Shown: one piece after another, positions 1 to 49,083 of the stretch
How the letters are laid out: the number at the start of each line of letters is the position of its first letter
How positions within the stretch are numbered: position 1 is the stretch's first letter
Assembly: GCF_017982655.1 (NCBI RefSeq)
Contig: NZ_JABXYX010000053.1
Coordinates: 1-49,083 of the forward strand
DNA length: 49,083 bases
Direction of reading: 5' to 3'
Source: Brasilonema sp. CT11
GTDB lineage: Bacteria; Cyanobacteriota; Cyanobacteriia; Cyanobacteriales; Nostocaceae
The notes under the pieces: generated by a model
What the model was told of the DNA's origin: nothing
Database searches by the model: none
What the model saw: the letters and a program-made list of their open reading frames with translations, nothing else
Made by a program: the position numbers and the translations under genes

Positions 1-231
1 GATGCAACTCTAGGTCAAAATGGATTACGCCAAGCTGAAAGCTTTTCTCAAGCGGCACAACTGAGTGGTGTTGTTTTGACTAAGCTTGATAGCACTGCCA
101 AAGGAGGGGTTGCTCTTGCGGTTGTGCAGCAGTTAGGCTTACCTATTCGCTTTATCGGTGCTGGAGAAGGAATTGAAGACTTGCGTCCTTTTTCTAGCTA
201 CGAGTTTGTGGAAGCACTTTTGAATGGTTAG
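1..231 (+). CDS. ftsY: Signal recognition particle receptor FtsY, C-terminal fragment
   Basis: This is the 3' end of a gene that begins before the window; 76 codons in frame 1 end at TAG (229-231). The peptide starts DATLGQNG and contains TKLDSTAKGG, the SRP-GTPase G4 (TKLD) region followed by the conserved DSTAKGG stretch, then the FIGAGEGIEDLRPF closing loop and terminal helix typical of FtsY rather than Ffh, which would continue into an M domain. FtsY is the membrane-associated GTPase that docks the SRP-ribosome complex at the Sec translocon. The end after the NG-domain helix is normal, so the C-terminus appears intact. From memory, ftsY precedes a PP2C phosphatase gene in several cyanobacteria, as it does here. 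Confidence 0.93.
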   Translation, partial: DATLGQNGLRQAESFSQAAQLSGVVLTKLDSTAKGGVALAVVQQLGLPIRFIGAGEGIEDLRPFSSYEFVEALLNG

Positions 232-1048
232 CCTCAAAGGTTTTAGACCACTCCTGTCACGATCCTAAGATTATCTATTGACAACGCCAAGGGCGATAGG
301 CGCAGCTGTGCCGTAGGCATAGCGTGTCTACAGGACATAGCCGTCAAGAACACCAAGGAAAAGATAGGTAATTTTGTACCCGGAAGGGGTAGTTAACAAA
401 GTCGGCGTAAGTCCCCCTCAGACTGCGGAGTTTACGGACACACACATCAAGCCTGCCTCCGCAGGCTTTGTTCGTATCGCCACACGATGCGTGCCTGTAA
501 GCTTGTCCGAACCATATTATTTTTGAGTTCTTTTTTTGTCAAAATTTCCTGACTTAGAGTTTTTAAATATTCTCTAGTGGTAAATTAAAGATTTGAAGAG
601 CAATAGTTAAACAACGGTTCTCCGACTTGAGGAAACTGCCCGTGCCTACGGATAGGAGCCTCTAGGCTTTTAGTTTCAATGTTTATCAGCTAATAGATGT
701 TTTAGACAGTGAAACACAAGTAGATTTTTTTGAAACGTAATGGTTAACTTTTCTCAATAAAATGTTTATATCTAAAGAGGTATGACCAAATGAAGAAAAA
801 TTAATATAATTAAACCCCTATTACACATATGCTACATAAAACTGTTTTGGCTAATCGTTTTTTGCGAAAAAGACTTAACTCTAAATTTAAATATTAAGTT
901 AAAGAAGCACATGAAATATGAAAGACTTTTCAAATTTCCACTCTACGTTTTTCTACTCTTGCTAAACCGATAATCTTGTCACAAGATGGTTTAGCTCTTA
1001 AAACAAGAAAGTATTAAAGAAATCTAATACTTGCTGATGTAAATCACA
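232..1048. other. 817-bp intergenic region with interspersed repeat and hairpin
   Basis: No convincing gene is seen. Positions about 270-350 hold a GC-richer interspersed repeat (gcgataggcgcagctg ... catagcgtgtctacaggacata) of the family seen again near 7240-7310 and 48238-48272. A perfect 8-bp stem (AAGCCTGC, 449-456, loop CTCC, GCAGGCTT, 461-468) could be a terminator-like hairpin, but it lies more than 200 nt after ftsY. The rest (about 500-1048) is AT-rich and probably carries the promoter of the downstream phosphatase gene; I could not place -35/-10 boxes with confidence. Confidence 0.6.
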
Positions 1049-2455
1049 ATGGTAACTGTGCCTCAACCACCGTCTCAACCTACTGATAGTAACAGTCGTA
1101 CCCCAATAACGGAGGTCACACCAGTTGTGGCACTCAAAGAACTCGTGGTACGGTTACACCGAGAACAAAAAAAAATTCAAGATTTACTCAGTTCTTTGGG
1201 ATTTGCTCTACGAAGCTTCAATAATTTGAATCAGTTTTTGGAACTGATTCCGTTGATGGCAACAAGAGTCACTGATGCAGATGGTAGCGCCTTATTTGTA
1301 TACAAACCGAATGGTCAAGTCAGATTAGAGCAGTTACATTGGCAAGATAGTCACCAGCGTAAGAATATCCGCAAGGCACTAGAAACAGCAACCAGTCAAA
1401 TCCTATGTATACCCAACAATACCCAGCCTTTAGCAATAATGTCGGGTATTTTGGATGATTATATGCACCGTAGCTTAGGACCAGGTATACAAGTTTTTGG
1501 TACAGCTATTTTGGTTAAGCATACAGAACGGGGATGGCTCTATGTCTTAAGCCGCGATCCAGAATATACTTGGACAGAAACCAGACAAAAGTTAGTTCGC
1601 CTAGTGGCAGATCAAACCGCAGTCGCAATAGAAAATGATGAACTTGCTGTGGAACTCAGGAAAAAAGAACGCCTAGATCAAGAACTAGAAATTGGTGCAG
1701 AAATTCAAAGGCGGCTTCTGCCACGTCAGTGCCCTACAATTCCAGGTGTTGCTATTGCCGCACGGTGTAAACCCGCCAATCGTGTTGGCGGAGACTATTA
1801 CGACTTTATCCCCACAAAACACAACCAAATTCAACTAAATAACAAACAGAGTTTAGATGCAGATGGTCGTTGGGGTTTGGTGATTGGTGATGTGATGGGC
1901 AAAGGAGTTCCAGCCGGACTGATTATGACCATGATGCGGGGAATGCTGCGGGGAGAAGTGCTACACGGTCATTCTCCTCAACGACTTCTGCAAAACTTGA
2001 ATCAAGTCATGTACGCGGATTTGGAAAATTCTCACCGCTTTATCACTCTATTTTACTCAGAATATGACCCTCAAACCCGGATTTTGTCCTACAGCAATGC
2101 AGCGCATAATCCTCCCCTATGGTGGCATGCAACAACGAGAACAATCACGCGTCTAGATACTTTTGGAATGCTGATTGGTTTAGATGCCAATAGCCAGTAC
2201 GAAGATGCCCAAGTAGAATTAGAGCTTGGAGATATCATTCTTTACTACACAGATGGCTTGACTGATGCAGCAGCAGCAAGTGGCGATCGCTATGATGAAG
2301 AAAACCTGATTACGATATTTAACTACGCTTGTAGAATTTGTAGTGGACCCCAGGAAATACTAGATTACCTGTTTGACCAAGTGCAACAATTCATCGGTGC
2401 CGATAAGCAAAACACCGATGATATGACATTAGTTGTGCTACAAGTTAATACTTAG
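1049..2455 (+). CDS. GAF-domain PP2C-type serine phosphatase (RsbU/SpoIIE-like)
   Basis: The 468-residue protein has a short Pro/Thr-rich N-terminus, a coiled linker (about 28-50), a GAF-like sensor domain (about 50-200), a second coiled-coil signalling helix (about 195-220) and a C-terminal PPM/SpoIIE phosphatase domain. The metal-binding motifs of PP2C enzymes are visible: GGDYYDF near residue 247, GDVMGKG near 280 and DGLTDA near 402, followed by NTDDMTLVVL close to the end. Such proteins dephosphorylate anti-sigma-factor antagonists or similar phosphoserine targets in partner-switching cascades; the GAF domain would tune activity by a bound small molecule or redox state. No anti-sigma or antagonist gene lies nearby, so the partner is unknown. 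It is cytoplasmic, with no membrane segment. Confidence 0.9.
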   Translation: MVTVPQPPSQPTDSNSRTPITEVTPVVALKELVVRLHREQKKIQDLLSSLGFALRSFNNLNQFLELIPLMATRVTDADGSALFVYKPNGQVRLEQLHWQDSHQRKNIRKALETATSQILCIPNNTQPLAIMSGILDDYMHRSLGPGIQVFGTAILVKHTERGWLYVLSRDPEYTWTETRQKLVRLVADQTAVAIENDELAVELRKKERLDQELEIGAEIQRRLLPRQCPTIPGVAIAARCKPANRVGGDYYDFIPTKHNQIQLNNKQSLDADGRWGLVIGDVMGKGVPAGLIMTMMRGMLRGEVLHGHSPQRLLQNLNQVMYADLENSHRFITLFYSEYDPQTRILSYSNAAHNPPLWWHATTRTITRLDTFGMLIGLDANSQYEDAQVELELGDIILYYTDGLTDAAAASGDRYDEENLITIFNYACRICSGPQEILDYLFDQVQQFIGADKQNTDDMTLVVLQVNT

Positions 2456-2514
2456 TCGTTAGTTGTTAGCAAGCTGGCGCTTAACAACAGTGGGGTAAAA
2501 GCCAAATCTCGTAT

Positions 2515-2976
2515 CTAACTACTTGACAAATAATCTAAAAACTGCTCAGGCACTAACCTCAACTCTTTTGACTGGAAACGGTTTATATCTACCCACAAAG
2601 CAGTTTTTTGTCGCTCACCTTCAGAAAAAACTAACTTTTCAGTTTCATAAAATTTGGCATCAACAAAGTCGCTTTCAAAAACTTGAATTATTTCATGACC
2701 TGGTTGACCATTGAAAGTGAAGATGTTTTCCAAACAACCCAAGTAACGAATATTTGTTAATTCTGCTTGGATCTCTTCTTGGAATTCTCGTTTGAGAGCA
2801 TCTTTACTTGTTTCACCAAACTCAACTCCACCACCCATTGCGCGGTAAAAAGTTTGTTGCTTGACTGGATCGTAGCCTTCAGATACGAAGATACGTATGC
2901 CTTTGCCCAGCTTGGCATACTGAGCATCGCGAATCAGTCCCAAAGCGATGATACGAATTTCCCCTGGCTTATGCAT
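2515..2976 (-). CDS. NUDIX hydrolase
   Basis: This 153-residue protein carries the NUDIX box: GGVEFGE, seven residues, then REFQEE, which matches G-x5-E-x7-REUxEE. The usual glycine after the second EE pair is replaced by Gln (EEIQA), a tolerated variation. NUDIX enzymes hydrolyse a nucleoside diphosphate linked to another moiety, using Mg2+ bound by the box glutamates. The substrate cannot be told from sequence. Its start is only 8 nt after the stop of the upstream DUF3531 gene on the same strand, so the two are probably co-transcribed. Its 3' end converges with the phosphatase gene across about 60 bp. Confidence 0.9.
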   Translation of the reverse strand: MHKPGEIRIIALGLIRDAQYAKLGKGIRIFVSEGYDPVKQQTFYRAMGGGVEFGETSKDALKREFQEEIQAELTNIRYLGCLENIFTFNGQPGHEIIQVFESDFVDAKFYETEKLVFSEGERQKTALWVDINRFQSKELRLVPEQFLDYLSSS

Positions 2977-2984
2977 TTTTGCTG

Positions 2985-3437
2985 CTAGTTATCGTAAATG
3001 AATGAAGGACGGCTTTCGCTCTCTTCAATAGGCCAATCTTCATTTTCGCCGCCGATGTACAATTGCTCAATGGTGACATATTCCTCACTTAGCTGCTTAA
3101 GAGCGTTAATGAGAACATCGAGAGCGATCGCATCAGAAGTTCCCAAGTCAAACCAGCAACGCGCCCATGTCCCCTCATACTCAAACTCACCCATATTGTG
3201 CATCAGCGCCAGCAAACTTTTATCATATCCTTGTGAGTCGTAATTCATGTAGCTCAGTTCTAATCCAGTTTCCTGTACCTGGAGATTTTCGGCATTAAAT
3301 GCACCCAATTTCCCCAAATAAAACCAGGAATTGAAAACCTCTTCTACATATTGTTTTTCTTGTTCAGAAGGAATCGTGCTGAACTCCAACCAAATCCATA
3401 AATCAAAAGGGTTAATTTCGCGAAACAGTACCTGCAT
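2985..3437 (-). CDS. DUF3531 family protein
   Basis: The 150-residue acidic soluble protein matches what I recall of DUF3531, a family conserved in cyanobacteria and plastid-bearing eukaryotes: an N-terminal INPFDLWIWLEF segment, FNSWFYLGKLGAFNAENLQV, a central ALMHNMGEFEYEGTWARCWFDLG segment and a C-terminal YIGGENEDWP. There is no signal peptide or membrane segment. The function is unknown. It is upstream of and nearly abuts the NUDIX gene (8-nt gap), suggesting a two-gene operon. Confidence 0.85.
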   Translation of the reverse strand: MQVLFREINPFDLWIWLEFSTIPSEQEKQYVEEVFNSWFYLGKLGAFNAENLQVQETGLELSYMNYDSQGYDKSLLALMHNMGEFEYEGTWARCWFDLGTSDAIALDVLINALKQLSEEYVTIEQLYIGGENEDWPIEESESRPSFIYDN

Positions 3438-3605
3438 TTTGTTGAAAGACTAAATTTAGATCACTTTTTTCAAATCTAATTGTAAAAGAGTAGAAGGTAC
3501 AAAGGGCGATGAAAAGAGTTACCGAGGCGAGAGTCAGATAAAATTCTCCCTGACTCCCAGCCTACGGCTCGCTGCGCTAACACTCAAGAACGTCCCCCTC
3601 ATCTC

Positions 3606-4544
3606 CTACTTACCAAAAGTACTCAGATTTTCCGCAGCCTTACGTCGTTCACGGTCAATTTGTCGTGCCACATCATCCGGGAGTTGAGACTTCTTAGTTA
3701 AGGCTGTATCAAAATTCTTAATCGCCTCCTGCATGAGTTGCGAGTTTTTGTCTTTATTCGCTTTTTCCCGAAGAATTTGAGCCTTAAGATAATATAACTC
3801 TGGGTTATCTGTTGTCACCTTTAAAGCACGATTAGCATAGTCTAGTGCTTGAGAGTACTGTTTTAAATCCCGATAAGCAAGAGCGATACCTCTATCTGCT
3901 AAATACTGGGGAGCTGCATTTTTTTCTAGCTTTTGAACTGCCTGTTCTGGGTTAGCAAAGGGCAAATTGACAGCTAGCAGTAAATCCATGTACCCTTTGA
4001 TCAAATTGAGTTCTGGATCGTTAGGAGAAACTGCTTCAGCTTTGTCCAAATATTGATAAACTTGCTGTAGTCTAGTCAGGGCTTGTGGTGCACCCTTGAC
4101 TGTTCCCTCACGTTGTATAATCGCAGACCCCTCTAGAAATAAACCAACTGCAGCATACAAATTTCCGCGCAAGGGGTCACTAGAAATTAAATTTTGTGCT
4201 ATTTGTGATGTTTTTTTGCTGTAAGTGTCTAGTGCCGCCAAATCCTTATTCGTATATGCTAAAGATGCTTTCATAGCATAGGCTAAAGGTTCCTTTGGCT
4301 CTGCAGATAATGCTTCTTGTAAGTAACGATCTCCTGCTTGATAGTTTCCCTGTTGGAAAATGGCTTTGAAAGCTGCTTCTGTTTTGTTGCCAATGTTACG
4401 AGGCTCTTTCATCCGAAAGGGATCTGCAGCCCAAGAAGGATTTGCCCAGATGTTCAGTGCAATGGTAGCTGAAAAAGCCACTATAATAGAGCGATAAAAT
4501 TTGGCGGGTACAACTTTTTGCAAACCTGGAAACCGTGCATTCAT
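3606..4544 (-). CDS. Secreted TPR-repeat protein (Sll0314/Alr1548-like)
   Basis: The 312-residue protein has an N-terminal hydrophobic stretch (about 18-38, ending NPSWAADPF) that looks like a signal peptide with an AxA-like cleavage site. The rest is helical tetratricopeptide-type repeats: FKAIFQQGNYQAGDRYLQEAL at about 60, the following 'AYAMKASLAYTNKDLAALD', and a canonical TPR at about 215-260 (AYRDLKQYSQALDYANRAL, then ELYYLKAQILREK). The start of the mature part (DPFRMKEPRNIGNKTEAAFKA) resembles the cyanobacterial Sll0314/Alr1548 family, named from memory. It is predicted to be a periplasmic or lumenal protein-interaction scaffold. It is monocistronic and divergent from the ABC ATPase gene across 369 bp. 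Confidence 0.8.
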   Translation of the reverse strand: MNARFPGLQKVVPAKFYRSIIVAFSATIALNIWANPSWAADPFRMKEPRNIGNKTEAAFKAIFQQGNYQAGDRYLQEALSAEPKEPLAYAMKASLAYTNKDLAALDTYSKKTSQIAQNLISSDPLRGNLYAAVGLFLEGSAIIQREGTVKGAPQALTRLQQVYQYLDKAEAVSPNDPELNLIKGYMDLLLAVNLPFANPEQAVQKLEKNAAPQYLADRGIALAYRDLKQYSQALDYANRALKVTTDNPELYYLKAQILREKANKDKNSQLMQEAIKNFDTALTKKSQLPDDVARQIDRERRKAAENLSTFGK

Positions 4545-4913
4545 TTTCTTCTTCAGTATATTTACAATTTAAATTTGTTTTTTAGATGACTTGTCACTCT
4601 CAGAACATGGATCTGTTTGGGCCAGAATTTTGTATAGTGTTTGACTTCGGTAATTTTTCTAAGTTCCCAAGCGTGTGTTTTGGCTATTTTTCAAGAGTGA
4701 TTTTGCGACAATGAACGAAAGTAGGGGTGACGGTTTTCGCCGTTTGCGTGGCTCTATTCTAACGAGTGACACGTAACTTTGGCTCAAAAGCATGTTTCTT
4801 GCTGCAAGATTGACGTTGCCAGCGTCTTGAATCCTTGTAAATTTTTCGGGATTTTACAGTAGCTGGCAGTGTAGTTAATAAGTATGTTGCTGACTTTTTG
4901 GTAAACTTAACAA
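4545..4913. other. Divergent intergenic region between TPR gene and ABC ATPase gene
   Basis: This 369-bp stretch separates two divergently transcribed genes and so should hold both promoters. It is AT-rich. A weak, bulged inverted repeat (CAAGA...CG with CGTCTTG, about 4804-4830) is visible. I see no ORF with coding character and no recognisable operator. Confidence 0.45.
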
Positions 4914-5585
4914 ATGCTCTATCTGAGAAACCTCATTTATCATCCCACGGCTTGCCCAACAGCTATTCTCAAATCAATCAACTTGGAATTACCATCCCAA
5001 CAACTGGGTTTAATTATTGGACCGAGTGGTTCAGGTAAAAGTACATTACTCGAAATTTTGTCTGGACTTGCCGAACCAACATCCGGTTCACTCTTCTGGC
5101 GCGAACAAGAACTGACCGCTGAGCAGATGCAACAATTGGCTGGCTTGGTCTTTCAGTTTCCTGAGAGGCATTTTTGCGGCGGTACTCTTTTAGAAGAATT
5201 GCGCTTGGGACATCCAGAGTTAGGAAAAGAGCGAGTTACGCAAGCACTTGGAGAAGTCGGTTTAGAGCATTTATCACTGAGTACATCACCTCATGCTTTG
5301 AGTGGAGGTCAGCAGCGGCGTTTAGCTTTGGCGGTGCAGTTGATTCGCCAGCCACATCTATTATTATTAGACGAACCCACAGCTGGCTTGGATTGGTCAA
5401 TGCGTCGGCAACTGGTAAATTTATTAGCGAAACTGAAAAAAAATTGGACACTGCTGGTTGTGACACACGACGCAGGGGATTTGTTGCCAATAGCAGACCG
5501 TTGTTGGACTCTCAACCACGGTGAACTCAAATCAGTTGACCCTCTCACATTGGGTGCAGCCAAAGAAGCTCAACCAGCAGTGTAA
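4914..5585 (+). CDS. ABC transporter ATP-binding protein, CbiO/ABCI11-like
   Basis: This is a 223-residue stand-alone nucleotide-binding domain. Walker A is GPSGSGKST (36-44), the Q-loop region is FQFPERHF (80-87), the signature is LSGGQQRR (129-136), Walker B with the catalytic Glu is LLLLDEPTAGLD (149-160), and the H-loop is VVTHD. The FQxPE Q-loop is characteristic of energy-coupling-factor/CbiO-type ATPases, and single cyanobacterial proteins of this kind are related to the plant plastid ABCI11 (NAP14) protein, implicated from memory in metal homeostasis. No permease gene is adjacent, so the membrane partner must be encoded elsewhere. Confidence 0.85.
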   Translation: MLYLRNLIYHPTACPTAILKSINLELPSQQLGLIIGPSGSGKSTLLEILSGLAEPTSGSLFWREQELTAEQMQQLAGLVFQFPERHFCGGTLLEELRLGHPELGKERVTQALGEVGLEHLSLSTSPHALSGGQQRRLALAVQLIRQPHLLLLDEPTAGLDWSMRRQLVNLLAKLKKNWTLLVVTHDAGDLLPIADRCWTLNHGELKSVDPLTLGAAKEAQPAV

Positions 5586-5650
5586 TATACCAGTGGGGAT
5601 GAGGAACAAAGCGAGCAGAGGATCTTGTGCAGGAGGAGAATAATTCTTGA

Positions 5651-5905
5651 CTAATGACTGAATTGAGTGATGTGCAATTGTGCTTCCCCATGATCTGGAA
5701 TCCAGGCTAACCACTCTTGACTTGAAACGTGGCACAGTAGCAGTGCTTCGTCAAAACTGTAGGGGTTGGGAAGTTCCAACAGCTTTACCCAACTATAAGC
5801 CTGGAAATCCTCTGGAGATTCTGTGGAGAAGCACTTGTTTAACCAATTTAGATTGTGCCAGGAGCTTTCTATGGCATGATCTGATTTACTTGAATCTAAT
5901 TTCAT
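5651..5905 (-). CDS. Small conserved hypothetical protein (84 aa)
   Basis: The 84-residue minus-strand ORF has a C-terminal half with a protein-like, structured pattern: YSFDEALLLCHVSSQEWLAW followed by IPDHGEAQLHITQF. I recall similar small cyanobacterial proteins ending in a WVAWIPDHGEA segment, which is why I prefer this strand over the opposing 92-codon plus-strand ORF. There is no signal peptide, membrane segment or known catalytic motif. There is no strong Shine-Dalgarno sequence before the ATG at 5903-5905. The gene converges with the ABC ATPase gene (66-bp gap). The function is unknown. Confidence 0.6.
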   Translation of the reverse strand: MKLDSSKSDHAIESSWHNLNWLNKCFSTESPEDFQAYSWVKLLELPNPYSFDEALLLCHVSSQEWLAWIPDHGEAQLHITQFSH

Positions 5906-6118
5906 GGCTCTGCTTAGCCTTCTTTAGTGGGCTAAAACCAAATTATTTCTGTAACTAAGAATACAAAATAACTCCTATTTTTGAAAAGCGAGTGTTTTAT
6001 AACTTTACATTTGTCAGTTGCAAGTGTTTGGTTGTGTTGCGAGCTACCTCGGGTGAGACTTTGTCAACGGTAGACTAATAACTGAATCACATTACCCGGT
6101 TATAAATCCCAGAAGATT

Positions 6119-6856
6119 ATGACAACAACTCCTTTACCATCCCTGCGCGAGCAACAACATCCGCTGATTCGTCAATTAGCAGATTGTATAGAAGCAGTGT
6201 GGCATAAGCACTTGGACTTATCCCCTTATCATTTGCCAAATGAATTTGGGTATGTGGAAGGTCGGCTAGAAGGTGAGAAGCTGACGATTGAAAACCAGTG
6301 CTACCAAACACCCCAGTTTCGTAAAATGCACTTGGAACTGGCAAAGGTAGGAAATATGCTGGATATATTGCACTGCGTTATGTTTCCCCGTCCAGAGTAC
6401 GAACTGCCAATGTTTGGTTGTGATTTAGTTGGGGCGAGGGGTCAAATAAGTGCGGCGATCGCAGACCTTTCTCCAGTCAACTCCCAGTACACTCTTCCAA
6501 AATCATATACTTCTGCACTGGCTGCACTCCCTCAATTGAACTTTTCCCACCCGCGAGAATTACCTGAGTGGGGAGATATTTTTTCAGACTTTTGTGTTTT
6601 CGTTCGTCTGAGTTCTCCTGAAGAAGAAAATCTGTTTCTCGATCGCACTCGGGAATTTTTAGAAATACATTGCATGCAAGCCAGGGCATCCCAACCCCTT
6701 CCATCAGAACAGGCGATCCTAAGTTTGGCTGGACAACGTAACTACTGCACAAAACAGCAGCAAAACGATAAAACCCGTCGCGTATTGGAAAAAGCTTTTG
6801 GTTCAGATTGGGCAGAACAATATATGACGACAGTTCTGTTTGATATACCAAGTTAG
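6119..6856 (+). CDS. pcyA: Phycocyanobilin:ferredoxin oxidoreductase
   Basis: PcyA (EC 1.3.7.5) reduces biliverdin IXalpha by four electrons from ferredoxin to 3Z-phycocyanobilin, the chromophore of phycocyanin, allophycocyanin and cyanobacterial phytochromes. The 245-residue length is normal. Landmark residues are present with an offset of -3 to the Synechocystis numbering: Glu73 (in HLELAKVG), His85 ([11 protein letters not shown]) and Asp102 ([11 protein letters not shown]), equivalent to the catalytic Glu76, His88 and Asp105. The C-terminal [12 protein letters not shown] and RRVLEKAFG helices are also typical. The enzyme is soluble and cytoplasmic. The gene stands alone; the ATG at 6119 gives a start that matches the family. 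This is one of the strongest indicators that the host makes phycobilisomes. Confidence 0.97.
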
Positions 6857-7078
6857 TCCAAACTCAACAATCAAAAACTTCTTGTCAATCCTTTTGGTTT
6901 CCATCTTCCTATCTGTAGGTTCTGCTACGTTTTCAAGCAACTTACAAATGTAGAATTCATTTAAATTAAGCAAAATCGAGTCACAAAATCCTTCAATGTA
7001 ACCTTCATTTTCAAACAGCTTATCTATGATGTTCTGGGTCAAGTTGGAATGAGTTGCCATTAACTCGAAGCTAATCAA
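6803..7078 (-). CDS. Possible small hypothetical protein (91 aa)
   Basis: This minus-strand ORF fills most of the space after pcyA and overlaps its 3' end by 54 nt in convergent orientation. The middle ([20 protein letters not shown], then [15 protein letters not shown]) looks like amphipathic helices, but I recognise no family and the last 18 residues, which overlap pcyA, look non-natural. An internal ATG at 7058-7060 is an alternative start (MATHSN...). No Shine-Dalgarno sequence is apparent. It may be a real but decayed or truncated gene, or a chance ORF. Confidence 0.28.
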
Positions 7079-7122
7079 CTTACCTGGTTAGTCATACTTG
7101 TTTTCTAACACACAATTGAGTT

Positions 7123-7176
7123 GTTACCCAGTTTTGTTTGCTATCCATATCAGATAGACAAACAAAATTGCTGTAA
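7123..7176. repeat. 54-bp long inverted repeat (hairpin)
   Basis: GTTAC at 7123-7127, TTTTGTTTG at 7132-7140 and CTATC at 7141-7145 are answered by GATAG at 7153-7157, CAAACAAAA at 7159-7167 and GTAAC at 7172-7176. This forms a stem of about 19 paired bases with a 7-nt apical loop, a single-base bulge and a small internal loop. It lies between pcyA and the exporter operon. It could be a terminator for convergent transcription or a short palindromic mobile element; the lack of a U-tract directly after it argues against a simple intrinsic terminator. Confidence 0.7.
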
Positions 7177-7234
7177 CTGTGTTAGGACTCACGCAAGAAC
7201 TAGTCGTGAAACTCATATTCACATACTTTGGGCA

Positions 7235-7325
7235 GCTCTATGCCTGCGCCACAGCACTTGCCTCGCGCTTTGCTATGAGCGCGACGAATCGCCGTAGGGC
7301 GTTACTTCAGCATCTTCACGCTGTC
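7235..7325. repeat. Interspersed GC-rich repeat
   Basis: A block of higher GC content (gcctgcgccacagcac ... gcgacgaatcgccgtagggcg) interrupts otherwise AT-rich intergenic DNA. Its word composition resembles the repeats near 270-350 and 48238-48272. The 63-codon ORF that crosses it is considered spurious. The boundaries are approximate. Confidence 0.5.
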
Positions 7326-7423
7326 TCAATGCTGTGCGTGTATATGATGCGTTTTTTATTATTTGACTAAATTCAATTGCGCCGAACTCGCTTTTTTACT
7401 TTGTATATGCAAAATTCCAACTA

Positions 7424-8854
7424 ATGGGAAATATCATGTCAAGGGTAAGTGATAACTCAAGCGTAAGGCAGCAGTTTCTTGATAATGAGAAACCACAGAT
7501 TTGGTGGTTAATTGCTGTAACCTTGCCAGTCATAGTTGCTACTGGAGTCCTAAGCATAGCCAAAATGGAGCAAGTGAAAAAATTAAATCCGCCCGTATCC
7601 AGTGCACCAATCACAAGTGTAAATGCTTTAGGACGTTTGGAACCTCAAGGGGAAGTTTTTAAACTGTCTGCACCAGTGGGAGTCCAAGGAACGTCGCGAG
7701 TAGAACAAGTTTTTGTCAAAGAAGGAGAGCAAGTTAAAAAAAATCAAATCATTGCTATTTTGGATAACTTCTCCAGTAGTCAAGCCGCAATGGAAGAAGC
7801 TAAGGCAAAAGTGCAAGAAGCCCGTGCCAATTTAGCAAATGTCAAAGCAGGTTCACCAAGAGAGATTGAGGCTCAAAGAGCTGTTATTGCTCGCCTGGAA
7901 GCACAATTACGTGGAGAACTAGATGCTCAGCAAGCAGCAATTAATCGCCTGCAAGCAGAGTTAGGCGGCGAAAAAACAGTCTTACAAGCAACAATTAATC
8001 GTATCCAAGCTCAAGTCCAAGGGCAAAGGGATGCTTTCCAAGCTACGGTTTCGCGTATACGAGCTGAACAACGTAATGCCGAAGTCGATGCTCAACGCTA
8101 TCAGATGTTATACAAAGAAGGTGCAATTTCTCAGCAGGAACGTGATAGAAGGCAATTAGGTGCGGAAACTTCGACTCAACAACTTGTAGAAGCCCAAGCA
8201 AACCAAAAACAAACAGTTGCAACTTTGCGACAGCAACTTGCTGAAGCTAGAGCCAATCAAGTAAAAACCATAGGAACTTTGCAACAGCAACTGGTTGAAG
8301 CTAGAGTCAACCGGAACAAAATTCTCGCAACTTTGCAAAAACAAATTGACGAGGAAAGAGCCAAATTTAACAGACTCAAAGATATTCGTCCAATTGATTT
8401 ACTAGTTGCACAAGCACAAGTTACTAATGCGATCGCTGCACTAAAGAAAGCACAAGCTCAATTGAATTTAAGCTATATCAAAGCACCAATTTCTGGCGAA
8501 ATTATTAAACTTCATACGAAAGCTGGAGAGAGCATCAATACAAATGGTATTGCTGAGATTGGACGGACTGATCAGATGGTAGTCATAGCTGAAGTTCCCG
8601 AAGACAGTATTAGTAAGGTGCGCCTTGGTCAACGAGCTGTAATAACCAGTGATAATGGAGCTTTTGGCGGAGGATTACAAGGAACTGTTGCTGAAATTGG
8701 TAGGCAAATTGGCAAAAAAGATGTGTTAAATACAGATCCAGCCGCAGATGTTGATGCCAGAGTAGTAGAAGTGAAAATTGTCCTGACTCCACAAGATAGT
8801 AAAAAAGTGACAGGCTTAACTTACGCCAAGGTGGTTGTTGAAATTAATCTTTGA
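7424..8854 (+). CDS. devB: DevB/HlyD-family membrane fusion protein of an ABC exporter
   Basis: The 476-residue periplasmic adaptor has a single N-terminal membrane anchor (about 28-46), a first beta segment with the LGRLEPQGEVFKLSAP motif typical of DevB proteins, a lipoyl-like half (VEQVFVKEGEQVKKNQIIAIL), a very long Gln/Ala/Arg-rich coiled-coil region (about 120-355), and the returning half with SYIKAPISGEI and the beta-barrel. The coiled coil contains several imperfect repeats (AxIxRLQAxL and LRQQLAEARANQ types), making it longer than I would expect of typical DevB adaptors. With DevC and DevA it would form a TolC-dependent MacB-like efflux complex; in Anabaena, DevBCA exports heterocyst glycolipids. 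The paralogue count in such genomes is high, so the substrate is uncertain. An ATG at 7436 is an alternative start. Confidence 0.85.
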   Translation: MGNIMSRVSDNSSVRQQFLDNEKPQIWWLIAVTLPVIVATGVLSIAKMEQVKKLNPPVSSAPITSVNALGRLEPQGEVFKLSAPVGVQGTSRVEQVFVKEGEQVKKNQIIAILDNFSSSQAAMEEAKAKVQEARANLANVKAGSPREIEAQRAVIARLEAQLRGELDAQQAAINRLQAELGGEKTVLQATINRIQAQVQGQRDAFQATVSRIRAEQRNAEVDAQRYQMLYKEGAISQQERDRRQLGAETSTQQLVEAQANQKQTVATLRQQLAEARANQVKTIGTLQQQLVEARVNRNKILATLQKQIDEERAKFNRLKDIRPIDLLVAQAQVTNAIAALKKAQAQLNLSYIKAPISGEIIKLHTKAGESINTNGIAEIGRTDQMVVIAEVPEDSISKVRLGQRAVITSDNGAFGGGLQGTVAEIGRQIGKKDVLNTDPAADVDARVVEVKIVLTPQDSKKVTGLTYAKVVVEINL

Positions 8855-8903
8855 CAACTCAAATCTTCATGCGCTAATAACTAACAACTGAGGACAAAAG
8901 ATA

Positions 8904-10055
8904 ATGACAAAGATTCCTCTAGCTTGGTTACAACTGAAGCGAGAAAAAACTCGTTTAGCTGTAGCTCTGGCAGGAATTGCCTTTGCTGATATTTTAATGT
9001 TTATGCAGCTTGGTTTCCGGGATTCTCTATATTTTAGTAACGTCCGTTTTCATACGAGTTTACAAGCTGACATTGTTCTCATCAATAATCAATCTAATGC
9101 TTTGCTTTCCATGAAGGTTTTTTCTCAGAGGCGTTTATACAAAGCATTGGATTTACAGGCAGTGCAAAGTGTACATCCAATTTATCTAGATTATACTGCC
9201 TGGAAAAATCCTTTAACAGGTCGTTCTCGTAACCTCCTAGTTATTGGAATCAATCCAGCCGTTAACTCCTTAGATTTACCTGGTGTTAAAGAAAATTTAG
9301 ATAAACTGAAACTGCCTGATGTTGTTTTATATGACCGTTCTTCTAGACAGGAATATGGGCCTATCGCTACTGAGTTTGAACAAGGAAAAACTGTAGTAGC
9401 AGAAGTCAATAGTCGAAGAATGAAGGTAGGGGGATTATTTACATTAGGTGCTTCTTTCGGAGCAGATGGGAATTTAATTACTAGTGATTTAAATTTTTTG
9501 CGAATGTTCCCCCTTCATAAGTCAGGATTAATTGATATCGGTCTGATTAGATTAAAACCAGGAGCAGATGCAACCACTGTTGCTCAATATCTGAAACAAT
9601 ATTTACCCAGAGATGTCAAAGTTTTAACCAAGCAAGAGTTTATTAATTATGAAAGACATTACTGGGAAAGTGGTACAGCAATAGGTTTTATTTTTACTTT
9701 AGGTACTATTATGGGTTTCATAGTAGGAACTGTCATTGTCTATCAAATACTTTATACCGAGGTAGCGGATCATTTAGCGGAATATGCAACCCTAAAAGCA
9801 ATAGGGTATACACAAAATTATTTGTTAATTGTTATCCTACAAGAAGCTTTAATTTTAGCAATTTTAGGATATATTCCAGGATTTGCTATAACTATGTTTT
9901 TGTATGACCGGGCGAGAGATGCCACACTCTTACCAGTTTTGATGAGCGTTGGACGAGCCATAATGGTACTCATTTTGACTTTCATTATGTGCTTTATATC
10001 TGGTACTATTGCTATGCGGAAGCTGCGTTCTGCTGACCCTGCTGATATTTTCTAA
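8904..10055 (+). CDS. devC: DevC-family ABC exporter permease
   Basis: The 383-residue protein has the MacB/FtsX-type layout of DevC: one N-terminal membrane helix (about 17-37, LAVALAGIAFADILMFMQLG), a large extracytoplasmic domain (about 40-250), then three C-terminal helices (about 258-285, 303-330 and 345-370). The opening 'PLAWLQLKREKTRLAVALAG' and the closing RKLRSADPADIF are characteristic of this family. The gene starts 49 nt after devB and is followed 50 nt later by devA, so the three form one operon. It would transmit ATPase movement to the adaptor rather than provide a conventional channel. Confidence 0.92.
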   Translation: MTKIPLAWLQLKREKTRLAVALAGIAFADILMFMQLGFRDSLYFSNVRFHTSLQADIVLINNQSNALLSMKVFSQRRLYKALDLQAVQSVHPIYLDYTAWKNPLTGRSRNLLVIGINPAVNSLDLPGVKENLDKLKLPDVVLYDRSSRQEYGPIATEFEQGKTVVAEVNSRRMKVGGLFTLGASFGADGNLITSDLNFLRMFPLHKSGLIDIGLIRLKPGADATTVAQYLKQYLPRDVKVLTKQEFINYERHYWESGTAIGFIFTLGTIMGFIVGTVIVYQILYTEVADHLAEYATLKAIGYTQNYLLIVILQEALILAILGYIPGFAITMFLYDRARDATLLPVLMSVGRAIMVLILTFIMCFISGTIAMRKLRSADPADIF

Positions 10056-10105
10056 AAACATCTAAAATTTAACTAAGCAAACTAAGAATAGTTCCCGATA
10101 TATTT

Positions 10106-10825
10106 ATGTTCGATAAAGAACCAGTAATTTCCATAAAACATATTAACCATTATTACGGCAAAGGCATATTAAAAAGACAAATTCTCTATGATATTAATCT
10201 AGACATTTACCCAGGAGAAATTGTTATTATGACTGGACCATCTGGTTCAGGTAAGACAACATTACTGAGCTTGATTGGCGGTTTGCGGTCTGTGCAAGAA
10301 GGAAGTTTACAATTTTTAGGTATAGAACTGTATAAGGCTAGCCAGAAAAAACTGGTCAATATTCGACGAAAGATTGGTTACATTTTTCAGGCTCATAATT
10401 TGTTGGAGTTTTTAACTGCTAGGCAAAATGTGCAGATGGCGGTAGAGTTGAATAAATTTATCTCTCACCAACAAGCCATTGCTAAATCAGAGACCATACT
10501 AAAAGCAGTGGGTTTAGGAGAACGGATTGATTACTATCCAGAAAATCTTTCGGGAGGACAAAAACAAAGGATTGCGATCGCCCGCGCTTTGGTGAATAAT
10601 CCCCCATTAGTACTAGCAGATGAACCTACAGCGGCTTTAGACAAGCAATCAGGACGCGATGTTGTGCAATTGATGCAGCACCTTGCTAAAGAGCAAGGAA
10701 CATCTATATTGTTAGTCACCCACGACAACCGGATTTTGGATATCGCTGATCGGATTGTGGAAATGGAAGATGGTCTTTTAGCCCGTGATTCACAAGGTAA
10801 AGTCAACCCCTTTCCGGGGAATTGA
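10106..10825 (+). CDS. devA: DevA-family ABC exporter ATP-binding protein
   Basis: This 239-residue ATPase has Walker A GPSGSGKTT (44-52), a Q-loop in YIFQAHNLLEFLTARQNV, the signature LSGGQKQR, Walker B LVLADEPTAALD and the switch His in LLVTHD. The long insertion-free MacB-type architecture and the NHYYGKG start are typical of DevA. It is the last gene of the devB-devC-devA-like operon and energises export by the tripartite complex. The true DevA of Anabaena is under HetR/NtcA/DevH-type nitrogen control; no NtcA site was identified here, so a heterocyst role should not be assumed. Confidence 0.92.
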   Translation: MFDKEPVISIKHINHYYGKGILKRQILYDINLDIYPGEIVIMTGPSGSGKTTLLSLIGGLRSVQEGSLQFLGIELYKASQKKLVNIRRKIGYIFQAHNLLEFLTARQNVQMAVELNKFISHQQAIAKSETILKAVGLGERIDYYPENLSGGQKQRIAIARALVNNPPLVLADEPTAALDKQSGRDVVQLMQHLAKEQGTSILLVTHDNRILDIADRIVEMEDGLLARDSQGKVNPFPGN

Positions 10826-10926
10826 CGCATTAGAAATAAAAAAAATTTTGAATGCCTGAATGTTTGGGGACGCCCGTGTGCCATCTTGCTGTAAATTAGT
10901 GTTTGACAGCTTTTTGCTAAACTTTT

Positions 10927-11727
10927 ATGCACAGACTCCTGCCCTTGTCTGAGGTTTCATCGACTCAATGCTTTAGCAATGTTCGTCTGGTCGCTACGGA
11001 TATGGATGGTACCCTGACCAGGAAAGGAAAATTTACCAGTGAGTTATTGCAAAGTTTGCAGGATTTAGCAACTGCTGGTATTAAGGTCGTGATTATTACC
11101 GGACGGAGTGCTGGTTGGGTGAGTGGTTTAGCGTATTATCTGCCCATTGTTGGTGCTGTCGCTGAAAACGGCGGTTTGTTTTTCTTGGGTGGAAGTGAGA
11201 AACCAGTTACTTTAACACCCATTCCTGACTTAATAGCACATCGTCAACACTTGGCATCGGCTTTTCAACAATTACAAACTCAATGTCCCCAGATCCAAGA
11301 ATCTGCTGATAATCGATTTCGCGTGACTGATTGGACATTTGATGTGCAATCTTTAAGCACATATGAACTCAAAACCCTGAGTCATTTATGTCAGGAAATG
11401 GGTTGGGGTTTTACCTACAGTAACGTACAGTGTCACATCAAACCTCTGGGACAAGACAAGGCAAATGGGTTATTACAGGTGTTGCAAGAATACTTTCCTG
11501 AGTACAATACTCCAGAACAAGTTGTGAGTGTTGGCGATAGTCCCAACGATGAAAGTTTATTTGATCACCGTTATTTTCCACTGTCTGTGGGTGTGGCAAA
11601 TGTGCTGGAGTATGCAAATCAACTTCAACATCACCCTGTATATATGACTTCGGCTGCTGAAGGAGAAGGTTTTTGTGAATTGGCGCAAATGATTATAGAT
11701 GCAATACCGCAAGCTGTTAGTTTGTAG
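10927..11727 (+). CDS. HAD superfamily (Cof/type IIB) phosphatase
   Basis: The 266-residue soluble protein carries the HAD motifs: the nucleophile loop DMDGT (Asp25, Asp27), motif II IITGR (56-60), a conserved Lys178 in the QDKANGL segment and motif IV GDSPND (203-208). The cap between motifs II and III is of the C2B size, as in Cof-type and sucrose/mannosyl phosphatases. It probably dephosphorylates a sugar phosphate or a similar metabolite. The gene follows the exporter operon after 101 bp, and converges with the next gene. Confidence 0.88.
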   Translation: MHRLLPLSEVSSTQCFSNVRLVATDMDGTLTRKGKFTSELLQSLQDLATAGIKVVIITGRSAGWVSGLAYYLPIVGAVAENGGLFFLGGSEKPVTLTPIPDLIAHRQHLASAFQQLQTQCPQIQESADNRFRVTDWTFDVQSLSTYELKTLSHLCQEMGWGFTYSNVQCHIKPLGQDKANGLLQVLQEYFPEYNTPEQVVSVGDSPNDESLFDHRYFPLSVGVANVLEYANQLQHHPVYMTSAAEGEGFCELAQMIIDAIPQAVSL

Positions 11728-11772
11728 GGTGAGCATGAACAATGCCCGCCCTACTTCTACTTCATTGTGATA

Positions 11773-13098
11773 CTAATCTAATTTCTCATTATTACCAGAT
11801 TTCGCTTCCTGAGGCACAACGAGAACTTTATCAACACGGTTACCATCCATATCCATGACTTCCAACCGCATACCTTGCCATTCAAAATGATCTGCTGCTG
11901 AGGGTATGCGACCTAGATGCGCCATGACGAAACCACCCAATGTTTGATAACTTCCTCGGTGTTCGGGCGACAACTCCTCAACATCGAATAGTTCAAAAAA
12001 GTGATCTACACCCAACATACCATCCAACAACCAGGAACCGTCCTCCCGTTGCACTATTTGAGGGTCTTCCTGGTCATCAACAGAAGGCACATCACCAACG
12101 ATTTCTATCATGACATCGTTAAGAGTGACTAATCCCTGAATCACACCATATTCATCAACGACTAGCGCCATGTGAGTAACGGTTTGCTTGAACAACTCCA
12201 AAACTTTCAAGCCTCGGGTGCTTTCTGGCACATATACGGGTTGTCGTAATCCTACTGTTAAATCCAAGTTTTCACCACAGAAACTTCGGGCTAACAAGTC
12301 GGTGACTGGGATGATACCTAGGACGTTGTCAAGTCCCCCCTGACAAACCGGATACCGGGAATAAGTGCCATCAATAATCTTCTGGCGGTTTTCTTCAGTA
12401 GAGTCCTCCAAATCCAGCCAAAGAATATCCGGTCGGGGTGTCATGAACGAACTAACGGGGCGATCGCCCAAGCGAAAAACTCGCTCGACCATATCTTGTT
12501 CTGCTTCTTCAAAGGTTCCCTCCTCAGTACCTTGTTCGATTAAGACTCTAATTTCTTCCTCTGTCACGAGTGGCTCTTTGGACGGTCTGGTACCCAACAA
12601 CCGCAGCACTGTATCCGTAGCAAAACTTAAAAGAGAAACTACGGGAGATGTCAATTTAGACAGCGTACGCATCGGTATAGCGATAACGGAAGCAATTGGT
12701 TCCGGGTTGTTTAAAGCAAGCCGCTTAGGTACCAGTTCACCAAGAATTAGTGTCAAAAATGTAATAACTAAAATTGCTAATCCTTTAGCTAGGTGTTGCT
12801 TAAAATCTGCCTCCAAAGGGATAAAATTTAGAATAGGCGCTACTCTCTTGGCGATCGTTTCTTCACCATAGGCACCAGAGATGATGGTCAGGAGTGTGAT
12901 CCCAATCTGAACAGTTCCTAGAAACTGATTCGGCGAGGATGCCAGTTCCAAAGCGACGCGTGCTTTAGCATCACCCCGGTCAGCAAGTTGTTGGAGACGC
13001 ACCTTTCGTACTGAGAAAATCGCCAATTCTGACATGACGAACACAGCATTGGCAAGAATTAAAAAAACAATAATTAGAATTTCGATTGTTGGAGACAT
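11773..13098 (-). CDS. CNNM/DUF21-CBS-CorC_HlyC membrane protein
   Basis: The 441-residue protein has the three-part architecture often labelled hemolysin or CorC-like: an N-terminal DUF21/CNNM membrane domain with about four helices (1-190, including ANAVFVMSELAIFS and the LVPKRLAL segment), a CBS pair (about 210-340, PVSSFMTPRPDI and HMALVVDEYG), and a C-terminal transporter-associated domain (about 350-435, GRIPSAADHFEW). The family is linked to Mg2+ (and possibly Co2+) transport or extrusion. The hemolysin name is historical and not informative. It is monocistronic. Confidence 0.9.
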   Translation of the reverse strand: MSPTIEILIIVFLILANAVFVMSELAIFSVRKVRLQQLADRGDAKARVALELASSPNQFLGTVQIGITLLTIISGAYGEETIAKRVAPILNFIPLEADFKQHLAKGLAILVITFLTLILGELVPKRLALNNPEPIASVIAIPMRTLSKLTSPVVSLLSFATDTVLRLLGTRPSKEPLVTEEEIRVLIEQGTEEGTFEEAEQDMVERVFRLGDRPVSSFMTPRPDILWLDLEDSTEENRQKIIDGTYSRYPVCQGGLDNVLGIIPVTDLLARSFCGENLDLTVGLRQPVYVPESTRGLKVLELFKQTVTHMALVVDEYGVIQGLVTLNDVMIEIVGDVPSVDDQEDPQIVQREDGSWLLDGMLGVDHFFELFDVEELSPEHRGSYQTLGGFVMAHLGRIPSAADHFEWQGMRLEVMDMDGNRVDKVLVVPQEAKSGNNEKLD

Positions 13099-13400
13099 CT
13101 GTAAAAACTACCGATACCATCGGCAAACTGTGCTTAACCTTAACCTCTTAGTATCTAGTATGCAACGTGTGATTACGAAACACTCTGCATACAAAAAAGT
13201 CATAAATTATAAGTCATAAGTTAGCAGCTTAACACTGATTCGTATATGAACCATGAGTCAGTGGAATAAGTGGTCATTGTACCAGGTATTCATGACTCTA
13301 TAGCTAGAGTTCTTTCTGTGTCTAGACTTTTAAAATAGTTGTGGTAAGCGTTAGTATTATGCTTGCGAGCGAGAAGGACTTCTTCATAATTTTGTGACCT
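13099..13400. other. 302-bp divergent intergenic region upstream of mfd
   Basis: The region lies between the CorC-like gene and mfd, which are divergent, so it should hold promoters for both. It is AT-rich and I see no ORF with coding character, repeat or strong hairpin. Confidence 0.4.
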
Positions 13401-16400
13401 ATGGCATTTTCTTCCATTGTGCGTGCTTTGGGGCGTTCTGCGCTCACCACTGAACTCCTCTCTAAACTTAATCGGCAACAAGAGTTGCTCTTAAGTGGCA
13501 TTCCTCGCTTGCCCAAGGGTTTGGTCGCTTCAGCGTTGGCTCAAACCCAGAGCAAGAATTTGTTCGTGGTCTGTGCGACTCTGGAAGAAGCCGGACGCTG
13601 GACAACACAACTAGAAGCAATGGGGTGGCAAACTGTACATTTCTACCCAACTTCAGAAGCGTCTCCATACGAACCATTTGACCCCGAAACTGAGATGACT
13701 TGGGGACAGATGCAAGTCCTAGCGGATTTGATACAACTTACCAGAGGAACAGATCACGGAGTTGGGGAAGCAAAATCTTCCTTATCCCCCTTACCCAAAA
13801 TGGCGGTTGTCGCTACTGTCGCCGCCCTACAACCTCATCTACCACCGGCAGAAGCTTTTAAACCTTTCTGCTTCACTCTGAAGCGTGGTATGGAATTTGA
13901 CTTAAAAACCTTCAGTGAAGAAATTACGAAACTGGGGTATGAAAGAGTTCCTTTGGTGGAAACAGAAGGACAATGGAGTCGGCGCGGCGATATTGTTGAC
14001 GTGTTCCCTGTGTCCTCAGAGTTACCCGTACGGCTAGATTGGTTTGGCGACGAAATTGAGCAGATACGGGAATTTGACCCAGCAACCCAACGTTCTGCCG
14101 CCCTTGACAAAATAAACCAGTTGATCCTAACTCCCACAAGTTTTGCTCCCATCCTAATGACAGCACTCAAAGATAGTGCTGAGTTTCAAGTATTGAGTGC
14201 CCAATTAAGTGATGACTCAGAAGTTGATATTCAGGACTCCACACTTGTGGAAGGTAGCCGTCGCTTTTTAGGGTTAGCTTTTGAGAAACCTGCTTCTCTG
14301 TTAGATTATTTACCTGAAAATACGTTAATTACTATTGATGAACCAGAACAGTGTCACGCCCATAGCGATCGCTGGGTAGAAAATGCAGAAGAACAATGGG
14401 AACTGCTTGTCAGCAAGGAAAATGAGGAGATTTCCACTTCATTACCAAGAATCCATCGCTCTTTTGACGAATGTTTGGCTGATACAGCAAAATTTCCCAA
14501 ATTAAATTTATCAGAATTGGTTGAGGAAAACAGCGGGATTAATCTTGCCAGTCGCAGGGTGCCAGTTATGCCGCACCAATTCGCTAAAATTGCAGAAACA
14601 CTGCGACAAGAACGCGATCGCAACTTCTCGGTTTGGCTAATGTCTGCCCAACCTTCGCGTTCTGTGTCCCTGTTGCAAGAACACGACTGTCCCGCCCAGT
14701 TTATTCCTAACCCCCGCGACTACAACGCAATTGACAAGCAACAAGTTAATCACACACCAGTCGCCCTCAAATATTCTGGTCTTGCTGAACTCGAAGGTTT
14801 TATTTTACCTACCTTCCGGGTGGTCGTTGTTACTGATCGTGAATTTTACGGTCAGCACTCCCTGGCGACTCCCAGCTACATCCGTAAGCGGAGAAAAGCT
14901 GCTTCTAAACAAGTTGATCCCAATAAGCTGCGTCAGGGAGATTTTGTCGTTCATAAGAACCACGGCGTAGGTAAATTCATTAGGCTAGAAAGTCTCACAC
15001 TGAACAACGAAACCCGTGAGTATTTGGTGGTGCAGTATGCAGACGGCTTATTGCGTGTCGCCGCAGACCAAGTTGGTGTTTTGTCGCGCTTGCGTACGAC
15101 AAACGATAAACCACCAGAACTCAACAAAATGACGGGTAAGGCTTGGGAAAATACAAAGAATAGAGTCCGCAAAGCGATCAAGAAATTGGCAGTGGACTTA
15201 CTCAAGCTGTATGCATCGCGATCGCAACAAAAAGGCGTTACTTATCCACACGATACACCTTGGCAGCAGGAATTAGAAGACTCTTTTCCTTACCAAGCCA
15301 CAATGGATCAACTTAAAGCGACTCAGGATGTTAAACGCGATATGGAAAGCGATCGCCCAATGGATCGCCTAGTTTGTGGGGATGTTGGTTTTGGAAAAAC
15401 AGAAGTCGCCATTCGCGCTATTTTCAAAGCTGTCACCTCTGGTGGTAAACAAGTGGCGCTACTTGCACCCACCACCATCTTGACTCAGCAACATTACCAC
15501 ACCTTAAAAGAACGCTTTGCGCCCTACCCGATTAACGTCGGGTTACTCAACCGCTTTCGGACTGCTGAAGAACGCCGCGATATTTTGAAACGACTGGCGA
15601 CAGGAGAGTTAGATATCGTTGTCGGCACACACCAACTTTTAGGTAAAAGCGTAACCTTCCGCGACTTAGGACTTTTGGTAGTTGACGAAGAACAGCGGTT
15701 TGGCGTCAACCAAAAAGAAAGAATCAAAAGCTTGAGAACTCAGGTTGATGTGCTAACTCTTTCTGCAACTCCAATTCCCCGTACCTTATATATGTCCTTA
15801 TCAGGAATTCGGGAAATGAGTTTGATTGCGACACCACCTCCATCCAGACGACCGATTCAAACTCATTTGTCACCAATGAATCCGGATAGCATACGCACTG
15901 CAATTCGTCAAGAACTCGACCGAGGAGGACAGGTGTTTTACGTTGTTCCGCGAGTTGAGGGAATTGAGGAAATAGGAACAGAGTTGCGGGAGATGATACC
16001 GAGTGCCAGAGTTGCGATCGCCCACGGTCAAATGGATGAAAGCCAATTGGAATCAACGATGCTGACTTTCAGCAATGGTGAAGCGGACATCCTTGTTTGT
16101 ACCACAATTATTGAATCTGGTTTGGATATTCCGCGAGTCAACACTATTTTAATTGAAGATGCTCACCGCTTTGGATTAGCTCAACTGTATCAACTACGAG
16201 GTCGTGTTGGTCGTGCAGGAATTCAAGCTCATGCATGGTTATTTTATCCCAAACAGCGGACTTTATCCGACGCCGCACGTCAGCGGTTACGAGCAATCCA
16301 GGAATTTACGCAACTCGGTTCCGGGTATCAATTAGCAATGCGGGATATGGAAATCCGGGGTGTGGGTAATTTGCTGGGTGCAGAACAGTCAGGACAAATG

Positions 16401-16946
16401 GAAGCGATCGGTTTTGATTTATATATGGAAATGCTAGAAGAAGCTATCCGTGAAATCAGAGGGCAAGAAATTCCTAAAGTTGATGATACCCAAATTGACC
16501 TCAACCTGACAGCGTTTATGCCAGCCGATTACATCACCGATTTGGATCAAAAGATGAGTGCTTACCGTGCGGTTGCAGCTGCAAAATCTAAAGAAGAATT
16601 ATCGCAGATTGCTGCTGAGTGGAATGACCGATATGGTGCAATTCCTAAACCAGCGACTCAACTATTGCGGGTGATGGAATTGAAACAGCTGGCGAAGAAA
16701 CTAGGATTTAGCCGGATTAAACCAGAAAACAAACAGCACATCGTTTTAGAAACGCAAATGGAAGAACCTGGTTGGAAAAACTTGGCTCAAAATTTGTCGG
16801 AAACCCTCAGATCACGCTTTGTTTACTCTCCTGGTAAAGTGACAGTGCGGGGTTTAGGAGTGATGAAAGCAGATCAACAATTGCAAACGTTGATTGATGC
16901 TTTTGGTAAGATGCAGGGTGCTGTTGTGGAGGAGGCTGTTGTTTAA
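13401..16946 (+). CDS. mfd: Transcription-repair coupling factor
   Basis: Mfd displaces RNA polymerase stalled at DNA lesions and recruits UvrA. The 1181-residue protein has the full layout: a UvrB-homology module (about 25-350), the RNA-polymerase-interacting tudor-like domain around residues 505-570 ([16 protein letters not shown]), the RecG-like translocase with Walker A GFGKTEV near 664 and DEEQ near 761, the [18 protein letters not shown] segment, motif VI within the [13 protein letters not shown] region, the TRG-like segment, and the C-terminal UvrA-binding inhibitory D7 domain (about 1030-1160). HIP1 octamers occur inside the gene. The length fits cyanobacterial orthologues. It appears monocistronic. 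Confidence 0.97.
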
Positions 16947-16948
16947 AA

Positions 16949-16982
16949 TTGTAGAGACGCGAGGAATATCGCGTATTTACAA
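16949..16982 (+). terminator. Terminator-like hairpin after mfd
   Basis: TTGTAGAGACGCGA (16949-16962) pairs imperfectly with TCGCGTATTTACAA (16969-16982), leaving a 6-nt loop. It starts 3 nt after the mfd stop. The GTAGAGACGCGA..TCGCGT core is a common cyanobacterial interspersed palindrome, so it may be a recruited repeat acting as terminator rather than a classical intrinsic terminator; there is no long T-run behind it. Confidence 0.5.
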
Positions 16983-17025
16983 TGCAAAACTTCCAATAAG
17001 TAGCTCAACCTAATTAAACTTACAA

Positions 17026-17075
17026 TGTCATTACGAGCGGAACGCAGTGTAGCGAAGTAATAGCAGAAATCTATT
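17026..17075. repeat. Partial copy of the TGTCATTGCGAGCG palindromic repeat
   Basis: tgtcattacgagcggaacg (17026-17044) followed by cagtgtagcgaagtaat matches the left arm and flank of the MITE-like element at 48099-48185, with one change in the arm (ttgcg to ttacg). The right arm is missing. The remainder of the 472-bp gap after mfd (16947-17418) shows no gene I would support; a 70-codon ORF at 17098-17310 is considered chance. Confidence 0.55.
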
Positions 17076-17418
17076 TTACGTTTTTTAACCAAAAGATGTG
17101 ATGGTGGTGGAGGCGATCACCTGCTGGATGGATTTGCAGTATAGGCGATCACCCTTCATTCACCCTCATTCCTTCTGGGAGCTTGGATGTTGCGCTTCTG
17201 TACGTAACCCTCATGCCGCTGGAACACTGGAAAAATCGGATGGCTTGGTAAGTACAAGCTTGGCTAGCTTGGCTAGCAATTATTGTGATTCAACATACAA
17301 TTTTAATTAAGCATCATCACGCTTGACCAAAACTTTAAATTATGTATAAGTTATCTGCCTGATTTTGCGTAAATTTCGCGCAAATAAGAATAGCACAGAG
17401 TAACTGAGGACTTTAGAA

Positions 17419-17655
17419 ATGGCAAACGAAGAAAATTTTCCCTTGACAGAATTTGAGCGTGAACTAAAAGACATGGAAACTACTCTCACAAAAGCCGAAC
17501 ATCACTTCGGGAATGATCAAGAGATGGTTAATGTTATCAAGCAGACCAAAGAGAGTGTAGGATGGATACGCAAGCGCTCATCAGAGCATGTTTCTGAACA
17601 ACCAGATAACCTGAATAAACACCTTAAAGACAAGCGACAGTCGCAAGGTTATTAG
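17419..17655 (+). CDS. Small charged hypothetical protein (78 aa)
   Basis: The 78-residue protein is hydrophilic and helical (FERELKDMETTLTKAEHHFG, then VNVIKQTKESVGWIRKRSSE), with no membrane segment or cysteine. A GAGGA Shine-Dalgarno element lies about 8 nt before the ATG (tgaggactttagaaATG), supporting this start. I do not recognise the family. The next gene downstream, the caspase-NTPase, is on the opposite strand and converges with it. Confidence 0.6.
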   Translation: MANEENFPLTEFERELKDMETTLTKAEHHFGNDQEMVNVIKQTKESVGWIRKRSSEHVSEQPDNLNKHLKDKRQSQGY

Positions 17656-17933
17656 GACTTATTGATGAAGTAAAAGTTAAAGAAAAATATAGCGTGTAAT
17701 GGATTGACTTAAGCCCGGAAATAAATTTCGGGCTAATAACTAAACTCAGTTAAAAATTTTGACTTTATAAATCAATACAGTTCAGTTAAGGAAATTAATC
17801 TGTTAAGCAGGCAGGGGAGCAGAGGAGCAAATTCTTTCTCCCCTGCACTCTTTCTACCCTACACCCCTGCTGTCTCAACGAATCAATGTCTTAATTGAAC
17901 CGTATTGCTTTATAAATGACTTCTTAACTTAAG

Positions 17934-20702
17934 CTATTGAAGAGAAGAAGTGGAGGAAAAGTAAGTAATTAAGTAATTTATATATGCTTCCAACTCTTCA
18001 GCAATATTATCAGACAATTTGTTCGATACCATCTCTCGATTTATGAAATTAAATGCTGCTGCATAAGCACTATCGGGTAGTAACGGTGTGATCTCAACTT
18101 CACCCAGAGGTATAGGCATACCAAGGTTAAGGCTGTAGCAGAGCCAATCGATATAGTCGTCTATATTGCCGTGGAAGCGTTTTATTTTCTCCTGTGAGTC
18201 AGCAGATCCACCAGGAAAAGTTAAACTAGAGTCTGTAGCTAGAGCATAGTCAGCAGATGCTTTCACGAGTGTTTCTCGATTCCTATCTAACCATTCTGCC
18301 GCTATTTTGGAAGCTTGCATACGTTGTTCAAAACGCTCTATGGTTTTCAAACCATCTGCTACTTTCTGGTGTAATTCAGCCATTACCTTGAAATTACTTT
18401 GTATCTTGAAATTATTTGGTATATTGAAATTACTTTGTACTGTTTCACGAATTGTTTCTATTGATTTTTCACAGTCTTTAATTTTTTGAAATTCTGCATA
18501 AAAACTGCCATTGTTATTCGCTTCTGAAGAATGAGCTTCTGCTGCTTGTATTTTCTTATTAACCAATCTCTCCACTTCTTGAACCTGCTTACGGTAGTTA
18601 TCAATCTCATTAAAGAAGTTATTGAGCAAAGCTGTTTTATCCTGTTGATAAGCATCGCTTTGCTGGTAAAATTCCTTGGCGGCAGAATCGAAATCTGGTT
18701 CCAGTTCTTGCCATTTCTCCCGCACTTTAACCAGCAATCCACCCATCATTAAATTCTCATTCTTTCGCTCCCTCTGCCACTGCCGCAAGTGATCTTCCAC
18801 TCTGTCAATTAATCGCCGCAGTTCTCGATTTTCCTCACACCATTCATCAAACCGCTGCCAAGCTTCCATCAAAGCTTCATGTGCTAAATCAACCCAAGCT
18901 TCTCCTTGCTGTTCTTCTTGCCCAGTTACCAATAAGCGTCCTTCAATCAACTCATCTAAAACATCACTAATTACGTTGTCATCTCCAATGGCTAACAGTT
19001 TGGCTCTGGGTTGTCGTTGTCTGGTATCCTTTTCTGCCTCACCTGTTCGCACCAGCTTCAAAAATATTCGCTTAACCCATTCCTGCTCATGCAGGGTAAA
19101 ACTTTGATAAATTGCTTCGGCGTGACGATCCAGCGCACCAATGACGCCACCCATCACCCGATACTGCTCAACTGTTAGCTGATGTTTTTGGTTGTCTCGT
19201 TTCTCCCAAAGTTCTGTTAGGGCAAACTCTAACAGTGGCAAACATCCCTGCTCTTTACCCACATCTTGCATAATCTCTCCCAGCAACCCATCCTCAAAGT
19301 GATAACCTTGGAGGGCTGCTGGGGATGCGATCGCCTGTTCCAATTCTCCCCCTACCAACGGCGGCATATACACTGCCTGATTTTGAATCAGTTGAGTCAG
19401 CGATGGATAGCTCAAACAGGGTTCGAGAAAATCTGCCCGCATTGTGGTGACAATTGCCAACCTCTTACAAACAGAGCAATTTGTCAACAGTTCAAGAAAT
19501 TTGCGTCTCTCCTCTTCCTTGGGACAAAGAGTAAACACCTCTTCAAATTGATCCACAATTAATAAGAAACTCTCTGAACCAGGGAGACGTTCAATTACAC
19601 GATGCAAGCCATCTGGGGAATTGTGGATAAAATCATAAAGCTGTTGAATTTCTCTCGGACGCTGAAAAAATGGCTCAAAGGCTGCTCTCAATTTCGCCAA
19701 TGGCTCTATTCCTGGTTTAATTGGCTCTAAGACTCGCCAGCCATTCTTTTCCAACTGCGGAATCAAACCCGCACGCACTACGGAAGACTTACCACTTCCC
19801 GACGCGCCAATTATCGGGACAAACTGCGCCTGAGCAAGTTTTTGTAAAATGTCCTCAACAACCTTGTTACGACCAAAGAAGAATTGAGCATGCTGCTTGT
19901 CAAAAGCTTCCAAACCTCGATAAGGACACTCCTCACGCACAACCGCAGTAACCACCGGATTCTTTGGCGGATACCAAACCAGAGAAATTGACCTTCCTCC
20001 GCCCATGTATATTGGTTCTTGTCCACTGTGCTTGAGTTCGCGTGATACAAAGCTAAACAAGTCGTTGGCGTTTACTTCACCAGTCTTTTCATCAGCTCTA
20101 TCGTGAGATAATCCTTTCAGAACTGCTTGAGTAAAAATGCCTCCTTCGACATCTTCCCGTGCTCTTTCAAATTCACGAGAGGCGGTTATCAAACAGTAAT
20201 CCGTTTTGCTGTTGAAAACGGGGAAACTTGACCTGAGAAAACTTTTTTCTAGAAAAGAACCAGCATAGCAGCAGTCAAGCAGTACCACTAAACTAGTAAG
20301 CTCAGATTTGCGGATTAAATCGTTGAAGTCGTCAAAGGCGATCGCATTCTGCCCATCACCGGTACAATCAGAAGTTGCCAGATAGCCCTTTTGCTTACCT
20401 GTCAGCGTTGGTGCTTCAAATCCATGTCCAGCAAAATAAATCAGTGCTTTGTGATCTTTTGCTTTTTCCAGCAGAAACATCCTCAATACTGAACCCAGTT
20501 CCTTACCAGTTAACTTTTTGTCCGGGGCGACACGCCAGCAATTTTCACTCTCGACTAGCTTACCTGGTAACGGCTGAACTTTAAAGCGACCGTGTTCACG
20601 GAGTACCTGTGCTATGCTTTGTGCATCAGTGACAGCCTTTGGCAGCTGCTGTGTGAAATTCTTATAGTTAGCAATGCCAATCACTAAGGCGTATCCATCC
20701 AT
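17934..20702 (-). CDS. Caspase (metacaspase)-nSTAND1 NTPase fusion protein
   Basis: The 922-residue protein joins a caspase-fold peptidase (about 1-245) to an nSTAND1-type P-loop ATPase (about 258-640). Catalytic His93 lies in YFAGHGF and catalytic Cys145 in LLDCCYAGSF, so the peptidase looks active. The linker CPYRGLEAFDKQHAQFFFGR (259-278) is the hallmark preceding nSTAND1. Walker A is GASGSGKSS (299-307) and Walker B/sensor is LLIVDQFEEVF (380-390). Instead of WD40 or TPR repeats, the C-terminus is a charged coiled-coil region (about 640-820) and a helical end with FHGNIDDYIDWLCYSLNLG. Proteins of this design are proposed signal-activated proteases in conflict or programmed-cell-death systems. 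It is divergent, with 76 bp between starts, from the Trypco1-like gene at 20779. Confidence 0.92.
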   Translation of the reverse strand: MDGYALVIGIANYKNFTQQLPKAVTDAQSIAQVLREHGRFKVQPLPGKLVESENCWRVAPDKKLTGKELGSVLRMFLLEKAKDHKALIYFAGHGFEAPTLTGKQKGYLATSDCTGDGQNAIAFDDFNDLIRKSELTSLVVLLDCCYAGSFLEKSFLRSSFPVFNSKTDYCLITASREFERAREDVEGGIFTQAVLKGLSHDRADEKTGEVNANDLFSFVSRELKHSGQEPIYMGGGRSISLVWYPPKNPVVTAVVREECPYRGLEAFDKQHAQFFFGRNKVVEDILQKLAQAQFVPIIGASGSGKSSVVRAGLIPQLEKNGWRVLEPIKPGIEPLAKLRAAFEPFFQRPREIQQLYDFIHNSPDGLHRVIERLPGSESFLLIVDQFEEVFTLCPKEEERRKFLELLTNCSVCKRLAIVTTMRADFLEPCLSYPSLTQLIQNQAVYMPPLVGGELEQAIASPAALQGYHFEDGLLGEIMQDVGKEQGCLPLLEFALTELWEKRDNQKHQLTVEQYRVMGGVIGALDRHAEAIYQSFTLHEQEWVKRIFLKLVRTGEAEKDTRQRQPRAKLLAIGDDNVISDVLDELIEGRLLVTGQEEQQGEAWVDLAHEALMEAWQRFDEWCEENRELRRLIDRVEDHLRQWQRERKNENLMMGGLLVKVREKWQELEPDFDSAAKEFYQQSDAYQQDKTALLNNFFNEIDNYRKQVQEVERLVNKKIQAAEAHSSEANNNGSFYAEFQKIKDCEKSIETIRETVQSNFNIPNNFKIQSNFKVMAELHQKVADGLKTIERFEQRMQASKIAAEWLDRNRETLVKASADYALATDSSLTFPGGSADSQEKIKRFHGNIDDYIDWLCYSLNLGMPIPLGEVEITPLLPDSAYAAAFNFINREMVSNKLSDNIAEELEAYINYLITYFSSTSSLQ

Positions 20703-20778
20703 ATTGTTCTAGTAGGCATATGGGCATTTTAATAGTATTCTAACTAACATAGTAATCTGCAATAACTAGAGGCTACCA
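20703..20778. promoter_or_regulatory. Shared divergent promoter region of the caspase-NTPase / Trypco1 pair
   Basis: Only 76 bp separate the two divergent start codons, so both promoters must lie here or overlap the coding starts. The sequence is AT-rich. A GAGG element precedes the ATG of the plus-strand gene by 6 nt. I could not assign -10/-35 boxes or an operator. The tight arrangement suggests co-regulation of the two genes. Confidence 0.45.
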
Positions 20779-21144
20779 ATGTCAGAAGTACAACGCCTGA
20801 TAATTAAAGATGACGGTGAAGAGTACGAGCTTTATATTCAGTCAAAAACCGTCGCTGAGGTGCCAGAAATAAACGACGAGGAAGAAGTTTACCGTGGTAT
20901 TGGCGATATTCTGCCTACAGTTAACATTCAAGAATTTCACGCCAAGCTTCGTGGTTATACTAAGTTGGCTCTTGGGGCATTCAGCAACTTACCTGAAGCT
21001 GAAGAAGTCACAATCAAATTTGGCATCAAGCTAGGTAGCAAAGTTGGTATTCCTATCTTGGTGGAAGGCTCTAGCGAAGGCAATTTTGAAATTGAAGTCA
21101 AATGTAAATTTCCTGAAAATAATAAAAATTCTAGCAGCAGTTGA
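20779..21144 (+). CDS. Trypco1-like (CU044_2847 family) protein
   Basis: This 121-residue acidic protein fits the pattern I recall for the trypsin-co-occurring domain 1 / CU044_2847 family: an N-terminal beta strand pair (RLIIKDDGEEYELYIQ), a central helical segment (FHAKLRGYTKLALGAFSNLP), then the diagnostic EEVTIKFGIKLGSKVGI and a final strand (EGNFEIEVKCKF). These domains are found next to, or fused to, trypsin-like or caspase peptidases and STAND NTPases in proposed bacterial conflict systems; the biochemical role is unknown. The position immediately divergent to a caspase-nSTAND1 gene matches that association. The C-terminal Asn/Ser-rich tail is probably disordered. Confidence 0.75.
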   Translation: MSEVQRLIIKDDGEEYELYIQSKTVAEVPEINDEEEVYRGIGDILPTVNIQEFHAKLRGYTKLALGAFSNLPEAEEVTIKFGIKLGSKVGIPILVEGSSEGNFEIEVKCKFPENNKNSSSS

Positions 21145-21811
21145 GTAGCAAGCTTTATTACGTATCTCGGTTCACCTCACAAAACTCAAAAAATCGAGTC
21201 TATGTCGGTGGTGTGCAGTTGTGGATACCTTGTTATCGTCAGGCTAATCCTCGACAAAAATTGCTTAATAACTGTAGAGTGGGCACTCGACACAACCTAA
21301 AAAGGGTTTGAGCGCAGGGTTGGCGGTGTCCACCCGAAAAAATGCTGCTACATAGCTCATTTATATCTTGGTATTTTGTGATATATCTCACATCAAATTA
21401 GTGAAGCGATAGATATAATAAGAAGTATATATAAATCACATCAGAATCATATATAGCTTAGGTATGAGCTAAACGATTTTTCTGGGCAAAAAAACTACAC
21501 CTCAAGGTGGTATGTGGTTTTTGCCGAGGTCGTTTACATTCAAAATATGAAACGACAATAACAAATTTAAGATTTCAATCAGTATAAAAGCTTTCTTTAT
21601 AATTTTTTTATAGTATTGTATTAGGGTGAACAGTTTTTCACAGTACGGTCAGTTTAAATAAAAATGATATACGGTGTTTACAAAAGTCAATCTTCCGTGT
21701 ATACATATATTTGGAATTGCCATGATTCTGTTTCAAAAGCTAGGTAAATAGATTTTATGGACAGCCAAAAACCCGTAACCAAACCATTCAAATTTAAAGG
21801 TGAACTTAGCT
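21145..21811. other. Intergenic region, AT-rich
   Basis: About 667 bp without a supportable gene. A small hairpin (GGG-TGG / CCA-CCC with one bulged T) lies near 21323-21341. A longer imperfect hairpin runs from ggcaaaaaaactacacc (about 21485) to gtggtttttgcc (about 21518). Direct AT-rich stretches (21370-21450 and 21590-21720) could include the promoter of the following gene. No riboswitch or non-coding RNA family was recognised. Confidence 0.4.
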
Positions 21812-22183
21812 ATGACTGCTCTCAAAACTCCAAATCGTGGTCAACGTATTTTCTTCCCTGGTTTTGTTCATTCTGAGTTGCAAGCTCATCAAACACTCAA
21901 TCCAAATCAAATAGCTCAACCGAAAGTTGATTTACTTCAACCATTGCGTCGTAAGCTTGATTCTTTAGAAATTAAAAATCCGAAATTGGCGAAGTTTCTT
22001 GCAAGAATGATCCCCGCTCAATGTCCTTTTGAGCGAGATATCCTGCTGTTTGGTCGCAAAATTGCCCACATTCCCCCAATGTGCAAGATAAATCCGCTGT
22101 ACGACGAACTTGTGGGATTACGTTTTCGTGCTTTGTGTTATTTGGCTGATGTTTGCGGCGAGGATATTCAATCTTACTGTTAA
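21812..22183 (+). CDS. Mo-dependent nitrogenase C-terminal domain protein (orphan)
   Basis: The 123-residue protein matches the small cyanobacterial Mo-nitro_C family: a low-complexity N-terminus (about 1-40) followed by LLQPLRRKLDSLEIKNPKLA, IPAQCPFERDILLFGRKIAH, IPPMCKINPLYDELVGLRFR and ALCYLADVCGEDI, with four conserved-looking Cys. I chose ATG 21812 rather than the upstream in-frame GTG at 21800 because AAAGGTGA (about 21796-21803) forms a Shine-Dalgarno sequence about 8 nt before it. The domain name derives from similarity to a part of nitrogenase-related proteins; no nif genes are nearby and a role in nitrogen fixation is not shown. Such copies are often multiple in Nostocales genomes. 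Confidence 0.85.
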   Translation: MTALKTPNRGQRIFFPGFVHSELQAHQTLNPNQIAQPKVDLLQPLRRKLDSLEIKNPKLAKFLARMIPAQCPFERDILLFGRKIAHIPPMCKINPLYDELVGLRFRALCYLADVCGEDIQSYC

Positions 22184-22211
22184 ACTGTGAAAAAATCACT
22201 TATGTAAGGTC

Positions 22212-22545
22212 ACAGCTTGGCTCGCAGTGCAAGTTTCATCTTATATATGATCGATGTCTTTGCGTCAGCTTGCTCCTCCGTTATAATGATTGCATTCTCA
22301 CACGACTTGTACACCGTCAGATAAACTCACACCAACGACGATTAATGTCTGCCAGTGCCAATCGTGAGATTATTGCTAACCATAGAGCACAACAGTACTG
22401 AACCATCTCCAATAGTTGAGTTATCTCCCGCCTCCAAAGAACCGTGAAAGACGATCTTATGATCTTCTCACACCCTCAAGAGCACGGAAAGTAACGCGGT
22501 TTTCTATTCTCAATTTTGCCAATGATAATTGATGAACCTTCACCA
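22212..22545 (-). pseudogene. Decayed paralogue of the gamma-CA-like beta-helix gene
   Basis: The plus-strand text from about 22212 to 22545 aligns by eye with about 24173-24530, that is with the last 110 or so codons of the intact gene at 24216-25367 plus its downstream flank (both contain agcttggctcg followed by a drifted stretch and then gcttgctcct). Read on the minus strand, broken pieces such as EGSSIIIG, NRVTFRALEG and HGSLEAGDNSTIGDGSVL correspond to EGSPIIIG, DRVTFHALKG and HGPLEVGDNLTIGDDAVL in the intact protein. Frameshifts, stops and a deletion of roughly 35 nt separate these pieces. The metal-ligand His of the FHAL motif is Arg here. The upstream (5') half of the gene is missing. 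Confidence 0.85.
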
Positions 22546-22676
22546 GGCTCAACAAGTCATACCATGTTGGATTTTAGATTTACCGATTGTGAAAGAGTTA
22601 CTGGTAATCGCTTAATGCGTTTTATCTGTCCCAATCATTTTTGTAATAGGTTTCAACTGGGTTGCTTTGTTGAGCC
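22546..22676. repeat. 131-bp segment with 10-bp perfect terminal inverted repeats
   Basis: GGCTCAACAA (22546-22555) and TTGTTGAGCC (22667-22676) are perfect inverted repeats bounding 131 bp without an ORF. The left end falls exactly where homology of the neighbouring pseudogene to its intact paralogue stops, so an insertion of a MITE-like element could have truncated that copy. No target-site duplication is evident. The element family is not recognised. Confidence 0.5.
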
Positions 22677-22741
22677 AAGGTTATAACTTTCCATGAAGTG
22701 ATAGCTTCTTTCAATATCACCTTGGCTGAAGGGAACAAACA

Positions 22742-23026
22742 ATGGAGATTAACGTAGAACATCAACCGAGCATTGAGCAGCTTAACAAGCTGGGTGTGTT
22801 CAAATGGGGGATTTGGACAAAGGAAGTTTCAAAATTCCCTTGGACTTATAACACTCAAGAAACATGCTATTTTTTAGAAGGTGATGTCATCGTTACACCT
22901 GAGGGCGGCGAATTAGTGCAGATGGGTAAAGGTGATTTGGTGACTTTTCCGGCTGGAATGTCCTGCACTTGGGATATTAGAAGCGATGTCAAGAAACATT
23001 ATTGTCAAGATTCGTCAGTCATTTAG
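22742..23026 (+). CDS. Cupin domain protein (Cupin_3/DUF861-like)
   Basis: The 94-residue single-cupin protein shows the compact DUF861-type fold: FKWGIWTKEVSKFPWTY, then ETCYFLEGDVIVTPEGGE (cupin motif 1 variant, with Glu and Cys in place of the usual His pair), and MGKGDLVTFPAGMSCTWDI (motif 2). Related proteins include EutQ-like and (S)-ureidoglycine-type cupins, but metal binding here is uncertain because the His ligands are largely absent. It lies 96 bp before the creatininase-family gene on the same strand, so they may be one transcription unit. Confidence 0.85.
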   Translation: MEINVEHQPSIEQLNKLGVFKWGIWTKEVSKFPWTYNTQETCYFLEGDVIVTPEGGELVQMGKGDLVTFPAGMSCTWDIRSDVKKHYCQDSSVI

Positions 23027-23122
23027 GAATTATTGAATTAAGAGTATTTCCAGAATTCCTAATTCAGCATTTAATAATCTATCCTTAAAAAGGTGCAACC
23101 TTAATAAGGACGTGGAAGAAAA

Positions 23123-23869
23123 ATGTTATTGCATTTAAGCACCTGGCAGGAAGTCGAGGCTTATCTCCAACAGTCTAGGGGTATTATTTTCCCTATTGGT
23201 TCCACAGAACAACACGGACCGACAGGATTAATTGGGACAGATGCGATTTGTGCGGAGGCGATCGCCCGTGGTGTGGGTGAAGCGACTCAAGCAATAGTAG
23301 GTCCGACAATTAATGTGGGCATGGCATTACACCATACTGCTTTTCCTGGTAGTATAAGTCTGCGTCCCAGTACGATGATTCTAGTGCTGCGGGACTACAT
23401 CACCTGTTTAGCTAAAGCTGGTTTTACAAAATTTTACTTTATCAACGGACACGGCGGTAATATAGCCACCCTCAAGGCTGCTTTTTCTGAAATATACGCC
23501 CACTTGGAAGATATACAAATTCCCAACGCGCAACGAGTCCAATGCCAAGTTGGTAACTGGTTTATGTGCGGTTCAGTTTACAAGTTGGCAAAGGAATTAT
23601 ATGGGGATCAAGAAGGTTCTCATGCAACACCAAGCGAAGTTGCAGTGACTCAATTTGTGTATCCAGAAGCGATAAAGCAAGCACCTCTTTCTCAAGAAGT
23701 TGGTACTGGACACAGAATTTATGGTGCTGCTGACTTCCGCCAGAAATATCCTGATGGCAGAATGGGTTCAAATCCGGCTTTGGCGACACCTGAACATGGG
23801 AAGCAGTTTTATGAGTTGGCGGTGAAAGAACTCAGCAACTGGTATCTGGAGTTTTTAAACGCGGATTGA
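23123..23869 (+). CDS. Creatininase family amidohydrolase
   Basis: The 248-residue protein has the creatininase metal-site pattern: PIGSTEQHGPTGLIGTD (Glu29, His31, Asp40), FINGHGGN (His110) and a C-terminal EGSHATPSEVAVT segment (His167, Glu172). The family hydrolyses cyclic or linear amide bonds in a dinuclear metal site and includes creatininase, mycofactocin MftE and the riboflavin/F420-pathway ArfB. No mycofactocin or F420 genes are near, so the substrate is unknown. GGA and GGAAG stretches precede the ATG. The neighbouring upstream cupin may handle the same metabolite. Confidence 0.9.
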   Translation: MLLHLSTWQEVEAYLQQSRGIIFPIGSTEQHGPTGLIGTDAICAEAIARGVGEATQAIVGPTINVGMALHHTAFPGSISLRPSTMILVLRDYITCLAKAGFTKFYFINGHGGNIATLKAAFSEIYAHLEDIQIPNAQRVQCQVGNWFMCGSVYKLAKELYGDQEGSHATPSEVAVTQFVYPEAIKQAPLSQEVGTGHRIYGAADFRQKYPDGRMGSNPALATPEHGKQFYELAVKELSNWYLEFLNAD

Positions 23870-23881
23870 ACAATGATAGGA

Positions 23882-23952
23882 CTTGATCCCCTAACCTTCT
23901 TAAAGAGGCTTTTAAGATTCCCCCCTTTTTTAAGGCTTGCTGGGGGATCAAG
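23882..23952. repeat. 71-bp palindromic element
   Basis: CTTGATCCCC (23882-23891) and GGGGATCAAG (23943-23952) are perfect 10-bp terminal inverted repeats, with a second inner palindrome (ttaaagaggcttttaa). It begins 12 bp after the creatininase-family stop codon and could also serve as a terminator. It resembles the common cyanobacterial 'gatccccctaa..' palindromes. The remaining gap to 24215 holds a C-rich low-complexity repeat (about 24060-24100) and no gene. Confidence 0.65.
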
Positions 23953-24215
23953 ATTTTATAGCGCTTTTCAATTGACTGAAATACATATCTGGTGTATAGT
24001 AGTGTCCTGGTAATTAGTTGTGATTACCAAATATGTACAAATATGTACAAAAACCGGGAAATCCTCTTTCCCCCTGCCCCCTGCGCTCTGCTCCCTGCCG
24101 TCTTAATGATAAGTCTTTCACCGGACATGATATGAGGTGGACATTGCAATGCCCACCCTCCTTAAATGTAGAGCAAGTAGCTTGGCTCGTCTACAAGTTA
24201 AATCTTCTATGTAAT

Positions 24216-25367
24216 TCATTTCAAGGCGTCTGCTTGCTCCTGCTTCGTGATAACTGCATTATCTGGGACTTGTACACCATCACGTAGAGTCACATCAACA
24301 ACCAATGCCCCAGTTCCAATCGTCACATTATTGCCAACCTTAGAGCGAAATAGTACTGCATCATCTCCAATAGTCAGGTTATCTCCTACCTCTAAAGGAC
24401 CATGAATAACAATATTATCATTTGTGTCTAGGTTGTTGCCGATACGAATGCTAGTACCCTTAAGGGCATGGAAGGTAACACGGTCTTGAATCTTAGCACT
24501 ATCGCCGATAATAATTGGTGAACCTTCATCAGCACGAATTGAGGTGCGCCGTCCAACAATACTATTGTTTCCTATGCGCACGTCGCCAACAATGCGAGCA
24601 AATTCTTCAAGCCGTATGTTTTTACCAAGAGTGGGCTGAACAGGCTGAGGATTCCAAGAAGTTCTTGGTGCAGGGGTGACTCCAGTTACAGCGTCGTATC
24701 CCTGTTGTTTATAAAGTTCGCTGTAGTTTTCGGCAAACTCCTCATTGACTTCCAACACACCTTTTTGGAATTTTGAATTCGCCTCTGTCTTTAAAGGGAG
24801 CGCATCTGCTTGCGCTTGCGTCGTAATAACTGCCCCGATTGGCACTAAGCGGTCTTTGCCGATACGCACATTAGATAGTTTTGCACCATGTAATACAAAA
24901 GCACCATCCTCTAACACCACGTTATTGAGATCGGCAAGGAAACCTATGAAGGTGAAGTTGCCAATTTTTGAGTTCTTAATCTTTGCTTGATGGGCAATGC
25001 TCACTTGTTTACCGGTACTACTTGAGAGTTTACCGCACTTTGATGCAGGAGCTTGTTGGTTACGCAACGCCAAGAATAAAATATTGTCTTGCAGGTTGGT
25101 TTCACTGTTAATGCAAATACGGGTATCAGGATCGGCTTGCAGAGTCGTATTGCTAGCAATAAAAACTTTCTGTCCTACCGAAACATCACCAAATAGTTCG
25201 ACCAAGGGACTAATAAAGCTAGAGTTGACCACGACATTGAACGGTCGAAACAGGCTAAACAAGTTGCTTTTTTCCGCAGAGATAACAACTTCCCCCAAAG
25301 TGAGAACAAATAAGAGAATGCCTATGATTATAGGCATCTGAAATTTCTTACTAAATGTCCTATGCAT
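24216..25367 (-). CDS. Secreted two-domain left-handed beta-helix protein, gamma-carbonic-anhydrase-like
   Basis: The 383-residue protein has an N-terminal signal or anchor helix (about 11-30) and two hexapeptide beta-helix domains (about 50-190 and 247-383) joined by a linker with NWx-like Pro-rich text (about 230-246). Each ends with the same AVIT(T/K)Q(A/E)QADAL segment, indicating internal duplication. Domain 2 resembles CcmM/Cam gamma-CA: Arg278, Asp280, Glu281, Gln293, Asp295 and His300 (FHAL) and His322 (IHGP), but Asp317 replaces the ligand equivalent to Cam His117. Domain 1 keeps a His at that position (AHQA, His126) but lacks the other two. It could be an extracytoplasmic carbonic anhydrase or a non-catalytic scaffold. 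A degraded copy lies at 22212-22545. Confidence 0.85.
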   Translation of the reverse strand: MHRTFSKKFQMPIIIGILLFVLTLGEVVISAEKSNLFSLFRPFNVVVNSSFISPLVELFGDVSVGQKVFIASNTTLQADPDTRICINSETNLQDNILFLALRNQQAPASKCGKLSSSTGKQVSIAHQAKIKNSKIGNFTFIGFLADLNNVVLEDGAFVLHGAKLSNVRIGKDRLVPIGAVITTQAQADALPLKTEANSKFQKGVLEVNEEFAENYSELYKQQGYDAVTGVTPAPRTSWNPQPVQPTLGKNIRLEEFARIVGDVRIGNNSIVGRRTSIRADEGSPIIIGDSAKIQDRVTFHALKGTSIRIGNNLDTNDNIVIHGPLEVGDNLTIGDDAVLFRSKVGNNVTIGTGALVVDVTLRDGVQVPDNAVITKQEQADALK

Positions 25368-25601
25368 AAGTAATATTACTCATCAACTTTGGTTTAAGAA
25401 TAGTCGTAATTTTTATTTTTTTGAATCCGTCTTCTGAACGAAGACAAACAATAAAAGTTATAGTATTATATCAACCTAGTTAAAAGCACTTTAATGAACC
25501 AATACGGTTTAGTTAAGGATTAAGTAATTTTCCGGTCATAATATTACAATCTTTTCAGGATGGGCGTCTTGCCCATCCAACAAGCGATATTCTTGAGTTA
25601 A

Positions 25602-26993
25602 TTAACCGCGAGCAATACCCTCTTGACGCGCAGCACGTTGGACAGCACCAGCAACTGCAGTCACCACTCGCTCATCAAATACAGAAGGAACGATGTGTTG
25701 TCTATTAAGGTCTGAGGGTTTAATTAAGGATGCGATCGCACTAGCCGCTTCCAAATACATGGTGGTAGTAATTGTTGCAGCCCGACAATCCAAAGCACCA
25801 CGAAATACACCCGGAAATGCTAGAACGTTGTTGATTTGATTCGGGTAATCACTACGACCTGTTGCCATAACTGCAACATCGTCTTTGATCAACTCTGGCT
25901 GAATTTCCGGAATCGGATTTGCCATTGCAAACACGATTGGGTCTTTTGTCATAGAACGCACCATTTCTGGTGTTAAAACCCCCGGTACACTCAAACCAAT
26001 AAAGACATCTGCACCTTGCAAAGCACCTGCCAAGGTTCCTTGAGCCTTGACGGCAAATTCTTGCTTTTCTTCTGTCAAGTCAGTACGACTGGTAGAAAGA
26101 ATACCTTTGGAGTCGCACATCCATATTTTTTCTGCTCCTGCTTTTCTGAGTAAGCGGGCGACAGCTACACCAGCAGCCCCAGCACCGTTAATCACAATGC
26201 GGATATTTCCCATTGACTTTTGTACTAGCTTAAGAGCGTTAAACAACGCTGCTAAAGTGACAATTGCCGTGCCATGTTGGTCATCGTGAAAAACGGGGAT
26301 ATCTAATTCTTGCCGTAGTCTTGCTTCAATTTCAAAACAGCGGGGAGCAGCGATATCCTCTAAATTGACACCCCCAAACACCGGAGCAATATTTTTGACA
26401 GCTTCGATAATCTTGTCAGTATCTTGGGTATCAAGGCAGATAGGAAAGGCATCAATTCCAGCGAATTCCTTAAACAGCATGGCTTTACCTTCCATTACTG
26501 GTAAGGCGGCTTCAGGACCAAGATTTCCCAACCCCAAAACAGCCGTGCCATCAGTAACAATAGCAACAGTGTTGCGTTTGATGGTTAGGTTGTAAACTTC
26601 TTCGGGATTTTCGGCGATCGCAGTACAAATTCTTGCAACTCCCGGCGTATAAGCCATCGACAAATCAGACACACTCTTTAAAGGAATTCTACTGGTAATG
26701 CTGATTTTTCCGCCACGATGCAAATTAAAAGTGCGATCGTAAACATCGATCACCTTAATATCTGGCACAGCTTTCACCGCTTGCACAATTATCTCAGCGT
26801 GTTCAGTGCTGGCTGCATCAACGGTGATTTCGCGAATCGAAATATCCCTTGTTTGTTCGATTAAATCAATTTGACCAAAATTACCGCCGCTGGTTGCTAT
26901 AGCTTTGGTTACGTGAGCCAACATTCCGACGCGGTTAGGAATTTCCAAGCGGAGTGTCAAGCTAAAACTAGGATTAGGAGTCAGATCTGCCAT
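25602..26993 (-). CDS. ACT-domain NAD(P)-dependent malic enzyme
   Basis: The 463-residue protein begins with an ACT regulatory domain (about 8-85, LRLEIPNRVGMLAHVTKAIA), then the malic enzyme N-terminal domain with YTPGVARIC (Tyr113 region) and VTDGTAVLGLGNLGPEAALP, the metal-site acidic cluster (FGGVNLEDIAAPRCFEIE and DDQHGTA), and the NAD(P) domain with INGAGAAGVAVARLL. It catalyses oxidative decarboxylation of malate to pyruvate and CO2. The ACT fusion is usual for cyanobacterial malic enzymes (Synechocystis slr0721 type) and implies allosteric control by a small ligand. It appears monocistronic. HIP1 sites occur inside the gene. Confidence 0.95.
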   Translation of the reverse strand: MADLTPNPSFSLTLRLEIPNRVGMLAHVTKAIATSGGNFGQIDLIEQTRDISIREITVDAASTEHAEIIVQAVKAVPDIKVIDVYDRTFNLHRGGKISITSRIPLKSVSDLSMAYTPGVARICTAIAENPEEVYNLTIKRNTVAIVTDGTAVLGLGNLGPEAALPVMEGKAMLFKEFAGIDAFPICLDTQDTDKIIEAVKNIAPVFGGVNLEDIAAPRCFEIEARLRQELDIPVFHDDQHGTAIVTLAALFNALKLVQKSMGNIRIVINGAGAAGVAVARLLRKAGAEKIWMCDSKGILSTSRTDLTEEKQEFAVKAQGTLAGALQGADVFIGLSVPGVLTPEMVRSMTKDPIVFAMANPIPEIQPELIKDDVAVMATGRSDYPNQINNVLAFPGVFRGALDCRAATITTTMYLEAASAIASLIKPSDLNRQHIVPSVFDERVVTAVAGAVQRAARQEGIARG

Positions 26994-27129
26994 ACTTTGT
27001 TGATTGTGGGTTTTAGATTTAGATTTTAGACCAAATATTTCTAATTAATACTTATTTTCTCCATCTCCACCCACTTGTGTTACTTCTTCCACTCCTAATC
27101 CTACGGTGTACACACCGAATCGCTCAAAA

Positions 27130-27205
27130 CCTCACCCTCGCTTTTAGCTGCGCTAAAATCTTTCCCTCTCCTTAGGACAGGGATGCCCGACAGGGCAGGG
27201 TGAGG
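27130..27205. repeat. R1 interspersed palindromic repeat, copy A
   Basis: The 76-bp copy runs from cctcaccctcgcttttagc to gcccgacagggcagggtgagg, with terminal inverted repeat CCTCACCC/GGGTGAGG and an internal TTTTAGCTGCGCTAAAA palindrome. Three further copies lie at 27368, 31333 and 31554. No coding potential. Confidence 0.85.
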
Positions 27206-27367
27206 TGAGACCAGCGCTCTTGGGAGGGGAGCCAGTGCGTTGCGGGGGTTCCCCCCGTTGTAGCACCTGGCGTTTTCCCTCGTGCCGGCTCTGGCGAACC
27301 CAGAGGGTTCCGAACGCGAGTGCGTCTCGTAGAGAGGGCATTTTGAGTAATTCGATATCGCTCAAAA

Positions 27368-27447
27368 CCTCACCCTCGCTTTTAGCTGCGCTAAAATCTT
27401 TCCCTCTCCTTAATAAGGAGAGGGATGCCCGACAGGGCAGGGTGAGG
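27368..27447. repeat. R1 interspersed palindromic repeat, copy B
   Basis: The 80-bp copy is in the same orientation as copy A, and differs mainly in the centre (ccttaataaggagaggg versus ccttaggacaggg). Copy B has the fuller inner palindrome CCCTCTCCTTA..TAAGGAGAGGG. Together the two copies fill much of the 553-bp gap upstream of the kinase gene; the DNA between them (27206-27367) is GC-rich repeat-like text (gagccagtgcgttgcggggg, ccggctctggcgaacccagaggg) with no supportable gene. Confidence 0.85.
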
Positions 27448-27547
27448 TTCCGTATCATGCCCTAGATATCTTTTGCTAAATCAGATTCTGTGCCACAATC
27501 GGTATCAAGCATCAGGTGAGAAACTTGTGCAGCTTTAGGTAAAAGAA

Positions 27548-28996
27548 ATGCTGGGAAGAACGCTCCGGGGGCGCTACGAAATTATAAAATTTTTGGGAAC
27601 AGGGTTTAGTGAGACTTATCTGGCTCTAGATAAAGACTTACCTGGCAAACCATATTGCATAGTTAAGCAACTCAAGCCCCAGCTTTCCGATCCGTTTTTG
27701 TTGCAAACAGCCACACGTTTATTTGAAACGGAAGCACAAGTCCTGTATAAGTTGGGTAACCATGACCAAATTCCGCGACTTTCAGCGCATTTTCAGGAAA
27801 ATGGAGAATTTTATTTAGTTCAAGAATTTATAAACGGTGATATTCTAAGCGAAGGTATTATACCAGGTAAACAGTGGAGTGAAGAGAAAGTTATTAATTT
27901 TTTGCAAGATATTTTAAAAATATTAGAGTTTGTTCATCAACAGAGTATTATTCACCGAGATATTAAACCTTCAAATATTATTAGACGTACCTCAGATGGC
28001 AAATTAGTTCTGATTGACTTTGGGGCAGTCAAAGAAAAAATCAGTACCTTGAAACCTAACTCTCAAGGAGAGACAGTCCCTATTGGCACTCCTGGCTATG
28101 TGCCAAGTGAACAAGCTATTGGCAATCCAGAATTTAACAGCGACATTTATGCTTTGGGTATCACTGCTATCCAAGCCCTGACAGGAATTTTGCCTAAACA
28201 ACTCCCAAAAAATCCAGAGACTCATGAAGTTGTTTGGCGAAATTTGGTACAAGTTAAACCTCAGCTAGCAGATATTTTAGACAAAATGGTGCGTTATGAT
28301 TCTCGTAAGCGCTATCAGTCAGTGAATGAGGTTTCGCAAGCGCTTTCAAGCTTAGTCACAAAAAAGAAATTAAAGAAGTGGCGAAATACAAAGATTGCCT
28401 TAGTTTTGGTGTTGGTTGCTCTTGTCCCTTGTATAGTTGTGTTGGTTCCAGAAATACGAGATAAAATATTCGCTTCATCACATAATGATTCATCGTTAAC
28501 TAAAACGCCATTTTTGACTTATGATAGTTCCAACTATTTTATGATTAGGATGAAATATCCTAAATCTTGGAAAATTCAAAAGATAGAAGATAGATTTACG
28601 GGTGATGTTGCTAAATTCTTTCTTCCTCAAAACAATAGTTCAAATTCTTTTCAACCAGAACTATCTGTCGAAATGCAAGACTTGCAAAAACCTATTTTAT
28701 TACCTGATTATACAAATTCAAAAGTTAATGAAATAACCCAGTATTCAACAAGTCCTAGAATTCATGAATCGCATCCAGCTAAATTGGCAAATCTTCCAGC
28801 ACATGAAGTGATTTACACAGGAAAGCAAGAGCAATTTAATATTAAGAGGATGGCAGTTTGGACAGTAAAAGATAGCAAAGCATACATCGTGACTTACACA
28901 GCAGAAGAAAGTCAATATGATACGTTTTTAGAAACTGCACAAGCAATGATGAATTCGTTGAAGATTCGCGAAAGTGCGTCCACATCACCCAAGTAA
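27548..28996 (+). CDS. Ser/Thr protein kinase with C-terminal PsbP-like domain
   Basis: The 482-residue protein is a Hanks-type kinase: glycine-rich loop LGTGFSETYL (16-25), Lys40 in CIVKQL, HRDIKPSN (136-143), DFG (157-159) and the activation segment GTPGYVPSEQ. A basic juxtamembrane stretch (TKKKLKKWRN, 271-280) leads to one membrane helix (about 282-301). The extracytoplasmic part (about 325-475) resembles the PsbP/Mog1-like fold seen in many cyanobacterial secreted proteins (FMIRMKYPKSWKI, then AVWTVKDSKAYIVTYTA). It would phosphorylate cytoplasmic targets in response to an external or lumenal signal; the target is unknown. It is preceded by repeat-rich DNA and is monocistronic. Confidence 0.92.
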   Translation: MLGRTLRGRYEIIKFLGTGFSETYLALDKDLPGKPYCIVKQLKPQLSDPFLLQTATRLFETEAQVLYKLGNHDQIPRLSAHFQENGEFYLVQEFINGDILSEGIIPGKQWSEEKVINFLQDILKILEFVHQQSIIHRDIKPSNIIRRTSDGKLVLIDFGAVKEKISTLKPNSQGETVPIGTPGYVPSEQAIGNPEFNSDIYALGITAIQALTGILPKQLPKNPETHEVVWRNLVQVKPQLADILDKMVRYDSRKRYQSVNEVSQALSSLVTKKKLKKWRNTKIALVLVLVALVPCIVVLVPEIRDKIFASSHNDSSLTKTPFLTYDSSNYFMIRMKYPKSWKIQKIEDRFTGDVAKFFLPQNNSSNSFQPELSVEMQDLQKPILLPDYTNSKVNEITQYSTSPRIHESHPAKLANLPAHEVIYTGKQEQFNIKRMAVWTVKDSKAYIVTYTAEESQYDTFLETAQAMMNSLKIRESASTSPK

Positions 28997-29011
28997 TAAA
29001 AACAGAATTTT

Positions 29012-29064
29012 CCTCGTTCCCTGGCTCTGCCAGGGAATGCATAACCTGAGGCTCTGCCTCAATA
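29012..29064. repeat. R2 interspersed repeat, copy 1
   Basis: ctcgttccctggctctgcc agggaatgc ... gaggctctgcctc forms two adjacent palindromes (TTCCCTGG..CCAGGGAA and GAGGC-TCT-GCCTC). A longer copy lies at 31452-31536. The last bases of the repeat overlap the stop codon of the DUF5615 gene (TGA on the minus strand, 29059-29061). Confidence 0.7.
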
Positions 29065-29412
29065 GTGAACGATGATTGAATCGCGAGTCATTTCAATATA
29101 GGAATGACTAACAAATAACTCACTTAAGAATTGCAAATTAGCTGCGAATATTGCCTCTAATTCTAGGTTATTAATATTACCGGTGGTAATAAGAAGTAAT
29201 TTATAAGGCTCTTTAATCGTTAAAAAAGAATTTAAAAAATCAGAATCCTTGGTAATTACTATACGGTTATCCCGTATTGAAATAGAATTAATCTCTGTAT
29301 CTGATGTCGCATTTTTGTGAGGTAAGTCTTTTGTATGAATTGTATCGTAACCAGCAGATTCCAGGAATCGAGCGAGTCGAACAGGTAATTGAGCGTCAAC
29401 AAGAAATTTCAC
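29059..29412 (-). CDS. DUF5615 PIN-like protein (putative toxin)
   Basis: The 117-residue protein has the features of the Mut7-C/DUF5615 PIN-like nucleases: the start MKFLVDAQLPVRLARFLESA with Asp6, GYDTIHTKDLP, and the central RIVITKDSDFLN with the acidic pair, followed by LLLITTGNI. PIN folds use a cluster of Asp/Glu with Mg2+ to cleave RNA. It starts with GTG, overlapping the TGA of the upstream DUF433 gene by 4 nt (GTGA), which implies translational coupling. It is therefore probably the toxin of a type II toxin-antitoxin pair. The stop codon lies inside repeat R2, so the last residues may have been altered by that insertion. Confidence 0.88.
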   Translation of the reverse strand: MKFLVDAQLPVRLARFLESAGYDTIHTKDLPHKNATSDTEINSISIRDNRIVITKDSDFLNSFLTIKEPYKLLLITTGNINNLELEAIFAANLQFLSELFVSHSYIEMTRDSIIVHY

Positions 29413-29645
29413 GAGGCAATTTTATAGATACTTTTTACTTGGCTAAGGCGAACTGCAAACTGTAGAGCAGCTAAAATGTCTTCCCGCTCTAAATCCTCAT
29501 AATCTGCTAAAATTTCACCTATTGTCATGCCAGAACTAAGCAATTCGAGAATTAATTCTACAGGATAACGAAGTCCTCTAATACAAGGCTTGCCGTGACA
29601 CACGTCAGGATTATAGGTAATGCGTTGTAAAAGGTTAGTAGTCAT
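29409..29645 (-). CDS. DUF433 antitoxin
   Basis: The 78-residue protein has the DUF433 core: ITYNPDVCHGKPCIRGLRYP, a winged helix-turn-helix-like VELILELLSSGMTIGEILAD, then YEDLEREDILAALQFAVRLS. DUF433 proteins are small DNA-binding antitoxins that typically precede DUF5615 PIN-like toxins, as here with a 4-nt overlap. It probably neutralises the toxin and autoregulates the operon. Confidence 0.9.
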   Translation of the reverse strand: MTTNLLQRITYNPDVCHGKPCIRGLRYPVELILELLSSGMTIGEILADYEDLEREDILAALQFAVRLSQVKSIYKIAS

Positions 29646-29672
29646 ATTGTTTTTTTCGTAATTATATAAATA

Positions 29673-31253
29673 TCATTGACTGCGAGATGGGCGAGATATT
29701 ATCTCCTTAATCTTAGGATTTTCTAAAAGCTTTTTCGCATCTGCTATTAGCTTATCGCCCCAGAATTGTTGTTTGAGAAACTTGACATCAGCATACCTTT
29801 TGTCCAAACGCAGCGCTGCTTGTGCCATTGATAAACCCCGTTCCTGCTCTCCTTTACTATAGAGTGCGACTGCGAGAGCTAATTGAGGTTGTACTAATTT
29901 GCTGTTATTAATCACAGTTTGAAACTGACGCATAGCTGCTTGTATATCTCCTTGTTCGTATTTGATTAACCCAATGTGGTAGTAGGCTTTTGCATTTTTG
30001 GGGTCTAACTGAATTGCGGAGTTAAAATCTGCCAGGGCTGCTTGCTTGTCTCCCGACTGCTTGCGGAGAATACCTCTGTAGGTGTAGGCAGGTGCATATT
30101 TGGGGTCTAACTGAATTGCGGAGTTATAATCTGCCAGGGCTGCTTGCTTGTCTCCCGACTCGTAGCGGAGAACACCCCTGTTGTTGTAGGCACTTGCATA
30201 TTTGGGGTCTAACTGAATTGCGGAGTTATAATCTGCCAGGGCTGCTTGCTTGTCTCCCGACTCGTAGCGGAGAAGACCCCTGTTGCTGTAGACATTTGCA
30301 TTTTTAGGACTGAGTTGCAGTATCTTGTTCACGTCCTCAAGAGCTGCCGGGTAGTTTTTCAAATAATAGTAAGCTTTACTTCGTCCGAAGTAAGCATCAG
30401 GATTGTTGGGATTAATCAGCAAAGCTTGGTTGTAATCAGCGATCGCTCCTTGGTAGTCTTTTCCATTTATCTTAGCTCGCCCTGAACTAATTAAAGTTTC
30501 AGTTCTCCTTAGTGTTGTAAACGCTATAGCACTTGGTTGTTGTGCGGTTACGGGCGAACTTACCGGACGATTTCGAGTTGTTAAAACCATGTTAATCGGA
30601 ATTCCCAACCTCCAACCTGCCAACAGTCGTGTTCCTTGTACCGTGAGATTTTTATCAAGTCTTGCTGCGTTAATCCCCACCACACGACCATTTTCATCTA
30701 GTACCGGACTACCACTCATTCCGGGTATCGCCTGATTGTTATATGCCAAACCATAACCTTGCTCTAGGTTTTTGCTCAGCAGACGCTCAATGATTCCAGC
30801 AAAGGTAAGATAGCTGGATTTGTTGGTTTTATCTGATAAATCATTAACCGAACCCCAACCTACCACATAAACCGTCATTCCTTGCCTCATTTGGTCAGAG
30901 TTACCTAAACTCGCAAGGCGGTAATTTTTCTTGCTTGTGAACTGCAAAATAGCAATGTCCAACCCAGGTACTTCTTTGCTGCGGTAAACTGGGTAGCGAC
31001 TGCCATCAGGTGTTTGAATTTCATATCTCCCATCCTTATCCACCACGTGTTGATTGGTGATCACAAAATAAGTGTCACCTTTACGTTCAAAAATCACCCC
31101 AGAACCAATACCTTCACCAGTAATCAGAACAGTAAATTCTTTGGCAATGTCGCTGATTTGTGTTGGAGATAATGCGACAGCGAGTTGAGGTTGCACCATT
31201 ACGACTGCTGCACCCATCAACACTGCTGGTAGATGACGAGAAAAGAAATTCAT
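29673..31253 (-). CDS. Secreted trypsin-like protease with TPR repeats
   Basis: The 526-residue protein has a signal peptide (about 1-28, ending QLAVALS), an S1C/trypsin-like protease domain (about 30-225) with the triad His69 (TNQHVV), Asp99 (GLDIAIL) and Ser180 (PGMSGSPV), a short linker (about 226-245) and at least six TPR units (about 248-480). Three consecutive 34-residue units at 319-420 are almost identical (ESGDKQAALADYNSAIQLDP). The domain order suggests a periplasmic protease whose TPRs recruit substrates. It lies between the TA pair and a second protease gene, both also on the minus strand. Confidence 0.92.
   Translation of the reverse strand: MNFFSRHLPAVLMGAAVVMVQPQLAVALSPTQISDIAKEFTVLITGEGIGSGVIFERKGDTYFVITNQHVVDKDGRYEIQTPDGSRYPVYRSKEVPGLDIAILQFTSKKNYRLASLGNSDQMRQGMTVYVVGWGSVNDLSDKTNKSSYLTFAGIIERLLSKNLEQGYGLAYNNQAIPGMSGSPVLDENGRVVGINAARLDKNLTVQGTRLLAGWRLGIPINMVLTTRNRPVSSPVTAQQPSAIAFTTLRRTETLISSGRAKINGKDYQGAIADYNQALLINPNNPDAYFGRSKAYYYLKNYPAALEDVNKILQLSPKNANVYSNRGLLRYESGDKQAALADYNSAIQLDPKYASAYNNRGVLRYESGDKQAALADYNSAIQLDPKYAPAYTYRGILRKQSGDKQAALADFNSAIQLDPKNAKAYYHIGLIKYEQGDIQAAMRQFQTVINNSKLVQPQLALAVALYSKGEQERGLSMAQAALRLDKRYADVKFLKQQFWGDKLIADAKKLLENPKIKEIISRPSRSQ
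29994..30299. repeat. Tandem 102-bp repeats encoding three TPR units
   Basis: Three head-to-tail 102-bp units inside the protease-TPR gene are near-identical at DNA level (for example gtctaactgaattgcggag recurs every 102 bp). Their similarity, higher than that of the flanking TPR units, indicates recent amplification or gene conversion. This is coding repeat DNA, not a CRISPR. Confidence 0.9.
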
Positions 31254-31332
31254 ATTTAAATTTTGCCCTAATAATTGTTATATCAAAATTAGTAGTATTA
31301 AGTTTGCTGAATTGCTTATAAATCCTGAAGAA

Positions 31333-31412
31333 CCTCACCCTGCCCTGTCGGGCATCCCTCTCCTTAACAAGGAGAGGGAAAGATTTTAGCTGCGCTAAAA
31401 TCAAGGGTGAGG
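31333..31412. repeat. R1 interspersed palindromic repeat, copy C
   Basis: An 80-bp copy in the opposite orientation to copies A and B, from cctcaccctgccctgtcggg to tcaagggtgagg, with inner palindrome CCCTCTCCTTA..AAGGAGAGGG and TTTTAGCTGCGCTAAAA. It lies just upstream of the protease-TPR gene. Confidence 0.85.
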
Positions 31413-31451
31413 TAAAACGCGAGATGTACACCACTATCGTAAGGCGAATGT

Positions 31452-31536
31452 CTCGTTCCTTGTCTCTGGCAAGGAATGCAGCAATGGAGGCAGAGCCTAA
31501 GCGAACTGCATTCCCAGGCTGGAGCCTGGGAACGAG
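31452..31536. repeat. R2 interspersed repeat, copy 2
   Basis: CTCGTTCC (31452-31459) and GGAACGAG (31529-31536) are perfect 8-bp terminal inverted repeats. Inside are ggaggcagagcc and cccaggctggagcctggg palindromes. It sits between R1 copies C and D, so the 387-bp gap 31254-31640 is mostly repeats and holds no gene. Confidence 0.75.
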
Positions 31537-31553
31537 AGTGAGTGCGGGGTAAA

Positions 31554-31636
31554 CCTCACCCTGCCCTGTCGGGCATCCCTCTCCTTATAAAGGAGAGGGA
31601 AGGAGAGGGAAAGATTTTAGCGCAGCCAAACGCGAG
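31554..31636. repeat. R1 interspersed palindromic repeat, copy D (altered end)
   Basis: It starts cctcaccctgccctgtcggg like copy C but carries a duplicated aggagaggga block and ends in a changed right arm (gattttagcgcagccaaacgcgagg). The right end reaches to within a few bases of the stop codon of the protease gene at 31641. Confidence 0.75.
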
Positions 31637-31640
31637 GAGA

Positions 31641-32417
31641 TTAAGGGGTGGGGTTCTTGGCATTTTTCCATGTCTCAATCGGAATCCCCCAGCTAGATTT
31701 ACTCATCTTCTCTCGCAAAGGTTGTTCCGGTTGAGTTCCATCCTGATACACGTAAGGATTACCCCAAAGAGGTTCGGCGTGCATTCCATTGATAGCTACT
31801 ACCTCACCAAAGCGATTGAGCAGTGGTCCGCCACTCATACCTTTTTGCAAATCGTTAGTATATCCAATTTGGTATCCACCTTCTAAAGCTTTCTTCAGAA
31901 TTAAAGAAACTTTACCTGTTTTAAAAACAAAGCCTTGGTCTTGATTTCTGTCAAAATCAAAGGGAAATCCAGCTGCAAACACTTCATTGCCGACATTCAA
32001 ACTTGATGCAGAACCAATAGAGGCGATCGCATAACTGACTTTAAGACTACGAAACTGCAAAACAGCTAAATCATTGTTTTTAAAGTAGGGAGGAGAGTCT
32101 TTGGTGCTAGGGACATCAGCTACATACACATAACCATCGGGGGTTTGAATTTGATAGGGAGGTTTGCCTGACTTGAGTACATGAGCATTCGTCAGTACTG
32201 TATAAACTGAGCCTTGTTTGTGAATCAGAATACCTGACCCCAGAAAATCTTTTGACAAAACTTTGACTGTAATCGACTTGGCTTTGTATTGCAGTTGGTT
32301 TCCCAAACGTTGGGTTAACGGTTGCTCAACACAAACCCCGACATTCGGTGCTGAGGCTATCAAGGAGATTGATAAACTACCAATACAGGCAACCAGTAGA
32401 AGTAAGCGCCATTGCAT
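31641..32417 (-). CDS. Secreted trypsin-like serine protease
   Basis: The 258-residue protein has an N-terminal signal peptide (about 1-23) and a single trypsin-like domain with the triad His79 (LTNAHVL), Asp116 (NNDLAVL) and Ser195 (QKGMSGGPLL). There is no PDZ domain, unlike Deg/HtrA proteases. It is predicted to act in the periplasm or outside the cell. The gene is 22 nt downstream of the COP23-protein gene on the same strand, so the two probably form an operon; protease plus COP23 pairs are, from memory, common in Nostocales. Confidence 0.92.
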   Translation of the reverse strand: MQWRLLLLVACIGSLSISLIASAPNVGVCVEQPLTQRLGNQLQYKAKSITVKVLSKDFLGSGILIHKQGSVYTVLTNAHVLKSGKPPYQIQTPDGYVYVADVPSTKDSPPYFKNNDLAVLQFRSLKVSYAIASIGSASSLNVGNEVFAAGFPFDFDRNQDQGFVFKTGKVSLILKKALEGGYQIGYTNDLQKGMSGGPLLNRFGEVVAINGMHAEPLWGNPYVYQDGTQPEQPLREKMSKSSWGIPIETWKNAKNPTP

Positions 32418-32439
32418 GTTGATTTAGTTTGCAATTTGC

Positions 32440-33054
32440 TTAACATTTCCAAAGAGGTTGTCCTGGTGGACAAGATGTGCTACCTCTACCTTCCATCTTA
32501 GAGAGGAGCTTTTGGACATCAAGGTAAGCTGCGTCTTTTTCTGAGGAAACAACATCTCTGTTGGTGTTACCACTCAGTTCAACGATTCCAGGACCAGCCC
32601 CACCGCGACCATTAAGCAGTTGTTGTAGAATATCCTCAGGATCTTTACCAGGTTTGAGGGTGAGCAATACGCCGTCAGGCAAACAAGAACCACCTTTTTC
32701 GCCAGCAACGCACAATACAGGTTGACGTTCGGACTTACCAGCGCGGAGGAAATTTAGCGTGCCGTTCTCGTAGAATCGTTGGAATCTGGCAGAGATATCT
32801 TCACAGCGCTTTTCAGGAATCCAAGGAGGAGCAAATCCTGCATCAACCCAGCGAATCATCGGGATGTTTCCCCGTGAGGTGCGAACCAGTGTTGCTGGAA
32901 CACCCTTGCTCATTCCGCAGAAAAACTTTTGGTTTTGAGCATAACTTGGCTGAGTCAGAGTTGCAGTTGAACTGATGGTGAAGGCGACGGCGTAAAGCGC
33001 AGTGCTTTTACGAACCTTCGGACTGAGTATATCCGCAAATAAATTGAGTTTCAT
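32440..33054 (-). CDS. COP23 domain-containing secreted protein
   Basis: The 204-residue protein has a signal peptide (about 1-40, ending PSYAQ) and the COP23 domain, recognised from KFFCG, PATLVRTSRGNIPMIRW, the RCEDISARFQRFYENGTLNF segment, QPVLCVA and CLPDGVLLTLKPGKDPEDIL, with Cys pairs likely forming disulfides. COP23 was named for a circadian-oscillating cell-membrane protein of the unicellular cyanobacterium RF-1; its biochemical function is unknown. A Ser/Thr/Cys-containing tail (SCPPGQPLWKC) ends the protein. It is the first gene of a likely operon with the serine protease, which may process it or be inhibited by it (inference). Confidence 0.88.
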   Translation of the reverse strand: MKLNLFADILSPKVRKSTALYAVAFTISSTATLTQPSYAQNQKFFCGMSKGVPATLVRTSRGNIPMIRWVDAGFAPPWIPEKRCEDISARFQRFYENGTLNFLRAGKSERQPVLCVAGEKGGSCLPDGVLLTLKPGKDPEDILQQLLNGRGGAGPGIVELSGNTNRDVVSSEKDAAYLDVQKLLSKMEGRGSTSCPPGQPLWKC

Positions 33055-33195
33055 AGTTATTTCAATCCTTATGAAACTATATTAAAATATTTAGTTTTCG
33101 TGAGTTATTTTCCTGATTTTATCAGGACTTATAGCAATCCTATTTGATTTGTGTGAAAGTGCCTGCGCTTAGCGCATAAATTGCTGGAGTCCACC

Positions 33196-33224
33196 AAACC
33201 CGGTTTCTGCCAGAAACCGGGTTT
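33196..33224. repeat. Perfect 13-bp-stem palindrome
   Basis: AAACCCGGTTTCT (33196-33208), loop GCC, AGAAACCGGGTTT (33212-33224), followed by ctaattttt. It is a widespread cyanobacterial palindromic repeat. It lies between convergent-free minus-strand genes, downstream of the gene ending at 33280, where it could act as its terminator (read on the minus strand it is the same palindrome). Confidence 0.8.
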
Positions 33225-33279
33225 CTAATTTTTAATGATAAGGGTGAAGTGTATTTTCTTTAGCTGAAAATCGCCAAAA

Positions 33280-33819
33280 TCACTTAAGTAACTGCGCACC
33301 GCCTTGTTTGGGTAGTCGTCTGGGAGTTGGGGTAGTTTTCTCTGGCGCTGATGAGGAAGGAGTGGGGGTAGAAGTTGGTGTACTTTGAGAATTAGGATTA
33401 AAAACATTTACTAAAGCTTGCACCAACGCATCCCGCTGGCGACGGTTTAGCCGTGCAATAACAGCGCGATCGCCATCAAAAGGATTTTTTTTCAGAGTAT
33501 CTTTCCCAGGATAAGTCGTTTCATACATCACTTCATTAGCACCCAGGTAATCAGCCAAAGTCAGCTTCCAATCCAGTCGATAGTTTGCTGGACGTCCCTT
33601 CAAATAGGAGTGATACCGTATCATACGACTGACCAAGGTGTTATTTTCTGAAACTTTGCCCGTTTCTTTGCTAATGTACTGATTTTCTCGGGGTAAGTCG
33701 GGTAATTGTTGATAAACTGCTTGCCAAGCATCACCAGGAATCGCTCTTTGAGCGTCAGCCGGTTGGGAAGAACTCAAAAGAAGTAGACTGATCAGTATTA
33801 TACCAACTCCCCTAATCAT
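33280..33819 (-). CDS. Secreted hypothetical protein
   Basis: I start this gene at the ATG at 33817-33819, giving 179 residues that begin MIRGVGIILISLLLLSS and end a signal peptide at PADAQ. A longer reading to 33969 adds 50 residues encoded by purine-rich low-complexity repeat and overlaps rpoZ by 14 nt, so it is probably artefactual. The mature part (about 75 residues of AWQAVYQQLPDLPRENQYI, LVSRMIRYHSYLKGRPANYR, LDWKLTLADYLGANE) is a compact domain I cannot name, followed by a Ser/Thr/Pro-rich tail. It lies downstream of rpoZ on the same strand. Confidence 0.75.
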   Translation of the reverse strand: MIRGVGIILISLLLLSSSQPADAQRAIPGDAWQAVYQQLPDLPRENQYISKETGKVSENNTLVSRMIRYHSYLKGRPANYRLDWKLTLADYLGANEVMYETTYPGKDTLKKNPFDGDRAVIARLNRRQRDALVQALVNVFNPNSQSTPTSTPTPSSSAPEKTTPTPRRLPKQGGAQLLK

Positions 33820-33824
33820 GTGCT

Positions 33825-33950
33825 GCAAGGGGAGATGGGGAGGGAGGGAGAGTGAGAAAAAGCGGGAGTAAGGGAGATGAGGGAGTATTTTCTTCCCCTG
33901 CTTCCCCAGCTCCCGATACTTCCTTGTCTCCTGCTTCTTTGCGGTAGACA
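33825..33950. repeat. Purine/pyrimidine-rich low-complexity repeat
   Basis: ggggagatggggagggagg..gagtgagaaaaagcgggag (about 33828-33880) is followed by cttcccctgcttccccagctcccg (about 33892-33920). It is intergenic filler of a kind frequent in Nostocales; related text occurs near 17815-17880 and 24058-24100. It lies between rpoZ and the secreted-protein gene. Confidence 0.6.
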
Positions 33951-33955
33951 TCACT

Positions 33956-34192
33956 CTAGACTTCACCAATAATTTCCGGTTGAGTCAGTTCATCAGACAT
34001 TTCAATAATTGCCCTCAGTACTGGCTTCATCATTGTATCATCTGGATTGTCAAAGTCTTCATAACGCCGACGCTTCGCACGATTTGCCACTTGAACTGTA
34101 ATGCGGTAGCGATTTGAGGCTGCACTAATTAGATCCTCAGCACGGTGCATAACTTGCGATTGAGTCGTCTCGAACTTAGAACGCTTTAGCAT
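33956..34192 (-). CDS. rpoZ: RNA polymerase omega subunit
   Basis: The 78-residue protein is the short cyanobacterial omega: it contains [35 protein letters not shown] and [15 protein letters not shown], the conserved segments by which omega clamps the beta' C-terminal region and aids polymerase assembly and sigma recruitment. The length is complete. It is single-copy in other cyanobacteria. The next gene on the same strand begins 136 nt downstream. Confidence 0.97.
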
Positions 34193-34343
34193 AAATTACT
34201 GGTTCAGTGAAGTCATTCTCTTCAGTTTAGCAGCAGCAACATGGTTACTGCCCCCTGTTAAGTTACAAGCAACCTTTCTGTTGATAGAGGCTGATACTTT
34301 TTTATCACTTTATAAATATTTTGTAACCTCATAACATTATCTC

Positions 34344-34763
34344 ATGCCTGACCTTGTTGACACTGCTATTAACGCCGGAAATTTCAATACGCTGGTGAAG
34401 GCGGTTGTTGCCGCAGAACTCGTAGAGATATTCAAAAGTTCAGGTCCTTATACAGTTTTTGCACCCACGGATGAGGCATTTAATAAGCTACCACCTGGAA
34501 CTTTAGATTCATTGCTGCAAGACATCCCCAAATTAAAAAATATTCTCATGTATCATGTAGCCTACGGGGATGCTATGTATGAAGATTTAATTGAAATTGA
34601 CCATGCTGAAACACTAGAGGGGTCAATTGTGGCAATTGATTCTGCTGATGGTAAAGTGAAAGTGAATGACGCCAATGTTGTCAAAACTGACATTATTACC
34701 GACAATGGCGTCATCCATGTTATAGATGCAGTGTTGATGCCTGCAATGATTGCAGGAAAATAG
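34344..34763 (+). CDS. Fasciclin (FAS1) domain protein
   Basis: A 139-residue single FAS1 domain with the H1 motif GPYTVFAPTDEAFNKLP, the central LKNILMYHVAYGDAMY and the H2 motif ITDNGVIHVIDAVLMP. No signal peptide precedes the domain (it begins MPDLVDTAINAGNFNTLVKA), as is usual for the short cyanobacterial FAS1 proteins. FAS1 domains mediate adhesion or small-molecule binding, but a cytoplasmic location is possible here. It is divergent from rpoZ. Confidence 0.93.
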   Translation: MPDLVDTAINAGNFNTLVKAVVAAELVEIFKSSGPYTVFAPTDEAFNKLPPGTLDSLLQDIPKLKNILMYHVAYGDAMYEDLIEIDHAETLEGSIVAIDSADGKVKVNDANVVKTDIITDNGVIHVIDAVLMPAMIAGK

Positions 34764-34810
34764 GAGTGCAATCTACTGCACTTCTGCAAGGGTAGGAGAA
34801 GTCAGCTGAC

Positions 34811-36274
34811 TTACCCTACACCTATAATGGAGCCTGAGCGTGGAGGAAGACTTAAAGTCAGACTCTTAGATTCTCCCTCAACACTCCACTTCACCTGTGC
34901 AGCGCCATACAAAAGCTTATTAGGTTGAGTGTTCAAATTTGTAATCTCAACATTCCCTTTTGCTTCAGCAGTACCAACGTTAACCGCAACAATCAATTCT
35001 TCTGTTCCCAAAACTCGCGCAAAGATATAGAGTTCTCCTTGAGCATATAGGACTTTGTAATCGCCTGTACGCAAACATGGGTAAGCATGTCTTATGGCAA
35101 TTAATTCGCGATGAGTCTTGAGAATTTCCATATCCCAATTAGCTTCTAGTGGAAAACCACGACGAGAGTCTGGATCTATCGCTCCTGGTAAACCAACTTC
35201 ATCACCATAATAGATACTGGAAGCACCAGGAAAGGTCAGAAGCAGTAAAGTTGCTAATTCTGAACTTGCTTTATCACCGCCAGCAATAGTCAGCAACCGT
35301 GCTGTATCGTGACTCGCAAGTAGATTTAGTTGAGTCAGTTGAATCTCCCAAGGGTAAAGTTTCAAGAGTCGTTCAATTTTCTCAGCATACTCAGGCGCGA
35401 ACAACGGTGGGTAGGGTTTGTAGTCGCGGCTTTGTACTTGTTCGAGAACAACGCGATCGCCAGCGGTAAAACCAATAGTTGGTCCTGCAAATAAATAATT
35501 CATCACCCCATCAAATTGAGTTCCATCCAACCATTGACGGGAGTCTCCCCAAACTTCGCCGACAATATAAGCTTCGGGATTAATAGCTTTGACTCGCTGA
35601 CGGAACTCTTGCCAAAAACCAGGAGTTCTAATTTCAAAAGGCACATCCAACCGCCAGCCGTCAATGCCGAATTTAATCCAATATTCGGCAATTTCCATGA
35701 TATACTCTCGCACTTGGGGGTTATCATGATTAAACGCTGGCAGTGCTCGATTGTCATTCCAACCCACATAATTAGCAGGAAACTCACCGTTGTAAGCAGA
35801 AACGGGCCATTTTTCTACTTTGAACCAATCTACCCAAGGTGAATGAGGACCATTTTCCAAAACATCGTGAAAAAAGAAGAATCCACGACTAGAATGGTTA
35901 AATACCCCATCCAGAACAACTTTAATATTCCGTGCGTGAGCTGCGTCTAGCAATTCCTTAAAAGCCGGGTTACCACCCAGCATTGGATCAACTTGATAAT
36001 AGTCGTGTGTGTGATACCGGTGATTGCAAGCTGACTGAAAGATTGGTGTGAAGTAAATGGCATTAATTCCCAAGTCTTGTATATAATCTAACTGCTCTAA
36101 AATCCCCCACAAATCTCCTCCCTTATAACCTTGGAGTGTGGGCATAGCTTCCCAATCTTCCCAAGCAGCATTTTGTAAAAGCCGTTTGCGGGGTTGTTTG
36201 CTTTTGGCAAACCGATCTGGAAAGATTTGGTAAAAAACAGCGTGTTTAACCCAGTCTGGTGTTTGAATATTCAT
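34811..36274 (-). CDS. GH13 alpha-amylase / neopullulanase-like glycosidase
   Basis: The 487-residue enzyme begins MNIQTPDWVKHAVFYQIFPD (start at 36272-36274; a nine-codon upstream extension to 36301 is less likely). The (beta/alpha)8 GH13 motifs are clear: DGVFNHSS (122-129), GWRLDVPFEI with the nucleophile Asp210, VGEVWG with the acid/base Glu240, and LASHDTAR with Asp323. YQIFPDRF and the DLWGILEQLDYIQDLGINAI segment match the neopullulanase/cyclomaltodextrinase group. Without a signal peptide it would act on maltodextrins in the cytoplasm. A C-terminal beta domain follows at about 400-487. Confidence 0.93.
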   Translation of the reverse strand: MNIQTPDWVKHAVFYQIFPDRFAKSKQPRKRLLQNAAWEDWEAMPTLQGYKGGDLWGILEQLDYIQDLGINAIYFTPIFQSACNHRYHTHDYYQVDPMLGGNPAFKELLDAAHARNIKVVLDGVFNHSSRGFFFFHDVLENGPHSPWVDWFKVEKWPVSAYNGEFPANYVGWNDNRALPAFNHDNPQVREYIMEIAEYWIKFGIDGWRLDVPFEIRTPGFWQEFRQRVKAINPEAYIVGEVWGDSRQWLDGTQFDGVMNYLFAGPTIGFTAGDRVVLEQVQSRDYKPYPPLFAPEYAEKIERLLKLYPWEIQLTQLNLLASHDTARLLTIAGGDKASSELATLLLLTFPGASSIYYGDEVGLPGAIDPDSRRGFPLEANWDMEILKTHRELIAIRHAYPCLRTGDYKVLYAQGELYIFARVLGTEELIVAVNVGTAEAKGNVEITNLNTQPNKLLYGAAQVKWSVEGESKSLTLSLPPRSGSIIGVG

Positions 36275-36449
36275 GAGTGATTCTCTATTTCTCCACAGCA
36301 ATAGTTGCAGATCTCTGGCTCTTACGACTCACACTTGTGGTAGAAAATTTAACGATTCTTCACAAGACTCCTAAATTTGCCTACTTCTTCACTCCCTGAT
36401 CTTTCGGTGGCATGCTTGAGCTAAAATACACTGTACTGTAGGCTGACGG

Positions 36450-36770
36450 TTAATGTGGAGAAACTAGCCTCAGTCCTATCACACCTATGATAATTAAACC
36501 AATGCAAGTGAGGCGGCGCACTTCAAGAGGTTCTTGAAATAAAACTATACTCAACAAAACCGTACCAACGGTTCCTATACCTGTCCAGATAGTGTAAGCA
36601 GTTCCAAGCGGTAGTGTACGCAGGGCTTTAGACAAAAAGGTGAAACTGAGTATCATAAGGGTAATAGTGGCGACACTAGAACCAAACTTAGTAAACCCTT
36701 GTGCATACTTCAAACTAATTGCCCACCCTACCTCAAATAAACCAGCAATAAAAAGATAGATCCACGCCAT
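36450..36770 (-). CDS. SMR-family exporter, SugE/Gdx-like
   Basis: A 106-residue, four-helix small multidrug resistance protein. I prefer the ATG at 36768-36770 (MAWIYLFIAGLFEVGW); six extra codons to 36788 are possible. The essential helix-1 Glu is in GLFEVGWAISLKYA, and WTGIGTVGTVLL in helix 3 fits the SugE/Gdx subtype, members of which export guanidinium. No guanidine riboswitch (ykkC classes) was recognised in the upstream 125 bp. It functions as an antiparallel dimer in the plasma membrane. Confidence 0.9.
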   Translation of the reverse strand: MAWIYLFIAGLFEVGWAISLKYAQGFTKFGSSVATITLMILSFTFLSKALRTLPLGTAYTIWTGIGTVGTVLLSIVLFQEPLEVRRLTCIGLIIIGVIGLRLVSPH

Positions 36771-36895
36771 GTGCTCGTTCCAATACATTACAACAATCTA
36801 AAACTGAGGAGTTTTACCCGAGTCACAGTAGGGATACTTTTTGCAACTACTTCAGTGTGCATTGTATTTAGTTTAACATCTAAGCAGTTTGTTGT

Positions 36896-37225
36896 CTATA
36901 ACGACATCTGCCTCATAATTTCAGCTTCCGACTTCCAAACAGATGCTGGGGATCGCCAGTAAAAACCATTTTCGCGTTCCATAAGCTGATAACCGATAAG
37001 TTCCCGTCGTAATGTCGCATAGTCAGGGTGATGACGCCCAATGATTTCATTCACTTGACGTTCTGTGTAAGTCACCTCTTGCTCAAATTTTCTCACTAAC
37101 CACCTGAGTACGACTAAGCGTTTTTTGCGGGAAGCAGGAATCTTTATCAGGCGTGTACCATCAAGATAATTTCTGAGTACTTTTTCTTCCCATGTTTCTA
37201 AATTGACATTTTTTATTTCTTGCAT
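36896..37225 (-). CDS. DUF2087 domain protein
   Basis: The protein (109 residues from the ATG at 37223-37225; four more codons are possible to 37237) has the DUF2087 pattern: FLDGTRL-like NYLDGTRLIKIPASRKKRLV, VLRWLVRKFEQ, YTERQVNEIIGRHHPDYATL and RRELIGYQLMEREN. It is a small, basic winged-helix-like domain, sometimes linked to transcriptional regulators; DNA binding is inferred, not shown. It lies 126 bp upstream of the SMR gene on the same strand and could regulate or co-transcribe with it. Confidence 0.85.
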   Translation of the reverse strand: MQEIKNVNLETWEEKVLRNYLDGTRLIKIPASRKKRLVVLRWLVRKFEQEVTYTERQVNEIIGRHHPDYATLRRELIGYQLMERENGFYWRSPASVWKSEAEIMRQMSL

Positions 37226-37237
37226 GCTGCACCCCAA

Positions 37238-37840
37238 TTAAGTAAGTACAAAAACTGTGGCCTTGTGTTAGCGTTGGAACATTAGAAAATATGAAAAGAA
37301 TACAGAAAACAGAATGGAGGATTAAACAATAACTATGTTTTGGAAAATGAATTAGCCATTGTGCCTCGTTTGTATAATTTTATAGACTTGTGTCACTCAG
37401 AATTTTTTAAAAAGTATTTTAAGCTACAGTTTTTTTGTGCATTTTCATATGTTTTTTCACTCCCTGTCTCAAAGTTAGTCTATATAACTGAAAATTGCTG
37501 TAAGTGTCTATGTTTAAAAAGCTAGGATAGAGCTTTTTTTCAACGAGTCCTCAGATTTGTTCAAATTTGAGCACAGTTTTGTCTAAAACTGCGTCCGGTG
37601 AAACAGTATTTCATGCTTTTGGTTAGGTAAAATCATCTATCATCTCAATTTTTCCAAGGCAAACTGGCTACGTCATCATTTGACTATAGTTATTTGGTGT
37701 TTATCAACACCAAAAGGTTGTGTTACATTAACTACTGAAATGACCGACTTCTTAAACAACTGAAGTTGATACACTAACTTGAGCGATTGCCTTGACTTAA
37801 CTTAACGTAGGTATGCAAATACTGCGCGGCAGGAATGCAA
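37238..37840. other. Intergenic region without a supportable gene
   Basis: This 600-bp AT-rich stretch between divergent genes contains a minor hairpin (CAGTTTT-GTCT-AAAACTG, near 37573-37590). A 61-codon ORF at 37340-37525 is not supported by composition or motifs. The promoter of the WD40 gene is presumably in the last 100 bp. Confidence 0.4.
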
Positions 37841-39601
37841 ATGGATTGGATTAGCTTACTAAAGGCTCAACAAGCTGATTTCCTTCAACGAATCAAAAAA
37901 CCTAAGACTTACGATCTTTTTTTGCTGGAAAGTCAAGTCAAAGGTTGCCATAGCGAAATTATGGCATTTTGGGGCGAATCATTGGCAAAACTGCTGGAGA
38001 TTGCTTGCAAACAAGCAGAAATTATCGCCAAAAATCCCCCTCCGACACCGCCTGAATATCCTGATTCTCCTGACTGGGCAATTCCCTTTCCAAGATACTT
38101 CCAGCACCAAGCGGAAGATTATCTTTTGCGAGAGCAAATTGTTGAGCGAGTCATGAGCGATCGCCTAGGCAAGCAGGTGAAAAAAGTGGCACAAGATAGC
38201 TTGAACAATATAGTTCTAGATGATGAGGGAAATTTACGTGGTGAAAGCAAATTTCCCTACGTGCTTAGCTTAAATCCCAAAGTCAGTCTTCAGGTTTATG
38301 CTGCTGATGGAGAAAGTTTTAACAGTATCAAAAAAGACAAAGTTAGATGGTCGATCACACAAGAAGATTTAAAAAATCATCAAGTCTTAATTTTTCTATG
38401 TTTGTTTTACCCATTTACTGGTCAAAGAGGCTATGAGAAGCAAGCGATAATAGCAGGTTTTTTACCCACAAATCAAATTGAATTTAGTGAGCCAAAACTA
38501 TACATTACCCCAAGTCAGTTGTTATACGCGGGAGGGCTAAGTTGGTATTTGGAATCATTGAGTACTCACAAAGACAAGGTACGAGTCTTGAATGAAATTG
38601 TGATCACAGAAACAATTCAGACTTTACCATCAGACCATCCACTCAAGACAATAGTAGGTGAGTGGGAATGCTGGCAGACCTTAAAAGGACATACCAGGGG
38701 AATTAATTGCCTAGCCTTCAGTCAGAGGGGTAACAACAGGAACACATCTCCTCTTGTAGCAAGTGGTAGTCGTGGGGAAACAAAGTTATGGGATTTGACC
38801 AAAGGTGAGTTAGTAGGGACATTATCAGAACATCCTTGGATTTTTTCTGGGTTAGTTGATGAAGTGAATTCGCTGGCTTTCAGTCCAGATGGGCAGACAT
38901 TAGTCAGTGCTGGTGCAGACTCCACAATTAAACTTTGGCACGTAGGGGCACAAGACTTGATTGATATTTTGCACAAACATAATGGAATGGTGCGGTGTGT
39001 TGCCTTTACTCCAGATGGACGAATGTTAGCAACTGGGGGCGATGATAGAACAATTATGTTTTGGGACTTGATGCAGCGTCAGGTTGCTACTGCTTTATCT
39101 TTAGAAGATACAGCAGCCCATTCACTAGCGTTGAGTCCTGATGGACAAACTCTGATCACAGGGAGTTACCGCAAAATTAAAGTCTGGCGTATCTGCCAAC
39201 AGGAAAGTCAGATACCTTTCGCTCCCGAGTTATTGCACTCATTTACAGGTCATTCCCATATTATTCGTTCCTTGGCTGTCACTACGGATGGCAAAATTTT
39301 AGTCAGTGGTAGTCGAGATAAAACGATTAAAATTTGGCACTTAGAAAATGGGGAATTACTTCACACCCTCAACGGACACAGGGACGGAGTGTACGCTATT
39401 GCGTTGAGTCCTGAAGGACAAATTATTGCCAGTGGCAGTGCAGATAAAACGATTAAATTGTGGCATGTAGAAACGGGAGAATTGCTCGGTACATTTACAG
39501 GTCACACACACACGGTAACAGCATTGGCTTTTACTGCTTCAGGGGAACTATTGGTGAGTGGGAGTTTAGATAAGACGATTAAAATTTGGCAACGAAGTTA
39601 A
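37841..39601 (+). CDS. WD40 repeat protein with unique N-terminal domain
   Basis: I start at the ATG at 37841, which has AGGA six nt upstream; an ATG at 37835 overlaps that site. The 586-residue protein has a 270-residue N-terminal region that I do not recognise (MDWISLLKAQQADFLQRIKK, FPRYFQHQAEDYLLREQIVE, a Pro-rich NPPPTPPEYPDSPDW segment) and then seven WD40 blades, e.g. LVSGSRDKTIKIWHLENGEL, forming a complete propeller. No NTPase, kinase or peptidase motif is seen. It may be a soluble scaffold. The three last blades (residues about 465-586) are more regular than the first. Confidence 0.9.
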   Translation: MDWISLLKAQQADFLQRIKKPKTYDLFLLESQVKGCHSEIMAFWGESLAKLLEIACKQAEIIAKNPPPTPPEYPDSPDWAIPFPRYFQHQAEDYLLREQIVERVMSDRLGKQVKKVAQDSLNNIVLDDEGNLRGESKFPYVLSLNPKVSLQVYAADGESFNSIKKDKVRWSITQEDLKNHQVLIFLCLFYPFTGQRGYEKQAIIAGFLPTNQIEFSEPKLYITPSQLLYAGGLSWYLESLSTHKDKVRVLNEIVITETIQTLPSDHPLKTIVGEWECWQTLKGHTRGINCLAFSQRGNNRNTSPLVASGSRGETKLWDLTKGELVGTLSEHPWIFSGLVDEVNSLAFSPDGQTLVSAGADSTIKLWHVGAQDLIDILHKHNGMVRCVAFTPDGRMLATGGDDRTIMFWDLMQRQVATALSLEDTAAHSLALSPDGQTLITGSYRKIKVWRICQQESQIPFAPELLHSFTGHSHIIRSLAVTTDGKILVSGSRDKTIKIWHLENGELLHTLNGHRDGVYAIALSPEGQIIASGSADKTIKLWHVETGELLGTFTGHTHTVTALAFTASGELLVSGSLDKTIKIWQRS

Positions 39602-39747
39602 GAAAATAACTGCAAAAACCTAACTTTTTCCGTTATATTTGTTTGCTCACAAACAATCTTTATAAAGTACTGGTTTTTTTGCAGGTGACTTGGGGCGGCA
39701 CATTTTTGAAGAAAGCTTCCCCTGCAAAGTCTTAGGAACACAATCTT

Positions 39748-39767
39748 GCGCAAAGCTTGCTTTGCGC
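39748..39767. repeat. Perfect 8-bp hairpin GCGCAAAG-CTTG-CTTTGCGC
   Basis: The palindrome lies about 150 bp after the WD40 gene and 100 bp before the small membrane protein gene. It is probably an interspersed palindrome; a terminator role for the WD40 gene cannot be excluded. No other feature is apparent in 39602-39839. Confidence 0.6.
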
Positions 39768-39866
39768 CTTGACAATGCGTCTGAGTAGCTAGTCTTTCCG
39801 GAATAGAAAGAGTGTGGGTTGTATCATACTTTGTCGGCACACTCTAATTAATCTTGATTACTAACT

Positions 39867-40091
39867 ATGAAACTCAACAAAAAGCAACTTGATTTACTTG
39901 GAACTTTCCTGGGTGTTGTTGCAGGTGTTTCCACTGTCCTCACTACCCAAGGGGTTATTGATCAGAAAGTTGGCGGTAGCGTTGGTGGTATTGCTACTGT
40001 TTTGCTAGGGGTTGTTGTCCAAAGACCGACCGATGCAGAACCAACCACTCAACAAGTAGAACAAGAAGAAGTCAAACAAACAAAAGTTTAA
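39867..40091 (+). CDS. Small glycine-rich membrane protein, copy 1 (74 aa)
   Basis: The 74-residue protein has two hydrophobic, glycine-rich helices (about 9-29, LLGTFLGVVAGVSTVLTTQG, and 35-51, VGGSVGGIATVLLGVVV), and a hydrophilic Gln/Glu-rich tail. The size and hairpin membrane topology are holin-like, but this is only a shape argument. It differs from the copy at 40859 by two residues (Asn4/Asp and Thr26/Ser). Most nucleotide changes are silent, suggesting both copies are under selection. Function unknown. Confidence 0.7.
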   Translation: MKLNKKQLDLLGTFLGVVAGVSTVLTTQGVIDQKVGGSVGGIATVLLGVVVQRPTDAEPTTQQVEQEEVKQTKV

Positions 40092-40241
40092 CGAATATTG
40101 TGACTGCAACGAAGCACAATGCCCTAACGGGCTATTGGGCAATCAACTATTACTAACTTTATATAAATCAATCAGTTGAAGACATTTTTAGTTACTTAAC
40201 TGTGATTTGAGGCAAGTTGCAGGTGAAAAAATTTAGGAGAA

Positions 40242-40277
40242 AAAAGCGATCGCACTTCCTTTTGAGCGATCGCTTTT
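40242..40277. terminator. Bidirectional HIP1-armed terminator hairpin, copy 1
   Basis: AAAAGCGATCGC (40242-40253), loop ACTTCCTTTTGA (40254-40265), GCGATCGCTTTT (40266-40277). It has A- and T-runs on the two sides, between convergent genes, as expected for an intrinsic terminator used from both sides. The loop is the exact reverse complement of the one in copy 2 at 41235-41270. Confidence 0.85.
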
Positions 40278-40308
40278 CAATGATCAATATAGATTCAATC
40301 CAAAATCC

Positions 40309-40612
40309 CTAAACCAACAAACTTTGCATCAAGGGCTTATCTTCTGATATCTTACCCGTGCGCAACCATTGCGCTAGTTCAGCGGGTGGTTTGGCTTGGT
40401 TGAGGCGTTCCCGTAGTTGTGCGCCTTCGAGAATTTCCTTTTGCAACAAATCCTGTGCAGTCTCCTCCAGTAAGTCGCGGTTTTCTTGCAAAATACTCAA
40501 GGCAATATGGTGAGTATTATCTACTATTTGCTTCACCTCGCGATCAATTTTTTTGGCGACTTCCGGACTCATTGAACGATGCGGGTTACCATATCCTTCA
40601 AGAAACTATTGT
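40309..40612 (-). pseudogene. ftsH 3' fragment from duplication
   Basis: It encodes the last 87-100 residues of FtsH (for example [20 protein letters not shown] and [20 protein letters not shown]) and is about 92% identical to the end of the intact gene at 41302. Reading further upstream gives Q[20 protein letters not shown], i.e. a TAG replaces a Gln codon, and the homology ends near 40612, so AAA and protease domains are absent. The ATG at 40570-40572 is only an Ile-to-Met change, not a natural start. It is a fragment made by tandem duplication and probably not expressed. Confidence 0.9.
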
Positions 40613-40831
40613 CTGTTGGGAACTCTAAAAGGTATGGTCTTCGTTCTTTCAAAAGATCGAAATATGACTTTTAGTGGCACTATCCGACCCGTTTATATCC
40701 CCTTTGTGCATAAGTTAGTTTCACTCTCCACTATTAACAATCAGAAGGAACACAAACAAGCTAAACCTTTGGCTCAACTTAATAGATGGGTTTTATCTCA
40801 GCTATTAACTTGATATCTATTTTTATCAGTA
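40613..40831. other. Unique spacer between the duplicated segments
   Basis: 219 bp not found elsewhere in the window. It contains an 86-codon ORF reading (40553-40813) that I do not support. It probably marks an insertion or replacement at the duplication junction, because the spacer is related neither to internal ftsH nor to the DNA left of copy 1. Confidence 0.55.
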
Positions 40832-40858
40832 AACTCTCATTAACTTTGATTATCCACT

Positions 40859-41083
40859 ATGAAACTCGACAAAAAGCAACTTGATTTACTTGGAACTTTC
40901 CTGGGTGTTGTTGCAGGTGTTTCCACTGTTCTCTCTACCCAAGGAGTTATTGATCAGAAAGTTGGCGGTAGCGTTGGTGGTATTGCTACTGTTTTGCTAG
41001 GGGTTGTTGTCCAAAGACCAACCGATGCAGAACCAACTACTCAACAAGTAGAACAGGAAGAAGTCAAACAAACAAAAGTTTAA
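40859..41083 (+). CDS. Small glycine-rich membrane protein, copy 2 (74 aa)
   Basis: Same protein as at 39867 except Asp4 and Ser26: two Gly-rich membrane helices, then an acidic/Gln-rich tail (TTQQVEQEEVKQTKV). It converges with intact ftsH across 218 bp containing the HIP1 hairpin. Being next to a membrane protease could be incidental or functional; nothing in the sequence decides. No family was recognised. Confidence 0.72.
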   Translation: MKLDKKQLDLLGTFLGVVAGVSTVLSTQGVIDQKVGGSVGGIATVLLGVVVQRPTDAEPTTQQVEQEEVKQTKV

Positions 41084-41234
41084 CGAATATTGTGACTGCA
41101 ACGAAGCACAATGCCCTAACGGGCTATTGGGCAATCAACTATTACTAACTTTATATAAATCAACCAGTTGAAGACATTTGTAGTTACTTAACTGTGATTT
41201 GAGGCAAGTTGCAGGTAAAAAAATTTAGGAGAAA

Positions 41235-41270
41235 AAAAGCGATCGCTCAAAAGGAAGTGCGATCGCTTTT
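41235..41270. terminator. Bidirectional HIP1-armed terminator hairpin, copy 2
   Basis: AAAAGCGATCGC (41235-41246), loop TCAAAAGGAAGT (41247-41258), GCGATCGCTTTT (41259-41270). Arms are identical to copy 1, but the loop is inverted. It lies 32 nt beyond the ftsH stop and 150 nt beyond the small gene. Confidence 0.85.
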
Positions 41271-41301
41271 CAATAATCAATATAGATTCAATCCAAAATC
41301 C

Positions 41302-43242
41302 CTAAACCAGCAAACTTTGCATCAAGGGCTTATCTTCCGATATCTTACCCGTGCGCAACCATTGCGCTAGTTCAGCGGGTGGTTTGGCTTGGTTGAGGTG
41401 TTCCCGCAGTTTTGGACCTTCGAGAATTTCCTTCTGCAACAGTTCTTGTGCAGTCTCCTCCAGTAAGTCGCGGTTTTCTTGCAAAATACTCAAGGCAATA
41501 TGGTGAGCATTATCCACTATTTGCTTCACCTCGCGGTCAATTTCTCTTGCCACTTCCGGACTAATTGAACGACGCGGGTTACCATATCCTTCAAGAAACT
41601 GCTGTTGAGGTTTTTCAAATGCCACAGGACCAAGTTTATCACTCATACCGTAGAGGGTAACGCTGCGTTCCGCAAGGTCAGTCGCTTTTTGGATATCATC
41701 ACTCGCACCTGTGGACACTTTGCCAAAGACGGTTTCTTCTGCAGAACGTCCACCCAATAGGGTTGCAATCCGACCACGAATTTCGTCTTCTATCATCAAG
41801 AAGCGGTCTTCTTCCGGCATTTGAATTGTGTAACCCAAAGCACCAACTCCACGAGGGACAACAGAGATTTTCTCGACTTTACCAGCTCCTGGCATCAAAG
41901 CGCCGATGATGGCGTGACCAACTTCGTGATAAGCAACTGTCTTTTTCTCGGTTTCGTTGAGAACGCGAGAACGTTTTTCCAAACCAGCAACAACACGCTC
42001 AATGGCTTCGTTAAAATCAGCTGTCGTCACTGCTTGTTGATTTTGCCGTGCAGCAAGGAGTGCAGCTTCGTTGACAAGGTTCGCTAAATCTGCGCCAGCA
42101 AACCCAGGTGTTCTGATGGCGATCGTTGCTAAGTTCACATCATCAGCCAATTTGACATTTCTGGCATGAACTTTGAGGATAGCTTCACGACCAATTTTAT
42201 CTGGACGATCTACTACCACTTGACGGTCAAACCGACCAGGACGACGCAGTGCTTGATCTAGAATTTCCGGACGGTTGGTAGCGGCGATGATGATGACTCC
42301 AGTATTGGCATCAAAGCCGTCCATTTCGGTGAGTAACTGGTTGAGGGTTTGTTCGCGTTCATCGTTACCACCCATCATTGAACCACTACCGCGAGATTTA
42401 CCCAGTGCGTCCAATTCATCAATAAAGACAATGCAGGGGGCTTGTTGTTTTGCTTGCTCGAATAAGTCGCGGACTCGTGCAGCACCAACACCAACAAACA
42501 GTTCGATAAATTCAGAACCAGAAATACTGAAGAAGGGGACAGCAGCTTCACCAGCAATTGCCTTGGCGAGGAGTGTTTTACCCGTTCCTGGAGGTCCTAC
42601 CAACAACACACCTTTAGGTATTTTCGCTCCTAATGTGGTGTATTTCTCAGCATTTTTGAGAAAGTCAACAATCTCTTCCAGTTCGACTTTCGCTTCATCT
42701 ACACCAGCAACATCAAGAAATTTTACACCAGTGCTACCTTCAGAGTAGATGCGAGCCTTACTTTTACCTACTGTCAGTGCAGCGGGACCACCGCCGCCTC
42801 GATTGAGGAAAAAGCCCCAAATAGCAATGAAAATTAATGGTGGTGCAACCCAGCTTAAAAGAGTGCCAATCCAACCATTTTGGTCTGGTAGTGGTGCGGC
42901 AAACTCTACCTTATTGTCGCGGAGAATTTTAGGTAAATCCAAGTCGATCGCCACTGGTGTTGTTGCAAAGACTTGTTCTGTAGGTTTACCATCTGGGGTT
43001 TGAGTTTTAATCGCATACTCAATGCGATCGCTCCCCACAATAGCCCGCTCTACTTTACCTGTTTGTACCTGAGCAATAAAATCGCTATAGGGAACTTGCG
43101 GTAATTTCGGACCAAAAAAGCTAGGAACAATCAAGTTCAGCAGAAAAAGAAGGGTCAATAGAATGAGCAAGCTACCACCAAACTGACGCATTTTTGGTAG
43201 TTTGATTTGACGTTTTTTCTTATTATTACTTTCAACTGGCAT
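41302..43242 (-). CDS. ftsH: ATP-dependent zinc metalloprotease FtsH
   Basis: I start at the ATG at 43240-43242, giving 646 residues ([12 protein letters not shown]...), preceded by GGAGG 12 nt upstream; 11 further codons to 43275 are unlikely. Two membrane helices (about 22-42 and 128-147) flank a lumenal/periplasmic domain. The AAA module has Walker A GPPGTGKT (216-223), Walker B IVFIDEL (271-277) and the SRH segment [20 protein letters not shown]; the zinc site is HEVGH (439-443). FtsH hexamers degrade damaged membrane proteins such as photosystem II D1 and unassembled subunits. Cyanobacteria have several FtsH paralogues; which one this is was not determined. Its 3' end was duplicated at 40309-40612. 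Confidence 0.96.
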
Positions 43243-43440
43243 TTGTTGATTTACCCTCCACGTATACCAATTCAAAATTTAAAATTCATGGTTGCTGAGC
43301 GCAGTCGAAGCAAAGTTCAAAATGAACAAAACTAATTCTAGTAAGTCGTTGTGCTCCTAAATTTAGACAAATTCAATGTGTAATAGCTTCTTGCAGGTAG
43401 TAAGTTGCTTTTTACCACTAACCACTAAATAGTGATTATT

Positions 43441-44109
43441 TCACGTTAATAAAAGAGCGAATAAACCACACAAAGCGATACCATCAAATACCCCTGCACC
43501 ACCAATACTCAGAACTCCGGAACTCATAGCTTGAATGTCTTTAAGATGCAGTAAGTCAGCACCAATCAAGGTTCCAAGAATGCCACCAGCAAAAGCAACG
43601 GGAGCGGCATGGTTTGCAGCAATTAACATTGCAGACAAAGCTGCAGTCAAAGGAGCCAGCAACGGATTCATTTGTATGCCAATTCCAGGGACAACACGCG
43701 CTGCATAATAGCTAACAGCTGTTACAATCGCTGTTACTGATAAAATAGCGAGAGCGTTTCCTTGTGTAAATTGATAAAGTGCTAACAACACAGGGATCAA
43801 GCCTCCCCCCACATTCAGAGCTATCACAGTATAACGTTGTACTTTCCCAAGGGGTATACCCCAATATTCCCTCACCCACAAAGAAGCAAGGTCATTTGCC
43901 ACTGTTACAGAGGATTCGGTACGGTACACAGGGATATTGATGGTACTGGTCAATATCACTAGCGTAAATAATAAAGTTGCGATAGATGGGGAAAACCCTA
44001 ATTTTGCAACTGCAATTACCAGCACGTCTACTGCTACAACAAACCAAAAAAAAGGTAGCAGCAGTAATAACACCAAAAATAGCAGCAGCGACACTGGCAA
44101 GTAAATCAT
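43441..44109 (-). CDS. DUF1614 membrane protein
   Basis: The 222-residue integral membrane protein has about seven hydrophobic segments, beginning LPVSLLLFLVLLLLLPFFWF. Features of DUF1614 are the STINIPVYR segment, NVGGGLIPVLLALYQ, and the glycine-rich end (GGILGTLIGADLLHLKDI, then SIGGAGVFDGIALCGLFALL). The function is unknown. It is divergent from the small membrane protein gene at 44228. Confidence 0.88.
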   Translation of the reverse strand: MIYLPVSLLLFLVLLLLLPFFWFVVAVDVLVIAVAKLGFSPSIATLLFTLVILTSTINIPVYRTESSVTVANDLASLWVREYWGIPLGKVQRYTVIALNVGGGLIPVLLALYQFTQGNALAILSVTAIVTAVSYYAARVVPGIGIQMNPLLAPLTAALSAMLIAANHAAPVAFAGGILGTLIGADLLHLKDIQAMSSGVLSIGGAGVFDGIALCGLFALLLT

Positions 44110-44227
44110 GAGGGTTTACAATGCAGAGTGTTGTCTGTTGCTCTGCTTGAATTTATTTTAAAGAATGAGACATATTTTTCTATTTCGTGTCTCCCCCCCC
44201 AGATAAATGTGAATTGCCGTACTTGTT

Positions 44228-44416
44228 ATGCAAAATCAGCTTGGATTTGTTTTCAAAGTGTTTCTTCTCTCGGCTGGACTCTCAGCTTTGATTAAGTATA
44301 TTCTTCCGAATTTATATATCCCAGCCACAGCAACCAACGCCCTCGTGATCGTTTTTTTGCCGACCGTCATTCTGACAAGTGTTTTCTTATGGCGACTCCA
44401 ACGACAGCAAAATTAA
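44228..44416 (+). CDS. Small two-helix membrane protein (62 aa)
   Basis: The 62-residue protein has two membrane helices (about 7-26 and 36-55: GFVFKVFLLSAGLSALIKYI and NALVIVFLPTVILTSVFLW) and a basic C-terminus (RLQRQQN), suggesting a cytoplasmic tail. No strong Shine-Dalgarno sequence is present. It lies 90 bp upstream of the AI-2E-family gene on the same strand and may be co-transcribed with it. Function unknown. Confidence 0.7.
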   Translation: MQNQLGFVFKVFLLSAGLSALIKYILPNLYIPATATNALVIVFLPTVILTSVFLWRLQRQQN

Positions 44417-44506
44417 TAAAAAAGGTCTAGGCGGGAACTGCTAAAATTAGCTAACCTCACCGCAGCAAGAAAAAGTAGCAGTTCGTCAACAGCCAGGAGT
44501 TAGGTA

Positions 44507-45610
44507 GTGAATCTAGGTCAATGGATAGGGTTAATCGCTTTAGTTATTTCTTTATATATTCTGTGGCAAATTCGGGAAGTGCTGTTGCTGATGTTTGCCG
44601 CAGTTGTCTTAGCAACTACCCTAAATCGACTGGCTAGAAGGTTCCAACGCTCTGGAATGAAGCGTGGAATTGCGGTTTTGTTATCAGTAGCCATTTTTCT
44701 AGGCTTGATTGTACTCTTCTTCTTCGTAGTTGTACCGCCTTTTGCAAAGGAGTTTCAAGACTTAACATATCAAGTACCCAAGGGTTTGAATCGTTTTAAT
44801 GGCTGGTTTGACGAATTCAGATCTCGCATTCCTGACGAAATCATTCCGTATATACCTGATATCAACAGCCTGACTCAACAAGCACAACCATTTATCAATC
44901 GAGCACTGGGAAACTCCTTCGCCTTTGTATCCAGCTCTTTGGAAGTTGTCCTCAAGATTTTGTTGGTGCTGGTTTTGACAGGGATGTTATTAGCCAACCC
45001 CCAAGCTTACCGCAAAGTATTTGTACGCGTGTTCCCCTCATTTTATCGGCGGCGGGTAGATGGAATTTTAGATAAATGCGAAGTGTCGTTGGAAGGATGG
45101 GTAACCGGCGCTTTAATTGCTATGGGTGTTGTGGGACTGATGAGCTTAATTGGCTTATCAATTTTGCGCGTGCGTTCAGCACTGGCTTTGGGAGTTTTAG
45201 CAGGATTTTTGAACTTAATTCCTAATTTAGGTCCGACAATGAGTGTCGTACCAGCAATGGCGATCGCACTTTTGGATAGTCCCTGGAAAGCCCTGGCAGT
45301 ACTAGCTCTCTACTTTGTTATTCAGCAAGCTGAGGGCAATTTCATTACGCCAATTGTTATGGCGCATCAAGTGTCGCTGTTACCAGCTGTTACCTTAATA
45401 GCCCAGTTGTTTTTTGTGACATTCTTTGGTTTTCTGGGCTTGTTTCTTGCACTACCTCTGACTGTTGTGGCTAAAATTTGGGTGCAAGAAGTATTGATTA
45501 AAGATGTTTTGGATCAATGGGATGATAAATCTGATAGAGAAACTGAGTTTGTGCTTGTTTCTGATGAGCAACAAACAGAGAATAAGAGTGAAAATGTAGC
45601 AAATGACTGA
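44507..45610 (+). CDS. AI-2E/PerM family transporter
   Basis: The 367-residue membrane protein begins with GTG at 44507, supported by an AGGAG about 7 nt upstream. It has the AI-2E_transport layout: N-terminal helices (LIALVISLYILWQIREVLLL), an amphipathic extramembrane segment (about 90-145, FQDLTYQVPKGLNRFNGWFD), and C-terminal helices with the conserved GVLAGFLNLIPNLGPTMSVV and GNFITPIVMAHQVSLLPAVT. Family members include permeases proposed for autoinducer-2 export and Na+/H+ antiport; the substrate here is unknown. The tail (about 335-367) is acidic and hydrophilic. Confidence 0.92.
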   Translation: MNLGQWIGLIALVISLYILWQIREVLLLMFAAVVLATTLNRLARRFQRSGMKRGIAVLLSVAIFLGLIVLFFFVVVPPFAKEFQDLTYQVPKGLNRFNGWFDEFRSRIPDEIIPYIPDINSLTQQAQPFINRALGNSFAFVSSSLEVVLKILLVLVLTGMLLANPQAYRKVFVRVFPSFYRRRVDGILDKCEVSLEGWVTGALIAMGVVGLMSLIGLSILRVRSALALGVLAGFLNLIPNLGPTMSVVPAMAIALLDSPWKALAVLALYFVIQQAEGNFITPIVMAHQVSLLPAVTLIAQLFFVTFFGFLGLFLALPLTVVAKIWVQEVLIKDVLDQWDDKSDRETEFVLVSDEQQTENKSENVAND

Positions 45611-45811
45611 GCGAAATCTGCAGTTAAACCCTTTGTAGATAAGGGCTTGAGATTTGTTATGGCGTAGTTGTGTCCCGAAAGCAATAAATGTACAACTTAT
45701 ACACACCACAGCTTATACCAAAAGTAGATAAAAAAGTTTCCACTAAAGCTTAAGCTTTTATTCAAGTTGTTTACTCCTGGCTAACTACCAAAATTCCAGG
45801 TAGTTTCTTAT

Positions 45812-47143
45812 ATGGCAACAAAAGCAACAGTGCCAAAACCTACACTTTCAACAATCGACGCAATTGCCTTGATTGTTGGGATGGTGGTTGGTGTAGGCAT
45901 ATTTAAGACACCAGCCTTAGTCGCAGCCAATGTACAGAGTGGAGGTATTGCACTACTAGCATGGTTACTAGGTGGAGGGATGTCCTTGGTTGGTGCACTC
46001 TGTTATGCAGAGTTGACCACCGCTTATCCCGATGCTGGGGGGACTTATCATTATCTCATGCGTGCTTTTGGCAGAAGTCCTGCCTTTTTGTTTGCTTGGG
46101 CGCGGATGACTATTATTCAAACTGGTTCGATTGCTCTACCAGCGTTCGTGTTTGGGGATTATGCATCTGAGTTACTACCTTTAGGGGAATACTCTTCAGC
46201 CATTTACGCTATATGTGTGGTCATTTGCCTGACAAGTTTGAATATTGTAGGTGTGCAGCAAGGGAAGTGGACTCAGAACTGGCTAACGGCAGCAAAAGTC
46301 CTGGGTTTAGTGCTAATAATTATTGTTAGTATTTTCTTTGCCTCACAAGTACCGCCAAATACATCAACTACAGCTACTCAAAACGCCGCTTTTGGTCAGG
46401 CAATGATTTTTGTGTTGTTAACCTATGGTGGTTGGAATGAAGCTGCCTACATTTCAGCAGAAGTACGGGATGGCAAACGCAACATGGTGCGTGTTTTGTT
46501 AGGAAGCATTGCTATCATCACAGTCATTTTTGTGTTGATTAACCTAGCATTCATTTACGGCTTGGGACTTGCAGGTTTGGCTTCATCGTCAGCACCAATA
46601 GCTGATTTGATGCGTCGCGCTGTTGGAGAAAATGGAGCAAGATTCGTCAGCTTCTTAATTGCGGTTTCAGCCTTAGGTGCAATCAATGCCACGATTTTTA
46701 CTGGTGCCCGTACTAACTACGCTCTAGGGCGCGACTTTCGGAATTTTGCATTCTTGGGACGTTGGCAAGAAAGTACTGGTACCCCAAAGAATGCCTTGCT
46801 GGTTCAAGGGGCAATTTCCTTAGCACTGATAGTACTGGGTGCCTTAACTCGCAAAGGTTTTGAAACGATGGTAGACTACACAGCTCCAGTGTTTTGGTTG
46901 TTTTTTCTCCTGTCTGGGGTAGCATTACTGGTTCTGCGCTCCCGAGAGCCAAATGTTCCCCGTCCTTTTCGTGTGCCTCTTTACCCTTGGACACCGTTGC
47001 TGTTTTGTGCAATTTGTGCATACTTACTATACTCCAGCCTAACTTATGCAGGTATTGGAGGTATCACTGGATTGATTATTCTTTTAACAGGTATTCCTTT
47101 ACTGCTCCTCAACCGTCAACGAACCACTTCCACAAATCCTTAA
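45812..47143 (+). CDS. APC family amino acid permease
   Basis: The 443-residue transporter has about 12 membrane helices. Helix 1 carries the unwound GVGIFKTP motif (IVGMVVGVGIFKTPALVA), followed by YAELTTAYPDAGGTYHYLMR and the family motif GGWNEAAYISAEVRDGKRNM. It probably imports amino acids in exchange for another solute or with protons. The start at 45812 is preceded by no clear Shine-Dalgarno sequence. The stop is 18 nt before the methyltransferase gene, so the two may be co-transcribed. Confidence 0.93.
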   Translation: MATKATVPKPTLSTIDAIALIVGMVVGVGIFKTPALVAANVQSGGIALLAWLLGGGMSLVGALCYAELTTAYPDAGGTYHYLMRAFGRSPAFLFAWARMTIIQTGSIALPAFVFGDYASELLPLGEYSSAIYAICVVICLTSLNIVGVQQGKWTQNWLTAAKVLGLVLIIIVSIFFASQVPPNTSTTATQNAAFGQAMIFVLLTYGGWNEAAYISAEVRDGKRNMVRVLLGSIAIITVIFVLINLAFIYGLGLAGLASSSAPIADLMRRAVGENGARFVSFLIAVSALGAINATIFTGARTNYALGRDFRNFAFLGRWQESTGTPKNALLVQGAISLALIVLGALTRKGFETMVDYTAPVFWLFFLLSGVALLVLRSREPNVPRPFRVPLYPWTPLLFCAICAYLLYSSLTYAGIGGITGLIILLTGIPLLLLNRQRTTSTNP

Positions 47144-47161
47144 TTCATGGAGAGATATGTC

Positions 47162-47830
47162 ATGAAATTACAGGCAACGTTAAAGGTTTTGTTTGCAACA
47201 GTGAGTGTAAGTAGCCTAATGTTGGCTGGTTGCACTCCGCAAGAGCAACTGAATTCCCAAGCACAGAATGAAGCGTCTCCTTCTGCCGTAGAAGTCCAGC
47301 AAACATCTACACCAAGTGCCCAACCTAGAGAACGGACACCTGATGTTGTATACGTACCAACACCTCCGGAAGTTGTCGATAGAATGTTGAAAGTTGCTAA
47401 AGTTGGCAAAAATGATGTTCTATATGACCTTGGTAGTGGAGATGGACGAATTCCCATTGCTGCAATACAGAAGTATGGTGTCAAGAAGGCTGTTGGTATA
47501 GATATTGACCCACAACGCATCAAAGAAGCTAACGAAAATGCTCAAAAAGCTGGACTCACTGGCAAAGTGCAGTTTCTCCAACAAGACTTATTTACTACTG
47601 ATTTTAGTGATGCAACAGTAGTAACTCTCTACTTGCTACCTGAACTCAATGTCAAATTGCGTCCGCAGATCTTGAAACTCAAACCTGGTACCCGTATCGT
47701 GTCGCACGCTTTTGATATGGGTCAGTGGAAACCTGAGAAAACCGAGCAAGTGGATGGAAGAACAATTTATTTCTGGACTGTTCCAAAACAAATTCCGGCA
47801 AATTTACAGCAGTCAACTCCTAGCAGTTAA
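47162..47830 (+). CDS. Lipoprotein class I SAM-dependent methyltransferase
   Basis: Starting at ATG 47162, which has GGAGAG 7 nt upstream (47149-47154), the 222-residue protein has a lipobox LAGC with Cys24 after a signal peptide, a Ser/Gln/Pro-rich linker (about 25-60), and a Rossmann methyltransferase domain with motif I VLYDLGSGDG (87-96) and GIDIDPQRI as motif II. An ATG at 47147 overlaps the Shine-Dalgarno site and is not preferred. A methyltransferase outside the cytoplasm is unusual because SAM is cytoplasmic, but such proteins are common in cyanobacteria and often also look like DUF-type lipoproteins. The substrate is unknown. Confidence 0.88.
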   Translation: MKLQATLKVLFATVSVSSLMLAGCTPQEQLNSQAQNEASPSAVEVQQTSTPSAQPRERTPDVVYVPTPPEVVDRMLKVAKVGKNDVLYDLGSGDGRIPIAAIQKYGVKKAVGIDIDPQRIKEANENAQKAGLTGKVQFLQQDLFTTDFSDATVVTLYLLPELNVKLRPQILKLKPGTRIVSHAFDMGQWKPEKTEQVDGRTIYFWTVPKQIPANLQQSTPSS

Positions 47831-48003
47831 TGAACGTAAATTCAACAGGTTTCAAGCAGTATAAAAAACACTCGAATGAAATAAGAAAGTAAAACAAAGC
47901 GGAGTCGAGCGCGATGAAAACAATTTATCTCGCCTCGACTTGACTGAATTTGCTAGACAAGCTTTGCTTTGAGGTGATAAGATATAAATCCTAATGTTGC
48001 TTA

Positions 48004-48076
<73 letters not shown>

Positions 48077-48098
48077 TTTTTGAATCCAGGTTATGAAT

Positions 48099-48185
48099 TG
48101 TCATTGCGAGCGTAACGAAGTGGAGCGAAGCAATCGCAGGGGTTTGAGATTGCCACGCTACGCTACCGCTCCGCTCGCAATGACA
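48099..48185. repeat. MITE-like palindromic repeat with 14-bp perfect ends
   Basis: TGTCATTGCGAGCG (48099-48112) and CGCTCGCAATGACA (48172-48185) form perfect inverted repeats around 87 bp. Positions 48114-48207 are repeated at 48276-48369 with a single difference. A degenerate left arm occurs at 17026. Confidence 0.88.
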
Positions 48186-48237
48186 GAGTTGCGTTATTTT
48201 TGCGTAATATCAAGTCCGGTTAATTAGTTATCAAAAG

Positions 48238-48369
48238 TCCGTAGCGTTAGCGTAGCGTGTCCAAAGGACATACGCAACGAAGTGGAGCGAAGCAATCGCA
48301 GGGGTTTGAGATTGCCACGCTACGCTACCGCTCCGCTCGCAATGACAAAGTTGCGTTATTTTTGCGTAA
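48238..48369. repeat. Composite repeat: GCG-rich interspersed repeat plus second copy of the palindrome
   Basis: ccgtagcgttagcgtagcgtgtccaaaggacata (48239-48272, a family also seen near 290-340) is joined to 94 bp (48276-48369) repeating 48114-48207 in direct orientation at a 162-bp offset. The right arm CGCTCGCAATGACA lies at 48334-48347, but the left arm is replaced by the other repeat. Confidence 0.85.
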
Positions 48370-48424
48370 GTCGTGAGATTGACTGACAAAAACTGTCTAA
48401 ATCGCTGGAGATTTGAATCCGACA

Positions 48425-49083
48425 TTACTTTCTATTAAGAACATCATCACAAAGGTGACGATCTTCAACCTTAACATTAAGGTCATTCTTCAGATAATCA
48501 GAAGCCCAACTACAACCACGTATCAATAAGTTATCCAAATCCATGTCCCATAGTTTCACTGTTTTGTCAGAACTAGCTGTAGCAATGGTTTTACCATCCG
48601 GGCTGAACACTAGACTATTGACATAATTGCTATGTCCATTCAGGGTATTACGTAACTGCCCGTCTAGATTCCACAGTTTCACTGTTGTGTCCCAACTAGC
48701 TGTAGCAATCGTTTTACCATCCGGGCTGAATACTACACTTGTAACTATACTGTTATGCCCAGTCAAGGTATGCAGTAACTGCCCGTCTAGATTCCACAGT
48801 TTCACTGTTGTGTCAGCACTTGCAGATGCAATCGTTTTACCATCCGGGCTGAATACCACATTTGTAACTATACTGTTATGCCCCGTTAAGGTATTACGTA
48901 ACTGCCCGTCTAGATTCCACAGTTTCACTGTTGTGTCCCAACTAGCTGTAGCAATCGTTTTACCATCCGGGCTGAACACCACACGTAAGACTGAATCGCT
49001 ATGCCCAGTTAGGGTATGCAGTAACTGCCCGTCTAGATTCCACAGTTTCACTGTTTTGTCAGAACTCCCTGTAGCAATGGTTT
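48425..49083 (-). CDS. WD40-repeat protein, C-terminal part (5' end outside window)
   Basis: The open frame continues past the right edge ([14 protein letters not shown] reads through without a start), so this is the 3' end of a larger gene. It encodes five WD40 units of 41 residues; those in the repeated DNA are near-identical (e.g. [24 protein letters not shown]). After the last blade comes [20 protein letters not shown], ending [12 protein letters not shown], the tail I recall from cyanobacterial nSTAND1/NACHT-WD40 proteins. A GTG within the frame at 49049-49051 is an internal Val codon, not the start. Function (for example, signal-sensing NTPase) is an inference from the tail. Confidence 0.9.
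48528..49083. repeat. 123-bp tandem coding repeats (WD40 units)
   Basis: aactgcccgtctagattcca recurs at about 48654, 48777, 48900 and 49023, exactly 123 bp (41 codons) apart, and the intervening 100 bp differ at only a few positions. This is a recently homogenised or amplified array inside the WD40 gene. Confidence 0.9.

Follow-up and report, generated by a model that had tools for sequence, protein, structure and literature searches.

A fused two-domain gamma-carbonic-anhydrase-like protein of cyanobacteria with complementary half-sites in its two domains

The carbonic anhydrases (CAs) of the gamma class form trimers in which, according to structural accounts, one subunit gives two of the zinc-binding histidines and its neighbour the third (PMC4519908, PMC7199487). 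Cam of Methanosarcina thermophila (PDB 1THJ, 1QRG) is a homotrimer of one-domain subunits with three such sites, and its activity is reported to require the trimer (PMC5746736). Its Asn73, Gln75 and Asn202 are assigned to a hydrogen-bond network used in the first part of catalysis, and Glu62 and Glu84 to proton transfer (PMC4519908). A gamma-CA domain also forms the N-terminus of CcmM from beta-carboxysomes, which is reported to carry RbcS-like domains and to be part of the carboxysome (PMC10096703). Among the gamma-CAs of Acanthamoeba complex I, AcCa1 is reported to keep His117 only and AcCa2 to keep His81 and His122; AcCa2-class proteins, unlike those of the AcCa1 class, have a conserved N-terminal region (PMC2900272). 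The gammaCA/gammaCAL heterotrimer of plants is described as having one conserved site (PMC7567890). In the beta class, the carboxysomal CsoSCA has duplicated, fused CA domains, one of them reported to be without zinc residues (PMC10614612). We found no fused or two-domain gamma-CA among the top matches listed in the open-licence literature, and no family specific to such a fusion in NCBIfam or Pfam.

We divided the gamma-CA site into two sides using published interface lists (PMC8000050, Table 2) and the zinc ligands by chain (PMC7199487, PMC4519908). In the lists for the Persephonella and Thermus enzymes, one side of the interface comprises the N-terminal segment and the equivalents of Cam Arg59, Asp61, His81 and His122, and the other comprises the equivalents of Gln75, Asp76 and His117 and the C-terminal helix with the Asn202 position (PMC8000050, Table 2). 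For the Thermus enzyme the same source describes this helix and the N-terminal segment as touching across the interface. The conversion of the lists to Cam numbering by way of anchor residues is our own, as is the assignment, from position in the repeat, of Trp19 and Glu62 to the first side and of Asn73 to the second. As used here, the A-side is the N-terminal segment, Arg59, Glu62, His81 and His122, and the B-side is Asn73, Gln75, His117 and the C-terminal helix with Asn202.

The gene described here lies in a 49,083-nucleotide stretch of Brasilonema sp. CT11 DNA, the whole of which was analysed and is called the window. Its features, in window coordinates, are as follows.

24216..25367, minus strand: whole gene for a fused two-domain gamma-carbonic-anhydrase-like protein, probably exported (open reading frame with ATG start, 383 amino acids)
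25275..25367, minus strand: signal-peptide-like N-terminal segment, residues 1-31, with cleavage near residue 30 or 31 by composition only
24702..25235, minus strand: domain D1, residues 45-222, the putative B-side donor, with Asn91, Gln93, Asp94, His126 and the helix with Asn208
24729..24785, minus strand: interdomain helix, residues 195-213, equivalent to the Cam C-terminal helix, with Asn208 at Cam Asn202 (limits taken from a low-confidence AlphaFold model)
24219..24701, minus strand: linker and domain D2, residues 223-383, the putative A-side donor, with Trp238, Arg278, Asp280, Glu281, His300 and His322
24990..24992, minus strand: His126 of D1, equivalent to Cam His117 (by alignment and conservation, as for the next five)
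25071..25073, minus strand: Leu99 of D1, at the Cam His81 position
24975..24977, minus strand: Lys131 of D1, at the Cam His122 position
24468..24470, minus strand: His300 of D2, equivalent to Cam His81
24402..24404, minus strand: His322 of D2, equivalent to Cam His122
24417..24419, minus strand: Asp317 of D2, at the Cam His117 position
25113..25115, minus strand: Cys85, invariant (25/25), possible disulfide with Cys111
25035..25037, minus strand: Cys111, invariant (25/25), possible disulfide with Cys85

The chain runs from the signal-peptide-like N-terminus through D1 and a helix and linker to D2. Cam and CcmM in the PDB match both domains, with a best whole-protein E value of 3.3e-33. Residues 231-382 best match the CcmM of PDB 3KWD/3KWC, residues 118-215 being a second matching stretch, and D1 alone (residues 34-222) matches CcmM with an E value of 3.7e-20 and Cam with one of about 1e-14. 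The two domains are 29% identical to each other over 144 columns (E 2e-12). The open reading frame, the matches of both domains and the similarity between them bear out the initial annotation, made from the DNA letters, in calling this a fused two-domain gamma-CA-like protein. An AlphaFold monomer model, built on an alignment of 17 rows, is of low confidence (pLDDT 48.6, pTM 0.36) and shows the beta-helix fold as a strand pattern only.

Judged by its sequence, the fused protein belongs with the gamma-CAs: it scores 58.7 bits against Pfam Hexapep (cut-off 27), and its best PDB matches are gamma-CAs. It falls below the cut-offs of the Cam subclass (NCBIfam NF040597, 179.5 bits versus 380) and of CcmM (NF053794, 206.3 bits versus 550), and it ends after D2, without RbcS-like domains. 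The Cam acidic loop is absent from D2.

Conservation was assessed in 25 two-domain sequences, including that of the window and its 97% relative (L053); 23 come from cyanobacteria (the window counted), one from a metagenome-assembled genome (MAG) labelled Tatlockia and one from a Deinococcus deserti plasmid. Neither domain holds all three zinc histidines of Cam. D2 has those of positions 81 and 122 only, and D1 has that of position 117 only, yet the protein as a whole has all three, conserved. His126, whose conservation had been named beforehand as the point on which a split site might fail, is invariant (25/25), as are His300 (25/25) and His322 (24/24, L039 being cut off there). At the other ligand positions, residue 317 is Asp in 23 of 24 sequences and Asn in L052; residue 99 is Leu in 20, Ile in four and Ala in one; and residue 131 is Lys in 16, Arg in four, Glu in three and Val in two. 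Alignments with Cam and CcmM agree with the initial annotation in placing His300, His322 and Asp317 at Cam His81, His122 and His117, and Leu99, His126 and Lys131 at Cam His81, His117 and His122. Its list of further D2 residues held for Arg278, Asp280 and Glu281 (each 25/25) and for Asp295 (24/25), but the Gln that it gave as residue 293 is residue 294, and 293 is Ile. At this position, that of Cam Gln75, Gln occurs in the window alone, with Glu in 23/25 and Ala in 1/25. The window's D2 also has Lys292 (2/25) and has Ile321 where all other rows with letters at that place have Phe.

The split reaches beyond the ligands to second-shell residues, the interface surface and the terminal elements. 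The A-side is complete in D2 except for Glu84: the equivalents of Arg59, Asp61, Glu62 and His81 occur in 25/25 sequences, that of His122 in 24/24 and that of Trp19 in 24/25. On its own A-side D1 has Pro in place of Glu62 in 25/25 and lacks the N-terminal segment and the histidines of positions 81 and 122. The B-side is complete in D1, where the equivalents of Asn73, Gln75, Asp76, His117 and Asn202 are found in 25/25; in D2, Asn73 (0/25) and His117 (0/24) are gone, Gln75 remains in 1/25 and the helix is absent. In the alignment D2 starts with an N-terminal segment of Ser-Trp-Asn (Phe for Trp in D. deserti) and ends before the helix. D1 ends in the helix and has no N-terminal segment, its rows being cut at the start of the beta-helix and the part before that being signal-like and variable. 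With D1 preceding D2, the helix of the His117 donor is thus joined to the N-terminal segment of the His81/His122 donor.

We refer to the D2 A-side and D1 B-side as the live faces, and to their counterparts as dead. The dead faces are not bare: that of D1 still has the Arg59 equivalent in 20/25 and the Asp61 equivalent as Asp or Glu in 25/25, and that of D2 has the Asp76 equivalent in 24/25. The idea that Lys131 and Asp317 hold the dead interface together by a salt bridge is not supported: of the rows with Glu131 (L005-L007) or Val131 (L045, L052), all but L052 keep Asp317. As a control, 35 distinct single-domain rows from chosen loci (34 CcmM-type and one Cam-type) all keep Arg59, Asp61, Glu62, Gln75, Asp76, His81, His117, His122 and Asn202, with Asn73 in 33/35 and Trp19 in 34/35. 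At the Cam Glu84 position, 33 of the 35 have Glu, in contrast to an invariant Lys303 in D2 (25/25).

The surface around the sites was compared over 24 interface columns in 23 two-domain rows, retention being counted as residues found in 11 single-domain rows. Retention is 0.65 on the live faces and 0.19 on the dead ones, a difference reached by one in 10,000 random column sets. Leaving out the three zinc ligands gives 0.60 versus 0.21 (Wilcoxon p 0.003), and the 98 non-interface columns show no such gap (D1 0.57, D2 0.62). On a hand-made list of catalytic and interface residues, 12/13 are kept on the live faces versus 3/13 on the dead (p 0.001), a contrast that is weaker without the zinc ligands and Gln118 (8/9 versus 3/9, p 0.05). 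The live-face columns lacking retention are Cam 79, 120 and 138 in D2 and 54, 55 and 153 in D1. The dead D2 face is acidic, with Glu294, Asp295, Asp317 and an Asp at the Cam Met135 position (Asp in 23/23 D2 rows, Phe in 23/23 D1 rows). That of D1 is mixed, mostly polar at Cam 138 and 140 and hydrophobic at 57, 79 and 81. Mean Kyte-Doolittle values over the interface columns are -1.40 for dead and -0.57 for live faces. The conservation of Asp317 (23/24) and Glu294 (23/25) means that the D2 face termed dead still serves some purpose.

The N-terminus has a basic, then hydrophobic segment followed by small residues in 24/25 rows, L052 being the weak case. Starts are uncertain for L005-L007, L044 and L052; in the first four of these, the first residue follows from the alignment offset and is not the Met of a start codon. 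This composition fits a Sec signal peptide, as the initial annotation had anticipated, and the protein is probably periplasmic or outer in location. The only cysteines beyond residue 35 are Cys85 and Cys111 in 24/25 rows (L052 has two more), and a disulfide between them is possible. Between the window and L036, dN/dS is 0.075 for D1 and 0.059 for D2; among the 12 comparisons made, dS was inestimable in seven for D1 and four for D2. The closest pairs do not give low values, with 1.06 for D1 against L053 on very few changes and 0.48 for D2 against L034 on small counts.

We consider it probable that the protein is a gamma-CA, that it is exported and that each chain has a single His3 zinc site, lying between its own D1 and D2. 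Two diverged gamma-CA domains would have been joined as D1-helix-linker-D2, with D2 keeping only the A-side and D1 only the B-side, and would thereby form one complete His3 zinc site where the D2 A-side meets the D1 B-side. These faces would meet most simply within one chain, and the joint would link two elements, the helix of the B-side and the N-terminal segment of the A-side, that are in contact across the interface of a known gamma-CA trimer. The other two half-sites would be dead, their surface residues having drifted and the terminal elements serving them being missing. By inference, the fused chain would work like one third of a Cam trimer, with one zinc site between two domains. Such a protein would be exported, bind zinc, pack in cis and hydrate CO2, with an inorganic-carbon or pH-exchange role outside the plasma membrane. 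The initial annotation had suggested a site between unlike domains, and the invariance of His126 and the matching split of second-shell residues, interface surface and terminal elements support it in part; assemblies would then have fewer but complete sites. Against a zinc site between D1 and D2 we count the loss of Glu84, the conserved Asp317 and Glu294, the ionic residues kept on the dead faces, the live columns lost, the dN/dS of the closest pairs and the low pLDDT of the model. Arabidopsis gamma-CA1-3, which keep all three histidines, also count against it, attempts at showing their activity being reported as failed (PMC2900272).

Geometrically, a chain that uses its own D1 for its own D2 would leave a third place in the ring that no likewise paired chain could fill. 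Either it stays vacant, or two rings are built from the mixed domains of three chains. Polarity on the dead faces would favour the former; the latter still has some room, since Arg77, Asp79 and Asp295 are retained and the D1 face is hydrophobic in part. That the two-domain chain alone forms one zinc site as a trimer-free gamma-CA, its third place empty and its dead faces now surface, is a tentative reading that we hold possible without favouring it. The mostly polar D1 positions 138 and 140, the Asp of D2 at Cam 135 and the more hydrophilic dead faces speak for it; the hydrophobic D1 positions 57, 79 and 81 speak against it, as does Cam itself, reportedly active only as a trimer (PMC5746736).

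The loss of Glu84 in favour of an invariant Lys303 would also suit a non-enzymatic protein, structural or CO2/bicarbonate-binding like the gamma-CA-like subunits of mitochondrial complex I and possibly with a vestigial zinc. In line with this, inactive gamma-CA variants are reported to complement a plant mutant (PMC7567890), and no activity could be demonstrated for homotrimers of Arabidopsis gamma-CA2 (PMC2900272). We think this unlikely, since the domains retain metal ligands and second-shell catalytic residues in a complementary way, dN/dS against L036 is low, and activity is reported for a comparably divergent Emiliania huxleyi gamma-CA (PMC2900272). The conservation of Asp317 and Glu294 raises another alternative, in which D2 domains form a ring that binds metal at 2-His-1-carboxylate sites, each made of His300 and His322 from one D2 and Asp317 from its neighbour, and D1 forms a separate, metal-free ring. 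Two trimer-forming domains in tandem would assemble most simply as stacked homotrimeric rings. Yet this arrangement leaves unexplained why D1 holds His126, Asn91, Gln93 and Asn208 in 25/25 sequences despite having lost Glu62, His81 and His122, and the Asp of D2 at Cam Met135 argues against a Cam-type D2-D2 interface; we consider it quite improbable. That the protein is a hexapeptide-repeat acyl- or acetyltransferase merely resembling a gamma-CA, as the generic Pfam Hexapep assignment and weak matches to many transferase families could suggest, is most improbable in view of the best matches being CcmM and Cam and of the conserved gamma-CA catalytic set.

A scan of genome contigs gave 19 named loci with relatives, and the spread of the fused gene is patchy. 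Matches reaching both domains occur in 15 of 388 cyanobacterial genomes (the window's own counted), and in two of these 15 (G273 and G037) the gene is broken into two pieces. Within the window's family, 8/217 genomes match at E 1e-40, with the match in one of these truncated at residue 307; four other families have matches in 3/3, 3/63, 4/36 (including G273) and 3/42 genomes. Many of the named carriers belong to genera that we take to be terrestrial or desiccation-tolerant. Plasmid 3 of Deinococcus deserti VCD115 carries a 70% identical copy, annotated as carbonate dehydratase. In an unrooted full-length tree of 24 rows, this copy sits on a long branch and groups with Phormidesmis, Myxacorys, Chlorogloea and L046 in a six-row set with support of 100/99. 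The presence of the fused gene in two phyla would most simply be explained by transfer. The MAG contig labelled Tatlockia, a relative of Legionella, holds a near relative of the Chlorogloea gene (L046, 3538-4680) with shared neighbour families c34-c38, and is possibly a mis-binned cyanobacterial contig. In a domain tree (13/23 rows per domain, bootstrap unsettled), D1 and D2 each form one clade on a very long stem, so the tree does not tell which single-domain group was ancestral to the duplication.

Neighbouring open reading frames of at least 90 codons were clustered for 20 loci, with up to 6-8 kb per side, and for window positions 12000-38000. No other frame clustered with the fused gene, the only second members being the fragments into which the gene is broken in L049 and L051; a third-subunit gene next door was rejected, there being no gamma-CA partner gene found beside the fused gene at these loci. 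Neighbour genes vary among lineages, and viral contigs gave one weak 25% match only.

Several further sequences lie near the gene or resemble it. About 1.8 kb from the intact gene, at window positions 22261-22464 (minus strand), a second copy has left a decayed, stop-containing piece of its D2 end, about 53% identical, and a remnant of the same end lies near the gene in Scytonema tolypothrichoides (L034, 8885-9097). Stretches with the D2 end only occur at L019 1507-1752 (genome G224, 75.6% identity) and G171:C35:162744-162938 (78%); no whole-gene match is listed for either genome, and the stretches are perhaps remnants after loss. Genome G037, where the fused gene is split in two open reading frames (L018), also encodes a single-domain gamma-CA of the Cam type (L062), in which Glu84 and the three histidines are all present; it scores 293.6 bits to NF040597, the next match among those listed scoring 202.7. 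The window gene at 17934-20702 (minus strand) encodes a protein with a caspase domain and an nSTAND1 NTPase; its C-terminal residues 785-913 exceed the Pfam Phycobilisome cut-off (27 versus 22.2 bits), an odd partner; PADLOC reports the caspase only. The gene at 27548-28996 (plus strand) encodes a Ser/Thr kinase with a PsbP-like domain at its C-terminus.

If the fused protein does form one zinc site between its own domains, it would be a natural case of an enzyme ring of identical subunits reduced to a single fused chain through complementary half-site loss, and it would give a testable prediction of how gamma-CA residues divide between the half-sites. The external CAs of cyanobacteria, those described being of the alpha (EcaA) and beta (EcaB, CahB1) classes (PMC10096703), would also gain a gamma-class member.

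The fused protein resembles Cam in its hexapeptide repeats and in having, across its whole length, the three zinc histidines and the equivalents of Asn73, Gln75, Glu62 and Asn202. Unlike Cam, with its like subunits and three sites, it fuses unlike domains that have half the set each; its D2 lacks Glu84 and the acidic loop, and it is probably exported. Its best homologue elsewhere in the window's genome is the N-terminal gamma-CA domain of CcmM (G000:C309), but CcmM rows keep both half-sites, and the fused protein stops after D2 and starts with a signal-peptide-like segment. CsoSCA offers a parallel in its fused CA domains, although it is of the beta class, with another fold, and its catalytic domain keeps the zinc residues, whereas here each domain would give part of one site. 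In the plant gammaCA/gammaCAL heterotrimer the single site sits between two like subunits, unlike the arrangement proposed here. AcCa1 and AcCa2 of Acanthamoeba split the same ligands, but in trans and, as in other mitochondrial complex I gamma-CA pairs, as separate subunits of a eukaryotic membrane complex, in contrast to one bacterial chain. The replacement of Asn73 and Gln75 in AcCa2 was counted against activity by its authors (PMC2900272); by the half-site logic of the fused protein, these two residues should come from AcCa1.
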